From positions 1 through 64,000 of the forward strand of contig NZ_JABASR010000014.1 in NCBI RefSeq assembly GCF_016107525.1: a DNA stretch of 64,000 nucleotides, in the 5' to 3' direction. Shown piece by piece: positions 1 to 64,000 of this stretch. The notes beneath the pieces are model-generated. The model searched no databases. It was not told the origin of the DNA and saw nothing but the letters and a program-made list of their open reading frames with translations. The translations under genes were made by a program, and so were the position numbers. The stretch's first letter is position 1. Each line of letters opens with the position of its first letter. The DNA comes from Psychrobacter aquimaris (GTDB lineage: Bacteria; Pseudomonadota; Gammaproteobacteria; Pseudomonadales; Moraxellaceae).

Positions 1-1145
1 TCAAAGATATTCCGGTAGATGTGCTAGCCAAATATGACTTTAGTGCCATTCCCTTATTTATTTTAATGGGCGTCTTTGCCACTCATTCTGGTATGGCAGG
101 GAAACTGTTTGAAGCCACTCGAACCATCTTTGGTGGGGTGAGGGGAAGTCTTGGTATTGCGGGTATCGGTTCCTCTGGTATCTTTGCATCTATCTCAGGG
201 TCTTCACTCGCTACCGCCTCTACTATGACTAAAGTAGCTCTACCGCAAATGGAGAAGTATGGCTATCAACCCGGCTTTGCCTGCGGTATTTTAGCGGCAG
301 GTGGTACGCTTGGTATCATGATCCCGCCCAGTATTGCTTTACTGGTCTATGCCATTCTAACCCAGCAGTCGGTTGGCGATATGTTTATCGCGGGTTTCTT
401 ACCAGGGATGCTTGGGATGGTGATGTACTCCATCACGGTGATGATTATGGTGCGCTGGAAACCGCATCTGGCAAAGCGCGGTGAGAGAACGTCTTGGAAA
501 GCCAAGCTTGTATCATTAACTGGTCTAATCCCTTTTAGCTTTATCTTTATTGTAATTATTGCTGGTATCTTCTTTGGGTTGTTTACGCCAACAGAAGGGG
601 CGGCCGTCGGTGCCTTTGTCTCTTGGGCCTATGCGTTCGTGAAAGGTATGCGCATGGATGGTCTCAAGCAGTCTTTGATTGAGACCTTGGCGCTCTCTGC
701 AGTGGTGTTCTTTATGCTGCTGGGTGCAGAGGCATTAGGATACTTTATCTCTGTATCGCGCTTGTCTTATACGCTGGCGTCTTGGATCGGTGGCTTGGCT
801 GTCAGTCCGATGATTGTGCTGATCTGTATTTTGATCATGTATTTCTTGCTGGGTCTGTTTATGGATGCGCTAGCGATGCTGGTCATTACCATTCCTGTGG
901 TGTATCCGATTATTCTAGCCTTAGGGTTTGATCCGGTATGGTTCGGTATCGTGGCGGTGCTGACGGTGGAATTAGGTTTGATTACGCCGCCAATGGGGAT
1001 GAATATCTTCGTGATTAAGGCGATGGCACCGCATATTAAGCTGTCTGATATGTTTCGCGGGGTGGCGCCTTTTATTGTGTCGGATTTGGTTAGATTAGTA
1101 ATCTTGGTTATGTTCCCTGCAATATCTTTAGTGCTGCTAACGTAA
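1..1145 (+). CDS. TRAP transporter large permease subunit (DctM type), 5'-truncated
   Basis: Membrane permease of a tripartite ATP-independent periplasmic (TRAP) transporter, which would take up a dicarboxylate or other organic acid together with a solute-binding protein and a small membrane subunit; neither partner is in the window. The frame is open to the left edge (first whole codon at base 3), so the real start lies outside. The visible part is almost wholly hydrophobic, with many membrane segments. It carries family-typical stretches: AIPLFILMG near the start, GTLGIMIPPSIALLVYA around residue 100, TPTEGAAVGA, and GLITPPMGMN near the C-terminus. The C-terminus is complete and a terminator hairpin follows. 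The family is clear; the substrate cannot be read. Confidence 0.93.
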   Translation, partial: KDIPVDVLAKYDFSAIPLFILMGVFATHSGMAGKLFEATRTIFGGVRGSLGIAGIGSSGIFASISGSSLATASTMTKVALPQMEKYGYQPGFACGILAAGGTLGIMIPPSIALLVYAILTQQSVGDMFIAGFLPGMLGMVMYSITVMIMVRWKPHLAKRGERTSWKAKLVSLTGLIPFSFIFIVIIAGIFFGLFTPTEGAAVGAFVSWAYAFVKGMRMDGLKQSLIETLALSAVVFFMLLGAEALGYFISVSRLSYTLASWIGGLAVSPMIVLICILIMYFLLGLFMDALAMLVITIPVVYPIILALGFDPVWFGIVAVLTVELGLITPPMGMNIFVIKAMAPHIKLSDMFRGVAPFIVSDLVRLVILVMFPAISLVLLT

Positions 1146-1210
1146 GCTCTATTGATAAAAGTAAGTTTCAAAGATCACAGTTATATAACTCATCTGCATG
1201 ATTCACTAAT

Positions 1211-1246
1211 AAGGTCATATTGTTTTCATAGCAATATGGCTTTTTT
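1211..1246 (+). terminator. Rho-independent terminator after the TRAP permease
   Basis: Arms GTCATATTG and CAATATGGC (one G-U pair) around a short loop, followed by six T. It lies 66 bases after the TRAP permease stop. The rest of 1146-1466 holds no gene, only the presumed promoter of the 5'-nucleotidase gene. Confidence 0.8.
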
Positions 1247-1466
1247 ATGATAAAAGAAAAAGTTGGTCGAATAATTCTATGGTTAAATTACGCCACATAA
1301 AGTCATACGATGGGACAACTTCCTGAGCGGTTATTTTGATTGCCTAAGTGATTTTTATGCTCAATTATATTATACGTGGATAACTTTTCTTATCATTCTA
1401 AGGGCTTATGAATGTAGTAAACTGGTTGGTAGTTCTGAATAGATGATTTTATAAGTAGAGAAAATA

Positions 1467-2519
1467 ATGGCAGTCGATTTTAGTAACACTCTCATAGTCG
1501 CGATTTCTGCAACCGCGCTTTTTGATTTAACAGAGTCTGAGAACCATTTATTGCAGCTATTGGCGCAGCGACCGACAAGCGCTATCAAAGAGTTTCGTGA
1601 CTACATGACCGAGCGTGAAAACGACCCTTTAAATATTGGTGCTGGTTATCCATTAATTAAAGCATTGCTAAATTTAAATGAGTATTGTGATGGTGGCGAT
1701 AAGCAGGATTCAGAAATTGAAACACCTTTGGTTGAAGTCGTTATTGTCTCAAAAAGTAGCCCGGATACGGGTATTCAAGTTCTTAACGCAATTTTAGAGC
1801 ATGGTATCAATATTTCACGTTCGGCATTTATTTCAGGCAGTCCTATTGCTCCTTATATCAAAGACTTCAATGTTGATCTGTTTCTGACCACCAATCGTGA
1901 AGATGCTCAGCAAGTGGCTGATGCCAATATCTGTGCTTGTGCCATACTAGACGCAACCCCTGTCAATACCTATGAGTTAGATACCGACCAGTTGCGTATT
2001 GCTTTTGATGGGGACGCGGTGCTGTTTGATGATTCAGGTGAGCTGCTCTATAAGCAAAAAGGGCTGCGAGCTTTTCATGATCGTGAAATACAAATGCGTG
2101 ATTTACCGATTGAAAAAGGCCCTTATGCTGAATTATTGATTAAACTGTCAAATTTACAGGAACGTCTGCCAGCAGGTCTCAAATATTCTCCAATAAAAAT
2201 TGCATTGGTAACGGCTCGCAATGCACCCGCTGATCTGCGTGCGATTAAGACATTGCGGGAGTGGGGCGTCAATGTTGATATGGCATTTTTCTTAGGAGGT
2301 CTAGAAAAAACAGCCGTACTTAGAACGTTTGCACCTCATATCTTTTTTGATGATTCTATCAAACATATCGATGCTGCTCGTCGCTTTGTGCCTACCGCGT
2401 TGGTGCCTTACCACTCGACGTCGTTATTACATAGCGACAGTTATTTGATGACTGATAAAGATGCTGCATTGTTAGATTTTACACCTGTAACGCGCTCAAA
2501 TTCTACGCTAAGTCACTAA
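1467..2519 (+). CDS. 5'-nucleotidase, cytosolic cN-I-like family
   Basis: Predicted cytosolic nucleoside monophosphate phosphatase of the family that includes vertebrate cytosolic 5'-nucleotidase I (Pfam 5'-nucleotidase, PF06189). Two blocks match that family closely: IAFDGDAVLFDDSGE (about residues 174-188), an aspartate loop, and VTARNAPADLRAIKTL (about 250-265), followed by MAFFLGG and HIFFDDS, the acidic motif near the end. The start ATG has only a weak purine stretch upstream. The rhomboid gene follows after 39 bases and is probably co-transcribed. Expected role is AMP/IMP turnover; the preferred nucleotide cannot be read. Confidence 0.88.
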   Translation: MAVDFSNTLIVAISATALFDLTESENHLLQLLAQRPTSAIKEFRDYMTERENDPLNIGAGYPLIKALLNLNEYCDGGDKQDSEIETPLVEVVIVSKSSPDTGIQVLNAILEHGINISRSAFISGSPIAPYIKDFNVDLFLTTNREDAQQVADANICACAILDATPVNTYELDTDQLRIAFDGDAVLFDDSGELLYKQKGLRAFHDREIQMRDLPIEKGPYAELLIKLSNLQERLPAGLKYSPIKIALVTARNAPADLRAIKTLREWGVNVDMAFFLGGLEKTAVLRTFAPHIFFDDSIKHIDAARRFVPTALVPYHSTSLLHSDSYLMTDKDAALLDFTPVTRSNSTLSH

Positions 2520-2558
2520 AATATGGCTAAAAATATAGATTAAAAAATAGGGCATGAT

Positions 2559-3164
2559 ATGAATTGGCAGCAATTGCTTAGCTTGATTATGATACGGATA
2601 AAGCAGGTTATTGGCTTATATGCTTTTGTATTAATACCGATGTGGGGCATGTTTTTTTTAAATAAAGCGGCATTGTTTGGCATGTGGAATATCTTTGGGA
2701 TTGTGCCTCGTGCCTTAGATGTGGGCAGTATGATTGGGGTATTTGCGTCATGGACGATGCATGGTAATTTTTCACATTTGCTTGGTAACACCTTGACGTT
2801 ATTACAAATTTTATTTTTGTTTGGGTTGTTTGAGAAGAATGCCTATCGAACGGTAATTAAGCTGATTATCGCATCTGGATTGGTCACTTGGATCATTGGC
2901 TCGCCATTGTCAATTCATATTGGTGCATCAGGGTTATGCTTCGCGATGCTCGGTTATATGATTGGCGGAGCTATATTTGCGCGGCGCTGGGGTTACTTGC
3001 TTGCCTGTATTGTCATGGGTACTGGCTATTGGTTGACTATCAAGCAAGGATTGATGCCGCAACAAGGTATCTCTTTTGCGGCGCACTTCGGTGGGTTATG
3101 TGCTGGTTTGCTGCTAGGCGCTAACTCTAAGCATACTTATACGTCAACTTCTCAGCGCAATTGA
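2559..3164 (+). CDS. Rhomboid family intramembrane serine protease (active type)
   Basis: Small bacterial rhomboid of 201 residues with about six membrane segments. Catalytic features are present: an H68/H73...N77 stretch (MHGNFSHLLGN) before TM2, the nucleophile S124 in IGASGL, and the histidine H176 in AAHFGGLCAG of the last helix. It should cleave membrane-spanning substrates near the extracytoplasmic face. It follows the 5'-nucleotidase gene by 39 bases. It contrasts with the second rhomboid in this window (45841-47559), which lacks all these residues. Confidence 0.9.
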   Translation: MNWQQLLSLIMIRIKQVIGLYAFVLIPMWGMFFLNKAALFGMWNIFGIVPRALDVGSMIGVFASWTMHGNFSHLLGNTLTLLQILFLFGLFEKNAYRTVIKLIIASGLVTWIIGSPLSIHIGASGLCFAMLGYMIGGAIFARRWGYLLACIVMGTGYWLTIKQGLMPQQGISFAAHFGGLCAGLLLGANSKHTYTSTSQRN

Positions 3165-3253
3165 ATACATGACTATAAGATAAGCAGACTTAAACCCCTT
3201 AATAATCATCATATGTGTTATCAGTATTTCATATATATATATTTATGGGGAAA

Positions 3254-3799
3254 TTAGCTTTTATCGGTGCAAATACTAATAAACAACGGATCATCTGTTG
3301 CCAACTCTCGCCATGCTGTTGTTTGTCTCACATGTTCATCAATCGTTAGCTTGCTGTCTTTTTCGGGCATTACATAATCTGCACGTGCAGGAATACGACA
3401 GTCTATAACTTGTGGTACTTTCTGCACACTTCTGCGTCTTTCAAACAAATATAAATTGACCAAATATATATTTGGATTGTCTACCTGTACGCTAGCATTG
3501 CCTGTATCGGCAGCGATAAAACGCAATATTTGCGGCTTGACATAAGACCATGGGCGAAACCACTCGGTGCTTTTTGCTACTTTGACGACTTGTACGCCTG
3601 CTGGTAACTTGCTCACTTGCTGACCATACCAGTTATATTCTTGGTGTATTTGAAAGGCAAACATACCGATCGCCGCAAACAAAGGGATAAGCCACTTTGG
3701 TGCGCGTTTGCCAGCCAGTTTACTGAGGTGAGTTATAATCAGTGCTAGACCAGCCATGCCAAACGCGGCAGCGATGGTAGCGATAAACTCAAAAAGCAT
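3254..3799 (-). CDS. Conserved hypothetical membrane protein
   Basis: Not assigned to a named family. The 181-residue product has two N-terminal hydrophobic segments (about residues 4-24 and 36-50) with a basic loop (KLAGKRAPK) between them, then a soluble domain of about 130 residues rich in aromatic and charged residues, with cysteines near C134 and C177. The start is supported by AAGGA upstream. It converges with the rhomboid gene. A helical-hairpin anchor with an exported domain is likely; the function is unknown. Confidence 0.7.
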   Translation of the reverse strand: MLFEFIATIAAAFGMAGLALIITHLSKLAGKRAPKWLIPLFAAIGMFAFQIHQEYNWYGQQVSKLPAGVQVVKVAKSTEWFRPWSYVKPQILRFIAADTGNASVQVDNPNIYLVNLYLFERRRSVQKVPQVIDCRIPARADYVMPEKDSKLTIDEHVRQTTAWRELATDDPLFISICTDKS

Positions 3800-3913
3800 A
3801 AAATCTTCCTTAATGCGTTAGGCACTTTTAATTGAGTGCTTTTAACTAAGCATAATTAGTAAAGTATATTCAATAAAGCAAAAATCTAACATTTTTTATA
3901 ATAAATAAAAGAT

Positions 3914-3953
3914 AAAAAAATCACTCACAAGCAGCTACTGCCTGTGAGTGATA
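3914..3953 (-). terminator. Terminator after the sodium:solute symporter operon
   Basis: Arms TCACTCACA...TGTGAGTGA with additional pairing of GCAG inside. On the minus strand it is followed by a run of seven T (A-run at 3914-3920). It lies about 35 bases past the symporter stop. Confidence 0.75.
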
Positions 3954-3987
3954 TATAGTAACTGAAGATATATCCTCATTAGTACGC

Positions 3988-5856
3988 TTAGTGGTCGACT
4001 GCCCCGCCTGCGCCACGTGGAGAGCGAACACTTTCAACCAGCTCTTGGATGTATAATGGTGGGGGAGCAGTAGCATAAGAGACAGCAAATGCTACGATAA
4101 AGTTGAGTAATGCTCCAACTGCACCAAATGACAGTGGCGAGATACCAAACAACCAGTACTCTGGTGTATCAGGGAAATTCGCCGTACCGCTAATGAAGAA
4201 CCAACCTTTGAAGACAAAGATATAAACAAGGATGCTGATCAGACCTGTTAGCATACCAGCGATGGCACCAACATTGTTGATACGTTTGGAGAAAATACCC
4301 ATCATCAGTGCAGGGAAGAGTGAGGCACCAGCAATACCGAATGCTAATGCGACTACCTGTGCGGCAAACCCTGGTGGATTAATACCGAGCCATGTAGCGA
4401 CGACAATTGCAATACCCATCGTAATACGTGCAACTCTCAACTCGCCTTTATCAGTGATATTTGGATTAAGGTTTCGTTTAATCAAGTCATGACTGATCGC
4501 TGACGAGATAGCGAGTAGTAGGCCTGCTGCTGTTGAGAGCGCTGCTGCCAAACCACCTGCGGCGATAAGACCAATAACCCATGGTGGAAGGTTTGCAATT
4601 TCTGGGTTAGCCAATACTAAGATATCCGCATTCACATCCAGCTCGTTACCCTTCCAGCCTGCTGCTGTAAAGCGTCCGTCAAGTTCTAGATTCTGTGCAA
4701 TACTTGCAGCCTCTACAGCTGCAGTGGCAGCCGCTACATCGCCACCATCCGCTTGTGCAGCAGACAAGGCAAGTTCAGCGGCACCAAGTCCACTGTCGTT
4801 GTACATTTGGATACGACCATCATTATTAAGATCAGTATATTTAATAAGACCAGTATCTTCCCATGTCTTCATCCAATCTGGACGTTGGTCATACTCCAAA
4901 GGCGCTTCTGTAACACCCTGTGGATAGATTGTATCGATAAGGTTTAGACGTGCCATCGCACCAACCGCAGGTGCAGTGAAGTATAGTAGCGAGATAAATA
5001 CCAATGTCCAACCAGCAGTCCAGCGGGCATCAGCCACTTTAGGAACCGTAAAAAAGCGAATAATGACGTGAGGTAGACCTGCTGTACCAATCATGAGTGA
5101 TAATGTAAATAGCACCATGTTTAGCTTGTTAGGGACGTCAGCAGTATAGGCCGTGAAACCCAAGTCGGTAACCACCTGATCTAGCTTGGCTAAGATAGGA
5201 ATACCTGCTTCTACATCGTTTGAAAACAAGCCCAAACCTGGAATTGGATTACCTGTTAACTCAAGTGAGATGAAAACAGCAGGAATGGTGTAAGCAATCA
5301 TTAGAACGACATACTGTGCTACCTGCGTGTAAGTAATCCCTTTCATACCACCAAGGACGGCATAGAAGAAGACAACAACTGCAGCAATCAGTAGACCAGT
5401 AGTGTTTTCAACTTCCAAGAAGCGTGAGAAGGCAACACCCGCACCTGTCATCTGACCGATAACGTATGTGGTTGACGCGATAATCAAACAAACCACCGCA
5501 ATCATTGCCGCGGTTTTAGAATAAAAACGGTCGCCGATGAAGTCAGGAACCGTAAACTTACCAAACTTACGTAAGTAAGGCGCCAATAGCATCGCTAGTA
5601 GTACATAGCCACCGGTCCAGCCCATCAAGTAAGTTGATGCACTGTAACCACCAGCGGCAAGGATACCTGCCATCGAGATAAAAGACGCGGCACTCATCCA
5701 GTCAGCAGCTGTTGCCATACCGTTGACAACAGGGTGGACACCGCCACCTGCTACGTAAAACTCACTCGTAGTACCAGCACGAGCCCAAATCGCAATACCG
5801 AAGTATAGAGCGAAAGATAGACCTACAAAAATAATATTAATCGTAAATTGACTCAT
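3988..5856 (-). CDS. Sodium:solute symporter, VC_2705/ActP-like subfamily, large subunit
   Basis: Large subunit of a two-component sodium/solute symporter of the SSS family, in the acetate-permease-like VC_2705 group. Membrane segments run the full 622 residues. Family-typical stretches include TAADWMSAASFISMAGI (about 47-63) and AAALSTAAGLLLAISSAISHDL after residue 430. An insertion of roughly 120 residues (about 310-425) carries an EF-hand-like loop, D342-L-N-N-D-G-R-I, and an alanine-rich stretch. The DUF4212 small subunit is encoded 4 bases upstream, and GAGGAG lies in the right place before the ATG. The substrate is probably a small carboxylate such as acetate, by family only. Confidence 0.88.
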   Translation of the reverse strand: MSQFTINIIFVGLSFALYFGIAIWARAGTTSEFYVAGGGVHPVVNGMATAADWMSAASFISMAGILAAGGYSASTYLMGWTGGYVLLAMLLAPYLRKFGKFTVPDFIGDRFYSKTAAMIAVVCLIIASTTYVIGQMTGAGVAFSRFLEVENTTGLLIAAVVVFFYAVLGGMKGITYTQVAQYVVLMIAYTIPAVFISLELTGNPIPGLGLFSNDVEAGIPILAKLDQVVTDLGFTAYTADVPNKLNMVLFTLSLMIGTAGLPHVIIRFFTVPKVADARWTAGWTLVFISLLYFTAPAVGAMARLNLIDTIYPQGVTEAPLEYDQRPDWMKTWEDTGLIKYTDLNNDGRIQMYNDSGLGAAELALSAAQADGGDVAAATAAVEAASIAQNLELDGRFTAAGWKGNELDVNADILVLANPEIANLPPWVIGLIAAGGLAAALSTAAGLLLAISSAISHDLIKRNLNPNITDKGELRVARITMGIAIVVATWLGINPPGFAAQVVALAFGIAGASLFPALMMGIFSKRINNVGAIAGMLTGLISILVYIFVFKGWFFISGTANFPDTPEYWLFGISPLSFGAVGALLNFIVAFAVSYATAPPPLYIQELVESVRSPRGAGGAVDH

Positions 5857-5860
5857 GGGG

Positions 5861-6121
5861 CTACTCCTCGTCTACGCCGTATTGTTTATCTAACTTATTC
5901 ATACGCCAAGCGTAGAAGAAAATTAAAATGATAAATACCCCAATAGATCCTTGTTGAGCAAACCAAAAGCCCAAGTCGGTACCACCGATTTTTATACCTG
6001 CTAAGAGAGGACGTAATAAAATCCCAAACCCGTATGAGCATAGCGCCCAAATAAATAGGCTACCTAAAATAAGACGGACATTGGCACGCCAATAACCGGA
6101 TGGATCGTTGTGGTTTTCCAT
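5861..6121 (-). CDS. DUF4212 symporter small subunit
   Basis: Small two-helix membrane protein (86 residues) of the DUF4212 family, the partner encoded next to VC_2705-type sodium symporters. Segments at about residues 15-36 and 50-70 are hydrophobic; SGYWRANVRLI near the start is typical of the family. I place the start at 6121 because AAGGAG lies 7-8 bases upstream of that ATG; the frame is also open 24 bases further upstream. The stop codon lies 4 bases before the large-subunit start, so the two are one operon. Confidence 0.88.
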   Translation of the reverse strand: MENHNDPSGYWRANVRLILGSLFIWALCSYGFGILLRPLLAGIKIGGTDLGFWFAQQGSIGVFIILIFFYAWRMNKLDKQYGVDEE

Positions 6122-7231
6122 AGGACAACTCCTTTTGCCTAACATAAAAACAAGATTACTTATTTGAGCCTGACAAGTTATTTTGCTTTAGCATGTATCA
6201 CGTGGTGGAATGCAGTTTGATACGCTGTCTATAATCGGATCATAAAATCAGTTTATAGATTGATAAAGCAGAATGACCAACCAGTAGTAAGTAACCCAAT
6301 ATTATCGAAAAAATAAACAAATTTCTAGCAGTCAAAGCGCTGCGAGAAATGCTTCTTAGTTACTCGATATTGCTAAAAACGATTTTGTAAAATACTGGTT
6401 TAAATCGACTAAAACCCAATTACCAAACAAGATTTAAGGGTATAGATCGACTAGATTTATAGTATGTAAAGATGAGTATTTATGAAGGAGGGTCGGTATC
6501 GGTCGACAGTCCTCTGTCTTATTATGCTCATCTTCCTGATGATATTTTTTTAATATTACAGCTTCTTATTCATGCCGATAAGTATTGCAAGAAATATTTA
6601 TGAACTTATTGGGAATATATACAATATTGCCTTAATTAACAATAAATAAATTTTATTTACTTTATGTAACAAAATGTTTGCTTCATGAAAACTATGGTCA
6701 ACTTATGTTAGAAGGATTGGACAATAAAGCTGCCATTACTCAGATGCTATGCTAAAACCCTATTTATATTAAGGATTTAGTTTTATAGGGGTATTAGAGC
6801 ATTATTGGTAATAAAAGTCATCCATTCTGTAAATATAGGCAATACTCTGATAAATAAATATTATGACAGTGAAAATTTTTCTTATAGGGACACATATCTA
6901 AATACGTTTTAATCTCTCTCTATCGCATTTAGTCTTAAAAGTTTTCTATAGAATTTCGTCTATAAGAATAATGTTTTAATACTTATCGCGAGACCCTTCA
7001 AAAGTTTGGGCTTGCTTAATTGACAGAATAAAGGTTTGAAATAGTTAAATAATCTTTAGTCAGTTAAAATGTAGCGACAGGATGTGAGTGATTTACTTTG
7101 CCCATATTTGGATCAGATATTCACTGTTTCGTAAATAGGCAGAGAGTTTAGTAAGCATTTTGAAATATCATTAATCACGTCAATCCATAAAATATACTAA
7201 CAGTATGAAATGTAAGTGAGGGGATAGCAGT
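6122..7231. other. 1.1 kb gene-free divergent intergenic region
   Basis: AT-rich stretch between two divergent sodium symporter operons. I see no convincing coding region; the best open frame (6472-6603, 43 codons) has no good ribosome binding site. It should hold both promoters and possibly regulator sites or a small RNA, but no consensus was clear enough to annotate. It is much longer than other gaps in the window. Confidence 0.5.
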
Positions 7232-8728
7232 ATGGACGAAGGGATAGTAGGTTGGTTTAATAGCATCGTAAATTATGGTGTCAGCATTATTTGGGGCAAC
7301 AATGATTGGTTGATTGCGAATAACCCTTGGTATGGATTACTGATGTTCGTACTGATTGGTGCGGGTCTTTATTTTACCATTGCAACACGTTTTATTCAGT
7401 TTCGCCACTTTGGGCATATGTGGCAATTATTGCGCGTTTCCAATCAAGGGCGTAAAGATGGCGGTATCAGCTCATTTGAAGCACTGATGACATCATTGGC
7501 TGCGCGTGTCGGCACGGGTAACTTGGCAGGGGTGGCGATTGCGATTTACCTTGGTGGTCCGGGTGCGGTGTTTTGGATGTGGATGACTGCGATCGTCGGT
7601 ATGTCGACCAGCTTTATCGAATCAACATTAGCACAAGCCTATAAAGTGCCGCACAATGACAATGTTTACCGCGGTGGACCTGCTTATTATATCGAAAAAG
7701 GTCTCGGTCAACGCTGGCTAGCGATATTTTTCTCATTATGCTTGTTGGTGGCGTTCGGCTTAGCCTTTAATGGCGTGCAGTCAAATACCATTGCACAAGC
7801 GACCAACGAAGCGTTTGGCGTGCCAACGTGGATGACAGGCTTGGTATTGGTCGTATTAGTCGCGCCAGTGGTATTCGGTGGTTTGCGCTCGGTTGCTCGT
7901 ATTGCGGGTAAGATCGTACCCGTTATGGCGATTCTCTATATCCTATTAGCATTGTTCATTATCGTGACGAATTTTAGTCAATTCCCAGCGGCGATTGTAT
8001 TGATTGTTAAGTCAGCCTTTGGTTTTGAGCAAGCAGCAGGCGGGGTGATTGGTTATGGTATTGCTCAGGCAATGATTAATGGTATCAAGCGCGGTCTGTT
8101 TTCAAACGAAGCAGGTATGGGTTCAGCGCCTAATGCGGCGGCAACGGCGAAGAGTTATCCCGATCATCCAGCGGTGCAAGGATTTATGCAAATGCTGGGT
8201 GTATTTATGGATACGCTTGTCATTTGTACGGCAACCGCATCAATTGTTATTTTGTCCGGTGTGGTCGATCCTAGTGTTGAGCAAGAAGGTATTCAGCTGA
8301 CTCAGTTAGCGCTGTCACAGTATGTGGGTGATATGGGTGTTATCTTCGTTGCGATTGCTATTTTCTTCTTCTCTTTCACCTCCATCATTGCCAATTATAG
8401 TTATGGTGAATCGAATCTTGAGTTTATCTCTGGTGCCAAAAATGCCAAAGTTATGATTATGATATTCCGCTTTATGGTGCTTGGCATGGTATTTGTTGGT
8501 GCTATTGCCAGCCTTCCTGCCATATGGAACTTCGCTGATTTATCAATGGGTCTAATGGCCTTGGTCAACTTATTGGCTATTTTGCTACTGTCTCCAGTGG
8601 CACTGAGAATATTACGCGACTATGAGCGTCAGATTAAAGAGGGTAAAACCGGTGATCAAATCAAGTTTAATCCTGATGACTTTGTGAAGCTTAAAGACGA
8701 AGCCAATCGTGATGCATGGACAGATTAA
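7232..8728 (+). CDS. Sodium:alanine/glycine symporter, AGCS family
   Basis: Membrane symporter of 498 residues that imports small amino acids (alanine, glycine or similar) with sodium. Family hallmarks: SSFEALMTSLAARVGTGNLAGVA (about residues 81-103, broken here by description only), GPGAVFWMW, the RGGPAYYIEKGLG loop, KRGLFSNEAGMGSAPNAAA (about 287-305), and about ten membrane helices. The short hydrophilic C-terminal tail is cytoplasmic. GAGGGGAT upstream supports the start. A strong terminator follows. Confidence 0.92.
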   Translation: MDEGIVGWFNSIVNYGVSIIWGNNDWLIANNPWYGLLMFVLIGAGLYFTIATRFIQFRHFGHMWQLLRVSNQGRKDGGISSFEALMTSLAARVGTGNLAGVAIAIYLGGPGAVFWMWMTAIVGMSTSFIESTLAQAYKVPHNDNVYRGGPAYYIEKGLGQRWLAIFFSLCLLVAFGLAFNGVQSNTIAQATNEAFGVPTWMTGLVLVVLVAPVVFGGLRSVARIAGKIVPVMAILYILLALFIIVTNFSQFPAAIVLIVKSAFGFEQAAGGVIGYGIAQAMINGIKRGLFSNEAGMGSAPNAAATAKSYPDHPAVQGFMQMLGVFMDTLVICTATASIVILSGVVDPSVEQEGIQLTQLALSQYVGDMGVIFVAIAIFFFSFTSIIANYSYGESNLEFISGAKNAKVMIMIFRFMVLGMVFVGAIASLPAIWNFADLSMGLMALVNLLAILLLSPVALRILRDYERQIKEGKTGDQIKFNPDDFVKLKDEANRDAWTD

Positions 8729-8772
8729 TCTAACCTGATTAAAGATAAACTTGTCTCATGTTTTGAAGTTAA

Positions 8773-8808
8773 AAAAACCGCCCTTATGAATTCATAAGGG
8801 CGGTTTTT
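8773..8808. terminator. Bidirectional terminator between AGCS and ETF-QO genes
   Basis: Near-perfect palindrome with arms CCGCCCTTATGAA/TTCATAAGGGCGG, flanked by an A-run on the left and a T-run on the right. It can therefore stop transcription from both convergent genes. Confidence 0.92.
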
Positions 8809-8841
8809 GTTATGAGCGATGGATCCTAATATTGTTTATGT

Positions 8842-10686
8842 TTACATATTAGGATAGTTAGGGCCACCGCCACCTTCTGGCGTTACCCAAGTGATGTTCT
8901 GTGAAGGATCTTTGATATCACAAGTTTTACAATGCACACAGTTTTGCGCATTGATCACAAACTTAGCACCTTCCGCATCTTTTACTATTTCATATACACC
9001 AGCTGGGCAGTATAAACGGGCAGGCTCAGCATATAGCGGTAAGTTAATGGAAACAGGTACCGTTGGGTCAGTCAGTTTCAAATGTACCGGCTGGTCTTCT
9101 GCATGGTTAGTATTAGAGATAAATACCGATGACAGCTTATCAAATACCAGTTTGCCATCAGGCTTGAGGTAGGTTGGTTGATAAGCATGATTGGCACGCT
9201 CTAACTGATCATAATCTGGCAGGTTATCGTGTAGGGTAAATGGCATCTTACCTTTCAATAAGTTGTGCTCGATAAAGGTAAATGCACCGCCCATAAACAG
9301 ACCCATGCGATGTATTGCAGGTGAGAAGTTACGTGATTCATAGTTGTCTTGGTACAACCATGATTCTTTATACATAGTCGTATAAGCAACCACTTCATCA
9401 TGTTGACGATCTGCTTGTAGCGCCTCAAAGATGGCTTCGGCGGCTAGCATGCCTGACTTCATCGAGGTGTGTGTGCCTTTGATTTTTGCTGGGTTTAAGA
9501 ATCCAGCATCATCACCGACCAATACGCCACCTGGGAAAGTGAGTTTCGGTAGGGAGTTTAAGCCACCTTTGGTCAAAGCACGTGCACCATAAGAGATACG
9601 CTTGCCGCCTTCCAAGACATTTTTGATGACGGGATGGGTTTTTAAGCGCTGCATCTCATCGAATGGCGACATATATGGGTTGTGGTAAGACAGGTCAGCG
9701 ACAAGACCAAAACTTACTTGGTTGTTTTCGTCGAAATATAACCACCAGCCACCAGTAGAGCCTGTTTCGGTCAAGGGCCAGCCAAGACCGTGCATGACCA
9801 CGCCTTGTTCGTGTTTCTCAGGCACCACATCCCACAGCTCTTTTAGACCGATACCGTAATGCTGAGGATCTGAGTCTTTATCAAGATCAAAACGGCTGAT
9901 TAAGCGTTTGCCTAAATGACCACGGCTGCCTTCGGCAAAAATAGTATATTTAGCAAGTAGCTCATAACCTGGCTCAAAGCTAGGCTTGGCTTCGCCATTA
10001 GCAGCCACACCCATATCGCCCGTTAAGACACCGCGTACCGAACCGTCATCGTTATATAAAATATCATCCGCAGGGAAGCCTGGGAACATCATGACTTCAA
10101 GCTCTTCAGCTTGTACCGCCAACCAGCGCACTACATTACCTAGCGACACAATATAGTTGCCATTGTTGTGCATCGGCCCTGGGATCAAAGAGTCAGGTAC
10201 TTTAGTAGAGCGAGTAGCAGAGTTTAAATAATAAAAGCGATCTTCGGTCGCTGGCACATTAAGCGGCGCGCCTTTTTCTTTCCAGTCTGGTATCAGCTCG
10301 TTCAAAGCGCGTGGTTCGATGACAGCACCTGATAAGGTATGCGCACCAAATTCAGAGCCTTTTTCGACCACACAAACCATAAACTCATCATTACCAGCAG
10401 CGATAGCGAGCTGACGCAGGCGGATAGCAGCAGATAGCCCAGCAGGTCCACCGCCAACGATGATAACGTCAAATTCCATGGATTCACGTTCAATCTCAGG
10501 CTCTGCCACGACAGGTTCTACTACTGGCTCTGGCGCTTTGTCCATAGAGACTGTTTCTGCGGGCACTTCTTGGGCCACAACGGCTGGCTCTGCTTTATCT
10601 AGATTTGCCGTCTCTGTCGCTACTGATGGGTCAGTATTCACAGTGTCACTATCAATGACTGGCTTTTGATTGTCTTGCTCTTGCAT
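8842..10686 (-). CDS. Electron transfer flavoprotein-ubiquinone oxidoreductase with N-terminal extension
   Basis: Membrane-associated flavoprotein that passes electrons from ETF (acyl-CoA and amino-acid oxidation) to ubiquinone. The FAD-binding motif IIVGGGPAGLSAA starts near residue 75. The 4Fe-4S ligands sit in C560 (LYCPAG) and C583-x2-C586-x2-C589 near the end. The first ~69 residues are an extra acidic, Pro/Val/Glu-rich segment with no signal peptide. The upstream start is favoured because AGGAG sits about 6 bases before ATG 10686, while the family-usual start (MEFDVII, M70) has no such site. It should serve the fadBA products encoded further on. Confidence 0.93.
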   Translation of the reverse strand: MQEQDNQKPVIDSDTVNTDPSVATETANLDKAEPAVVAQEVPAETVSMDKAPEPVVEPVVAEPEIERESMEFDVIIVGGGPAGLSAAIRLRQLAIAAGNDEFMVCVVEKGSEFGAHTLSGAVIEPRALNELIPDWKEKGAPLNVPATEDRFYYLNSATRSTKVPDSLIPGPMHNNGNYIVSLGNVVRWLAVQAEELEVMMFPGFPADDILYNDDGSVRGVLTGDMGVAANGEAKPSFEPGYELLAKYTIFAEGSRGHLGKRLISRFDLDKDSDPQHYGIGLKELWDVVPEKHEQGVVMHGLGWPLTETGSTGGWWLYFDENNQVSFGLVADLSYHNPYMSPFDEMQRLKTHPVIKNVLEGGKRISYGARALTKGGLNSLPKLTFPGGVLVGDDAGFLNPAKIKGTHTSMKSGMLAAEAIFEALQADRQHDEVVAYTTMYKESWLYQDNYESRNFSPAIHRMGLFMGGAFTFIEHNLLKGKMPFTLHDNLPDYDQLERANHAYQPTYLKPDGKLVFDKLSSVFISNTNHAEDQPVHLKLTDPTVPVSINLPLYAEPARLYCPAGVYEIVKDAEGAKFVINAQNCVHCKTCDIKDPSQNITWVTPEGGGGPNYPNM

Positions 10687-11092
10687 ACCTACTCCTAAAC
10701 TTTTAGTGGCTTATCTCAGGGCATCATTAGCTTAACAATTGAATAATAGACTTGCGGTGCTAACGTTACTCAGACATATGGCTGCCTGATAAAAACTGTC
10801 TTTGCGACATCAATTGACCACGCTACTGTTGAGATCCATGTATTTAAAGATATCAACACATCACGTAAAATGTGTCATTAACACAACACCAACTTGACCA
10901 TTTCAATAAAAAATCGTTACTCATTATAAAAGAAAAGTCCTACAAACACGATACGCATTTATGAGTATCGATGTTAAGGTAAGATTGAACTAATGAGGGT
11001 GCTAAGATGATATGTTTTCATCATACCCGAAACTAAAATTTATAGTAATAATAGATTTGCCAAACTTTGAATGCTAGGTAAAGGATTATACG
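10687..11092. other. Divergent intergenic region, no gene seen
   Basis: About 400 AT-rich bases between the divergent ETF-QO and DUF1285 genes. It presumably contains both promoters. No repeat, hairpin or small coding region stood out. Confidence 0.5.
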
Positions 11093-11821
11093 ATGAATAA
11101 CAATAATGAAGACACCATTCAAAACGATGAAACGGCAGCTGAACCGCCAAAAGACCTGCTATCTGAGCTAAATAATATGGATTCACTCAGTCAGTATCTA
11201 AAGTCTACCGTAGGCAAACGTGAAGGACGTGCCATCCCACCATTGGATCAATGGCATCCTGAAGACGTTGCTGATATGGATCTGGTCATAAAAGCAAATG
11301 GCGAGTGGTGGCATGAAGGTGGGCAAATGACCAGAGAGTCATTAGTGAGCCTATTTGCGACTATTTTATGGAAAGAAGACAATAATGGTATCATTGAATA
11401 TTTTTTGAAGACGCCAGTACAGAAAATCCGTATCCAAGTTGAAGATGCCCCTTTATTAATTAACGATGTCGGTATTGTGCATGAAGACAGTGTGAGCTGG
11501 TTAGAGTTCACGACGACAACTGGCGATGTGGTGCGTTTAGATGATGAGCACGCCATCACATTAAAGGCGTATAATCCTATAGATAAAGATACGATTGATC
11601 AGCCGACTGCTGCGGTAAATACTGAAAACCATCAAGAGACAGCAACGGATATTCAGGTACGTCCTTATATGCCAGTTAGAAATGGTTTGGACGCACTTAT
11701 TGGGCGTAATACTTTTTATCATTTGACCGAAATTGGTGAATTGACAGAGCAAAATGGTGAGACGATACTAACGTTACAAAGTGGCGGAAAATACTATGAG
11801 CTGTCGATGCCAGCCAGTTAA
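11093..11821 (+). CDS. DUF1285 domain protein
   Basis: Soluble protein of 242 residues from the DUF1285 family, whose biochemical role is unknown. Matching stretches are PPLDQWHPEDVADMDLVI (about residues 49-66), WWHEGGQMTRESLVSLFATIL and YFLKTPVQKIRIQVEDAP. The N-terminal ~30 residues are acidic and low in complexity, and a linker of about 25 residues precedes the C-terminal part. AAAGGA upstream supports the start. murI follows after a short gap that contains a heptamer repeat. Confidence 0.82.
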   Translation: MNNNNEDTIQNDETAAEPPKDLLSELNNMDSLSQYLKSTVGKREGRAIPPLDQWHPEDVADMDLVIKANGEWWHEGGQMTRESLVSLFATILWKEDNNGIIEYFLKTPVQKIRIQVEDAPLLINDVGIVHEDSVSWLEFTTTTGDVVRLDDEHAITLKAYNPIDKDTIDQPTAAVNTENHQETATDIQVRPYMPVRNGLDALIGRNTFYHLTEIGELTEQNGETILTLQSGGKYYELSMPAS

Positions 11822-11904
11822 ATGAATGGCTGCAAACTATCTATCCGTTAAATGATTTACTGCCTAAATAGTGATAAGTCACCTGATATTTACCGTAGTA
11901 TGCC

Positions 11905-11946
11905 AAACAGCAAACAGCAAACAGCAAACAGCAAACAGCAAACAGC
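11905..11946 (+). repeat. Six perfect copies of a 7-bp tandem repeat (AAACAGC)
   Basis: Six exact, contiguous copies of AAACAGC, ending 44 bases before the likely murI start. Identical units suggest slipped-strand expansion. The repeat lies outside the coding region as annotated here. Confidence 0.97.
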
Positions 11947-11989
11947 ATAAAGATGACGATATGTGTATAAAAATGGCGGTAGAGTAGTG

Positions 11990-12997
11990 ATGGATATTGC
12001 TGCAAGTAATATCTTAGATAGAGTGAAAATTCGCTCAGGTGCCGTTGATGGTAACCATGTTGAGAATTTTGAGAGTGCAACTAATGCTAAAGCTGATATC
12101 CATAAAACGCATGTCGGCACAGTTGTGAATAATAAAAAGCACAATGCGCCAATCGGACTGTTTGACTCTGGTGTTGGTGGACTGTCTGTTTATCTACATT
12201 TGGCACAGCAGTTACCTGCAGAGCGTTATATTTATTATGCAGATACCTTAAATGTACCTTATGGTAATCGTGATAGCGCCGATATTGAAGCTTTGACTTT
12301 GATAGCTATTGATTGGTTGTATGAGCAGGGCTGCAAGCTCATTGTCATCGCTTGTAATAGCGCTTCAGCCTACGCTTTGGAAACAGCCAGACGGCGTTAT
12401 CCGCAGCTGCCTATCGTCGGATTAGTACCAGCGCTAAAGCCGGCCATATCGGCGAGCAAAAGTGGTCGTGTGGTAGTATTAGCCACTAAGGCTACCTTGA
12501 ATGGCACATTGCTTAATGAGGTCATCGATCACTTTGCCAAACCCAACAATACGGTGGTGACTAAGTATTTTGATCCACAATTGGTACCTTGGGTAGAGGC
12601 TGGGATGCCAGAGCAAGATGATACTGCTTTGAGATTGCGCCAGCAGCTCACATTATTTGCTCATGATGGTGTTGATCAATTGGTCCTAGGCTGTACGCAC
12701 TATCCATTTTTCAAAACGTTTTTGTTAGATGAGATTGCTCAGCAGCGATTGGCTATGCAGGTCGTTGATTCTGGACAAGCAATTGCTGAGCGAGTCAAGC
12801 AGCTATTGGTTGCAAATCAGATGTCAGCCACTTTTGATAACGCTACAAGTACTCATGATTTGAGTGCAATTAATAAGACAAATGTTGATATTGGATTGCC
12901 ATTAACTTTCCATGCTACCAAATATAGTGATAGACTAGGCGCCTTGATTGAGCGCTTACTTGGTAAAGAGACCGTATTGCAATACTATCCTGAGTAA
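11990..12997 (+). CDS. murI: Glutamate racemase
   Basis: Cytosolic cofactor-independent racemase that makes D-glutamate for peptidoglycan. Two catalytic cysteines are visible: C122 in IVIACNSASA and the second in LVLGCTHYP. The substrate loop GLFDSGVGGLS lies at about residues 56-66 and is preceded by about 50 residues that the family usually lacks. I use ATG 11990 rather than GTG 11963, though neither has a strong ribosome binding site. The true start could also be nearer GLFDSG. The gene follows the heptamer repeat and may share a transcript with the DUF1285 gene. Confidence 0.93.
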   Translation: MDIAASNILDRVKIRSGAVDGNHVENFESATNAKADIHKTHVGTVVNNKKHNAPIGLFDSGVGGLSVYLHLAQQLPAERYIYYADTLNVPYGNRDSADIEALTLIAIDWLYEQGCKLIVIACNSASAYALETARRRYPQLPIVGLVPALKPAISASKSGRVVVLATKATLNGTLLNEVIDHFAKPNNTVVTKYFDPQLVPWVEAGMPEQDDTALRLRQQLTLFAHDGVDQLVLGCTHYPFFKTFLLDEIAQQRLAMQVVDSGQAIAERVKQLLVANQMSATFDNATSTHDLSAINKTNVDIGLPLTFHATKYSDRLGALIERLLGKETVLQYYPE

Positions 12998-13162
12998 TTG
13001 CTAGCAAAGCTATTTACGCCAATCCCTTGCCTGTAGTATTGATTTAGTTAAAATAAATTGAGTGTATTTCTGCAAGAGTATGCTCGGCTGTGCAGAACAA
13101 AATATTTGTGCTCTATTTTATATCATATTATTTTATGTCACGACCTAAGCTTAGAGGTGATT

Positions 13163-14161
13163 GTGCCAGACCGTCGCTATCATATTCACATCATATGCGC
13201 TGACAATGATCAATTGTTGGTCTTGGACAGCTTGGCGATATTTTTCCAGTCGCGTGCCTTCTTGACCTATGATGTGTCGAGCCAATTGCCAAAAGCATCA
13301 CTATATGGTCGACAGTGCATCGACTCTTGTGATTATGCGCTGATGCTCATTGGAGACAGTTATGGCACCGTGCAAAGGAATGGCGTTAGCCAAATGCATT
13401 TGAGCTATTTAAATGCCAAGGCCAAGCTCAAACCGTTATTAATCTTAGTCAAAAATCATCATCCAGATGCGATTATCAGTCGTCAACTGCAAGAATTTAT
13501 TAACTCAGTGACTCGGCAAGACAACAAGATATATTATTATGATACAGAAGCGGATATCGAGCCATTGCTCGTACAAGCTTACTATAATGCAGTGTCCAAT
13601 CATCAGGTCGTTGGTGGATGGCTGAGAGCCAGTGAAGAGACGATCAAATTTAGCAAGCAAACGGTAGCGGAAAGGTTTGCGGATCTATTGTCCACTGACA
13701 AAACTCTCAAGGAAAATAGCCCCACTGCTGATGAATTTGTGTCTGATAATTTCAGTAAGCCAATTGTATTGTTAGAAGCTTTTGAAATTCAATATAGTGC
13801 TCAAGCCTATGAGGGCGGTAACCTGACGGATGTTTTCAGACCAATGACCTTAACATGGCGAGAGATATTGATCGCCTTAATGAAAATACCGGCGACCTTT
13901 ACGAGCTATGGCTTGCAAAATGCTATGAATCGCTTAATCGCGTCAAAAGCTGAGCAAGACATCAAGAAAGATATGCCGAATGTCCATGCCGTCTCGCGCT
14001 GCCAAATTTCTCAAGATGATTTGAACCAGCTGCAACGTCAGCTGGTAGGTGCAAACTGGATACAGCTCACGACCTATGGCACTCGCGTATCGCAAGAGCT
14101 TTGGAAGTTGACCTTCCATGCAAAAAACCTCTTGAACGAAATACCTCATAAATCCCAATGA
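13163..14161 (+). CDS. DUF4062-like domain protein
   Basis: The N-terminal half resembles the DUF4062 domain, often found at the N-terminus of STAND-type NTPases and other signalling or conflict proteins. The best block is CDYALMLIGDSYGTV, followed by a 'new species of call' stretch SYLNAKAKLKPLLILVK and then IYYYDTEADIEPLL. The C-terminal ~180 residues are not recognised; no NTPase or protease motif is visible. I place the start at GTG 13163, preceded by AGAGGT; the frame also opens upstream to 13058, but those 35 residues are Cys-rich and look non-coding. murI lies just upstream. The family call is tentative. Confidence 0.6.
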   Translation: MPDRRYHIHIICADNDQLLVLDSLAIFFQSRAFLTYDVSSQLPKASLYGRQCIDSCDYALMLIGDSYGTVQRNGVSQMHLSYLNAKAKLKPLLILVKNHHPDAIISRQLQEFINSVTRQDNKIYYYDTEADIEPLLVQAYYNAVSNHQVVGGWLRASEETIKFSKQTVAERFADLLSTDKTLKENSPTADEFVSDNFSKPIVLLEAFEIQYSAQAYEGGNLTDVFRPMTLTWREILIALMKIPATFTSYGLQNAMNRLIASKAEQDIKKDMPNVHAVSRCQISQDDLNQLQRQLVGANWIQLTTYGTRVSQELWKLTFHAKNLLNEIPHKSQ

Positions 14162-14361
14162 TTCGCACTCTTCGCTAATAGTAATCCTGCCTTCCTAATC
14201 TGAAAATAGTAAGATAGCCTATCTGATGTACAGAGCATACGTGTGCCTATGACTACGTTTTGTAATACAAAGCATACGCGTCAACGGTTGTGAATCCATT
14301 TAAGACTGGTAATATTAAGACTAATCGGAGATTGATAATAAAGACATTGGTTCTATTAAAG

Positions 14362-14481
14362 TTACTGACTTATAAATTACTGACTTATAAATTACTGACT
14401 TATAAATTACTGACTTATAAATTACTGACTTATAAATTACTGACTTATAAATTACTGACTTATAAATTACTGACTTATAAA
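14362..14481 (+). repeat. Eight perfect copies of a 15-bp tandem repeat
   Basis: Eight exact, uninterrupted copies of TTACTGACTTATAAA. Each contains a TATAAA element. The array ends 67 bases before the start of the small acidic protein gene. A chance open frame through it would encode LLTYK repeats, but it has no ribosome binding site. The whole gap 14162-14548 holds nothing else that I recognise. Confidence 0.97.
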
Positions 14482-14548
14482 TTATATACATCTAGATCGA
14501 ATGCATATAAATCGCATAATAATACTGACTGACTAAGGAGAGCACCTG

Positions 14549-14848
14549 ATGAGTAACGCTAAAAATGATGCATTAAAAAAAGAGCTTGATAGTTTAGAGA
14601 AATCTATGCATGATGCCGAGCAATTTCATACATTAGAAGAGCAGGTAGCGGACATGAAACGTCGCGGTATCGACCCTAGCCAAGCTTATAAGGATTTGGA
14701 TAGAAAAGCGGAGGATGAAGACTGGGGTGATGCCACGTGGAAAGAAAATGGCAAGTGGGAACCAAAAACACCTGCTGATCTAGATGACAAAGCACGTGAG
14801 AACTGGGATGGTGACAATGGTAAACCAAACCCACCACCTATCGTTTAA
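14549..14848 (+). CDS. Small acidic hypothetical protein
   Basis: Unrecognised 99-residue hydrophilic protein. The N-terminal ~40 residues are predicted helical and heptad-like (KKELDSLEKSMHDAEQF); the C-terminal half is rich in Asp, Trp and Pro (EDEDWGDATWKENGKWEP) and ends PNPPPIV. No signal peptide or membrane segment. AAGGAG lies 9 bases before the ATG, so translation is well supported. It is preceded by the 15-bp repeat array and followed by a very strong terminator. Confidence 0.75.
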   Translation: MSNAKNDALKKELDSLEKSMHDAEQFHTLEEQVADMKRRGIDPSQAYKDLDRKAEDEDWGDATWKENGKWEPKTPADLDDKARENWDGDNGKPNPPPIV

Positions 14849-14876
14849 GTTAAAAACCAACTAAAAAATAAAGAAT

Positions 14877-14928
14877 AAGCACATAAAAAAAGCCACGTTA
14901 TTATTAACGTGGCTTTTTTTATGTGCTT
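14877..14928. terminator. Bidirectional terminator with 24-bp stem
   Basis: Perfect 24-bp arms (14877-14900 and 14905-14928) around a 4-base loop. The core is AGCCACGTTA/TAACGTGGCT with A- and T-runs on either side. It serves the convergent small acidic protein gene and the transglycosylase gene. Confidence 0.95.
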
Positions 14929-14952
14929 AACCTAAGATACATCCGCGTAATA

Positions 14953-16434
14953 CTACGAACCTTCGTCAACACGAATGAGTTTTACAACACCATCGCTACC
15001 GGTGACACGGCGATAGCGTGCGTTACCAGAGGTAGGTGATTGCGCAGAAGGCTGCGTCGAGTAAGTATTAGGAGTACTCGTTTGCTGCTGAATCAGCTGT
15101 CCCATACGATCAGCAGGGGCAGGGTTTAAAGGCTGGCTATTCGACGGCTGCCCGTATTGATTGCCGTATTGCGTGCTTCTCGGGGCTGTGTTTCCAGCGT
15201 TTCCAACGATTGCACGGTAGAATTTCTGTCCTGCGCGGCCATCAGCTGGGAAGATACCACGACTAGATTGGTATTGCTGAATCGCGGTACGGGTATTGTC
15301 GCCAATGATGCCATCAACACCGCCAATATCGTAACCCGCGTTCAATAATGCTTGCTGAATATCTTTGGCTTGCTGGCGACTGATACCAGGGTCATCGGTA
15401 GGCCATGCAGTGACAAAGTCAGTTTTGCTGCTGTCTTCACGAGTGATTAAATCTGATAAATGCGCAATTGCCAACGCATAGTTTTCTGACGCATTATAAG
15501 AATAAAACGTATCAAAGTTTTTACCGACTAAGAAAGCAGGACCATCTTTGCCAGCGGGTAATAATAGCCCAGCGCTACTCAAATCAGAAGGAAGCGGGCT
15601 ACCATTAGCAAGGGTTAAACCTTGATTGCGCCAGTGGCTAATAGACTTCTTGTTTTTACGGTCAGACGCTGCCCAAAATCCATCAGGCAATTTGACTTCA
15701 TAGCCCCAAGGCTCGCCCGTACGATAGCCACGATTGTCCAAGAAATTGGCGGTAGAGGCCAGCGCGTCAGGCACACTATTGACCAAATCACGGCGACCAT
15801 CGCCATCAAAATCTACGGCCAGCTCTAAAAAGGTACTTGGCATAAACTGCGTTTGCCCAAATGCGCCTGCCCATGAGCCAGTCATATCACTTGGCGCGAT
15901 ATCACCGTTTTGCACAATTTTTAGCGCATTAGCATACTCACCTTGGAAGTAGCTCTGACGGCGATCAAAACAAGACAGCGTCGCTAAAGATTCAAACAAA
16001 GGTTTTTTGCCCAATGTCTGTCCAAAATTGGACTCAACGCCCCATACACCTAGTACGTGCTCGGCTTTGACCCCATAGCGTGATTCAATTTGACGTAGCG
16101 TATCTGCCCATTGGCGCTTGGCGCGGATGCCGTCTTCTACGCGCTCCTTATCGACCAGTGAAGATAAATAGTCCCAGACATCTTTTTGAAACTCTGGCTG
16201 ATAGTTGAGTGACTGAATCACGCTAGGATCAGGCTGGCTAGGGCGATAGTTATTAAAAGTAGCACTATCAACCCCTCGAAATTTACTAGAGTTTTTTAAA
16301 CCGTCTAAACACTGTTGAAACTCGGCATTAGACAAGTTTGGCGCTGGCGGCTGAGCGGCTTGAGCAGTGCTAGTAAAGCTCAGCCCAACAGCAAGGCTAA
16401 GTAACGATAAAGTAGAAACTGGAGTCAAACGCAT
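14953..16434 (-). CDS. Lytic murein transglycosylase, MltB family (GH103), with peptidoglycan-binding domain
   Basis: Exported enzyme that cleaves peptidoglycan glycan strands. Residues 1-26 form a signal peptide ending AQA without a lipobox cysteine. The catalytic domain spans about 35-330, with the catalytic glutamate E134 in GVESNFGQ and the GAFGQTQFMPSTF stretch. A peptidoglycan-binding repeat follows (QQALLNAGYDIGGVDGIIGDNTRTAI, about 363-388, described not continuous). The last ~100 residues are a Gln/Asn/Ser/Pro-rich tail. AGGA upstream supports the start. Soluble periplasmic, in contrast to lipoprotein MltB. Confidence 0.92.
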   Translation of the reverse strand: MRLTPVSTLSLLSLAVGLSFTSTAQAAQPPAPNLSNAEFQQCLDGLKNSSKFRGVDSATFNNYRPSQPDPSVIQSLNYQPEFQKDVWDYLSSLVDKERVEDGIRAKRQWADTLRQIESRYGVKAEHVLGVWGVESNFGQTLGKKPLFESLATLSCFDRRQSYFQGEYANALKIVQNGDIAPSDMTGSWAGAFGQTQFMPSTFLELAVDFDGDGRRDLVNSVPDALASTANFLDNRGYRTGEPWGYEVKLPDGFWAASDRKNKKSISHWRNQGLTLANGSPLPSDLSSAGLLLPAGKDGPAFLVGKNFDTFYSYNASENYALAIAHLSDLITREDSSKTDFVTAWPTDDPGISRQQAKDIQQALLNAGYDIGGVDGIIGDNTRTAIQQYQSSRGIFPADGRAGQKFYRAIVGNAGNTAPRSTQYGNQYGQPSNSQPLNPAPADRMGQLIQQQTSTPNTYSTQPSAQSPTSGNARYRRVTGSDGVVKLIRVDEGS

Positions 16435-16667
16435 GAAAATATCCTATAAACGTCAAAGTGCTCATTGAAAGAAGATGCAGAACTGGTTAAGGCAGTATGG
16501 ACTTAGAGTAACCAATCTCATTGGTAAAGAAAAGGTATCGAAGTAAGCGGTTACTATAAATTGACGGTGGCGTGAGGTTGGGATAGGGTTTAGGATAGAT
16601 AAGCTAAAATGCATCAAGTACTAAACAAGAAATGGAATGAATCATTTCCATTTCCTTCAAACCCTAA

Positions 16668-17381
16668 TCACTTACCTAAAACCCCATCTAACTCTTCAAT
16701 AAACTTATGAATACGCGCCGCATTTTTGCCCAAATCGCTACCACCAACCCGTGATTTACTGCGTATATCTAGTAAACGTTCATTATCGTTATCAATGATA
16801 CGCACGACAACATCATCTTTAAAACCAAACCACATCGTCCTATCTGTGGCTTCGATAATACCCTTGTCGGCGTCGGCATTTACCAACTCCCAGCCTAAAT
16901 TATCGATGGCTTGTTTGGTCGCCTCAACCAGCTCGGATTTTGATTGGGGATAATTTAATGTTTGTAATTCAGGATAGGCGGCGCGTTGTTGCTCTGCTGT
17001 CTCGATGCCATCATAGGCTATCGGATTGGGTGCATCAGCGCGTAGTGGGGCAATGGCTACAAATTCAGGTGGGTTCACTAAGTCAGTAGAAATATCATGA
17101 ATGGGCGGTACATTTTTGGCGGTATTGATCATGCTTAGTGGAATAGCAATGGCAGTGATAGCAAGCACTGCCGATGTTAACGCGCTACTAAGGCTAGCCG
17201 TATCTCGTTTAAATAAGAGCTGTATACCTAATAGTACCAATGCTGCAATGCCAGCAAATACACCAAACTTAAACCCTGCAAACGCAGTCGCTAAATCTAC
17301 TAAGCCAAACTTGTAAAGCGGACCTGCTAATGTGACTAGTAAAATAGAGATTAAACTTATCAGCCCAACTAATATTTTCAT
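16668..17381 (-). CDS. DUF1499 domain membrane protein
   Basis: 237-residue protein with three hydrophobic N-terminal segments (about 3-24, 36-57 and 66-90) and a soluble C-terminal DUF1499 domain. The domain's typical blocks are LNYPQSKSELVEATKQAI, GIIEATDRTMWFGFKDDVVV and SRVGGSDLGKNAARI. Function of the family is unknown. GGAG lies 7 bases before the ATG. tpm lies 61 bases upstream on the same strand and may be co-transcribed. Confidence 0.85.
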   Translation of the reverse strand: MKILVGLISLISILLVTLAGPLYKFGLVDLATAFAGFKFGVFAGIAALVLLGIQLLFKRDTASLSSALTSAVLAITAIAIPLSMINTAKNVPPIHDISTDLVNPPEFVAIAPLRADAPNPIAYDGIETAEQQRAAYPELQTLNYPQSKSELVEATKQAIDNLGWELVNADADKGIIEATDRTMWFGFKDDVVVRIIDNDNERLLDIRSKSRVGGSDLGKNAARIHKFIEELDGVLGK

Positions 17382-17442
17382 TCAATTTCTCCATCATGAT
17401 TTAGTAATGATTAATCGCTGCGCAAACGGCTTTATTAACGAC

Positions 17443-18096
17443 TCATTTCAACAGCCAAACATGCTCCGAGACTGCTAGCTCAGGTGCAGATCCTATAGAA
17501 GCAGGTTCACTTGCCAGTTCACAGATTTGATAGTGATTACCATAATATTGCTGTATTTGCTCGCTACTGACAGAGAAAGGCGGCCCCTCTTTTTTGCTTT
17601 GGTTATAAGTGAGAGTGATGATAAATTGTGGTGCATTAGCACTGAGCTGACACATTTGCGCACTATACTTCACGCGCATATCGGCTGGTAGCGCAATCAA
17701 TGCGGCTTTGTCATACACGGCATTTACAGATCCGATATCCTCAGCCGTGAGTGCAAAAATATCAGCAACCCATAGGGTAATGGTTTGTCCTGACAATTGA
17801 CCTTGATAGTATTTAATGGCTGGATTGTCTGCATGCTGGTGCACAATAGGGGAGATATTCTGCTCAGCAAAAAATGCTTGTATCGCTGTTTCAACCAATT
17901 CAACGCCTACAACGTCGTAGCCTTGCGCTGCCAGCCAAGCCATATCAATCGATTTACCGCAAAGAGGAACAAAGACGCGGCTACCAGCTGGCAGGTTTAA
18001 CTGCTTACAGTACTTCATTAATAATGGATTCACTGCAGACTGATTAAAGCCAATACGTTTCTCTTGCCAGCGGCTGTGCCAAAATTCAGCGTTCAT
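17443..18096 (-). CDS. tpm: Thiopurine S-methyltransferase
   Basis: Cytosolic SAM-dependent methyltransferase; the family methylates thiopurines and, in bacteria, can act on selenium and tellurium oxyanions. Visible hallmarks are the N-terminal FWHSRWQEKRIGFNQ (residues 5-19), the SAM motif VFVPLCGKSIDMAWLA, VVGVELVETAI, and ADIFALT. The length of 217 residues is normal. AAGGCGAAGG precedes the ATG. DUF1499 follows on the same strand. Confidence 0.93.
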   Translation of the reverse strand: MNAEFWHSRWQEKRIGFNQSAVNPLLMKYCKQLNLPAGSRVFVPLCGKSIDMAWLAAQGYDVVGVELVETAIQAFFAEQNISPIVHQHADNPAIKYYQGQLSGQTITLWVADIFALTAEDIGSVNAVYDKAALIALPADMRVKYSAQMCQLSANAPQFIITLTYNQSKKEGPPFSVSSEQIQQYYGNHYQICELASEPASIGSAPELAVSEHVWLLK

Positions 18097-18174
18097 ACCT
18101 TCGCCTTTATTCGTTTAGGTTTATATTATGAGGTTTCTCTATAATAACCGTTTGAGTGAGAATGCTAAAGGTAT

Positions 18175-18210
18175 CAAAAAGCCAAACGCTCATATAATAA
18201 GCGTTTGGCT
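18175..18210 (-). terminator. Terminator after msrA
   Basis: Perfect 11-bp arms AGCCAAACGCT/AGCGTTTGGCT with a 9-base loop, followed by T residues on the minus strand. It lies between msrA and tpm, so these two have separate transcripts. Confidence 0.85.
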
Positions 18211-18266
18211 ATAATGAAATGCTAAGCTAACCTTTTTCCAAATGAAAATTATCTTCAATTTGTGGT

Positions 18267-18788
18267 TTAGCTCACCATATATTGACTAAACTCTTTACGC
18301 AATTTGGCAAGTTTTGGTGGTATGGCAAAGTTGCAATAAGCTTGTCCTGGGTTTCTATTGAAGAAATCTTGGTGGGTCTCTTCTGCTTGATAAAACTCAA
18401 CGGCTGGGTGTACTTCGGTGACCACATTGATGCCCATATCGCGCAGTTTATTGATGGTGCGGTCAATGGTCGGTTTTTGGGCTTCATCTGTGTAGAACAC
18501 AACGCTTCTATACTGGCTACCGACGTCATTGCCTTGACGATCCATTGTGGTGGGATCGTGGGTGGCAAAGAAAACATCCAGTATGACTTCTAATGGGACG
18601 ATAGAGTCATCGAACTCGACTTTGATGACTTCAACGTGCCCTGTATTGCCACTACAGACCGCTTCGTAATTGGCAGAAACAGCGTCACCGCCCATGTAGC
18701 CTGAGACGACAGATTGCACGCCTTTTACGGATAAAAATACCGATTCGGTGCACCAAAAACAGCCACCGCCTAAAATAATGGTTTGCAT
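18267..18788 (-). CDS. msrA: Peptide methionine-(S)-sulfoxide reductase
   Basis: Repairs oxidised methionine in proteins. The catalytic motif GGGCFWCTE places the nucleophile at C10. Other conserved blocks are SGYMGG (31-36), ATHDPTTMDRQGNDVGSQYRS (not listed in full) and a C-terminal PGQAYCNFAIPPKL. The length of 173 residues fits a single-domain cytosolic MsrA with no fused MsrB. AGGA upstream of the ATG supports the start. Confidence 0.95.
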   Translation of the reverse strand: MQTIILGGGCFWCTESVFLSVKGVQSVVSGYMGGDAVSANYEAVCSGNTGHVEVIKVEFDDSIVPLEVILDVFFATHDPTTMDRQGNDVGSQYRSVVFYTDEAQKPTIDRTINKLRDMGINVVTEVHPAVEFYQAEETHQDFFNRNPGQAYCNFAIPPKLAKLRKEFSQYMVS

Positions 18789-18991
18789 AATTCTTCCTGT
18801 TTTTATAAATATAAAATACCAGCCAAGTGATGTTTACTTAGCAATACCTATTTAGCTTAGCAGGGCATCTGACCGCGATAAGTAACAAACAGTAATGTTA
18901 TAATGAGCTTTTGCTACGTCGTGCCGCTTTCAGCTAGTAATGACAAGCAAGACCATCAATTATCTCCTAATTTAAGTTCTATTATCACAAA

Positions 18992-19780
18992 ATGAGTCGC
19001 ACCATGAGTCAATCTAAGCCTGCTATTGTTAAGCATGACACCTTATTTACCACGCCACTCGATAAAGCGTCGCGTTTCTCCTTTGATGAGCAAGTGGTGG
19101 CTTGTTTCCCTGATATGATTCGTCGTAGTGTTCCCGGTTATGGTCAGGTACTGGCGATGTTGCCCATATTTGCTCGACGTCATTGTAAGTATCGTCAACA
19201 GAGCGATAGTGGTCAGCGCGTCAGTCGAGTGTATGATTTGGGTTGTTCACTTGGCGCAGCAAGTATGGCGTTGGCGGGTGAGTTTGAGCCGCAAGATTTG
19301 CAAATTAAAGCGATTGATATCTCACCAGCGATGACGACCGAAGCGACTACTTTACTGGCTGATAACTATCCAGAGCATAATATTGAAGTCCTCACTGCGG
19401 ATATTCGTGATGTCGAGCTTGAGCCGTGCGATATGGTGATTTTAAACTTAACCTTACAGTTTTTACCCGCCGCCGATAGAGTCGCAGTGTTAGAGAAAAT
19501 TTATGCGGCATTAAGCGAAGGTGGCATACTGGTCTTGACTGAAAAAACCCATGCCTTTGATGAGCAATATGACGCGTGGTTGGTTGAGCGTTATTATGAC
19601 TTTAAACGTGCTAATGGGTATACCGAGATGGAAATCAGTGGCAAACGTAATGCATTAGAAAACGTTCTTATTACTGATACATTAGATGAGCATCATGCAC
19701 GGCTAGATCAAGTTGGCTTTAAACGTCATCTGACGTGGTTTCAGTTTTTAAACTTTGTCTCAATTGTGGTGTTTAAGTAG
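18992..19780 (+). CDS. cmoA: Carboxy-S-adenosyl-L-methionine synthase
   Basis: Makes carboxy-SAM from SAM and prephenate, the donor that CmoB uses to build 5-carboxymethoxyuridine at the tRNA wobble position. It has [22 protein letters not shown], the SAM motif [12 protein letters not shown] and NLTLQFLP, all typical of CmoA. ATG 19004 is an alternative start; neither has a strong ribosome binding site. cmoB normally lies next door but here begins 2.7 kb downstream, beyond an unrelated gene. Confidence 0.95.
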
Positions 19781-19852
19781 GGTTGTTTGAATAAACAATA
19801 GAAGCTGATCTTACTTTTATTGTGTTAATCTGAATAGATACTTATTTTATCG

Positions 19853-19872
19853 GTGCGCTTGGCTTGGCGCAC
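19853..19872 (+). other. Hairpin in the leader of the 795-residue gene
   Basis: Inverted arms GTGCGC/GCGCAC with an 8-base loop, without a T-run, 26 bases before the ATG of the nuclease-like gene. It could affect translation or mark old cmoA-cmoB spacer sequence. Confidence 0.4.
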
Positions 19873-19897
19873 TCTACTGGGTTACTGAGTTGAAACT

Positions 19898-22285
19898 ATG
19901 GATGAGATTCGATTAGATATTAAACTTAGACCTATAAGATTCTTATTTCTTGTAAAACCTAACGATAAGAAAAATCTAGAAAAAGTGTTTCAGATAAATA
20001 CGCTGTTATGGGGTGGAAAATATAATCCTATAGTTCCATATTTCAAAAGAGTACCTAAGTGGTGGGGAAGCGACCATAAGACATACAACGCAACGAAAAT
20101 ATTGAATGATTATCTTGACTTTTTTGAACCTGATTTTATTGTCGAAACAGAAGAAGGTATGACAAAAGACTTTGTTTTTGATAAAGAAAGGGTTTTACAA
20201 ATTGATGATTTGCTTAGTGTTGATGAACACGGATTAGATGATAAGTATGGGCTTACAGTATATGACTTATACGTAGATCTTTACGAAAAGAAGTATCAGT
20301 TCGAAAGACGTCATAAAGTAAATATTGTAAATGTCACTTCAGAGAATAAGAAGAATCAATTATTTACATCTTGTATTTTCGGTTCATTTAGCAAGTCACC
20401 TGAATTATCTTATTTCGAAGAAGGTTTTATAGATGTTTTTGATCCGAAAAAAGTAGAGCTGAATGATATTTCATTAATAGAACTATATCAGGGCAGTAAC
20501 CTTTCACCACTTGATGCCACTCATGCAGATATAGATATTCAATATCATCAATCATCGCCTGATGCAAGATTATTCATATTTGACTTAGAAGCTCCTAGAG
20601 ATCTAATCGATTATTGGAACTTACGTATTATCTATAAGAATATTGTTGCTATACCTATGCAGTGGATAGCAGAGCTAGCAGACTTCTGTAATGAGTTCAT
20701 ATCTGATAACTATCGTGCGCGTCCGCATCAAGAAGAATACTTTTTCAGAACAACTATCATGTTCTCTCGTTCCATTTCCGAAGATAAAGGTAGTGAAATT
20801 TATAACAAATATCTATCTGGTAACGAGAATAAGACCTTACTACAGTTTTGGTATCCAGATATTAGAGTTGATAAATCTGACAATCCTATGGATTTACAAA
20901 GGTCGATATTAACGTGCGAGCAAGTTAATAGAGATATTGCTTTAACATATGAGTATGAGAAGCCACAAATTCAATTTGATACGATAGCTCCTGATTTCAT
21001 AAAGAAAAAATATCATCATAAGCCGCTTTGGGCAAACGTGATAAATATTAAAGACTGGGGAAATCAAAGTCGGACTCTGACATGCTTTCCTACTAATTAC
21101 AGAAACCCTGTTTTTCCAAAATTTAATTATCATAGAGATTTCTTACTTCCTACAACTGAAGGCTTAACTATATTTCCTAAAAGTATTAATCGACAATATT
21201 GGAATTTACATAATGGTACAGAAGCTATTAACCAATGGTTAAGTAAATATGAGATTAAAGCAACTGTATCCGATGCTGGAAAATCCGTTCAACAAATCAT
21301 TGAAACAATTGGTGGTGTTCCTCAGTTATCTAGTTTGGCAAATAAAAATATTGTTGAACGACTCAATGATATGGCCAATAAACCGTTGACGAGGAGCATG
21401 CATGCGGAAGAATTTAAAAATAGGATTAATACGAAAAATAATAAAAAGCCAGCAAGTCGACTGGTTTCGCAAAAAATTGTACAGCTTGGTTTAGAGTTAA
21501 AATGTTCTAAATGTGATAGTTGGAATTGGTACGAGATCAATAACTTAAATTATGAACTATCATGTAACAGATGCTTGAAGTTTTTCAATTTTCCTATTTT
21601 GGATCCTTCTAATTCAAGCTTATCAAGATGGTCATATAGAGTGGTTGGTGCTTTTGCTTTACCTGATTATGCCAGAGGTGGATATGCTGCTTCATTAGCG
21701 ATTCATTTTTTCGTTAGAAAGGTTAGCTATTCTCATAGGCTTAATATTACATGGTCTAGTGGACAAGAACTAACGCTTCAGTCTGGAGAAAAAGCAGAAG
21801 CCGATTTTATCTTATGGGCACAAAGAGAAGGAATTGTAGGTTTAAATAAACCTACTAATATTGTTTTTGGAGAGGCAAAGAGCTTTGCAAAAGACGCCTT
21901 TAAAGATTCTGATATTCAAAAAATGAAACTTCTAGCAGAAACATTTCCTAAGCCAATTTTGGTTTTTGCAACGATGAAAAATTTTGACGAGTTTTCGGTG
22001 GATGAAGTTCAGCGATTAAGGAAGTTAGCTGACTGGGGACGTGGTTATGATAATAAAAATAAAGAAGTTAGAGCCTACGTCATGATTTTAACTGGTTTAG
22101 AGTTGTTTATGGATGGTTATGGAAGTCTTTCAAACGTATGGGAAGATAAGGGTGGAAAACATGCAGAACTTGCAAAAACAAGAAGAATGGATATTGATAA
22201 CTTAATTTTGTTAGCAGAAGCTACTCAAGAATTGTATTTGAATATGCCTTCTTATCATGAAGGACTTTACAATATTAAGCTATAA
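19898..22285 (+). CDS. Large zinc-ribbon and PD-(D/E)XK nuclease-like protein, candidate defence gene
   Basis: No named family recognised for the 795-residue whole. The N-terminus (about 9-50) has LRPIRFLFLV and LLWGGKYNPIVPYF, which looks like a conserved family signature. The middle is unassigned. A zinc ribbon follows: C536-x2-C539...C556-x2-C559. The C-terminal part fits a restriction-endonuclease fold: D636 in AEADFILW, then E659-A-K661 in VFGEAKS, a D-x22-E-x-K arrangement, followed by a helix and ILVFAT. Base use is AT-rich, with frequent AGA and ATA codons unlike the flanking cmo genes. It sits alone between cmoA and cmoB in the same direction. A DNA-targeting defence role is inferred, not shown. 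Confidence 0.72.
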   Translation: MDEIRLDIKLRPIRFLFLVKPNDKKNLEKVFQINTLLWGGKYNPIVPYFKRVPKWWGSDHKTYNATKILNDYLDFFEPDFIVETEEGMTKDFVFDKERVLQIDDLLSVDEHGLDDKYGLTVYDLYVDLYEKKYQFERRHKVNIVNVTSENKKNQLFTSCIFGSFSKSPELSYFEEGFIDVFDPKKVELNDISLIELYQGSNLSPLDATHADIDIQYHQSSPDARLFIFDLEAPRDLIDYWNLRIIYKNIVAIPMQWIAELADFCNEFISDNYRARPHQEEYFFRTTIMFSRSISEDKGSEIYNKYLSGNENKTLLQFWYPDIRVDKSDNPMDLQRSILTCEQVNRDIALTYEYEKPQIQFDTIAPDFIKKKYHHKPLWANVINIKDWGNQSRTLTCFPTNYRNPVFPKFNYHRDFLLPTTEGLTIFPKSINRQYWNLHNGTEAINQWLSKYEIKATVSDAGKSVQQIIETIGGVPQLSSLANKNIVERLNDMANKPLTRSMHAEEFKNRINTKNNKKPASRLVSQKIVQLGLELKCSKCDSWNWYEINNLNYELSCNRCLKFFNFPILDPSNSSLSRWSYRVVGAFALPDYARGGYAASLAIHFFVRKVSYSHRLNITWSSGQELTLQSGEKAEADFILWAQREGIVGLNKPTNIVFGEAKSFAKDAFKDSDIQKMKLLAETFPKPILVFATMKNFDEFSVDEVQRLRKLADWGRGYDNKNKEVRAYVMILTGLELFMDGYGSLSNVWEDKGGKHAELAKTRRMDIDNLILLAEATQELYLNMPSYHEGLYNIKL

Positions 22286-22479
22286 ATTAAGATCAGTTGC
22301 GCCATGGTTGATCTGACTCAGCAGGGGAAAAGGCGCCAATAAGGTTTTAAATAACATCGAGCAGCGCCACGCATATTTGCTCACCTTTAAAGCACTCCCA
22401 CCTTGAGGCTCATCCTCTTTTGTTCTAACTCTTTTAATTTTATTCATTTAAATAACAATCAATACGGTAACTTGCTTTT

Positions 22480-23529
22480 ATGCTCAACGACACTATTACT
22501 CACGCCGAACGCGAACTGTATTTAACTTTATTAGAGCTGGCTCAGCAGCAGCCGAGCGCTTACGAATGGCTGACGCGCTTACCAACATGGTTAAATGACA
22601 TCAAGGATAAAGCCAACTACGCGCATGCACCTGCTTATCAAGCGTCAGTCGCTCGTTTGCCAGAACTAACCGTCAATAACGTCGATCTGAACAGTGATGT
22701 CCTGACGATTGAGGCAAATCTTAGTGAGTCTCAGCGCAAACAAACAGTGGCATTATTAAAGCAGCTCATGCCGTGGCGCAAAGGGCCTTTTCAAATTGGT
22801 AGTGAAGAAGGCAATCCAATATTGATTGATACTGAATGGCACAGCGATTGGAAGTGGCAACGAGTCGCACCGCATTTGGGTAATTTAAAAGGTCGTCGCG
22901 TATTAGATGTGGGTGGTGGCTCTGGCTATCACGGCTGGCGTATGGCAGGGGCAGGAGCAGATACAGTCATTATCATTGATCCGTCATGCTTGTTTTATCA
23001 TCAGTTTATGGCGATTCGTCATTTTGTTGGCGCAGCAGACGCTCATACTCATGCTCATGGTACAGGCCGTTATCGTACTCATTATATTCCCGTGCCGCTT
23101 GAAGCATTGCCCGAGCATAGCCAATTATTTGACACCGTATTTAGCATGGGTGTGCTCTATCATCGCCAATCGCCGTTTGAGCATTTACAACAGCTTAAAG
23201 GGCAGTTGGTCAAAGGCGGTGAGTTGGTGCTTGAAACCTTGGTTATCGAAGGTGATGCCCATACGGTACTGGTGCCAAATGACCGCTATGCTCAGATGAA
23301 TAACGTGTATTTTTTACCATCAGTCGCGGCATTGACAGGCTGGCTAGAAAAAGCGGGATTCTCAGAGGTGCGTTGCGTGGATGTAGCAGTGACCTCGACG
23401 GAAGAGCAGCGTAAAACGGAATGGATGACTTATCATTCGTTAGCAGATTTTTTAGATCCTAATGACTCTAGCAAAACTCTTGAAGGCTATCCTGCTCCGA
23501 TGCGTGCGACCTTGATTGCCAAAAAATAG
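22480..23529 (+). CDS. cmoB: tRNA U34 carboxymethyltransferase
   Basis: Transfers the carboxymethyl group from carboxy-SAM to 5-hydroxyuridine 34 of tRNA. Matching features are GPFQIGSEEGNPILIDTEW (about 98-117 in pieces), the SAM motif RRVLDVGGGSGYHGWRM, and FDTVFSMGVLYHRQSPFEHL in part. 349 residues is a little longer than the E. coli enzyme. The ribosome binding site is weak. It lies 195 bases after the inserted nuclease-like gene. Confidence 0.95.
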   Translation: MLNDTITHAERELYLTLLELAQQQPSAYEWLTRLPTWLNDIKDKANYAHAPAYQASVARLPELTVNNVDLNSDVLTIEANLSESQRKQTVALLKQLMPWRKGPFQIGSEEGNPILIDTEWHSDWKWQRVAPHLGNLKGRRVLDVGGGSGYHGWRMAGAGADTVIIIDPSCLFYHQFMAIRHFVGAADAHTHAHGTGRYRTHYIPVPLEALPEHSQLFDTVFSMGVLYHRQSPFEHLQQLKGQLVKGGELVLETLVIEGDAHTVLVPNDRYAQMNNVYFLPSVAALTGWLEKAGFSEVRCVDVAVTSTEEQRKTEWMTYHSLADFLDPNDSSKTLEGYPAPMRATLIAKK

Positions 23530-23563
23530 CGTTATTACTTTATTACCATAAGGAACATGGATA

Positions 23564-24682
23564 ATGAAAATATCAAAGACTGTGATTATGACTACTATTA
23601 GCTTGTTATCGCTACCTGCTATGGCAAGTTACGGTACGCCATTTGAGGGTTGGGGCTTTGTGCAGGATGATTGGCAAGTGGTTTGTGATAATACCCTGAC
23701 TTGTCGAGCAGCAGGTTATGCAGAGGAGGATCAGTTTGATACGCCTGCCTCAATATTGCTAACAGCATTACCTAAAGTTTCTTTACCAAGTGCCACAGTA
23801 CAGTTTTTACCAGAGGTTCCAAAGCAGAATAATACCGAGGCTGAGCTTTGGTTAAATGGTAAGAACTATGGCGAGATACAGCCAGATGCGGACGGTTACG
23901 TCTATGATTTAAGTCCTCAGCAAACCAAGTACCTGATTAATCAAGCACGCCTAAATACGAATATAGAGATAAGAGTAGGCAGTGAGCGTTGGACAATCAG
24001 CGATAAAGGCATGAGTGCGGTATTGCTCAAGCTCGATGATGCACAAGGTCGTGTAGGGACACCGTTGGCACTGGTTAGTAAGAGCAGCCCACATCAGCAG
24101 ACACCCAAATCCGCTAAAGCGAAACCTGTGATTAAAAAAGTATATGCCTATGCTGACAACAAGCAACTGGACTCGTCAAAGCTAGTATATTTTCAAAAGA
24201 ATATAAATAAGTGGGTCGATATTGACGCTAAGCAACTTGTAGGCTCTGAAGATGATATGGGAGATTGTGAGTTGGTTAATCCAAAAACTGAAGCGTACCA
24301 ACGAATGCAAGAGTATGGTGCTGGTAGATTAGGTTGGGAATTTACAGCCGTGGATGCCAAGCATACGCTTGCTAGCCATCTATGCTGGCAAGGAGCCTAT
24401 AACGAAGGTTATGGTTATTGGCTGATAAATCATCGTACTCCAAGCGAGACAGTACTTATCACCACAGCAGGCAGTGAATATTCTGATGGAGAGATTTGGG
24501 CGATGCATAAAGATCGAGGCGTTGGTGATTGCTGGAGTCGTGCGATATGGATTTGGAATGGTAAAACGTTTGCTAAGAGCGAAGAGGTAACGACGGGCAT
24601 GTGCCGAGGTTTTGCTGGTGGGGCATGGGACTTACCAACTTACGTGAGTGCAGTCGTAAAAAATGATAGCAAGGCTCAGTGA
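23564..24682 (+). CDS. DUF1176 domain secreted protein
   Basis: Exported protein of 372 residues with a signal peptide (about 1-21, ending AMA). The DUF1176 family is recognised from DDWQVVCDNTLTCRAAGY near residue 29, WTISDKGMSAVLLKLDDAQGR around 144-162, and the C-terminal GVGDCWSRAIWIWNG with MCRGFAGGAWDLP. Paired cysteines (C41/C47 and C-terminal ones) suggest disulphides. The function of the family is not known. AAGGA upstream supports the start. It follows cmoB by 34 bases, so read-through is possible. Confidence 0.85.
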   Translation: MKISKTVIMTTISLLSLPAMASYGTPFEGWGFVQDDWQVVCDNTLTCRAAGYAEEDQFDTPASILLTALPKVSLPSATVQFLPEVPKQNNTEAELWLNGKNYGEIQPDADGYVYDLSPQQTKYLINQARLNTNIEIRVGSERWTISDKGMSAVLLKLDDAQGRVGTPLALVSKSSPHQQTPKSAKAKPVIKKVYAYADNKQLDSSKLVYFQKNINKWVDIDAKQLVGSEDDMGDCELVNPKTEAYQRMQEYGAGRLGWEFTAVDAKHTLASHLCWQGAYNEGYGYWLINHRTPSETVLITTAGSEYSDGEIWAMHKDRGVGDCWSRAIWIWNGKTFAKSEEVTTGMCRGFAGGAWDLPTYVSAVVKNDSKAQ

Positions 24683-24810
24683 GTGATATTTTTATAGGAA
24701 TGATTGACACACTATAAAGTGAAGCCGTCATGAGCCATGCATTTTTTAATTGACCATTTCCCCGTCTATTTATCAGTGGCAGGCTAGGTGTTTATTACCT
24801 ATCATTGACA

Positions 24811-24826
24811 GTGAGGACACGCCCTA
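24811..24826. repeat. Stand-alone copy of the MITE-like right end
   Basis: GTGAGGACACGCCC followed by TA matches the right terminus of the two MITE-like elements at 25382-25540 and 48455-48664. No matching body or left end is visible, so it is a remnant or a related element. Confidence 0.5.
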
Positions 24827-24838
24827 GTTATATAAAAA

Positions 24839-25057
24839 TTATATCAACCATCTTTTAAAAGCGACTTCCAACAATAACTTGAGTAAGAAGCCTACAAACC
24901 CTGCGCCTAATGCTAAGAAGATCCAAAATGTCCCCGCGCGCCCAGCTTGAGATTCTTTAGAAATATCCCACATAATAAAAAACAAGAAGGCGATGAAGAT
25001 TGGCAATAAAACGTACAGTCCCCAACTGGTGACGGTACTAGCAGCAATAGCAAACAT
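24839..25057 (-). CDS. DUF2788 small membrane protein
   Basis: 72-residue protein with two membrane helices (about 12-30 and 44-64) separated by the polar loop WDISKESQAGRAGT, which is typical of DUF2788. Function unknown. AGGA lies upstream of the ATG. It stands alone, facing away from argS. Confidence 0.8.
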   Translation of the reverse strand: MFAIAASTVTSWGLYVLLPIFIAFLFFIMWDISKESQAGRAGTFWIFLALGAGFVGFLLKLLLEVAFKRWLI

Positions 25058-25381
25058 GGCATAATCCTATAAAATAGCAACGCTGCCTCTATTCACCTCT
25101 ATTATTTTATTGTTCTTCTGATAATCGTTACCCTCAGAGTGATGTATCGCCATTCATAAAATAAGCGATAATCTATAAAATAAATAAGAAATAAGTAGGC
25201 AGCAATACAAACCGTTATTATAACGTGGAAGCGAGCAGGTATAAACTGCTGCTAAGTATGAGGCAACAGTAACGCTACAATTTGCAGGGCTGACTGATCA
25301 GTATCAGTTCTAAATCCCAATCTATTGAGTCCATCTCAATCTTCTTTATAGTGAACGAGAGCACAGACAAGCCTATTAGTA
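25058..25381. other. Gene-free AT-rich stretch
   Basis: Intergenic DNA between DUF2788 and the MITE-like element; it should contain the DUF2788 promoter. Nothing else recognised. Confidence 0.4.
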
Positions 25382-25540
25382 TGGCTCGCCCTCAATTCAA
25401 TCGATTATCCTCTAAATGGTTAAATTTTGCCAAACTTCGTCAAACAGCTTATTAATATCTCAATATTATTTGTGCTACTTTTCTTATTTGACGGCAATTT
25501 ATCTCATTTTTATCACCATTTTTAAAATGAGGACACGGCC
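25382..25540. mobile_element. MITE-like element, copy B (159 bp)
   Basis: Matches copy A (48455-48664) along nearly its whole length. It shares AAATGG-TAAATTTTG, the CAAAC-TCGTCAAA block and the right end ATCACCATTTTTAAAATGAG followed by GACAC. It is flanked by TA on both sides, has no coding region, and lacks the five 10-bp repeats of copy A, which accounts for the 51-bp length difference. It lies upstream of argS. Confidence 0.75.
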
Positions 25541-25773
25541 TAGTCACCTCAATTATTAGTATTAACTGTCATAACCGTAAGATTTTAGTGCTAATTTTGG
25601 TGCAAATGGTGCAATACAGGGCAAAGATTGTTATATTTACAGGTTACTTATCTTTTTGTATTATTTTACTCCCTGTAATGTCGGTCGCTATTATAATAGG
25701 CAGTTATCGGCTGCTCACATTCGCCACATTTTTATACCGTTTTTGTTGTTTATTTAACCGAGTTCAAATCCTT

Positions 25774-27603
25774 ATGTCACAAGCCCAAATTGATACACTT
25801 GCATCACTATTTAACGATGCGATTCAAACCCTACAAGCAGATGGTACCCTACCAGCTGACTGGCAAAATAATAGCCAAATCACCCGTACTAAAGACTTAA
25901 GCCACGGTGATTTTGCCAGTAATATTGCGCTGACAGCTGCCAAAGCTGCCAAGGCCAATCCACGTCAGCTTGCTGAAAAAATTGTCAATGCGCTGCCTGA
26001 AAACCAAGACATTCGCCAAGTGGAAATCGCAGGTCCAGGTTTTATTAACGTGTTCTTAAATGCGGAAGCCAAGTTTGCGGTATTAGATGATATCTTTGCA
26101 TTGCAAGATCGCTTTGGTTTAAGCGATCAGTTTGACGGGCAAAAAATTCAGGTTGAGTTTGTCTCTGCCAATCCAACGTCAAGTTTGCACGTTGGTCATG
26201 GTCGCGGTGCAGCGTTCGGTATGAGCGTGGCAAACCTGCTTGAAGCGATTGGTTATGATGTCACGCGTGAGTACTATGTCAACGATGCGGGTCGGCAAAT
26301 GGACATCTTGGCGACCAGTACCTATTTGCGTTATCTGGAAACCAATGGCGAGCAAATAATTTTCCCAGTTAATGGCTATCAAGGTGATTATGTCAGTGAC
26401 ATCGCCCAAACGTTAAAAGCGCAACACGGCGATCATTACGTTCATAGCTTTGCAGCAATCGCCAAAGATGTGCCAGCAGATGCTGAGTTTGAGATCAATG
26501 CGGACGGCGAAAAAACACTGCTAGCAGGTGACAAAGAAGCGCATATTGATGGTTTGATTGCCAACAGTAAAGCCTTACTTGGTGAGGGTTATGAGCTGTT
26601 TTTAAATGCGGCATTGAGCAGTATTTTAGCCGATATCAAGGATGACTTAAACGACTTTGGTGTGCGCTACGAGTGCTGGTTTAGCGAACGTTCTATTGAT
26701 AGCGAGATTGAGCCAGTCTTGCAAACCTTAGATGAAAAAGGCTACCTATACGAAAAAGACGGTAATATTTGGTTCAAATCAACCGATTTTGGTGATGAAA
26801 AAGACCGTGTGGTGCGCCGTGCCAATGGTCAATCTACTTATTTTGCTTCTGATATTGCATATCACAAAAACAAATTTGATCGTGGTTTTGATAAAGTGGT
26901 GAATGTTTGGGGTGCTGATCACCATGGTTATGTGCCACGCGTAAAAGCCGCTTTATTGGCTCTTGGTATTGATGCTGAGCGTTTAGATGTGGTGCTTGTG
27001 CAATTTGTTGCACTATGGCGTGGCAGTGAAAAAGTACAAATGTCCTCGCGTTCAGGTCAATTTGTCACCCTGCGCGATTTACGTACCGAAGTTGGTAATG
27101 ATGCAGCGCGTTTTTACTATGTCGCCCGTAAGCCTGAAGTGCATATTGATTTTGATTTGGAGCTGGCTAAATCACAAAGCAAAGACAATCAAGTGTATTA
27201 CATTCAGTATGCGCATGCCCGTGTTTGCCGAGTATTGGAAAAGCTACAGAACAGTGGTCTTGTGGTAGACGATGCAATTGGTTTAGAACATCAAAACTTA
27301 CTTAGCGCACCAAACGAAGATGAGCTAATTAAATTATTAGCAGGATATCCAGCGACATTATTGCGTGCCGCGACGGGTTATGAGCCGCATGTATTGACCA
27401 ATTATCTGAAAGAGTTGGCAGCGCTATTTCATGGTTGGTATGACAGCAATCGCATTTTACCAGTGAGCTTGACCTCAGGTGAGACACCAAGCTCGGATGA
27501 GATGGACTTGATGCAAGCCCGTTTGCGTTTGTCCAAAGCAGTACGCCAAGTATTGGCCAATGGTCTTAGTTTATTAGGGTTGTCGGCACCATCTAGCATG
27601 TAG
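25774..27603 (+). CDS. argS: Arginyl-tRNA synthetase
   Basis: Class I synthetase, 609 residues, that charges tRNA-Arg. The HIGH-type motif is LHVGHGRGAAFG (about residues 131-142). The KMSKS position reads VQMSSRSG, the degenerate form common in ArgRS. The N-terminal tRNA-binding domain has SHGDFASNIAL and the C-terminal end is a helical anticodon domain. The frame opens further upstream to 25588, but that part is a hydrophobic, non-homologous stretch, so I start at ATG 25774. The SPOR gene follows, as in relatives. Confidence 0.96.
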   Translation: MSQAQIDTLASLFNDAIQTLQADGTLPADWQNNSQITRTKDLSHGDFASNIALTAAKAAKANPRQLAEKIVNALPENQDIRQVEIAGPGFINVFLNAEAKFAVLDDIFALQDRFGLSDQFDGQKIQVEFVSANPTSSLHVGHGRGAAFGMSVANLLEAIGYDVTREYYVNDAGRQMDILATSTYLRYLETNGEQIIFPVNGYQGDYVSDIAQTLKAQHGDHYVHSFAAIAKDVPADAEFEINADGEKTLLAGDKEAHIDGLIANSKALLGEGYELFLNAALSSILADIKDDLNDFGVRYECWFSERSIDSEIEPVLQTLDEKGYLYEKDGNIWFKSTDFGDEKDRVVRRANGQSTYFASDIAYHKNKFDRGFDKVVNVWGADHHGYVPRVKAALLALGIDAERLDVVLVQFVALWRGSEKVQMSSRSGQFVTLRDLRTEVGNDAARFYYVARKPEVHIDFDLELAKSQSKDNQVYYIQYAHARVCRVLEKLQNSGLVVDDAIGLEHQNLLSAPNEDELIKLLAGYPATLLRAATGYEPHVLTNYLKELAALFHGWYDSNRILPVSLTSGETPSSDEMDLMQARLRLSKAVRQVLANGLSLLGLSAPSSM

Positions 27604-27705
27604 TTTTTTTCTAGTATATAGTAACTTTCTAACATGTAGTATGAGTATAGATGACTGCCAGCCATAATTTGATGATAGTTAGATTCAGTAGGGAGAACCA
27701 GATCC

Positions 27706-28521
27706 ATGCTAGCCAAAAAACCTAAAGGTGCGACTGAAAAACGCAAAACAAGTAGCGTATCCGGCTTATTGTGGATGTTTGTCGGGGCTGTATTGACCCT
27801 TATGATAGGGGTCTTCATATACTTGTCACCATTATTTGACTTCAGTCCCGCTGACAGCACCGCTGGTAATGATCCTGATCGTCAGGTACAGCCACGTGTC
27901 GACACTGATACCGATAATGGCGATTATGAGTTTTATGATATTTTACCCAATCAAGAGATGGCGACTATTCCTGATGAAGATATTGCTGAAACAGGCAATG
28001 ATCGTATAGGGGATATCAGTGCCTTTGAGCCTGATGTGGTGGTGACTCAACCTGAAGATGGCTCAGCCAGTCGCAATGATGATACTGGTAACTTTGGTAT
28101 CTCTGAAAATACGGTGATTTCGCCCAGCGGTGGCAATAACGCTGCTACCAGTAATAACGGCGACGACATCGTAATCGTTGAAGAAGACGCGACCTATGAT
28201 GGATCGACGCCTGCTAGTAGCAATAGTACTTCTACCAATAATACAGGCGCAGGTAGTGCTAGCGTTCAGGCCGCAAAGCCTGCTGCAACTTACATTTTGC
28301 AGATCAATAGCTTCGGTGATGCGGATGAGGCAGATCGTCGCCGTGCCCAAGTGCTGATGGCGGGTGTAGACGCTAGAGTGGTTAAGAATACGACGGGCAA
28401 TGGTTTGCCAATTTATCAGGTTATTTCTCGCCCGATGAATAATCGCCAAGCAGTAACCACTGCTCAGCAGCGCTTACAAAATAATGGCATTGATTCCATC
28501 ATCGTTGAACAGCGTCGTTAA
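27706..28521 (+). CDS. SPOR domain membrane protein (FtsN-like arrangement)
   Basis: Single-pass inner-membrane protein. A short basic cytoplasmic tail (MLAKKPKGATEKRK) is followed by a membrane helix at about 21-44, a low-complexity acidic, Asn/Ser/Thr-rich periplasmic linker of about 145 residues, and a C-terminal SPOR domain (about 195-269, starting YILQINSFGDADEADRRRA). SPOR domains bind denuded septal glycan. The layout resembles FtsN and the position after argS is typical. GGGAG lies about 10 bases before the ATG. Confidence 0.87.
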   Translation: MLAKKPKGATEKRKTSSVSGLLWMFVGAVLTLMIGVFIYLSPLFDFSPADSTAGNDPDRQVQPRVDTDTDNGDYEFYDILPNQEMATIPDEDIAETGNDRIGDISAFEPDVVVTQPEDGSASRNDDTGNFGISENTVISPSGGNNAATSNNGDDIVIVEEDATYDGSTPASSNSTSTNNTGAGSASVQAAKPAATYILQINSFGDADEADRRRAQVLMAGVDARVVKNTTGNGLPIYQVISRPMNNRQAVTTAQQRLQNNGIDSIIVEQRR

Positions 28522-28562
28522 GTTGCGCTATTTGATAGCAGTTTTAGTTCTTTATTAATAAT

Positions 28563-28591
28563 AAAAAAAGCGTCGCAATGACGTTTTTTTT
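28563..28591 (+). terminator. Terminator after the SPOR gene
   Basis: A-run, short stem CGTC/GACG and an eight-base T-run. The A/T runs can extend the stem. It argues against the next gene starting at 28578, which lies inside it. Confidence 0.75.
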
Positions 28592-28667
28592 ATCTCTAAT
28601 TTTTAGCAAAGTTATTTTTTCTGTTGGTTTATTATCTCTCATCAAAAATTTCATAAAGAGCGTGGCT

Positions 28668-29762
28668 ATGACAGTCTCTCATTCAGCAACACCGCCTACT
28701 GGCCTCATTAAAGCATTTTTCCAAAAGTATTTTATTGATGCTTTCACTGGCATGGCGTTAGGGCTATTTGTCACATTGATTGCTGGTTTAATCATCTCGC
28801 AAATCGGTGGTTGGTTAGCTTTGCCCGCATTGGTCGCGGTGGGCAAGCTTGCCTCAGTACTAATGGGTGCAGGTATCGGGGTGGGTATTGCTTATTACCT
28901 TAAAGCACCAACACTCGTCATGCTCAGCTGTTTGGTGGCGGGTATGCTTGGCGCACACTCTGAAGCATTAATGGCAGGGACGTTATTTACGCCCCAAGTA
29001 GGCGGACCTGCAACCTTTGCCGCGTTACCGGGCAATCCTATAGGGGCCTACTTGACCTCGGTATTTGCTTATCGTGCTGGTACTTGGGTCGCTGGCAAAA
29101 CCAAGCTTGATATTCTATTGATTCCTTTATTGGTATGCGCGGTAGCATTAGCAGTTTGTGCACTACTGAATCCACCTATCGTCGCTGCTGTCGCTGCCAT
29201 TGGCCAAGGTATTCAAGCGGCCACTGAGTTACAGCCCTTGTTAATGGGTATTGTGATTGCAGTGGTGGTGGGTATTTTATTGACATTGCCAACGTCCAGC
29301 GCTGCTATTTGTATCGCAATTGGGCTTGGCGGCGTAGCAGGCGGGGCAGCAGTAGTAGGCTGTGCGGCACACATGATTGGCTTTGCCGTTGCAAGCTTTA
29401 AAGACAACGGCGTCAGTGGCGTGATATCTCAAGGTCTGGGCACCAGTATGTTGCAGATTCCTAATGTATTAAAAAAACCGCTGGTGTTGTTGCCTGCTGT
29501 GATTGCCAGCGCCGTTGTTGGCCCTATTGCGACAGTAGGATTTGGACTGGCATGTACGGCAACGGGTGCAGGCATGGGCACAGCTGGATTGGTCGGCGTA
29601 TTTGGAGTGATTGAAGCATCACAAGAAATCATGAGTACGGGTCAATTATGGACAGCGATTATTCTGTTGATGTTTGTATTACCTGCCCTAATTGCAGGTG
29701 TAGTCGCTTATGTGATGCGCCGTATGGGCTGGCTGGTTGATGGTGATATGAAGCTGCCTTAA
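28668..29762 (+). CDS. PTS EIIC-like membrane protein (PTS_EIIC_2 family)
   Basis: Polytopic membrane protein of about 364 residues resembling the PTS_EIIC_2 family of putative sugar permeases. Recognisable parts are FIDAFTGMALGLFVTLIAG, TFAALPGNPIGAYL and GFAVASFKDNGVSGVISQGLG, in Gly/Ala-rich helices. No EIIA, EIIB, HPr or EI gene is nearby, so a PTS-dependent role is uncertain. I place the start at ATG 28668; the frame also opens at 28578, but that start overlaps a terminator and adds an unrelated hydrophobic stretch. Confidence 0.82.
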   Translation: MTVSHSATPPTGLIKAFFQKYFIDAFTGMALGLFVTLIAGLIISQIGGWLALPALVAVGKLASVLMGAGIGVGIAYYLKAPTLVMLSCLVAGMLGAHSEALMAGTLFTPQVGGPATFAALPGNPIGAYLTSVFAYRAGTWVAGKTKLDILLIPLLVCAVALAVCALLNPPIVAAVAAIGQGIQAATELQPLLMGIVIAVVVGILLTLPTSSAAICIAIGLGGVAGGAAVVGCAAHMIGFAVASFKDNGVSGVISQGLGTSMLQIPNVLKKPLVLLPAVIASAVVGPIATVGFGLACTATGAGMGTAGLVGVFGVIEASQEIMSTGQLWTAIILLMFVLPALIAGVVAYVMRRMGWLVDGDMKLP

Positions 29763-29804
29763 ATTAAAGATAAAGGACGCAAATTGTCCTAACTATCAAT
29801 TATG

Positions 29805-29839
29805 AAAAAGCCCAGCTATTTAAATAGTTGGGCTTTTTT
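29805..29839. terminator. Bidirectional terminator
   Basis: Arms AAGCCCAGCTATTT/AAATAGTTGGGCTT (one G-U) with A- and T-runs outside. It lies between the convergent EIIC-like and cytochrome genes. Confidence 0.9.
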
Positions 29840-29867
29840 ATTATATAAATTATGAGCTTTTTTTTAA

Positions 29868-30818
29868 TTAACGGCGTACATCTTGAGGGGCATCACCATT
29901 TGGCCAATCTTTATCTTTGTTGGCTTTGATAGGTCGCGGCAGATGGGTAAAGTAAGCGGCAATATCAACTGCTTCTTGGTCACTAAGTGAGTTACCTTGA
30001 CCAAAGGGCATTTTGCCTTTGATAAAGGCCGCTGCTGTATAAGTTCGCGCCATACCTGCGCCATCGTTGAAGGATTTGTCTCCAGCTACTGCGGGATAGA
30101 TATAAGTGCCATCGTCATTATATTGACCTTCGCCATTTTCACCATGGCAAACGCTACATTTTTCAGCAAACAGCTTTTTGCCATTGTCCGTATTTGGCTC
30201 TAAAGTTTTGTCTACCTTAACAAAACCGCGCCCTTCAGGCGAGACACCGTAAGGCAAGCCCTGTGATAGCCAGCTCATATAAGACACCATCGCATTCATA
30301 TCATCTGAACCCAGATCAAGCGCTTTGCCATTCATTGAGCGTTCAAAACAGCCGTTGATGCGTTCTTGTATTGAATTAACGCGACCAGCACGTGACCGAT
30401 AAATAGGATAAATGCCCGGCATACCATTCCAAGGCGCCGCGTAGGCCTCTGAGCCATTACCCAAGTGACAGCTGGTACAGTTCAACTGGTTGCCGACATT
30501 GTCAGGCAGCTCTTTATAAGTATGATTGGCGATTTGTAAGCCGCGACGTACTGCTGCGCCGAACTCATCATCTGGAATAGTAGACTCATCTGGCATGCTG
30601 ACGGTTAGTTTGGCACTTGGATTTGAGGCCATTTCGTCTTTAATTTCGGCGGCACGTGCCTCAAGTGATTTAACTCGGGCCAATGCTTCAGCTTCTTCGA
30701 CACGATCGACAGCCTTGGTGTCTTTTTCACTACAGCCTGACAGGCTAACCGCACCAATAGCAAAGACAGCAGCCAGTAAAAAGGAGGAAGAGGGTTTAAT
30801 CCCTAAAAGTGTTTTCAT
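29868..30818 (-). CDS. tsdA: Dihaem c-type cytochrome, thiosulfate dehydrogenase TsdA-like lipoprotein
   Basis: Predicted periplasmic enzyme oxidising thiosulfate to tetrathionate, or the reverse. Haem 1 is at C114-TS-C117-H118; haem 2 is at C221-SV-C224-H225. The RINGCFERSMNGK block gives C157 at the place of the unusual cysteine haem ligand of TsdA, and DDMNAMVSYMSWLS matches the family. The N-terminus is a lipoprotein signal (SLSGC29), followed by a predicted coiled-coil linker (about 33-65), which is unlike soluble TsdA. AAGGA supports the start. A perfect palindrome lies 58 bases upstream of the start codon. The closest alternative is another TsdA-family electron carrier. Confidence 0.82.
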   Translation of the reverse strand: MKTLLGIKPSSSFLLAAVFAIGAVSLSGCSEKDTKAVDRVEEAEALARVKSLEARAAEIKDEMASNPSAKLTVSMPDESTIPDDEFGAAVRRGLQIANHTYKELPDNVGNQLNCTSCHLGNGSEAYAAPWNGMPGIYPIYRSRAGRVNSIQERINGCFERSMNGKALDLGSDDMNAMVSYMSWLSQGLPYGVSPEGRGFVKVDKTLEPNTDNGKKLFAEKCSVCHGENGEGQYNDDGTYIYPAVAGDKSFNDGAGMARTYTAAAFIKGKMPFGQGNSLSDQEAVDIAAYFTHLPRPIKANKDKDWPNGDAPQDVRR

Positions 30819-30875
30819 TGGAATATCCTTATTATCAAAAATAATATGTAATAATATATTTATGTGATAATTTAA

Positions 30876-30890
30876 CTGTCATGATGACAG
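30876..30890. promoter_or_regulatory. 15-bp perfect palindrome upstream of tsdA
   Basis: CTGTCAT-G-ATGACAG, centred about 65 bases upstream of the tsdA start. This is a plausible dimeric regulator site; the regulator is unknown. The surrounding gap 30819-31147 otherwise holds the SDR-side terminator and no gene. Confidence 0.4.
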
Positions 30891-31081
30891 AAGCAATCTT
30901 AATTTTTGTGCAAAAAATCTGAATGAGTAATCAATCTGTAAGTTGCTAGAAACATAATTGTACCAAATATTAAATAATTAAAGTATATAAATAGATAAAG
31001 TGTTTTGGCTTAAGCTGGACATGGATTAATTTCATACGGTAGGAAAAACAGTGTTGAAAAAAAATTCAAATTCTATCGATC

Positions 31082-31123
31082 AAAAAAAGCGCTTAAATAT
31101 TGATAATATTTAAGCGCTTTTTT
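31082..31123 (-). terminator. Terminator after the SDR gene
   Basis: Arms AGCGCTTAAATATT/AATATTTAAGCGCT with a 3-base loop, flanked by A- and T-runs. It lies 25 bases past the SDR stop. Confidence 0.92.
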
Positions 31124-31147
31124 GTGGGCAAGTATTCTTAAGATACA

Positions 31148-32167
31148 TTACTTTGTCGTGCTTGATTTTTTATGGCGGCGTGGTTTTAGCTTACGAGAGA
31201 GCTTATGGACATCGTTCAATATTTGACTGTATGTCGATGGAAATACACGCTGTACCGCGTCGATTATCTTGGCATCGTTACCAATTAGGCAGCGTGGTTG
31301 ATTGGTCGCGGCAGCCTGCAAAATAATCCAAGCGGCTTCACTGGCATCAAACTTCAGAAATTTATTAAAGCTTTGAATGGCTTTGGGGCCAGTACGCATG
31401 CCAATATCATTAATACTGTCATTACCACGGGCACTATTGGCAATATTGGTTTTAATCCCGCCGGGATGAATACAGGTCGCTGACACGCCGCAGCGCTGAA
31501 TATCTAACTCTTGGCGTAAGCTTTCGGTAAAACCGCGTACAGCAAATTTACTGGCGTTATACGCAGACTGCGACGGCTGCGCGGTTAAGCCAAACAGACT
31601 TGAGATATTAATGATGTGACCATTTTTAGAAAATTGGCGTGGTTTGCCATCCTTACTAGCACTACTATCACTTGCTACTTCGCTTTGTTTGACACTATTT
31701 TTAATCAACGGTAAAAATGCCTTGGTGCCGTAAACCACGCCCCAAAAATTGATGTCCATCACCCATTCAAGCTCGCTAATGCTACTGCCTTCGACAGTAG
31801 AATATAATGCTACGCCTGCATTATTAAAGATGAAGTTCACTTTACCATGGTCTGCCATGACGCTGTCTGCCCACGCTTCCACGGCTTTATGGTCTGATAC
31901 ATCAAGTACCGTCATGGTCGCTTTGATGTCATAACCGACGAGCAATTCTTTGGTCTGTGCCAGTTGCACCGCGTTGATATCAGAGAGTGCAACATGACAA
32001 CCCATTTGTGCTAAGTGGATCGCCAGCTCGCGTCCCATACCAGAGCCAGCACCGGTGATAGCGGCGACGTGGTTGCAGTAATAAGGCGCAATATCTTGGT
32101 CTTTATTGGTATGAAAAGGTAGGTATTGACGCATTGAGGTTGCGATAGAAGTAACATTGTTAAGCAT
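31148..32167 (-). CDS. Short-chain dehydrogenase/reductase
   Basis: NAD(P)-dependent oxidoreductase of the SDR superfamily, 339 residues, longer than the usual ~250. The nucleotide motif AAITGAGSGMGRE is at about 34-46, NNAGVA near 116, the serine in HIINISSLFG, and the catalytic YNASK about 11 residues later, followed by PGGIKTNI. The last ~35 residues are strongly basic (KLSRKLKPRRHKKSS). The substrate is unknown. A monocistronic unit between its own terminator and that of clpX. Confidence 0.88.
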   Translation of the reverse strand: MLNNVTSIATSMRQYLPFHTNKDQDIAPYYCNHVAAITGAGSGMGRELAIHLAQMGCHVALSDINAVQLAQTKELLVGYDIKATMTVLDVSDHKAVEAWADSVMADHGKVNFIFNNAGVALYSTVEGSSISELEWVMDINFWGVVYGTKAFLPLIKNSVKQSEVASDSSASKDGKPRQFSKNGHIINISSLFGLTAQPSQSAYNASKFAVRGFTESLRQELDIQRCGVSATCIHPGGIKTNIANSARGNDSINDIGMRTGPKAIQSFNKFLKFDASEAAWIILQAAATNQPRCLIGNDAKIIDAVQRVFPSTYSQILNDVHKLSRKLKPRRHKKSSTTK

Positions 32168-32305
32168 GATAAACAGTCCTTTGTATCATCAGTGATAGGT
32201 GTTGTTAGCACATTTACCTTAGCATGCTTTATGGTTTTAGCTGTGAACGATTGATAAACGCAGCTGTCATTTTTAAGTCATTTATAATTCAAGATAGCCA
32301 GACAT

Positions 32306-32344
32306 AAAAAAGCGTCTTAGCTTATAAAGCCAGACGCTTTTTTT
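32306..32344 (-). terminator. Terminator after clpX
   Basis: Outer arms AGCGTCT/AGACGCT with an inner GCTT/AAGC stem, A-run left and T-run right. It follows the clpX stop by about 45 bases on the minus strand. Confidence 0.85.
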
Positions 32345-32388
32345 AATAACTCATTAACAACACTGAACGATATTTATCCAGTAATGAA

Positions 32389-33663
32389 TTAAGCAATCTT
32401 AGGGATTTTACCTTCATTAATCACTTCTGCGTCAACCAGTACGGTTTTGGCATTTTCCATCGAAGGTAACTCATACATGGTTTCAAGCAAGGCGTTTTCT
32501 ACAATAGAACGCAGTCCACGTGCACCTGTTTTACGCTCCATGGCTTTTTTGGCAATGGCATCAAGTGCTTCTTGCGTAAAGTTAATCTCAGCACCTTCCA
32601 TATCAAACAGATACTTGTACTGTTTCACCAAAGCATTCTTAGGCTCAGTGAGAATCTGTACCAAGGCTTCTTCATCAAGCTCTTGTAGCGCTGCAATGAC
32701 AGGTAGACGACCAATAAGCTCAGGGATAAGGCCAAATTTAATCAAATCTTCTGGTTCAACTTGTTGCAGCAAATCAGAGCTACGACGGCTGTCATCTTTT
32801 GAGCTGACATCGGCGTTAAAACCAATACCGCCTTTTTCTGTACGCTGCTGAATAACCGCATCCAGACCCGCAAATGCGCCACCAACGATGATTAAAATGT
32901 TGCTCGTATCAACTTGGATCAGCTCTTGCTGTGGATGTTTGCGACCACCGTGTGGCGGTATAGCAGCAACGGTACCTTCGATGAGTTTTAGCAATGCTTG
33001 CTGTACGCCTTCGCCTGACACATCACGCGTGATAGACGGGTTGTCGCCTTTTTTGCTGATTTTATCAATCTCATCAATATAGATGATACCTTGCTCAGCT
33101 TTACTGACATCGTAATCTGATGCTTGTAATAGCTTTTGTACGATGTTTTCAACATCTTCACCAACATAACCTGCTTCGGTTAAGGTCGTCGCATCCGCCA
33201 TTGCAAAAGGCACATCAAGCAGACGCGCCAAGGTTTGCGCCAGTAAGGTTTTACCAGAGCCAGTTGGGCCGATCAGCAAGATATTGCTTTTAGCCAATTC
33301 AACCATGGCATCGTCAGCGCCAATCTTCGCTTTTTTACTGTCTTTGGCTAAGGTTTGGCTAACTTTTAGACGCTTGTAATGGTTATAAACAGCAACGGCT
33401 AGGGCTTTTTTGGCGGCGTCTTGTCCGATAACATATTCGTCAAGCTTGGCACGTAATTCTTTTGGCGTTGGTAGTTTTTTATTGACCCAAGAGGTATCAA
33501 TTTCACTGTCATCATCGCCATCTTCAGCGCTGTCAGCGATTAAATCGGTACATAGCTCAATACATTCATTACAGATATTGGCATCGTCAGCGGCAATCAG
33601 CTGCTGTACATCGCTTTTGGCTTTGCCGCAAAACGAGCAATGCGGGGTGTTATCTTCTGCCAT
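32389..33663 (-). CDS. clpX: ATP-dependent Clp protease ATP-binding subunit ClpX
   Basis: AAA+ unfoldase that feeds substrates to ClpP. The N-terminal zinc-binding domain has C9-SF-C12 and C34-NE-C37 (approximate numbering). The Walker A motif is [18 protein letters not shown], Walker B is [11 protein letters not shown], and the RYSL/IGF-type loops follow ([13 protein letters not shown]). The length of 424 residues is normal. AGGAG supports the start. It lies 116 bases after clpP in the order tig-clpP-clpX. Confidence 0.98.
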
Positions 33664-33779
33664 ATAAAGGCACTCCTAAAATTTAAAACTTACAAATATT
33701 TTGATTTTTTACATCAAAGCCAAAACGTATAACGCTCAGGCTTTTGATGCCCATCAAAGCTTTTGCTCTTATGCGGTAA

Positions 33780-34475
33780 TTATAAAGAAGCAGGGCGGCG
33801 CTCTAATACTTCGTCGACCAGACCGTACTCTTTAGCCTCGCGAGCATCTAACCAAAAGTCGCGCTCAACGTCTTTTTCGATTTTTTCTAATGGTTGACCA
33901 GTACGTTCTGCCAAAATCTCATTTAAACGGGCACGCGTTTTTAGAATTTCACGAGCATTAATTTCGATATCGGTTGCTTGACCTTGCGCGCCGCCTGAAG
34001 GCTGATGAATCATGACACGAGCATTGGCAAGAGAATAACGCTTGCCTTTTTGACCAGCCGCAAGCAAGAACGAGCCCATGCTATAAGCGCCGCCCATACA
34101 GATGGTCGATACTTCAGGTTTGATAAAGTTCATGGTATCAAAGATCGCCAAGCCTGCACTCACTGAGCCGCCTGGTGAATTAATATATAAATGAATGTCT
34201 TTGTCTGGGTTTTCCGCTTCTAAAAATAGCAACTGTGCGACAATTAGATTGGCCATATGGTCTTCGACTTGACCGGTCAAAAAGATAACGCGCTCACGTA
34301 ATAGGCGTGAGAAAATATCAAACGAGCGTTCACCGCGAGAGGATTGTTCAACGACCATTGGCACCAACGCAGCTTGAGGGGCGCTTTGGGTATATTGCAT
34401 GCCTTGTGCGTCATTGTGCGCACTCATCAGCATATCAAAATGTGGGTTGGCAGTGATGCGATCATAATCTGTCAT
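33780..34475 (-). CDS. clpP: ATP-dependent Clp protease proteolytic subunit ClpP
   Basis: Serine protease of the ClpXP complex. Catalytic residues are visible: serine in [16 protein letters not shown], histidine in VMIHQPSGG, and aspartate in ERDFWLDA. The serine block differs from the usual GQAASMG (Gly and Tyr replace Gln and Ala). The N-terminus has ~40 residues before the mature-type [20 protein letters not shown] upstream of the ATG. A terminator separates it from tig, so it should have its own promoter in the 34476-34780 gap. Confidence 0.97.
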
Positions 34476-34789
34476 AAAGATGTCCTATTTATAAGTACAT
34501 AAAATAAAGGGATTGAAGCTAGCGAGCGGCTACGCTTGTATGGCTGCTCATCATGCTAGATGTTGCCGCTTTTTAATAATATTAGCTGGCTGAAATAATA
34601 AGCGCCAGCTGTCGCTAAAAATAATTGAGCTAATGGTAACTTTTTTATTGAGGCAATAGTAACTTATTAATGTGAAAAATGACTTTCTATTCATAACATG
34701 AGTGACTCCCTATTAATAAGGCGTCTGTAACCATTTATCAAGGGGCTTGGTTATAAACGGTCCATAAAGATAGCATATAAATCCCCAAT
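34476..34789. other. Gap upstream of clpP, no gene seen
   Basis: AT-rich non-coding stretch expected to contain the clpP promoter. No heat-shock promoter consensus was clear enough to annotate. Confidence 0.4.
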
Positions 34790-34818
34790 AAAAATGCCCT
34801 AACAAATTTGTTAGGGCA
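34790..34818 (-). terminator. Terminator after tig (perfect palindrome)
   Basis: 24-bp perfect palindrome TGCCCTAACAAA/TTTGTTAGGGCA at 34795-34818, with five T following on the minus strand. It separates tig from clpP. Confidence 0.85.
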
Positions 34819-34894
34819 CTGTGTCAGAGCATTTTTAGATTGCAATTAGCAATGAGTACCATTGAATGGCAAATTGCCAAGTTATCTCACTAAA

Positions 34895-36244
34895 TTACAT
34901 GCCTTGCTGCTGTTGTTGCTGTGCAGCTAGCAAGTCTTGGTAGCTCACTTCTTTATCAGTCACTTTACCTTGCTCGATTAGATAATCAACCACTTGGTCT
35001 TCTAATACAACAGACTCAATGTTAGCGCGCTGCTGCTTGTCATTGGTGTAGTATTCGATCACTTCTGCTGGATCTTCGTAGTTTTCAGCGGCTTCTTTGA
35101 TGAAGGTTTCAACGCGCTCTTGATCTACTTCTAAGCCTTTGGTGTCGATAACACGGGCAACGATGATGCCAAGACGGGCAGCACGTAGCGCTTGCTCTTC
35201 AAATAGCTCATTTGGCAGCATGTCTTTATCAAAGCTATCAGCATTGGCACCGAACTGCTGAGAAAAACGTTGCATCATCATGTTGCGTTGACGCTCGATT
35301 TCTTGCTCTAGCATAGCGTTTGGTACGTCAAACTCGTTCTTTTCTAACAATGCGTCAAAAGTTGCTTGCTTAACTTGGCTACGCGCAGCGTTTTTGATTT
35401 CGCGTTCCATGTTTTTGCGTACATCTTCTTTCAATTTCTCAACGCCGCCTTCTTTTACACCGAATAGCTCAAGGAACGCATCGTCGATTTCAGGTAGCTT
35501 AGATTTTTCAACCAATTTTACGTTGATTTTGAACTGTGCTTCTTTGCCAGCTAGGTTCTCAGCTTGATAATCTTCTGGGAAAGTTACGTCGATAGTTTTT
35601 TCTTCGCCAGCTTTCATACCTTTGATACCAGCTTCAAAACCTGGGATCATTTGGTTGCTACCGATGATTAGTTTGAAGTCTTCAGCTGAACCGCCTTCAA
35701 ATTTTTCGCCGTCGATTGAACCTTCAAAGTCAAAAGTCACTTGGTTATCTTTCGCCGCCATGCCTTTTTTCTCAACGAACTCTTCACGTTGCTTTTGAAG
35801 GTTTTCGATCATGGTGTCGACGTCTTCTTCGCTCACTTTAGCAGTGTGACGCTCAACTTCGATCTCATCGATACCTTGTACGTCTACTTCTGGGAAGATT
35901 TCGACAGTGGCTTGATAGACCAAGAAATCATCTTCAAGTTTTACATCATCGATGTTAGGCATGCCAACAGCGCGGATGTCTTCAGATTTGATCGCTTCAA
36001 AAACGGTATCACGGATAACGTCGTTGATAACTTCTTGTTGAATGCCAGCACCGTACTGTGAGCGGATGTGTGACATAGGGACGTTACCTTTACGGAAACC
36101 GTCAATCTTGGCAGTTTTCGCAACTTGACGAATACGGCCTTCAACTTTGTTTTGAATTTTTTCAACGGGTACTTTAACCGTTAGCTGGGTTTCTTTATTA
36201 GATAGCTTGTTGGTTGTGACTTGTAAATCTGTAGCCATGTTCAT
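34895..36244 (-). CDS. tig: Trigger factor chaperone
   Basis: Ribosome-associated chaperone and peptidyl-prolyl isomerase. The ribosome-binding signature GFRKGNVP is near residue 50. The FKBP-like domain is at about 150-245 ([17 protein letters not shown] and a [13 protein letters not shown] stretch) and the C-terminal helical chaperone domain follows. The end is a Gln-rich tail ([12 protein letters not shown]). 449 residues is slightly longer than E. coli. M3 (36238) is an alternative start with somewhat better AAGG spacing. First gene of the tig-clpP-clpX cluster. Confidence 0.97.
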
Positions 36245-36634
36245 TACACCTTTAAGATTAAATAGTACGTTTGATTGAGTAGTACTTAGGGTTAAATGGT
36301 AATAGACAAACCGTGCCTCAAATTACGGGCATGTATCACGGGTTGCCGTTGGAATAAATAGGGAATAGCGATAATGCTGCAACTTCGAAATCAGCACCAG
36401 CAGCAATCGCCGCTGATACCAAAAGGCAAATTTGCCCAAGTTGTTAGTGCTATCAAATATCAATCATAAACCGTTAATGCACCGCATAATAACGCTTTTT
36501 GGTGAATTATACAGCCAAATAACGGCTTTCAACAAAATTTTAAAAGTAGAACAGTATAATCTATCTGTTTATTAAAGTAAAAATTATCTCTTTAACGGGA
36601 TGTTTACTTATGTTTCTCACCTTTATAAGAGCAC
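36245..36634. other. Gap between tig and rdgB, no gene seen
   Basis: About 390 bases expected to hold the tig promoter and the end of the rdgB transcript region. No clear hairpin or repeat. Confidence 0.4.
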
Positions 36635-37303
36635 CTATAAAGGCAGTTGTGCCAATAACTGCTGAATCGCCTGACCACGATGACTGATGCTATTTTTATC
36701 AGCAGCGCTTAGACTCGCCGCACTGGCTTGCAATTCAGGTAACCAAAACAATGGGTCATAGCCAAAACCACCGTCACCATGCGGTGCCTGCAAAACCTCA
36801 CCTTGCCATAGACCTTGCGCGATAATTGGTAGCGGATCATCGGCATGGCGCACCATCGCCAATACGCAAACGAACATACCTGCGATGGGAGTATTAGGGT
36901 TAGAAGAATCGGCCTGCTGGTCGCGGACAGACTGTAAGTCAGCAATGAGCTTGGTGTTATTCTTGCCATCATTACCATGCTCGCCAGCATAGCGGGCAGA
37001 GTAAATGCCGGGTGCATTACCCAATACAGGCACACACAATCCTGAGTCATCAGCAATGGCAGGCAGTCCGCTGATACGGCTGGCATGGCGTGCCTTGATG
37101 ATGGCATTTTCTACAAAGCTCAGGCCGTCCTCAATCGCATCTTCGATATCGAGCTGACCTTGTGGAATAATGGTCACGTCTAAGTTAGCTTCGGCAAACA
37201 ATCTTTTGAACTCAGCCAGTTTGCCTTTATTATTACTGGCGAGTACCCACTGGTTATCTGATGTCAATTGGGTAGAGAGTAGCGAGGTATTATTGGTACT
37301 CAT
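36635..37303 (-). CDS. rdgB: Non-canonical purine NTP pyrophosphatase (RdgB/HAM1)
   Basis: Hydrolyses ITP, dITP and XTP to keep them out of nucleic acids. Family motifs: VLASNNKGKLAEFKRLF (about 16-32), the acidic ADDSGLCVPVLG with PGIYSARYAGEHG after it, GDGGFGYDPLFWLP, and the C-terminal SHRGQA. The length of 222 residues is normal with a short N-terminal extension. Confidence 0.95.
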   Translation of the reverse strand: MSTNNTSLLSTQLTSDNQWVLASNNKGKLAEFKRLFAEANLDVTIIPQGQLDIEDAIEDGLSFVENAIIKARHASRISGLPAIADDSGLCVPVLGNAPGIYSARYAGEHGNDGKNNTKLIADLQSVRDQQADSSNPNTPIAGMFVCVLAMVRHADDPLPIIAQGLWQGEVLQAPHGDGGFGYDPLFWLPELQASAASLSAADKNSISHRGQAIQQLLAQLPL

Positions 37304-37844
37304 AAGGTCATTCCGTTATGTAAAGGTGATGATTTAGTCAGTCTAATTTTGTCTTTTGATATTTTTATAGATACTGTATTGATTGATCTTAATAGTCGTG
37401 CCAGTATTGATAGCGCGTGGTTTCATAAGGTATAAAGTCATCGTTAAATAAATAACCAATTACTATGCAGATTGTACGGGCTATAACATTTGGTAACTGA
37501 TATTATTGGTCACTGTTGCTATAATAGGCGACAAGCTACAGTGAAATATATCTTATAGCTTGTGAATATTAAGTTAATAAAAGTCTATATAGTCAAAGAC
37601 TTGGCTTTTGGACTAAGAATAATAGCAATAAGTAACCGCTAGGTTAATTTTGGATTCATAATGATACGTGATATTGTACTAAGCAATACCGTGTATCAAG
37701 CGATAAAGTTCATTTCAAACAATAAACTCAGCCAATTTAGTCCGCTATTTTATAGTGTTTTTTGCGGTGTAAAAATAGCGTAAAATTCAGTCTCTATAAT
37801 AAGTTTTCATAAACTAACGGCTAAACAGCAAGGATAAAATAATT
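37304..37844. other. Divergent intergenic region rdgB/sodB
   Basis: About 540 AT-rich bases carrying both promoters. It contains an imperfect inverted repeat (37663-37697) and a 9-bp-arm inverted repeat (37743-37780), listed separately. No small gene seen. Confidence 0.5.
37743..37780. promoter_or_regulatory. Inverted repeat upstream of sodB
   Basis: Arms CGCTATTTT and AAAATAGCG, 20 bases apart, ending 64 bases before the sodB start. This is the usual place for an operator or promoter-overlapping site. It does not match a Fur box that I can recognise. Confidence 0.4.
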
Positions 37845-38474
37845 ATGTCAAACATTACATTGCCAGACCTACCATATGCAAAAGATGCGCTAGAGCCACA
37901 TATCAGTGCCGAGACGCTAGAATACCATCATGACAAGCATCACAATGCATACGTAACTAAGCTCAACGAATTGCTACCAGGTTCTGGTCTAGAAGACAAA
38001 ACGTTGTCAGAAATCATCGTAGCAACCGCTAAAGATGACAGCAAGCATGGTATGTTCAACCAAGCAGCCCAAGTATGGAACCACACGTTCTATTGGAACT
38101 GCATGACGCCAACAAATGGCGGCGGCGAACCTACTGGCGATCTAAAAGCTAAAATTGAAGAAGACTTCGGTAGCTATGACAAGTTCCGTGAAGAGTTCAA
38201 AAACGCAGCATTGACTCAGTTTGGTTCAGGTTGGGCATGGCTAGTCGCTGACAAAGTCGGTGGCAAATTGTCAATCGCTAAAACTGCTAACGCTGATACC
38301 CCACTTGCACATGACCAAATCGCGGTATTGACTTGTGATGTATGGGAACATGCGTACTATGTAGATTACCGTAACCGTCGTCCTGACTATGTTGACACGT
38401 TCCTAGACAAGCTAGTGAACTGGGACTATGCAAATGCGAAATATAAAGGTCAAGATGCTGGCGTTGAAGAGTAA
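37845..38474 (+). CDS. sodB: Superoxide dismutase, Fe type
   Basis: Cytosolic iron superoxide dismutase, 209 residues. Metal ligands are in LEYHHDKHHNAYV (His27 region), QVWNHTFYWNCM (His near 79), and the signature DVWEHAYYVDYRN (Asp and His near 162-166). The Fe-type preference is inferred from LPDLPYAKDALEPHIS and the AQVWNHTFYW context; manganese use cannot be excluded. AAGGA lies before the ATG. Confidence 0.95.
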   Translation: MSNITLPDLPYAKDALEPHISAETLEYHHDKHHNAYVTKLNELLPGSGLEDKTLSEIIVATAKDDSKHGMFNQAAQVWNHTFYWNCMTPTNGGGEPTGDLKAKIEEDFGSYDKFREEFKNAALTQFGSGWAWLVADKVGGKLSIAKTANADTPLAHDQIAVLTCDVWEHAYYVDYRNRRPDYVDTFLDKLVNWDYANAKYKGQDAGVEE

Positions 38475-38500
38475 TCTTTAAAACTTAAGGTTTTGATTTG

Positions 38501-38530
38501 AAAAAAGGACGCTGAGAGGCGTCCTTTTTT
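38501..38530. terminator. Terminator between sodB and DUF4145 gene
   Basis: Arms AAAAAAGGACGC/GCGTCCTTTTTT with a 6-base loop. Convergent genes on both sides. Confidence 0.92.
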
Positions 38531-38556
38531 TTTGTGATAGTTTAAGAACGAACAAT

Positions 38557-39297
38557 TTATTTTTTCTTATCTCTTTGCTTAATATGCTCTTGTGTTTCTA
38601 ATGGAATCAAATCTGCATAGAGACTTTCTAGTTCTTTTGGCTTAGTTATCAGCTCATCAGCAATAAAATTTAAAATACTGAACAACTTCTGAGCGATTTC
38701 AGCATTATCATCTAGATTTATTTGACCAGGATGAACAGCATTATTCCCTATGACTCTTAACAAATCCAAAGCTTGCTGTATTGTAGGACTTAAGCCTTCT
38801 GATACCAATTCTTTTATATCAACGTTGATTTTCTTTCCATCTTTTCCTATTTGCTTTAACAGCATTTGTAGAGCTAAGCGCAAAAGGGCAGTAGCTCCTT
38901 TCGGTGAATCAATCAAAATATTAGAAGCTTCTATATAAAGAGCTTTGATATCCTCATCTAAATCTTCGTTAGGTACTGGAACTGTAGTTTTCTTAGGATA
39001 GATAATTTCTTCATTCACCCATAATGTAAATTCTTCACATGAAGAACAGGTTGCCACTGAAAATCCTTTAGGACAAAATTGATAAAGGTTTTTTTGAAGT
39101 TCATTATCAATTACATTCAAAAATTGAATGATGGTTTTTTGATAAAAACTCTCGATACTTGATCTGTAGTTGAGATACAGATGATTAATAATATTGATCG
39201 CTGTACTTCCAGCATCATCAGCATCAAACCATTCTTGGGTCGCAACAGTATTGCAATGAGGGCACTGAAACTTATTATCTCTGTAGTTTGGTATCAT
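38557..39297 (-). CDS. DUF4145 domain protein with zinc-binding cysteines
   Basis: 246 residues. The N-terminal part has two CxxC pairs (CPHC at about 12-15 and CSSC near 82-85), which could bind zinc together. The C-terminal part matches DUF4145: SPKGATALLRLALQMLLKQIG (stated in pieces) and LRVIGNNAVHPGQI. DUF4145 is regarded as HEPN-related; R and H are seen in RVIGNNAVH, but the spacing is not the standard RNase motif. The gene is AT-rich relative to sodB and looks acquired. GGAG lies 5 bases before the ATG. Function unknown; family members occur in restriction and defence settings. Confidence 0.78.
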   Translation of the reverse strand: MIPNYRDNKFQCPHCNTVATQEWFDADDAGSTAINIINHLYLNYRSSIESFYQKTIIQFLNVIDNELQKNLYQFCPKGFSVATCSSCEEFTLWVNEEIIYPKKTTVPVPNEDLDEDIKALYIEASNILIDSPKGATALLRLALQMLLKQIGKDGKKINVDIKELVSEGLSPTIQQALDLLRVIGNNAVHPGQINLDDNAEIAQKLFSILNFIADELITKPKELESLYADLIPLETQEHIKQRDKKK

Positions 39298-39357
39298 ATA
39301 TTACTCCATAGCTCGTTTATGCATAAATTCGTATTCTATAGAAAATTATACTCTGTT

Positions 39358-40176
39358 CTATAACACCTCAAATCCAAACTTACCCAACGCTTCTCGCAGC
39401 ATCGCAATATTATAATACGCATGCGCATTAACGGTATTTTGAAAGAAGATATAAAGCGTATCAAAGTGCTGACGCTGATTGGCAATCGCTTGTGCCCAGT
39501 CCTGCATCTCCGCCTCACTATAGCGATAATCATGGCGGTCAGCAGCACTCATCGCATCCCACCAGTTTAAATTATTACCATGCATACGTAGATAACCAGT
39601 ACGCTCGGTAAATATCAATCTTGACGGCGGCAATCCACTGACTTTGGGGTAATCGACGCTACACCAAATCAGCCCTTGCTGTGCAAAACTATCGATCACT
39701 TGCGGGGTATGCCAGCCGTTATGACGAAACTCAATGGCGAGTGGATAGTCCTGAAACCAACTAACGAGATTGGCCAGATAAAGACGATGCTCGCGAGTAC
39801 GATCAAAGCCATGTGGAAATTGTAATAGTAAAGGCGCTAAAGCATTGGCTTCGATCAGTGGCGTTAGCGCAGTCAGGAAAGCTTGTGCATGTTCGGCAGT
39901 GCCTTTGCGCGCATGAGTGAAGTCTTGATGCAGTTTGACGGCAAATTTCAATTCACTATTTGCTTCGGCATAGGCTTTATTAACCATGCCTGCAAAGGCT
40001 TTTTGCCCGATGGGCGCGTAGAAGGTGCTATTAATCTCAACTGCGCCGTATTGCTTGGCGTACTCGCGTAAGAAGTCCGTTTTCTTTGTACCAGTTGGAT
40101 ACAGCGTACCGAGCAAATCGGTATCGCTATAGCCGCCAGTACCAAGATAAATACGTGGGATAGGGTTACTGTCCAT
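39358..40176 (-). CDS. DUF72 family protein (YecE-like)
   Basis: TIM-barrel-like DUF72 protein, about 272 residues. Typical stretches are YLGTGGYSDTDLLGTLYP near the start, FLREYAKQYGAVEINSTFY, FAVKLHQDFTHAR, LAIEFRHNGW and YLRMHGNN. The function of the family is unknown. ATG 40176 is preferred to the in-frame GTG 40185; neither has a clear ribosome binding site. ispA lies about 40 bases upstream on the same strand, so they may be co-transcribed. Confidence 0.88.
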   Translation of the reverse strand: MDSNPIPRIYLGTGGYSDTDLLGTLYPTGTKKTDFLREYAKQYGAVEINSTFYAPIGQKAFAGMVNKAYAEANSELKFAVKLHQDFTHARKGTAEHAQAFLTALTPLIEANALAPLLLQFPHGFDRTREHRLYLANLVSWFQDYPLAIEFRHNGWHTPQVIDSFAQQGLIWCSVDYPKVSGLPPSRLIFTERTGYLRMHGNNLNWWDAMSAADRHDYRYSEAEMQDWAQAIANQRQHFDTLYIFFQNTVNAHAYYNIAMLREALGKFGFEVL

Positions 40177-40217
40177 GTTGACCACTCACTGCCGTTCTTT
40201 GATGATTAAATTTTTGG

Positions 40218-41288
40218 CTATTTTTTACGTGCCCATAGCCATTCTATTAATGCCAGTAAAGCATCATTGTTTGCGTCATTGCCAAGCTCGCAACTGCTTG
40301 ATTTATGATGACTCAGTTCACGAATGATGGCTGTGCGTCCGTCATTAAATAGTGATTGCGCATAGCTAGTCGCGTCTTCGACACCCATCAGCTTTACATA
40401 GGTAGATTTATCTAGTTTTTCATCGCTGCCAGCAGGTTTACCAAGGGTGTCAGTCGTCATTGTGACATCTAGCACGTCGTCTTGGACTTGGAAGGCAAGA
40501 CCAATATATTGGGCACACTCTTGCAATGCCATACGCTGTGGAGCAGTTGCACCAGCACAGACGCCGCCCATGAGCATGGCCGCCTCAATTAACGCACCTG
40601 TTTTATCACGGTGAATGGCTTCTAAATCCTCCTGCATGATACTTGCACTGGCTTCGGCATTGAGGTCGAGCATTTGACCAGAAACCATACGCCGTGCACG
40701 CGGAGCAAATATCGCGATGAGCTGGCTTGCGATATCCGCATCGAACGGCACAAAAGTGGGCAGCTCTGCGGTCAATACTTCGAAGGCTAGCGTCTGTAAT
40801 ACGTCACCAGCGAGTAGGGCGGTTGATTCTTCAAAGACGATATGCGCCGTCGGCTGTCCACGACGTAGATCATCATCGTCCATACATGGCAAATCATCAT
40901 GCACCAATGAGTAGGTATGCAAAAGCTCTACTGCTAATGCCGCACGGCGTGCCATATCATAATCGGAGTCATTTTCTAATAGCCCTTCCAAATCGTTATT
41001 TTGATTGATTTTTTTATCAGGGCTTTTATTGGCATCGTTAGCGGTATTATTAGCATTGCTATGATTGACACTGTCAAAGGCACTGGCGACCAATAATGGG
41101 CGTACCAGTTTGCCTTGACCCGTCATCACATAACGGCAGGCATCAATCAGCGGACTTGGCAGTTTGGCATAAGCAAACAGCACGTCGATATCTTGTGCCA
41201 GTTGGGCGCGCACGGCACTGTGAAATTGCTCGGTGTTGTTATCAAAACTATCGAAAGACATAAAGCTTGGTGTAGAAGAAACAGTCAT
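40218..41288 (-). CDS. ispA: Polyprenyl (farnesyl) diphosphate synthase
   Basis: Condenses isopentenyl diphosphate with allylic diphosphates, most likely giving farnesyl diphosphate. The first Asp-rich motif is LVHDDLPCMDDDDLRRG (about 135-151), the second is FQVQDDVLDV (about 258-267), and GKLVRP marks the N-terminal substrate site. The total of 356 residues exceeds the ~300 usual length because of an Asn/Asp/Lys-rich insertion at about 80-105. Start site weakly supported. Confidence 0.92.
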   Translation of the reverse strand: MTVSSTPSFMSFDSFDNNTEQFHSAVRAQLAQDIDVLFAYAKLPSPLIDACRYVMTGQGKLVRPLLVASAFDSVNHSNANNTANDANKSPDKKINQNNDLEGLLENDSDYDMARRAALAVELLHTYSLVHDDLPCMDDDDLRRGQPTAHIVFEESTALLAGDVLQTLAFEVLTAELPTFVPFDADIASQLIAIFAPRARRMVSGQMLDLNAEASASIMQEDLEAIHRDKTGALIEAAMLMGGVCAGATAPQRMALQECAQYIGLAFQVQDDVLDVTMTTDTLGKPAGSDEKLDKSTYVKLMGVEDATSYAQSLFNDGRTAIIRELSHHKSSSCELGNDANNDALLALIEWLWARKK

Positions 41289-42046
41289 AACCCAACCATT
41301 TATCAGGTGAATAATAAAAATATCGCTAGTGTAGCATGATAGATTATATAGCTTATGGGGTGAGCCTCATCAATGCCATGTTTTTGGTAGCTTACTGTTA
41401 AAAAATCGGTTAAGCACGCCGAGATAATACAACAAGCCCTCGTTACGTATTGGTGATTTAACTTAGTCGGTGGATATGTTTTGATAAAGAATCAAGTTAA
41501 GCGTGTGATGGCGCGTGATGGTAGGCATCTGTCATTATAATCTTTAAAAGACCGGTTTTTAGTATACAATTTCAGTATACAAACCGTCACTTAAAGCACA
41601 TTAATAGTCAGGTAAAGGGCTGCTGCCGATTTAAGAGTGACTTGTGAGTATGGTATTAGCTTGTGACAGTCAGGGGCATAATCCCCTACACTAATTGACG
41701 TAAAAATGATCTGATGATTCAGGGCTGGGTATTTGCATGCTTATTTCAGCGGAAAATTTGCTCAAATCTCAGTCCGTATTTTTAATTTTAGTATGTTCAA
41801 TATCAGTACTGGTAACAGTATATATAAATGAAGCGCCGTATTCACTTGTGCTAACGCGGTAACATTAAGCATAAAAAATGAATATATAACCATGAGCGCT
41901 GGATAATAAATACATCTTCACTGCTTACGCTATACTGACTTTATAACACAGTATATTGGCAGTGTTATTACTCGTTTTACTAACAATAACTGGCTATTTA
42001 TTTTAATTTTAAAACGTAGCTTTCGTTATATAGCAAGGAGTTCCAA
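41289..42046. other. Divergent intergenic region ispA/fadB
   Basis: About 760 bases without a gene. It contains a strong composite repeat at 41553-41586 (listed separately) and the promoters for ispA and fadBA. No small coding region was convincing. Confidence 0.5.
41553..41586. promoter_or_regulatory. Composite inverted/direct repeat upstream of fadB
   Basis: CGGTTT and AAACCG enclose two copies of AGTATACA 13 bases apart. GTATAC itself is a palindrome. The arrangement suggests a regulator binding site. It is 460 bases from the fadB start and could serve either divergent gene. Confidence 0.4.
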
Positions 42047-44206
42047 ATGGTATACCAAGGAAATCGCATCACGGTGACAATGCTAGAGGATGGCATCGCC
42101 AACATGCAGTACAACGCCGAAAATGAGAGCGTGAACAAGTTTGATGCTGAGACCAATAAGCAATTTGGCGAAGCGGTTACTGCTTTAGAAAAAGCTGACG
42201 ACGTAAAAGGTTTGATCGTGACGTCAGGCAAAGGCGTCTTTATCGCCGGTGCTGATATCACAGAGTTTGTGGCTTCTTTCAAAAAATCAGAAAGCGAGAT
42301 CAAAGATTGGGTCATTCATGTCAATGACGCTTTCAATCGTTTTGAAGACCTGCCATTTCCAAAAGTTGCTGCTATTAATGGCGCAGCGCTTGGCGGTGGT
42401 TGTGAGATGACTTTGGTTTGTGAATATCGCGTCATGAGCGACAAAGCCATCATCGGTCTACCAGAAACCCAATTGGGTATCTTCCCAGGTTTTGGTGGTA
42501 CGGTTCGTACTACCCGTGTCATCGGTATCGACAATGCGCTTGAACTGATTGCGACTGGTACACCAAAGAAACCACTCGATGCACTAAAACTTGGTCTCGT
42601 TGATGCAACTGTACCTGCTGATGACTTGCAAGATGCAGCGATTGATCTGGTCAAAAAATGTATCTCAGGTGAGCTTGATTGGAAAGCGAAGCGTGAAGAG
42701 AAGCTGGTCCCTGTTAAGCTAAACCAGCTTGAGCAAGCGATGGCATTTAATAGTGCAAAAGGTATGATCTTTGCCAAAGCCAATCCTAAGCAGTACCCAG
42801 CGCCAGCAATCGCTATCGAGACAATTGAGAAGCACGTTAATTTACCACGTGATAAAGCGATTGAAGTCGAAGCTGCTGGTTTTGCGAAAGCCGCTAAAAC
42901 CCCACAAGCAGAAAGCTTGGTTGGTCTGTTCTTAAATGATCAATTGGTTAAAAAGCTAGCGAAGCAGCACAGCAAAAAAGCACATGAAATCAATGAGGCG
43001 GCAGTACTTGGCGCGGGTATCATGGGCGGTGGTATCGCTTATCAGGCAGCTAGTAAAGGCTTGCCAATTATCATGAAAGATATCAAGTCTGAGCAATTAG
43101 ACCTTGGTATGGGCGAAGCCAGTAAGCTACTTGGCAAAATGGTCGAACGTGGCAAGATGACCCCAGCAAAAATGGGCGAAACCTTAAGCCGTATCCGTCC
43201 AACGCTTAACTATGGCGACTTTGCTGAAACAGACATCGTCATTGAAGCCGTGGTAGAGAATCCAAACGTAAAGCGTGCGGTACTAAAAGAAGTAGAAGGC
43301 TTGGTTAAAGACGACTGCATCCTAGCGTCAAATACCTCGACCATTTCTATTACTTTCCTAGCTGAAGCGCTAGAGCGTCCAGAAAACTTCGTCGGTATGC
43401 ACTTCTTTAACCCAGTACATCGCATGCCACTCGTTGAAGTTATCCGCGGTGAGAAATCTTCTGAAGAAGCCATCGCGACTACCGTTGCTCTAGCCTCAAA
43501 AATGGGCAAAGTGCCAGTTGTTGTTAATGACTGCCCAGGTTTCTTAGTCAACCGTGTATTGTTCCCATACTTTGGTGCCTTTGACTTGCTACTTAAGCAA
43601 GGTGCTGACTTTGCTCATGTCGATAAAGTCATGGAAAAATTCGGCTGGCCGATGGGTCCTGCTTATCTAATCGACGTGGTTGGTTTAGATACTGGTGTTC
43701 ATGGTGCTGAAGTCATGGCAGAAGGTTTCCCTGACCGCATGAAGCCTGATTATAAAGGTGCGATTGAGCTTTTATATGAAAACAAACGCTTAGGTCAGAA
43801 AAACGGCGTTGGTTTCTATAAGTATGAGGTGGACAAGCGCGGCAAGCCAAAGAAAGTTGCTGATGAAGCCACTTACGAGTTGCTAAAAACCACGACTGAT
43901 AGCGACAAGCAGACTTTTGATGATCAAGCCATCATCGACCGTACCATGCTAGCTTTCTGTAATGAAACTGTACGTTGCCTAGAAGACAACATCGTCAGCA
44001 CGCCGTCAGAAGCCGATATGGCGATGATTATGGGCGTTGGTTTCCCACCATTCCGCGGTGGACCTTGCCGTTATATCGACCAAATGGGTCTAGATAACTA
44101 CTTGGCACTGTGTGAAAAATATGCGTACCTTGGCAAAGCCTATGAAGCCCCGCAAAAAATTCGCGATATGGCAGCAGCAGGCGAGACCTTTTACGCTACC
44201 GCGTAA
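42047..44206 (+). CDS. fadB: Fatty acid oxidation complex subunit alpha
   Basis: Bifunctional enoyl-CoA hydratase and 3-hydroxyacyl-CoA dehydrogenase, 719 residues. The hydratase domain (about 10-190) has [32 protein letters not shown] and [16 protein letters not shown]. The dehydrogenase domain has [21 protein letters not shown] (about 320, in pieces) and [17 protein letters not shown], and two C-terminal domains follow. AAGGAG is well placed before the ATG. fadA follows after 247 bases, longer than usual for this pair. Confidence 0.97.
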
Positions 44207-44408
44207 CGGGCAGTCATTACTAGGATAAAGTGCCGTACGTTTGCTGTTGAGAGTGAGAGCGATTGAGTTATCTATACTCTTTAATGGCAATATTCTTTAA
44301 TAGCAGATGTACGATTATAGTTAGTTTCATTTAATGTTAGTACAAGAAAATTGAGCGCAAATGTACCTATTGTACTTTGAAGCGAGATTGACGATGTAAT
44401 AGCACTGA

Positions 44409-45626
<1,218 letters not shown>

Positions 45627-45690
45627 ATTTCAGAAATTTTAAATAAACTGATATTTGTTGATTAATATACTTTAGTATCTTGTAAAATAA

Positions 45691-45723
45691 GCGTCTCTAA
45701 CTTAACGTTAGGGGCGTTTTTTT
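45691..45723 (+). terminator. Terminator after fadA
   Basis: Arms CGTCTCTAAC/GTTAGGGGCG (with G-U pairs) followed by a T-run. Confidence 0.8.
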
Positions 45724-45840
45724 GTGCCCACAGTAAAATAATATAAGTGATTATGCTAAACCCTAGCATACCGTTATTGGTTGAGTAAAAAGGCTATCAA
45801 AATTAGAATTTGATTTACTATAAATGAATGGTGATAGTGT

Positions 45841-47559
45841 ATGGATGATAATAATAAGCGAAGCCAGTATAGGTATAAGAATAAAAATAGAAGCAGAAAT
45901 AGAGCAGGTAAGCAGGAGAGACGTAGAATTACTAAGCGTAAGGAGCAGAAACTCCAACGCACTAAAGGATCGACCAAAATAAAACTAAAGCAGGTGTTTT
46001 TTCCTTATTTGGGTTTGAGTATCCTGACCATTCTACTTTTCGGTGCTTTACGCTGGTTGCTTGATATTTATCTAGATGTTCTTCCTTTAAAGGAAGGCTA
46101 CTGGAATTTTGGTATTCCTCTCCTTTTATCTATTTCAGTCGTTAGTATTTGGATGTGGCCGAGGTACGAGCTTCTGACTTTAAAGTGGGTTGAGCGTAGT
46201 AGTTCAGGCTACTTTTTTATAACGATGGTTTTAGCATTAGTGATACCGCTTGTTCTCAGCCAAAACTATTTGTCTAAAGCTGCCTACGAAGTTATTGAAG
46301 TAAATAGCTTGAATGATATTCGTCATTATCCAAAGCAAAAGTATTTCAGAGTAAATGATTTTGAGCCACTCAAATTAGAGAGCGTTTCTTATATAGAAAC
46401 ACAAGTAGTCAGTGGACGATATTTTGACTCAACATTGCATATTGATTATTACATTGCGACGCCATTTATAGCCGCTGAGAATATTTGGCTAGGTTCTAGC
46501 TACCACACGAAATACGATAATCGCGCAGACCAAAGTATTAAAGACAGTCAATACTCAGCGTTTATTAACGACTCGCGCCATAAGTACGAAGCCAAAGACC
46601 TCTCTAATATCAGCTACTTTAAGAAACTTAAATCATCAAATAGCAGAAATGCTTACTTACACACGATTTCTACGGCTAATAGGCAATCTAATTTGCCACA
46701 CTTGGTATTAATGCCTGAAACAGGATTACTTACTGACAGTTTAGGTCGTGATTTCGTTTGGGGGTTTGGTTCGTTTTTTATTGGTATGGTGCTGTGCTTG
46801 TTGCTCGTTCTCGCAGCAGAGTTTGATAGTCAAGAAAAGAAGGACAAGCGAAAACGTATACCTATCAAAAAACAAAAGCAAGTAAAAAAACGAGCACCAG
46901 TAAGTGATCTATCAAAAAGCCTAGTAGTTTGGTTTAGAAGTAATAAAGAGCGACCTGCGACGTTGGTATTAATACTGACCTGTATAGGTACATTTATACT
47001 GACCTTATTCATGGGTATGGATATCATTGATCCTTTATCTAGACAGGTAAATAGTGTAGGTGGGTTAACGATGGACGCGCTGAAAGCTGGTAAGTATTGG
47101 CGGGTAGTGACATCGCTTTTTGTACATGTAGGAATTATGCATTTAGTAATGAGTCTAGGGATGCTTTTTGCGACAGGTTATATTTTGGAAAAACTATTGG
47201 GTCCTATACGTTTTACGATTGCGTTTTTTATATGTGGTATTTTCGCTAATGTTTTAGGGGTGCTATATTTTGATATGGATATGGCAGGTGTTTGGGGTGC
47301 TACATTTGGCTTGTTTGGTATCGCGATACCGTTGGTGGCCTTTAAAATTTTTAATAAAAAATATCGAGAGCTATTCGGCGGTACTATCGCTGCGATATTA
47401 ATCATTACTTTAAACAGCATGTTCTTTGCATTTATAAACACGCTCAGTTATATGGTGTATTATCTTTTAACCTTATGTTTTGGCGTTGCTTTCGGTGTGG
47501 GCATGGTCATGACTCAAAAACAGTCTTTATTACGCAATGCTAGGCGTCATAATATATAG
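45841..47559 (+). CDS. Rhomboid-fold membrane protein lacking catalytic residues (pseudoprotease)
   Basis: 572 residues. A very basic N-terminus (about 1-50, Arg/Lys rich) precedes three membrane helices and an extracytoplasmic loop of about 130 residues (155-290), another helix, a basic linker (about 335-365) and a C-terminal rhomboid-like core. The core keeps YWRVVTSLFVHVGIMHLVMS, but S438 replaces the usual asparagine. The GASG position reads VWGATFG with W485 where the serine should be, and the last helix (SYMVYYLLTLCFG) has no histidine. I therefore predict a non-proteolytic rhomboid that binds membrane proteins. Function is inferred from fold only. Confidence 0.78.
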   Translation: MDDNNKRSQYRYKNKNRSRNRAGKQERRRITKRKEQKLQRTKGSTKIKLKQVFFPYLGLSILTILLFGALRWLLDIYLDVLPLKEGYWNFGIPLLLSISVVSIWMWPRYELLTLKWVERSSSGYFFITMVLALVIPLVLSQNYLSKAAYEVIEVNSLNDIRHYPKQKYFRVNDFEPLKLESVSYIETQVVSGRYFDSTLHIDYYIATPFIAAENIWLGSSYHTKYDNRADQSIKDSQYSAFINDSRHKYEAKDLSNISYFKKLKSSNSRNAYLHTISTANRQSNLPHLVLMPETGLLTDSLGRDFVWGFGSFFIGMVLCLLLVLAAEFDSQEKKDKRKRIPIKKQKQVKKRAPVSDLSKSLVVWFRSNKERPATLVLILTCIGTFILTLFMGMDIIDPLSRQVNSVGGLTMDALKAGKYWRVVTSLFVHVGIMHLVMSLGMLFATGYILEKLLGPIRFTIAFFICGIFANVLGVLYFDMDMAGVWGATFGLFGIAIPLVAFKIFNKKYRELFGGTIAAILIITLNSMFFAFINTLSYMVYYLLTLCFGVAFGVGMVMTQKQSLLRNARRHNI

Positions 47560-47761
47560 TGATTGGCTATTCATAATCAGAAACCTACGCTAAGCAGTAT
47601 TAATCAAACGTGATGAATTGTTATTAATCATTATTAGAGACTATCTCCATTGACGCACTCAGTAAACTATGACTAAATGAGAGGAAGGCTAATAAAGACA
47701 ATATCAATGATAAAATTAACATAGCTTTTAACAATAAAGTCCGCCGTACAAGGAGTGTGCC

Positions 47762-48337
47762 ATGTCTACTATGATTACCGATCGTACCTATCGAATCGCT
47801 CGCGAAAATACCCAAGCGATGATAATTGATATTCAAGAACGCTTAACACCGCATATTTATGACCATGAAAATATCGTCAAAAAAGCAGTGACACTTATTA
47901 AAGGTCTACAAGCACTGAATATCCCTATTATGCTCAATGAGCAGTACAAAAAAGGGCTTGGCGATACGCTACCTGAGATACGCGAGGTATTAGAAGGCGA
48001 TAACGCTAAAAGCTTTGAAAAGGTTACCTTTAGCGCTTGTGATAATAATGATTCGTGGCATTATTTAGCACAGCAAAATAGAAGTATTGTTTTACTGTTT
48101 GGGGTAGAGACACATGTCTGTGTACTACAAACGGCGCTTGATTTGCTAGATAATGGTATGCAACCTGTCATCATTGGTGATGCGGTCGGCTCACGTTTCC
48201 CTTATGATAAAAAGCAAGCGATTCGCCGTATTCGCCGTGCTGGTGGCGTGATTACCACGGTCGAAACCATTCTGTTTGAGTTATGCCGAAGTAGTCAAGA
48301 CCCTGCTTTTAAAACCATTAGTAACTTGATTAAATAA
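47762..48337 (+). CDS. Isochorismatase-family cysteine hydrolase
   Basis: Cytosolic hydrolase of 191 residues. The catalytic set is visible: Asp in AMIIDIQERL, Lys in KSFEKVTFSA, and Cys in LLFGVETHVCVLQTAL. The family includes nicotinamidases and ring amidohydrolases such as YcaC-type proteins; the substrate is unknown. AAGGAG lies 6 bases before the ATG. A terminator follows. Confidence 0.9.
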   Translation: MSTMITDRTYRIARENTQAMIIDIQERLTPHIYDHENIVKKAVTLIKGLQALNIPIMLNEQYKKGLGDTLPEIREVLEGDNAKSFEKVTFSACDNNDSWHYLAQQNRSIVLLFGVETHVCVLQTALDLLDNGMQPVIIGDAVGSRFPYDKKQAIRRIRRAGGVITTVETILFELCRSSQDPAFKTISNLIK

Positions 48338-48360
48338 TCGTTTCCTATAGATTTAAAAAG

Positions 48361-48392
48361 ATGGCGCTTAATACGATAAGCGCTATTTTTTT
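48361..48392 (+). terminator. Terminator after the isochorismatase-like gene
   Basis: Arms ATGGCGCTTA/TAAGCGCTAT (one G-U) with a 6-base loop and a T-run. Confidence 0.85.
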
Positions 48393-48435
48393 AGGCGTGC
48401 TGATAATTAAAGCAATAATCAGCAGTGCCAAGCTC

Positions 48436-48471
48436 GAATGTTCAACACGCCCTAGGGCATGTTGAACATTC
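48436..48471. repeat. 36-bp near-perfect palindrome at a MITE boundary
   Basis: Arms of 17 bases, GAATGTTCAACACGCCC and GGGCATGTTGAACATTC, one mismatch, around a central TA. The right arm is the left end of MITE copy A, so the left arm looks like an inverted copy of that end. Confidence 0.85.
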
Positions 48472-48664
48472 AATCAATGAACATTTAAATGGGCTAAAAA
48501 TGGCTAAAAATGGCTAAAAATGGCTAAAAATGGCTAAAAATGGCTAAATTTTGTCAAACATCGTCAAATAGCTTGGTCATCTCACGATATTAACGGCGCT
48601 ATTTTCCTTGCTTAACTGCAATTTATCTCATTTTTATCACCATTTTTAAAATGAGGACACGCCC
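48455..48664. mobile_element. MITE-like element, copy A (210 bp) with internal 10-bp repeats
   Basis: Non-coding element flanked by TA on both sides (48453-48454 and 48665-48666). The ends are GGGCATGT... and, inverted, GGGCGTGTCC..., so the outermost bases are inverted repeats. It matches copy B at 25382-25540 except for the extra tandem repeats. The TA flanks and GGGC-TGT ends suggest mobilisation by a transposase encoded elsewhere; none is in the window. Confidence 0.75.
48492..48541 (+). repeat. Five perfect copies of a 10-bp repeat (GGCTAAAAAT)
   Basis: Five contiguous exact units, then a partial sixth (GGCTAAA). Copy B of the element has only one related unit at this place. Confidence 0.95.
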
Positions 48665-48783
48665 TAATGAACGGATATGTTTCGCTATGGATGTTGGTGT
48701 CTTCTATCATTTATCTCATAAAATGTATAATAGTGCCACTTTTGCGTAACGGTAAGATAAAGCGCGATCAATCCACTCGTTAA

Positions 48784-49428
48784 ATGATAGAGATAGTTAT
48801 GTCAGCAACTAAGCCCATGCCATTACCCAACCTAAACCTCGCCTCAAAAATTGATATTGACGATGTTACGCATTTTTTATTAGAGCTAGATGCTCTAAAA
48901 CGCGTGAATCGCCGTAGTTACGTGACCGATACCGATCGCAGAGAAAACTCTGCCGAACATTCTTGGCATTTAGCGATGGCATGTTGGTCAATTGCTGAGC
49001 TGTTTGAGCTGGATTTCAATCATGAACAATTGCTAAAGATGGCACTGGTACATGATTTGGGTGAGATTGACGCTGGTGATACGTTCTTGTTTGCAAGTAG
49101 CCGTAGCATGGCACATGTTGAAGAACGCGCTGGCATCGCTAGACTGCAATCCGAGCGCGGTAACGGCATCGCGGCTTTGAGTGAGGTTTGGGAGGAGCAA
49201 GAAACTGGTAGCAGTAAAGAAAGCCAGCTGCTCAGAGTGGTTGATCGTTTGTTACCGTTTTTACTTAATCTCAATACTGAAGGAAAAACGTGGGTTGAGT
49301 CTCAGGTCACGTGCTCGCAAGTGGCTGGGGCGCTTGCTTTTATTAAATACAGCTTTCCTCCCATTCATAATTGGCTCTCACATAATATTGAATATGCCAC
49401 CCAGCAAGGGTGGTTGGTTGATGCTTAA
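48784..49428 (+). CDS. HD-domain phosphohydrolase (HDDC2/YfbR-like)
   Basis: Metal-dependent phosphohydrolase of the HD superfamily, 214 residues. Metal ligands are H in SAEHSWHLAMAC, HD in ALVHDLGEIDAGD and a later D in LRVVDRLLPFL. The nearest relatives by memory are 5'-deoxynucleotidases (YfbR/HDDC2 group). ATG 48799 (MSATKPMPL) is an equally likely start. The gene lies 120 bases after MITE copy A, which may affect its promoter. Confidence 0.87.
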   Translation: MIEIVMSATKPMPLPNLNLASKIDIDDVTHFLLELDALKRVNRRSYVTDTDRRENSAEHSWHLAMACWSIAELFELDFNHEQLLKMALVHDLGEIDAGDTFLFASSRSMAHVEERAGIARLQSERGNGIAALSEVWEEQETGSSKESQLLRVVDRLLPFLLNLNTEGKTWVESQVTCSQVAGALAFIKYSFPPIHNWLSHNIEYATQQGWLVDA

Positions 49429-49544
49429 ATAAAGCCATTATTTTGCCGTTTAAGTGTTTGCAAATATTCTGTATTTTTCAAATATTAAAGCATTCATAGT
49501 TAGCTAAATGAACGATTAAGTACATTACATAGAGAGGTCGTTAA

Positions 49545-50150
49545 ATGAGAGTCACTGGCACTTATAAGGTTTTTGCTAAATCACTCGTCTTTATTGGCCT
49601 ATTAAGTTTGGCGCAACTAACGCAGGCTGCCGAGCCTATTAGCAATGGTGATAAATTGGCAGGCGATGCCAAAAAACAAATCGGCATTACCACCAGCTAT
49701 GATCCTGCTTACCGCAAGTTGGATTTTCCGCGTGGCGATGTGCCGATAGAAACTGGCGTCTGTACCGATGTCATTATTCGCGCCTATCGCTTGCAAAATA
49801 TAGATCTACAGCAATTAGTCAACCATGATATGAAGTCAAATTGGTCGGCTTATCCAAAGAGTTGGGGGCTGAAATCAACCGATAAAAATATCGATCATCG
49901 CCGAGTGCCCAATCTTGAAGTGTTTTTTGCGCGTCACGCAAAGACATTATCGACGACTGATAAAGACAGTTTTCAAGCAGGGGATGTGGTGACGTGGCGA
50001 TTACCGAATGGCAATTTGCCGCACACGGGCATCGTCTCCGATAAAGTCGCTGCGGATGGTACACCGCTGATTATTCACAATATCGGACGCGGCACGCAAG
50101 AAGAAAACATCTTATTTGCTTATCCTATTCTCAAGCACTTTCGTTATTAA
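49545..50150 (+). CDS. DUF1287 secreted protein (NlpC/P60-like)
   Basis: Exported protein of 201 residues with a signal peptide (about 1-28, ending TQAAEP). DUF1287 hallmarks: ITTSYDPAYRKLDFPRGDVP, GVCTDVIIRAYR with the candidate nucleophile cysteine, GDVVTWRLPNGNLPHTGIVSD with the candidate histidine, and IHNIGRGTQEE. The family is thought to be papain-like amidases or peptidases; the activity is not proven. A terminator follows. Confidence 0.86.
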   Translation: MRVTGTYKVFAKSLVFIGLLSLAQLTQAAEPISNGDKLAGDAKKQIGITTSYDPAYRKLDFPRGDVPIETGVCTDVIIRAYRLQNIDLQQLVNHDMKSNWSAYPKSWGLKSTDKNIDHRRVPNLEVFFARHAKTLSTTDKDSFQAGDVVTWRLPNGNLPHTGIVSDKVAADGTPLIIHNIGRGTQEENILFAYPILKHFRY

Positions 50151-50198
50151 CCACTTTCGTTATTAACTACTATGCTGCGATAAAACAATTACCCACAC

Positions 50199-50247
50199 TA
50201 AAAAGCTCAGCTAAGCATAAATTAGGATGCTGAACTGAGCTTTTTTG
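50199..50247. terminator. Terminator between DUF1287 gene and psd
   Basis: Imperfect stem with outer arms AAAAGCTCAG/CTGAGCTTTT and an inner AGCAT/ATGCT pair. It lies between convergent genes. Confidence 0.8.
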
Positions 50248-50265
50248 AGTCGTTAAATCGCTTGC

Positions 50266-51102
50266 CTATTGAGTGTTAGCGACACCCAGTAGTTGTCCCA
50301 TTTTTACAACACTATTGGCCTTCATACTGTCTTGCCAATTGGCTTTTGCGCCTTTTGGCAGTATCACAATAGCGGTTGAGCCTAAATAAAAACGACCCAG
50401 CTCATCGCCTTTCTCCAAGCTTATATTGTGCTCAGATTCTTGAACATCATCAGTGCGAGCAATCTTACCGGTTGCTACCGTTTCGATACCAGCAACAATC
50501 ATCGCCCCAACCATCACGACCGCTGCTTTGCCATATTCTGTATCAAATAAACAAACCAAGCGTTCATTACGCGCAAATAAGTCCGGCACGTTCGCCGCCG
50601 TCGTATTGTTGACAGAAAACAGCGTACCCGGTACATAACGGGTTTTGGTCAAAGTACCAGCGAAGGGCATATGTACACGGTGATAGTTACTAGGGGCAAG
50701 ATACACCGTCGCAAAACTCCCATCCGCAAAATAGCGACCATCTTCACTGTCAGCAAGCAGTTGGCCCACGTCATAATAGCGACCTTTCGCTTGGAGCAAT
50801 TTATGGTCGTCAATTTGACCCAATTGCGAGATAATACCATCGGCAGGACTGACGATACCATGAATAGTCATGTCGATAGGGCGCGCGTCTTCTTTTAGCT
50901 CACGAGTAAAAAAATCATTAAAGCTCTCATAGGCGTTGAGACTTTGGCGCTCATACTCGTCTAAGCTGACGTTGTAAGCTTTGGCAAAGCTACGGATAAA
51001 CGTGCGTTTAACATAAGGGTGGCGGCTAGCGGCTAGACGCCCAGCAACTTTACTCAGTTGCTGCTGCGGGACAAGCTGTTGTAAAGTAGTGAATACATTC
51101 AT
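50266..51102 (-). CDS. psd: Phosphatidylserine decarboxylase proenzyme
   Basis: Makes phosphatidylethanolamine at the inner membrane. The autocleavage site that creates the pyruvoyl group is in FYLGSTAIVIL, near the C-terminus. Other conserved stretches are FFTRELKEDARPID, SPADGIIS, APSNYHRVHMPFAG and NERLVCLFDTEYG. I start at ATG 51102 (278 residues); the frame also opens at a TTG codon at 51147. Divergent from dtd. Confidence 0.95.
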   Translation of the reverse strand: MNVFTTLQQLVPQQQLSKVAGRLAASRHPYVKRTFIRSFAKAYNVSLDEYERQSLNAYESFNDFFTRELKEDARPIDMTIHGIVSPADGIISQLGQIDDHKLLQAKGRYYDVGQLLADSEDGRYFADGSFATVYLAPSNYHRVHMPFAGTLTKTRYVPGTLFSVNNTTAANVPDLFARNERLVCLFDTEYGKAAVVMVGAMIVAGIETVATGKIARTDDVQESEHNISLEKGDELGRFYLGSTAIVILPKGAKANWQDSMKANSVVKMGQLLGVANTQ

Positions 51103-51214
51103 AATGAGGCTACCAAAATAGGGTGTGATGTAATAATTAATAAGCAAGAGAATGGCCGTATTTTATCATGGACAGCGTCTTATTGTATGAGCATAATTGG
51201 TAAGGAATCCGTAA

Positions 51215-51670
51215 ATGAAAGCACTTATACAGCGCGTACGCGGTGCTAGTGTCACCGTCGATGCGCAGTGTGTTGGTATGATTGAGCAAGGCATATTGGC
51301 TTATATTGGTTTGGGGCCTGATGACGATCTAAAAAGCGCTCAGCGAATGGTGGATAAAATCCTCACCTATCGTATTTTTGACAATGATGATGATCCTGCC
51401 AAGTACGGCAAACTGGATAAAAATGTCCAGCAAGTTGGTGGTGGATTATTATTGGTATCACAGTTTACGCTAATGGCAAAAACAGACAAGGGTCGTCGCC
51501 CAGACTTTGGTGGTGCGATGGCGCCCGATGCGGCTCAAGCATTGTTTGCGCAATTGGTTGCTTATGCCAACACGCAACACCCAAACGTGGCAACTGGTCA
51601 GTTTGGCGCTGATATGCAAGTGTCGAGCGTCAATGACGGGCCGCTAAACTTTTTATTAGAAGTGAATTGA
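51215..51670 (+). CDS. dtd: D-aminoacyl-tRNA deacylase
   Basis: Removes D-amino acids (and misplaced glycine) from tRNAs. Family motifs: ALIQRVRGASVTVD at the start, LLVSQFTLMAKTDKGRRPDF, and the Gly-Pro motif in NDGPLNFLLE near the end, where Leu-Asn replaces the more common Val-Thr. 151 residues is normal. AAGGA precedes the ATG. Confidence 0.95.
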   Translation: MKALIQRVRGASVTVDAQCVGMIEQGILAYIGLGPDDDLKSAQRMVDKILTYRIFDNDDDPAKYGKLDKNVQQVGGGLLLVSQFTLMAKTDKGRRPDFGGAMAPDAAQALFAQLVAYANTQHPNVATGQFGADMQVSSVNDGPLNFLLEVN

Positions 51671-51720
51671 GTGAACTAAATACTAGCCGTCACGAGAAAT
51701 ATGAATAGCTTAAAAGTTGA

Positions 51721-51754
51721 ATGTCATTAAACTGTCATAATTACCCCGTTTAAT
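51721..51754 (+). promoter_or_regulatory. Pho box and -10 element upstream of phoB
   Basis: Two TGTCAT units 11 bases apart (51722-51727 and 51733-51738) with AT-rich spacers, which matches the PhoB-binding Pho box. A -10-like TTTAAT lies at 51749-51754, 10 bases after the second unit, the spacing expected when the Pho box replaces the -35 element. phoB starts 72 bases further on. Confidence 0.88.
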
Positions 51755-51826
51755 AGGGAGCAGCAGGCGAGCATTTATCGCCTTTTTTGTCAGCCAAATG
51801 TGGTCCTCTAACACTGAGAATGCCGT

Positions 51827-52531
51827 ATGTATAATGAGCAAATTTTGATTGTTGAAGATGAACCTGCGATTCGTGAAATGATCGTCATGACGCTAGAGAT
51901 GGCGGGTTTTGATAGTTTGCAGGCAGCGGATGTATCTGAGGCGCACCAACAAGTGGTCGATCACCGCCCTGCGCTGATTTTGCTAGATTGGATGCTGCCC
52001 GGAGATAAAAGCGGCATTGATTTTTGCCGGTTGCTCAAAAACGATGAGCTACTTGCTGAGATACCAGTCATTATGTTGACAGCCAAAAGTGAAGAGGACA
52101 GCAAGGTGCATGGCCTCGATGCTGGTGCTGATGATTATATGACTAAGCCTTTTTCGACACGTGAGTTGATATCCAGAATCAAAGCAGTATTGCGGCGTAG
52201 TAACGCGCTCAGTAGCGATAAACCTATCGAAATCGGCAAGCTGAGCCTTGATCCCAAAAGTCAGCGGGTGACAGCGGCTGGTAAAGTGGTTGATGTCGGA
52301 CCTACGGAGTATCGATTATTGGCATTTTTCATGAGTCATCCAGAGCGTGCCTATACGCGAACGCAGCTGCTGGACCAAGTATGGGGCGGTAATGTATATA
52401 TCGAAGATAGAACCATTGATGTTCATATCAAACGATTGCGGACATTACTACGACCGCATCAATGTGATACGTTGATACAGACAGTGCGTGGGACAGGCTA
52501 TCGATTTTCTAGCTTTATTGAACCAATTTGA
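51827..52531 (+). CDS. phoB: Phosphate regulon response regulator
   Basis: Two-component response regulator, 234 residues. The receiver domain has acidic E10/D11, the phospho-acceptor D54 in LILLDWMLPG, and the K in YMTKPFS. The winged-helix DNA-binding domain of the OmpR/PhoB type follows (VGPTEYRLLAFFMSHPER, RTIDVHIKRLR, VRGTGYRF). The upstream Pho box supports PhoB identity and autoregulation. phoR follows after 80 bases. Confidence 0.95.
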   Translation: MYNEQILIVEDEPAIREMIVMTLEMAGFDSLQAADVSEAHQQVVDHRPALILLDWMLPGDKSGIDFCRLLKNDELLAEIPVIMLTAKSEEDSKVHGLDAGADDYMTKPFSTRELISRIKAVLRRSNALSSDKPIEIGKLSLDPKSQRVTAAGKVVDVGPTEYRLLAFFMSHPERAYTRTQLLDQVWGGNVYIEDRTIDVHIKRLRTLLRPHQCDTLIQTVRGTGYRFSSFIEPI

Positions 52532-52611
52532 CTGACGGTTTCTATTCGCTATAAAAGCAGCATGTTAATCGCAGCACAGTGAAAAACAGCGAATAGTGAT
52601 AAGGATGATGA

Positions 52612-53715
52612 ATGAACACCCTAATATCGGCTCAAGGCGACCAACAAGATAAGTCAGTACTGGCGACTCAGCAGAATACAACGGATCAACTCAAAAAAAT
52701 TAGGAGCGCACTACGCGCATTGCGTGATGCAGTGGTTTTGCTCAATGACAATGATGGGCTTGAATGGTGGAATCAGGCCGCTGAAGATTTATTGTTGTTA
52801 CAGTTGTCAGATAAAGGTAAGTGCATTTTTGACTTTATTAGCGCGCCTGAATTTCTTCAGTACTATCAGGCGACAACGAACTCTAACGATGAGGTTCAGG
52901 ATGGTGTGCACATTGTCTCGTGGCGTGAGCCCAAGCGTTATCTAAAGTGTGAGCTCACGCCTTTTGGTGATGAGAAGCTGCTTATCATTTATGATGTGAC
53001 GCGCTTGCATCATTTGGAGGAGATGCGCCGCGACTTTGTGGCGAATGTCTCGCATGAGTTACGCACACCGTTGACCGTCATGATGGGCTATCTGGAAAAT
53101 TTTTCGGATCAGCCAGATATGCCGCCGCATTGGAAGCGCGGGTTTGAGCTGATGAGCCAACAGACTGCGCGTATGAATAGAATTGTGAATGACTTATTGC
53201 TGTTATCTCGCATCGAAATCGAAGAAACCCATGAGCTCAGTTATATTGACATGACCAAGCTGCTGACCCATGTCTATGATGATGCGCAAGCGTATAACCA
53301 AGAATATGGACATACCATTCACTTGCAGATAGACACTTATGACGGACTGTATGGCTCAGAGATGTATCTAAATAGTGCGCTCTCCAATCTGGTGATTAAT
53401 GCTATCAAATACACGCCCAAGGGCGGTAATATCGCCATTAGCTGGACAAGAACATCAGAAGGTTGTCGATTTGCCGTTGAAGATAACGGTATTGGTATTG
53501 CGCCTGAGCATATCACACGGTTAACAGAGCGTTTTTATCGTATTGATAAAGGTCGTAGTCGGGCGACCGGCGGTACAGGGCTAGGTTTGGCAATCGTTAA
53601 ACACGTCTTATATCAGCATGAGGCTAATCTGAAAATTGAATCAGTAGAAGGGGTTGGCTCGACGTTCAGTATGGTATTTCCAGCTGCCCACGTTAGATCA
53701 GCTGCGATACCTTAA
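52612..53715 (+). CDS. phoR: Phosphate regulon sensor kinase, lacking N-terminal membrane segments
   Basis: Histidine kinase partner of PhoB, 367 residues. A PAS-like sensor part (about 30-130: [48 protein letters not shown]) precedes the H-box with H148 in [18 protein letters not shown]. ATPase boxes follow: N in [20 protein letters not shown] and [13 protein letters not shown]. coli PhoR starts with two membrane helices and a charged region; these are absent here. AAGGATGATG directly before the ATG supports the start. Its stop overlaps the stop of the convergent M23 gene. Confidence 0.93.
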
Positions 53716-54338
53716 TTTTTTTGTAAAAGTGGATAGGGGTTCACTGCACTGCCGCTGATATAAATACCGTAATGCACATGTGGTGGCGTGCCTTTTGCAT
53801 TACCACTGTCGCCGACATAGCCGATGATATCACCAGCATCGACCCAGTCGTTCAGGCTAATATCTGCATAATCCTCCAAATGCGCATAATAATGACCTGC
53901 GCCGCCTGGTCCAACCACGACCACCACACGACCGCCTAATGTATTTTCACCAACTTTGCTGACGATGCCTTGTGTTGTGGATTGTATCGGTGTGCCTCGT
54001 GCGGCAAAGATATCGATACCTTCATGACTGCGCCCTTGACTGCGTGCAGCGCCCCATGTATCTGTTAGATGTTGTTCTGGAAGTGGACTGGGTAAGCTGT
54101 TTTCCGTCGGTAGTTCTTGCTGTAATAAACTGAGCTGTTGCCATTTTGCTATCACAAATGACTGAGTTTGCTGGCTGATACTGGGTAATAGCCTATCAAA
54201 TACAAATAATAGCATCAACAATACAGCCGCCTTAATGAGCACACTGAGTACACGACTTAAAAAGGTTGGCTTCTTCTTTGGTTTCGATTGCGGGTTATTG
54301 CCATCTGCTAGCATCGATTTCTCTTTAGTTTTTTGCAT
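53712..54338 (-). CDS. M23-family peptidoglycan metallopeptidase
   Basis: Membrane-anchored zinc peptidase, LysM-free. A membrane helix at about 30-46 follows a basic N-terminus. The C-terminal M23 domain has the zinc motifs [14 protein letters not shown] (HxxxD) and [10 protein letters not shown] (HxH), with [10 protein letters not shown] between. It should cut peptide cross-links or act as an activator in cell-wall remodelling. ATG 54338 is chosen over a TTG codon 9 bases upstream; ATG 54314, after AAAGAGA, is another option. Its stop codon shares the bases TTAA with the phoR stop. Confidence 0.87.
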
Positions 54339-54509
54339 GGACTTCAATTGATATTATATAAGTGAAGTTGTCTATTCTTTGTATACCATTGTTATCTCTG
54401 GTTTTTATCCCCATAAATATAACGTTTCTTTTAAAGTTTACGTGTTTTTAAAACGTTATATAAAATACCAATGTTGCTATCTATTGTTGCTCTCCATGGC
54501 TGAATCTTT

Positions 54510-55193
54510 ATGACTGACACTGCGCTGATTATCGATACCGAAACCGACCAAGGTCGTGATCCGCGTCCGATTCAAGTGGCGACTATTAATGTGGTGACGG
54601 GTTTTGAGTGGATGAAGTACTTTAATAGTGGTCGTTCGATATCACCAGTCGTGATTAAAATTCACGGCATCACCGATGATGGTGTTGCCGATCTTGAGCG
54701 CTTCGATTTAGAGGCGTTTGAGTTGCCGCAGTATTTGATCGGTCATAATGTCCGCTTTGATTGGCGAGTGATTGGCAGTCCGTCTGCTAAGCTGATTTGT
54801 ACCGTGAGACTCGCGCGTGCCGCCTTTCCAGAATGGAGCGCTTACGGTCAGTCCAAATGTATCGAGCAATTATTAGGCAAAGAACAAGCATGTAAGATGA
54901 CGATTGCCGCTCATGATGCGCTGGGTGATGCGCGTATGTGTTATCTGCTTTATCAGGCGTGCTGCGAGCGCCTAGCAATTGCACCGACGGATTTTGCTGC
55001 TGTCCATGCTATCGCCAATAAAGCCAATCCAGTGAGCAAAATGCCCTTTGGTAAACATAAGGGTACGCTGATCAAAGACGTGCCAATCAGCTACGTAAAA
55101 TGGATGCTGGGTAATATTCATAATATGCAGCCGTCACTGTATTCTGCATTAAAAAAGCGTATAGAAGCAGAAAAAATTAAAAGTGCTGAGTAA
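54510..55193 (+). CDS. DnaQ-like 3'-5' exonuclease with DUF3820 domain
   Basis: 227 residues. The exonuclease domain (1-155) has the DEDDh set: DTETD (9-13), IGHNVRFDWR (near 78-87), and HDALGDARMCYLL with the catalytic His and Asp. The C-terminal ~50 residues are a DUF3820 domain (MPFGKHKGTLIKDVPISYVKWML in pieces). This combination occurs in bacterial exodeoxyribonuclease-like proteins. The last 17 bases overlap the convergent 93-residue gene. Confidence 0.87.
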   Translation: MTDTALIIDTETDQGRDPRPIQVATINVVTGFEWMKYFNSGRSISPVVIKIHGITDDGVADLERFDLEAFELPQYLIGHNVRFDWRVIGSPSAKLICTVRLARAAFPEWSAYGQSKCIEQLLGKEQACKMTIAAHDALGDARMCYLLYQACCERLAIAPTDFAAVHAIANKANPVSKMPFGKHKGTLIKDVPISYVKWMLGNIHNMQPSLYSALKKRIEAEKIKSAE

Positions 55194-55458
55194 TAAAGAA
55201 CTCATCTACAAATTCTGAGTTTTCATCTAAATAAACAATGTAAGTAGCTACAACATCACTTTCTTTAATTAAATTCGTTTTTAATCTGTTTACACGAATA
55301 TTATAAAGTTTAGTTTCGATATTGTCTTCAATTTCCCAAATACTATTAGATAATGCTTCCAACTTATAAGGTAAATCAAAAAGCTTGGGATCGTTATTTA
55401 GAAATAAAGTATCTAAACACGAATTTGCTACTTTAATAAATTGCGTATGCTTTTGCAT
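55177..55458 (-). CDS. Small hypothetical protein
   Basis: Unrecognised 93-residue soluble protein with mixed helix and strand prediction and an AT-rich coding region. AGGA lies 7 bases upstream of the ATG. It begins 8 bases after the hydrolase reading frame ends, on the same strand, and its 3' end overlaps the convergent exonuclease gene by 17 bases. Function unknown. Confidence 0.55.
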   Translation of the reverse strand: MQKHTQFIKVANSCLDTLFLNNDPKLFDLPYKLEALSNSIWEIEDNIETKLYNIRVNRLKTNLIKESDVVATYIVYLDENSEFVDEFFITQHF

Positions 55459-55466
55459 AAAGTATC

Positions 55467-56340
55467 CTATTCATCTTTACTAAACCAGTCTACTGCCATT
55501 TGCCAAAGCTCGGGCGCTTTAGCATTGGTTTTACTGCTAAAGTAGCGCATGTGACCGATATGATTTAATCCGAAATCTTCAGGATTCAAAAACCGCTTTT
55601 CGATTGGCATGTTCGTAAATACCCGTATCATGTCATCCATGTTTTCGCTATTGGCGATATCATCATCGCTAAAGCCAAGCCATAATGCTGGCATGCCAAG
55701 CTCATCATAAAAATGGGTATGAATGCTTTTGCCAAAAGCGGTCTTGATATAGCCTGCGCCATTGCCGAGCCACGCCGCGTGGTAGCGGCTCGCCCATACC
55801 AATTTTATCTGACGGCGTGTACCCTAACATCAAGTTAGTGAGTGGAATAAAGGCATCCATAAACCCCATCGCTTTGAGTTTATAGGGCATGTCCATATTT
55901 CTGATACGACCTGATGAGCAAGCGACATTGAATACTGAAGCGAGTGTACTATAATTTGGCATCAAACCAATCAGCTGACCGCCCGCACTATGAGCAATTA
56001 CATGATAAGTAGCGTCGGCAAATTCGTCTTGCAACGCATCAAGGACGGCTGGCATGTCATGGCGACCCCAACTGATTAAAGAGGCATCGCATTTAGCCAA
56101 TTCAGACGACAGCGATTCACCGATGCCTTCATTGTCAAAGGTTAGTACACCAAAGCCATTTTCTGCTAAGTGAGTGGCAAAATTGTGATAAAACTGGCGT
56201 TTGATACCTGTTGCTGGTGCTATCATAACTGCTATTTTCACCTCATTTTTAGGACGATAGACAGTCGCTGCCAGTGCTCGATTGCGCTCAGTCATGATGC
56301 TCAGTGAATAAGTATCCGTTTGATGCTGTTTATTTTCCAT
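55467..56340 (-). pseudogene. Alpha/beta hydrolase gene with internal frameshift
   Basis: One hydrolase is split over two frames. The first frame (56340 to about 55705) has AAGGTT before the ATG and holds GVLTFDNEGIGES and the nucleophile block VIAHSAGGQL; it then runs out of frame after GEPLPRGVARQWRR. The second frame (55802 to 55467) holds the rest: GAGYIKTAFGK, the acid in GFSDDDIANSE and the histidine in NHIGHMRYFS. The frames differ by one base, consistent with a +1 insertion or a loss of 2 (mod 3) bases near 55740-55765. Together they approach 290 residues, usual for this COG4757-like family. A sequencing error cannot be excluded. Confidence 0.82.
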
Positions 56341-56627
56341 GGTTTAACCTTCATATTTTTATGGTTTTTTGCGGTATGGAGTGGCTATTTATTTGCAATT
56401 ATTTATCAATAATCCGTTCTTAAAATGTAGTCATTACGTAGTGATAAACAGCTTAAATAAGCTGATAGCCACCTGATAGCATCGCTTATGTTAAGATAAA
56501 TGCTGGTAAGCAAGGCGCTCAATTGTGACTTCCAAGTTCTATGCTATTTATCTTGGGTGATACTATCCATCAGGGTTTTAACGAGTATTTAACAAAAAAC
56601 AATCGATATAAAAATTAAGGAAGCTAT

Positions 56628-57305
56628 ATGCAAATGAAAATTAATAATGACACTTATGAAGTCATTACCAGTCAAGACATTACCAATATTGAAAAAGCAG
56701 TAGATAAATCAACATTAACGATGCCGTTGGTAGCGGTTTATTGTGGTTCGCGTTTGGGCAATAATGAAGTCTACGAGCAGGCAGCCCGCGAGCTGGGTAG
56801 TGCGCTCGCCGACAATGGCATGGGTTTGGTGTACGGCGGTGCGAGCATCGGGCTGATGGGTGCCGTTGCAGATGAGGTGATTCAAGGCGGCGCGCAAGCG
56901 GTCGGTGTGATTCCAACCTTTATGCTCAAGCACGAAATTGCCCATGAGCAGCTGACTCGTCTGCATTTAACCGATACCATGCACACCCGTAAAACCGTGA
57001 TGGCAGAGTACGCAGATGCCTTTATTACCTTGCCGGGTGGGCTTGGAACATTGGAAGAAATTATGGAAATCGCCACGTGGCGTCAGCTATATCAACATGA
57101 AAAACCGATGATTATTCTGAATATTAATGGTTTCTATGATCGTATGATCGAGCACTTAAAATATACGGCTGACCAAGGTTTTATGAAGCAAGAAGATTTG
57201 GAACGTTTGGTGGTATGTAACACGATTAACGAAGCCATTGACCTATTAAAAACAGTCGTAAAAATAGACGATGCAGTCGATACCGAAAAAATGGCTGGTA
57301 GTTAA
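56628..57305 (+). CDS. LOG-family (TIGR00730) Rossmann-fold protein
   Basis: Nucleotide 5'-monophosphate phosphoribohydrolase-like protein of the LOG family, 225 residues. Signature motifs: VYGGASIGLMGAVAD and ITLPGGLGTLEEIMEIATW (PGGxGTxxE), plus HTRKTVM. Bacterial members cleave AMP or cytokinin-type nucleotides; the exact substrate is unknown. AAGGAAG lies before the ATG. The first ~30 residues precede the normal VAVYCGS start. Confidence 0.9.
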   Translation: MQMKINNDTYEVITSQDITNIEKAVDKSTLTMPLVAVYCGSRLGNNEVYEQAARELGSALADNGMGLVYGGASIGLMGAVADEVIQGGAQAVGVIPTFMLKHEIAHEQLTRLHLTDTMHTRKTVMAEYADAFITLPGGLGTLEEIMEIATWRQLYQHEKPMIILNINGFYDRMIEHLKYTADQGFMKQEDLERLVVCNTINEAIDLLKTVVKIDDAVDTEKMAGS

Positions 57306-57354
57306 GAGCACATATTTTTATTTATAAATGCTTTTATCTATAAATGCTTTATCC

Positions 57355-57403
57355 ATAAAAAAGGAGAGAAGGGCTGATTGTTAGCCGTTCTCTCCTTTTT
57401 TTT
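57355..57403. terminator. Bidirectional terminator
   Basis: Arms AAGGAGAGAA/TTCTCTCCTT with an inner GGCT/AGCC pairing and long A- and T-runs, between the LOG gene and the convergent FAD oxidoreductase gene. Confidence 0.9.
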
Positions 57404-57424
57404 CAATTTTTAATAGAACGTTTG

Positions 57425-59041
57425 TTAAATCTCAGTAGCACTTGAATCATTATCAACGTTTAAATCATCTAAAGGTGTCTCATCAATACCGTGATTCACA
57501 TCAGCCATAGCTAATGGAAAGCCGCGTTGCTCAGCGAGTGTGCGCGCGACTTCATCAATTGCCACGCTATCGTGTTTTGTCAAATACGCCCACTCATGAG
57601 CATAACGATTGCGATTGGCTGGCGTGTCATGATCAATTAAGCCAAGTTCAGTCAATTCATCAACGATTTGATCGGCAGCAATCAAGGTCGATGAGGCTTT
57701 GACGTTTTCTGCACGTGCATAGCGAATATTAGAGTACAAGCTCACATCAGCCACTCGCAGCGTATCGTCTTGACCGGGTATTTGCTGCCCACCATATAGC
57801 GCGTTACCGACCGTACGTGCGCTATGGAAAGTCGGTACAAACTCAGCCACATAATCAATCGCTTGCTGACTACGTGCTTGTAACGGTGCTTTATCCCAGC
57901 CATCTTCGATGTAGTGTACATACTGCGGCGGCAATTTAGGTTGGGCACTGTTTTTGCTCGAGGCGACCAAGCCATCATCGAATAGCGTGATAAATTTACT
58001 CATGCCATGTATTTGAAAGTAACCACCGGGATAAGGCGTGAGTTGTGCCATGCCTTCTGGCGTACCACGACTGCCATAAACGATAATCTCTGGTATCTGT
58101 CCGCCAGTATCATCCCAGTGGGTGATATAAGAAGATTTAAACTCGACCATACGCGTGACTTTTACCCCAACCATGTCGTCGATGACGCCAGTACGAAAAC
58201 CGCAAGCGTTGATTAGGTAATCCACTTCGATAGATTCAGTTGTATTTTTGGTCTCAGATTCGGTTGCAAGCTTAGTTTTAGAGCTGGCAGCTTGCTGATA
58301 ATCAATACGCCATTTAGTGACGTGGTGGTCAGCGTTTGAGCAATTCTCACAATCGACCGGCATGACTTGCTTAACCTGCGTATCTGTAAAGACGTGAGCA
58401 TGCTCATAATCTGCTAATGCTAATTGCGCAGAGGCTGCCAAGCGAAAAATATTCCAGCCATATTCTTGCACGACAATCAGTGGAAACTTGACTTTATTTA
58501 AGTCTAAATACTTAGCGACTGGTATCAACCATTCATCAACCGACTGCGGCACGGTGACTTGCTCACGTTCAGACAGCGCAATGAGTTGCTCATGACTATA
58601 AAGCTGATAGTAGTTTTCAGGTTCGCCCAACACTTTGTTATTGGCATCTTCGGCGATAAGCTTACGATACGCATCGGTCAAGATATCAAGACGTGGTAGC
58701 AAGTCTTCTGGCAAGCCCTCATCGCGGGTTGGCACGGCAAATACCGTCGGGCGAACATCGATGGTATAAGGATAAAGGCGCAGTATATCGATACATTGTT
58801 TGAGGAGAGCCACACAATCTTCATCAGGAATTTCGCGGTATAGATTGCCGCCAGCATGCAAGTGGCACATCGGTGGGCCATCAATCAGCGATTTGTTTTT
58901 TTCAAATACATAAGTTTCAAGCCCCAATGCCGCAAGGCGAATAGCAATGGTTGCGCCTGCCGTACCACCACCAAGAATACCGACGCGTTTGGCAGAGTGC
59001 GCTTGGTTTTTCACTGGGTTTTTAATGAAAGAGTGAGTCAT
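57425..59041 (-). CDS. FAD-dependent oxidoreductase
   Basis: 538-residue cytosolic or membrane-associated flavoprotein. The dinucleotide-binding motif VGILGGGTAGATIAIRLAAL is at about 21-40, followed by the acidic end LETYVFEKN. Later features are VDYLINACGFRTGV and GMAQLTPYPGGYFQIHG, which suggest an FAD-dependent dehydrogenase of the DAO or Mqo-like fold. The substrate cannot be told from sequence. The last ~40 residues are acidic. AAGGA upstream supports the start. Confidence 0.8.
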   Translation of the reverse strand: MTHSFIKNPVKNQAHSAKRVGILGGGTAGATIAIRLAALGLETYVFEKNKSLIDGPPMCHLHAGGNLYREIPDEDCVALLKQCIDILRLYPYTIDVRPTVFAVPTRDEGLPEDLLPRLDILTDAYRKLIAEDANNKVLGEPENYYQLYSHEQLIALSEREQVTVPQSVDEWLIPVAKYLDLNKVKFPLIVVQEYGWNIFRLAASAQLALADYEHAHVFTDTQVKQVMPVDCENCSNADHHVTKWRIDYQQAASSKTKLATESETKNTTESIEVDYLINACGFRTGVIDDMVGVKVTRMVEFKSSYITHWDDTGGQIPEIIVYGSRGTPEGMAQLTPYPGGYFQIHGMSKFITLFDDGLVASSKNSAQPKLPPQYVHYIEDGWDKAPLQARSQQAIDYVAEFVPTFHSARTVGNALYGGQQIPGQDDTLRVADVSLYSNIRYARAENVKASSTLIAADQIVDELTELGLIDHDTPANRNRYAHEWAYLTKHDSVAIDEVARTLAEQRGFPLAMADVNHGIDETPLDDLNVDNDSSATEI

Positions 59042-59539
59042 TGTCGTTGTTATATCCTTAATAGCATTTACAGCAGGTCATGCTCGGTGTATTTGTTAAA
59101 TGTTTTATTCTAAAAATCTAATTTTAAAAATTTTGTTCTAATGGATCTTGTTCTAAGCCGTTTATAACTATTGATATGCGTGCAAAGTGCATCAAGTTCA
59201 ATATGTATATGAAGCCGCAACGGTCATATTTGTCATTGTGTAGTAATTCTTAATATCTATAGGGGTATTCTACGAAAAATGATAACTAATATGATGGCAA
59301 ATACGTAAGTAGATACGTGAGTTTTGTCAATGGATGGCTATGGCGCTTGATAGCAGTAACTGTGCCAATTTATCCAATTTGTAAATTTATAGATGGATAG
59401 AAACGACTGCGCTGTTGCATATGCTATATTAAAACTGCTTGAAGTCAGTGCTGTGTTTTTTTGCCGCTTAAATCGTCAAACGATGAAAAAAATCTAAATA
59501 GAAATTTATGATGACAATCACAATGACAAGGAAGTTATT
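59042..59539. other. Divergent intergenic region, no gene seen
   Basis: About 500 AT-rich bases with the promoters of the FAD oxidoreductase and lipoprotein genes. Nothing else recognised. Confidence 0.4.
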
Positions 59540-59974
59540 ATGAAACGTATGCTTATGTTATCGGCTCTCACCGGTGTTTTGGCGCTTACTGGTTGTTCAA
59601 CACTAAATAATATGGTCGGTAAGGATGATTCTGGCATGCATGATGTGCAAGCCACCAATAAAAACACCGCACCCGTCGCAAGTAAAAACGGCATGTTAGT
59701 CGATGCTAGCAATCACATGACCTTATATACCTTTGACAAAGACGCGATGAATAAATCAGAGTGCGGTAGCGCCTGTCTGCTCGTTTGGCCAGCATTTATG
59801 GCACCGAGTAATGCCAAAGCATCAGGGCAGTTTGCGGCGTTCCAACGCGAAGATGGCAAGTATCAATGGGCGATGAATGGCAAGCCTTTATATTTCTATG
59901 CCAATGATACAAAGGTGGGCGATAAAGATGGCGACAATAAACTTGGCGTTTGGCATATCGTCAAAATCAAGTAA
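59540..59974 (+). CDS. Secreted-repeat lipoprotein (COG4315 / Lipoprotein_15)
   Basis: 144-residue lipoprotein, lipobox LALTGC19. The mature part carries two COG4315-type repeats: LVDASNHMTLYTFDKDAM with ECGSACLLVWPAFM, then YQWAMNGKPLYFYANDTKVGD ending GVWHIVKIK. Function of the family is unknown. AAGGAAG lies before the ATG and a terminator follows. Confidence 0.88.
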   Translation: MKRMLMLSALTGVLALTGCSTLNNMVGKDDSGMHDVQATNKNTAPVASKNGMLVDASNHMTLYTFDKDAMNKSECGSACLLVWPAFMAPSNAKASGQFAAFQREDGKYQWAMNGKPLYFYANDTKVGDKDGDNKLGVWHIVKIK

Positions 59975-60014
59975 AGCAACCCTATTATGTAGTGAAGTTA
60001 AAGACGATTAGCAT

Positions 60015-60047
60015 CAAAAAAGCAGCCATTGTAATGGCTGCTTTTTT
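60015..60047. terminator. Terminator between lipoprotein and acetyltransferase genes
   Basis: Arms GCAGCCATT/AATGGCTGC with A- and T-runs. A near-identical hairpin lies at 61328-61359. Confidence 0.9.
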
Positions 60048-60087
60048 ATTGGCTTGAGCGAATGGTTAGACTAGTAAAATAAAGCTA

Positions 60088-61176
60088 TCAAACTTCTGCC
60101 AAGGCTTCCGCTTGCTCAGTCTCCAAGATGCCTTCTTTCGCAGGCTCTTTTCTATATAGAGGGAAAAAGTCTGAGCGTAAATCATTTTCAGTAAACCAGC
60201 TATCGGCGACTAACGCTGCGTATTTTGTTGGATTTACGACGAGTCTATAAGTCTTGAATAATAACTCTTGTGAGCTAAACCCTTTTTTATACTCGTATAA
60301 AGAATCTAGATTGGAGCCTACACCGCCACCAAGGTGTAGCAATTTATAATGATTGGTTCTGCCCCAATCACGAGCCACATGAGTAATGAGTTTGGAAGGT
60401 TGTAGATGTGTATAGGCGTTGAGCGTGCCTCCAAGATGGAACTGCATAATGCCCGATTCTTTGCAGATCGTGTAGATAGATGAACCAATGGCTTTATTAT
60501 CTTGATAGGCAGTTATCAGTAGTATTCTGTCTTGCAGATTTTCGAGCAAATTAAAAAAATAATCATCATCAAAAAAGTAGTACTGGTCGGCCTTCACATG
60601 CGCCATCGTTTCTTTATAAATGTTAGAAAAGACCACCGCACTTTCTCTGGTTAAACGCTCAATTTTTGTCACGACATCCATTTTTAAGGCTTTTTTGATA
60701 CCTCTGCGATGACGATTCTGAGTCTCACTCCAGTGCTCTTCTTCAGATTTACTCAAGTCAGACATCAATGTCAATCCATGAGTGAGTGCTTTGCCGACCG
60801 TTGGCAGCCACTCTTTATTGATGATTGGATGCAATCGCATAAATAAAGACACGCAACCTTTTGCCAAGAGAAAGGCTTTTACTTCTGCCAATATTATGTC
60901 CAACTCAGCATCAGTTAGAGACTTATCCATCACAGGACCGCCGTAACCATAAGTGGACGTGGCATCCCAATGCTCTGAATCAATTTCCCGTATGATGATA
61001 GGCAAGAAGATCTTTTTATTGTTGTAAGTGGCAATCACACCTTGAGGAGTTCCTTTATCTACAATAGCTGATGCAGCAATCCAACCAGATAAATGATAAA
61101 TATCAAAGTGGTAGTCGGCGATATCTTGATCCCATTCGGTATTTATCTCGGTAAAGTCTACCTGTACTGTATTCAT
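60088..61176 (-). CDS. GNAT/FemAB-like acyltransferase (BioF2-like)
   Basis: 362-residue protein of the GNAT superfamily, in the double-domain FemAB or BioF2-like group. Recognisable stretches are TYGYGGPVMDKSLTDAEL, HRRGIKKALKMDVVTK, YYFFDDDYFFNLLENL, KAIGSSIYTICKESGIMQFHLGGT, and GGGVGSNLDSLYEYKKGFS. Such proteins add amino acids or acyl groups to cell-wall or polysaccharide precursors; the substrate is unknown. GGGAG lies 8 bases before the ATG and an inverted repeat sits just upstream. Confidence 0.8.
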   Translation of the reverse strand: MNTVQVDFTEINTEWDQDIADYHFDIYHLSGWIAASAIVDKGTPQGVIATYNNKKIFLPIIIREIDSEHWDATSTYGYGGPVMDKSLTDAELDIILAEVKAFLLAKGCVSLFMRLHPIINKEWLPTVGKALTHGLTLMSDLSKSEEEHWSETQNRHRRGIKKALKMDVVTKIERLTRESAVVFSNIYKETMAHVKADQYYFFDDDYFFNLLENLQDRILLITAYQDNKAIGSSIYTICKESGIMQFHLGGTLNAYTHLQPSKLITHVARDWGRTNHYKLLHLGGGVGSNLDSLYEYKKGFSSQELLFKTYRLVVNPTKYAALVADSWFTENDLRSDFFPLYRKEPAKEGILETEQAEALAEV

Positions 61177-61200
61177 CTTTCTGCTCCCTCAGCGCTATGT

Positions 61201-61234
61201 GTTATATTCGTAAATCCGTATATATGAATATAAC
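61201..61234. promoter_or_regulatory. Inverted repeat upstream of the acyltransferase gene
   Basis: Perfect 9-bp arms GTTATATTC/GAATATAAC, 16 bases apart, starting 25 bases upstream of the ATG. Position suits an operator. Confidence 0.4.
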
Positions 61235-61327
61235 AATAAAACTTGAGGTTAACAAGCAAATGGAACGTATTTATGCGATTTATTAAATATATGCCAACAA
61301 CAATAAAGGAGTGGCTGCAATATCGTC

Positions 61328-61359
61328 AAAAAAGCAGCCATTTGGTGGCTGCTTTTTTT
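61328..61359 (-). terminator. Terminator after the yceI-like gene
   Basis: Arms AAAAAAGCAGCCA/TGGCTGCTTTTTT with a 5-base loop. It lies about 52 bases past the yceI-like stop on the minus strand and closely resembles the hairpin at 60015-60047. Confidence 0.88.
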
Positions 61360-61410
61360 AAATGTTTGGAGGGGGTAGGCTTTTTTTCTGCTGCTAAAAT
61401 CAGCGCTATT

Positions 61411-62028
61411 TTATTTTTTTGTCGTATTGACTTTTTTCTCTACCAGTTCACCATCGATTTGGATAGGGACATTGGTGGTGATACCATCCGCGAAAGCAGT
61501 CATACCATAGGCTGCGCGATCGATATTACCCGTTGCGCGGAAACCGATAACAGGCTCTTTGGTAAGAGGGCTGTTAGCGATTTTATTTAAAGTCACATCT
61601 AGCGTTAGTGGTTTGGTCTGACCCAGCATAGTAAAGTCACCTGTGACCTTGGCTTGTTGCGGATTTATAAATTTCACGTTGGTTGATTTAAAGCTCATGG
61701 TTGGATATTTGGCGACGTTAAAAAATTCAGCCTTTCTTAAATGCTCATCACGTGCATCCCAATTGGTATCGATACTATCAGTTGCGATGGTGAAATTCAT
61801 ATTGGTTTTACTGGGTGCTTTGACATCATAATTTACGACCCCTTTGACGTCATTAAAATGACCCATTGTGGTCGAAAACCCTAGATGATTGACAGAAAAC
61901 CCAACACGAGTGTGCGAGTTATCTAATTGCCATTGGCTAGGTAAAGCCGCACTTGCAACAGTAGTGAGTGCCAGTGCTGAGCTGATAAGAAGTGCTTTTG
62001 CGCTATTTTTCATAACAGTATTCATCAT
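61411..62028 (-). CDS. YceI-family periplasmic protein
   Basis: Exported lipocalin-like protein, about 205 residues, of a family that binds polyisoprenoid or similar lipids. The signal peptide (about 1-28) ends VASAA. Hallmarks are WQLDNSHTRVGFSVNHLGFSTTMGHF (in pieces), NWDARDEHLRKAEFFNVAKYPTM and GDFTMLGQTKPLTLDVTL. I start at ATG 62028 because AAGGA lies 8-9 bases upstream; the frame extends 60 bases further. Confidence 0.93.
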   Translation of the reverse strand: MMNTVMKNSAKALLISSALALTTVASAALPSQWQLDNSHTRVGFSVNHLGFSTTMGHFNDVKGVVNYDVKAPSKTNMNFTIATDSIDTNWDARDEHLRKAEFFNVAKYPTMSFKSTNVKFINPQQAKVTGDFTMLGQTKPLTLDVTLNKIANSPLTKEPVIGFRATGNIDRAAYGMTAFADGITTNVPIQIDGELVEKKVNTTKK

Positions 62029-62499
62029 GATATTGTCCTTATTGAATTGAATGTTCGTTAATAGTGGATGCTTGATTAATGAGGCCAAGTAGAACGGTAT
62101 CCATCATCATTTATAGATGATGAATATTAAAAATTAACTATTAAATTAATCTAAAGTAAATATATCTATTGATTATTTTAACTAACTTAATATTATACTA
62201 ATATCATGTGTGTGTCTCAACAGAATAGAGGTTTTGGTGACAACTTATCACATATATCACTCACAACTGCTGCTTGCGTCGAGTGATAAAAACCGTTAAA
62301 ATCGCGGTTTGATTTTCCCGCTGGGGAAAGGCTAAGTGAGCAGAGGAGTGGTGTTGGGTGCTGGAATAAGCCAGTGACGCAGCTGCCATACTTATAAATG
62401 TCCTTAGTGCCTCAGTTACGTATGTCATGACTGGTTTGACACATCGTCTAAGATGGTGTTCAAGAGCGTCATATATACATCGGACATAGAGAGTTTATT
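62029..62499. other. Divergent intergenic region yceI-like/L31B
   Basis: About 470 bases holding both promoters. It has an AT-rich half and a more GC-rich stretch at about 62330-62400 directly before the L31 gene leader. No gene seen and no clear Zur-type palindrome. Confidence 0.4.
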
Positions 62500-62778
62500 A
62501 TGCGTAAAGATATCCATCCTAATTACCAAGAAGTTTTATTCCATGACACTAACGCTGACGTGTTTTTCTTAACTCGTTCAACGGTTAAGACTAAAGCGAC
62601 TCGTGAATATGAAGGTACAGAATATCCATACTACCCACTTGATATTTCAAGTGCGTCGCATCCATTCTATACTGGCGAGCAGCGTAAAACTTCTACTGAA
62701 GGCCGTGTTGCTAGCTTCAACAAACGCTTTGCTGCGTTTGGTGGCCGTAACAAGAAAGCTGCTGATTCTGCTGAATAA
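62500..62778 (+). CDS. rpmE2: 50S ribosomal protein L31 type B
   Basis: 92-residue L31 paralogue. It starts [20 protein letters not shown], has [16 protein letters not shown], and lacks the CxxC pairs of the zinc-binding type A. In other bacteria the type B form replaces the zinc form under zinc limitation, often under Zur control; no Zur box is evident here. AGAGAG lies before the ATG and a terminator follows. Confidence 0.96.
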
Positions 62779-62815
62779 TTTACCCTTATGGTGTAAATGT
62801 ATTTCGCTAAGCAAT

Positions 62816-62848
62816 AAAAAACCGCTGAGTAATCAGCGGTTTTTTTTG
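62816..62848. terminator. Terminator after rpmE2
   Basis: Arms AAAAACCGCTGA/TCAGCGGTTTTT with a 4-base loop and a long T-run. Confidence 0.92.
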
Positions 62849-62902
62849 TTTAAATTTTAGAAGTAGGACAAGTGCCTGTGCTAAACAATTTCCCTCACTA
62901 GG

Positions 62903-63745
62903 CTAATCGGTAAACGATGCAGTGGGCGCATCTAACAACTGTATAATCAACTCCGATAATTGCTGCGCCCAATAACCATACATGAGGCTACTGGGGTGGA
63001 AACCGTCACTGGCAAACATCACCTTGATATCGATTGGTGTACCATTAGCATGCTCTTCTATCATCCGTGGAAAATCAGTTGCCATATAAGTGACACGGTC
63101 ATCAGCCGCACATACTTGTTGCAATATTTTATCAAGGATAGAGGCTTTAGCACCAACAAAGTTATTCAATGGTGCAGGTATCGCAGGCATTTGTGCCATC
63201 GGTGGTAAGCTTAAAAAAATCAGCTCTTGTACACCAAATTTACGCTGAGCGATAGCGATAATGTCCTCAATTTGCTGTTGCCATTTATCCACAGAGACTT
63301 TGGATGTGGTGTCGTTAACGCCGACACTTAGCACCATCATATCAACAGGCTGGCTAGGCGCGGGTAGGACATAAAGCCTACGCAAGATATCAAAGCTGGT
63401 ATGCCCCGTTGTCGCTTGCAATGACCAGTTCAGTGTATCAAACTGGTTTTGGATAGCAGACTGCTGCGTCAAAACAGGAATTAAGTTACCGACAAGAGCC
63501 TCTTGCTGCGTCTCACTACCGACGCCAGCCGCCGCCGAGTCTCCAACAATCATTAGATTTAATGTCTGCTTGCGCGCATCTTTTGGCGACTCAAGCACGT
63601 TACTTAATTGAACTTGCCCATGCCTTTCTCCATTGGGTTCAGGTAGACGTACCGTATCACGCTTAATTTTGCGACCTTGATAAAGATATACAGGGGCAAG
63701 CAGTACATCTCTTGCCACTGAGGCTATTTTATAGGTATTTACCAT
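62903..63745 (-). CDS. SGNH/GDSL hydrolase
   Basis: Esterase or acyl hydrolase of the SGNH superfamily, 280 residues. The nucleophile is the Ser in IVGDSAAAGVG (about residues 66-76), the block III motif is VLSVGVNDTT, and the catalytic Asp/His pair lies in SDGFHPS near the end. About 60 residues precede the domain, with no clear signal peptide. Its ATG overlaps the nadV stop (the sequence ATGGTAA), so the two are translationally coupled. Confidence 0.88.
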   Translation of the reverse strand: MVNTYKIASVARDVLLAPVYLYQGRKIKRDTVRLPEPNGERHGQVQLSNVLESPKDARKQTLNLMIVGDSAAAGVGSETQQEALVGNLIPVLTQQSAIQNQFDTLNWSLQATTGHTSFDILRRLYVLPAPSQPVDMMVLSVGVNDTTSKVSVDKWQQQIEDIIAIAQRKFGVQELIFLSLPPMAQMPAIPAPLNNFVGAKASILDKILQQVCAADDRVTYMATDFPRMIEEHANGTPIDIKVMFASDGFHPSSLMYGYWAQQLSELIIQLLDAPTASFTD

Positions 63746-64000
63746 CCTGCACGCTCCCGAATCGTGGTGAGATTGTCTTCAATTAATAATTTACCATCCA
63801 CATAAATATCACGCAGTAAGTTGTCTGTGTCTGCAGATAGATCTTCAGCCTTGATGGTTTTTAGCTGTCCATTGTTGTTTTTAACCAAAGCCAAACGTCC
63901 TTTCTTTGAGCGTTTTGAGCGGCTGGTAATAGGGTCTTTATAGATGTCTTTCCATATGCCATTGATAGAGATAGCACTGGCTTTCATTGCCCAGCTCATG
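63739..64000 (-). CDS. nadV: Nicotinamide phosphoribosyltransferase (NadV/NAMPT-like), truncated at window edge
   Basis: The C-terminal ~87 residues of an NMN-forming phosphoribosyltransferase of NAD salvage. The stretch AMKASAISINGIWKDIYKDP followed by SKRSKKGRLALV matches the C-terminus of NAMPT (KDP...KRSKKGRL) closely, as does the ending LTTIRERAGW. The frame runs off the right edge; the methionine at 63999 is internal. The SGNH gene overlaps its last codons and is probably part of the same operon. Confidence 0.85.
   Translation of the reverse strand, partial: MSWAMKASAISINGIWKDIYKDPITSRSKRSKKGRLALVKNNNGQLKTIKAEDLSADTDNLLRDIYVDGKLLIEDNLTTIRERAGW

Follow-up and report, generated by a model that had tools for sequence, protein, structure and literature searches.

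A foreign-looking gene between cmoA and cmoB of Psychrobacter is a candidate one-gene antiviral system with a Card1-shaped predicted nuclease

Relation to Card1-type effectors

Card1/Can2-type proteins, which join a sensor to a nuclease, are effectors of type III CRISPR systems, and their second messenger is made in trans. The published account of Can2 places its CARF domain at residues 3-151 and its active site at E276/D278 (PMC7969007), and the Cdn1 paper supplies E308/E310 and E323/K325 for comparison (PMC12825302). Here we describe a 795-residue protein of Psychrobacter aquimaris that, from its predicted model, appears to have a nuclease domain of the same fold as that of Card1, Can2, Cdn1 and VC1899 (DUF1887, PF09002). 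The back half of the model matched the structures of cA4-activated Cdn1, Card1 and Can2, and Foldseek with the whole protein placed Can2 at the top, with an E-value of 2e-3 but a TM of 0.15. When the active sites are compared, E634/D636 can be set against E276/D278 of Can2 and E308/E310 of Cdn1, and E659/K661 against E323/K325 of Cdn1. There are also differences: the matched Card1, Can2 and Cdn1 chains have about 340-440 residues as against 795 here, the N-terminal domain is about twice the size of the Can2 CARF domain and is not recognised as CARF, and a zinc ribbon is inserted.

Sequence-level kinship with Card1 was considered and rejected. The PF09002 profile had no match at E <= 1 to the protein and none in its own genome. 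With hhalign, residues 420-795, 570-795, 1-330, 1-440 and the whole protein compared with eight Card1-family ORFs, and two deeper C-terminal profiles (clade 2, described below, included) compared with seven, all gave probabilities of about 0.2 or less; the reversed control for one of the deeper profiles was alike (0.14 vs 0.15). These ORFs come from nine Card1 loci, of which L127 yielded none and L133 contributed a wrong-strand reading to the set of eight and was left out of the set of seven. With scores this low, the link to Card1 is at the level of the fold only. The restriction enzymes EcoT38I and MspJI have the same PD-(D/E)XK core, but Pfam recognises no known DNA-reading domain in our protein, which matches no solved structure by sequence: searches with the protein, the full profile, the C-terminal profile and the clade-2 profile gave no useful E-value. 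Nor did a viral structure library return anything at E <= 0.001. Pfam-A, NCBIfam and PADLOC (PADLOC-DB 2.0.0) had no match at E <= 1, and PHROGs a single one at E 0.14. Some PADLOC-DB 2.0.0 systems do lie beside relatives and in the cmoA-cmoB slot, but none of the models matches the protein itself. A literature search, with bioRxiv and most subscription journals outside its scope, found no title or abstract opening that describes such a family. Within the literature and databases searched, the one-gene family, which is widespread, is undescribed. It is ordinary as one more mobile defence candidate carrying a PD-(D/E)XK nuclease; its unusual features are the Card1-shaped back half, the zinc ribbon and a front domain outside the recognised families.

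Domains, conservation and a second clade

All features of the protein are encoded on the + strand, and coordinates refer to the window, the whole 64,000-nucleotide stretch of DNA that was analysed. A conserved alpha/beta domain, the proposed sensor, occupies residues 1-325 (19898..20872) and gave a pLDDT of 85.3 and a pTM of 0.87 when modelled on its own. It is followed by a beta-rich middle part (residues 335-436, 20900..21205; predicted secondary structure only) and a helical segment (residues 440-510, 21215..21427) that carries the motif S458-D-x-G461, kept in both clades. This segment lies inside the stretch aligned with the Card1/Can2-type nuclease domains, and may be of winged-helix character. 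The zinc ribbon (residues 528-565, 21479..21592), seen in the predicted structure and in conservation, precedes a PD-(D/E)XK core modelled at residues 576-731 (21623..22090) as helix-strand-strand-strand-helix-strand. Within this core E634-A-D636 (21797..21805) would supply metal ligands, and E659-A-K661 (21872..21880) a further metal ligand and the catalytic lysine. The order of elements at 595-731, the structural matches of the model, the conserved acidic residues and the lysine of ExK all point to a C-terminal half that is a predicted PD-(D/E)XK nuclease.

The relatives comprise 344 proteins at E <= 0.001, from which the best 120 were taken together with 39 from a second search; conservation was counted in the 157 proteins of at least 740 residues (the query and 156 others) among these 160, query included. 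The 795-residue protein is one unit, since 118 of the 120 relatives listed among the 344 cover at least 91% of it. The zinc-ribbon cysteines are kept almost without exception (C536 in 155/157, C539 in 156/157, C556 and C559 in 157/157), as are E634, D636 and K661 (157/157 each) and E659 (156/157). Such near-invariance across 157 full-length proteins argues that neither the cysteine nor the D/E/K motif arose by chance. Both had been picked out in an initial annotation made from the DNA letters, as a C536/C539/C556/C559 zinc ribbon and a D636-x22-E659-x-K661 pattern, and its positions were correct. That annotation had also made its nuclease proposal depend on structure prediction returning a restriction-endonuclease core, and such a core is indeed predicted. 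It had left unnamed a WGGKYNPIVP block (W38-P47, 20009..20038), in which G39, G40, N43 and P47 are kept in 157/157. The block can now be placed: with it begins a conserved alpha/beta domain, some 320 residues long, that clade 2 has as well. No known fold can be assigned to this domain with confidence, and its likeness to Rossmann-type ligand binders is weak.

Clade 2 came from a search in Pseudomonadota, the source of all three of its proteins. The C-terminal part matched in four of 398 genomes of the phylum: the genome of origin, G632, which has a long relative, and two more with distant proteins. One distant protein, of 865 residues (locus L145), has relatives on plasmids of Burkholderia glumae (27%) and Piscirickettsia (23.5%). 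The three clade-2 proteins align with the 795-residue family over 631 columns (Prob 97), and by eye both clades have the GG...P block, the FEPD-type and WN motifs, SDxG, the zinc ribbon and ExD...ExK, with the exception that T replaces the lysine of ExK at L145. The whole architecture is therefore old. The clade-2 relative at L145 has a possible partner 10 bp upstream, a gene for 1226 residues (530-4210) whose AAA_16 match is weak (E 0.0011) and falls under the cut-off. The copy on the Burkholderia glumae plasmid (L149) is preceded by three annotated tyrosine recombinases and then a small gene.

The cmoA-cmoB slot and the genomic context of relatives

The gene (19898..22285, + strand, ATG start) is a real ORF of 795 codons. 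It stands alone between cmoA (18992..19780, +; best solved-structure match a tRNA (cmo5U34)-methyltransferase, E 1.5e-60) and cmoB (22480..23529, +; tRNA (mo5U34)-methyltransferase, E 6.4e-102), from which it is separated by a left arm of 117 bp (19781..19897) and a right arm of 194 bp (22286..22479), neither assigned a strand. These matches firmly identify the two flanking genes that had been named from the letters. Its GC content of 0.332 and GC3 of 0.254 fall below those of nine other genes of the window (0.427-0.484 and 0.366-0.483), in agreement with the earlier impression of an AT-rich, foreign-looking gene. Presence in all relatives with normal composition would have spoken against that impression; in a sample of 100 Psychrobacter genomes, of which 93 are at least 90% complete, the gene was not found in 98, and its base composition departs from the normal. 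It thus bears the signs of a foreign, horizontally acquired gene. Both carriers, the genome of origin with its one copy and a second (G095), hold it between cmoA and cmoB, and a simple count gives a dN/dS of 0.30 between the two copies. The insert contains no transposase or integrase gene, no tRNA that could serve as an attachment site was found anywhere in the window, and nothing between 18500 and 24000 reached the Rfam gathering score. Elsewhere in the window there are tandem arrays of 8.5 copies of TAAATTACTGACTTA (14357-14484) and 6.1 copies of AAATGGCTAA (48487-48548).

Eighty of the 100 genomes (30 and then 50 more) were surveyed for the slot. The gap between cmoA and cmoB measures 49-205 bp, and is empty, in 57/80, and measures 665-11878 bp, and is filled, in the other 23, two of which hold the 795-residue gene. 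Some of the remaining cargo is recognisable as defence: a type VI retron in G074 (L112; RT E 9e-77, HTH E 2.4e-35), a PDC-S20 protein (E 4.8e-175), to which, by eye, an intact gene of a second genome and a split gene of a third are similar, and a protein matching the PADLOC Orf5, HEC-06 and type IV restriction models. We take the PDC-S20 protein to be a KAP-type NTPase; the Orf5/HEC-06/type IV-like one is presumably a DUF262 protein. Another slot holds a PAAR protein (Pfam E 1.6e-23), and that of G011 (L106) three genes of 357, 149 and 231 residues, none of which matches PADLOC; Pfam, run on the first and third, also gave nothing, although by eye the third resembles a nuclease. The commonest cargo, an ORF of 170-193 residues in 13 slots (L114-L119, L067, L071, L076, L093, L096, L105 and L109), is by eye the same protein wherever copies were compared, and neither the copy scanned with PADLOC nor the copy scanned with Pfam had a match. 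In the 11.9-kb slot of G034 (L109) we also saw four tandem proteins of 519-536 residues, alike by eye, a DUF262-like protein and a 188-residue protein that is CobU-like by eye. The right arm of the insert has a match in 18 of the 22 filled slots besides its own and none in four: the match is whole in G095, covers the central part in nine slots whose cargo differs (identity 70-82%, length 83-145 bp) and is confined to the 61-74 bp adjoining cmoB in eight. The left arm matches 3/22. G022 has a further stretch resembling the right arm at L139, a site not next to its cmoB. The gap is therefore a variable cargo slot, a hotspot whose occupants are partly defence genes, and its cargo may be swapped by recombination in the common flanks.

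Relatives in the first clade are spread over several phyla (about six, by record title), with copies on plasmids and in probable defence islands. Relatives were seen in one plasmid record, on one IMG/VR contig and in no phage record, and rescanning viral contigs with the C-terminal part returned the same single contig. The DNA of the Citrobacter or RIT714 gene had no match in E. coli genomes, a comparison beyond whose reach distant homologues lie. Relatives at G133, L010 and L027 are in pieces or split. A tree built from 33 proteins places the Psychrobacter copies with Aliarcobacter and Sulfuricurvum (100/100), apart from Enterobacteriaceae, and a wider group (85/92) adds Legionella, one gammaproteobacterial MAG and a Photobacterium plasmid copy; the tree program flags unlike composition for several rows of the group containing Psychrobacter.

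Twenty relatives' loci were laid out (18 of 28, plus L121 and L125), and Pfam was run on 20 neighbour proteins from ten of them which, having been picked by look, are not a blind sample. Restriction, abortive-infection or nuclease genes lie within three ORFs at no fewer than eight of the 20 loci. The neighbours include HsdM in Citrobacter; HsdS in two Poribacteria, with HsdR in one and an AAA_15/AbiEii-like ATPase in the other; McrBC in Enterobacteriaceae RIT714; an HsdR C-terminus, Ymh and Schlafen AlbA_2 in a Planctomycete; YhcG in a gammaproteobacterium; a methylase and ResIII in Gallionellaceae; AbiU2 in Dyella; and an integrase in Legionella. Two Duganella neighbours had no Pfam match. 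At E <= 1e-10, 263 PADLOC models were matched by the set of 106 of the 115 close neighbours and 53 by 106 of the 156 farther ORFs at these loci, a rough excess that gives a direction, not a rate, as the models overlap heavily and the farther set has somewhat fewer residues (35,524), holds restriction genes itself and includes ORFs of L023, missing from the close set.

Proposed function and alternative readings

We favour, at a probability of roughly 60%, a horizontally acquired, stand-alone defence gene in the cmoA-cmoB slot that encodes a nuclease able to sense infection, in all probability a so far unnamed antiviral system consisting of one gene. A stand-alone defence role was the initial annotation's own suggestion, and it is strengthened because some of the slot cargo and some of the relatives' neighbours are defence genes, the genomic context being the basis for this role. 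Residues 1-325 would bind an infection signal, and the resulting change, relayed via the middle part and the helical segment, would switch on the zinc-ribbon and PD-(D/E)XK nuclease, which in its build resembles the nuclease half of Card1/Can2/Cdn1. The nuclease would then cut the DNA (perhaps RNA) of the phage, and probably that of the host too, independently of CRISPR. From the predicted structure and the context we infer the sensing, autoinhibition, dimer, nuclease activity, trigger, substrate and phage phenotype. More tentatively, the two or more deep clades may represent a new CRISPR-independent, one-gene immune superfamily, in which a Card1-shaped nuclease is joined to its own infection-detecting sensor unrelated to CARF/SAVED.

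The protein could instead be a self-contained restriction enzyme, in which the N-terminal domain, the middle part and the zinc ribbon read a sequence or modified base directly, in type II/IV style and with no signal molecule, and the nuclease cuts that DNA. The Psychrobacter slot has no accompanying methyltransferase gene, Pfam finds neither a DNA-reading nor any other domain, and the N-terminal domain is more like a ligand binder, if weakly. We regard this as unlikely, though worth keeping in mind.

Much less probable is a Card1-like effector activated by cyclic oligonucleotides that a synthase encoded at another place in the genome, either CBASS-like or of type III CRISPR, would make. The structural matches of the back half and the Foldseek ranking of Can2 speak for it, and the genome of origin does carry one SMODS-type nucleotidyltransferase (G000:C36:166844-167173, L157, E 3.6e-9), possibly a CBASS locus. 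However, that genome is the only one of ten carriers with a SMODS synthase, and the Cas10 palm (PF22335) has no match there (G000) or in G095, the two Psychrobacter carriers, so that the type III CRISPR synthase that goes with Card1-type proteins was not found in the same genome. Seven of the eight other carrier genomes did match PF22335, four over the cut-off; because these four loci contain GGDEF or GGEEF, and an E. coli control matches as well, we take them for probable diguanylate cyclases. In addition, CARF is not recognised in the N-terminal domain, whose structural matches are weak. A cyclic nucleotide from either of these synthase families is therefore not a general requirement for the 795-residue family.

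Two further readings are very improbable: a part in mobility, as an endonuclease that is TnsA-like or transposon-borne, which integrases adjoining relatives L005, L007 and L026 and the three consecutive recombinases before the Burkholderia glumae copy favour, but which the lack of such genes in the Psychrobacter insert and the entry of recognised defence genes into the same slot oppose; and a mobile nuclease that serves host control or some other purpose outside defence, left some room by Pfam neighbour evidence that covers ten of 20 loci, but set against rarity (2/100 congeners), broken copies elsewhere and a spread over several phyla, which fit an accessory gene.

If the favoured reading, a stand-alone infection-sensing nuclease, is true, a self-sufficient Card1-shaped protein that travels as one mobile gene would reveal how effectors of this type can act without CRISPR, and would be a compact, switchable nuclease. 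Being a single gene with a defined predicted active site, and with an insertion site that is naturally empty in 57 of the 80 related genomes examined, it offers a test case. The cmoA-cmoB slot is also a place to seek more defence genes in Psychrobacter.
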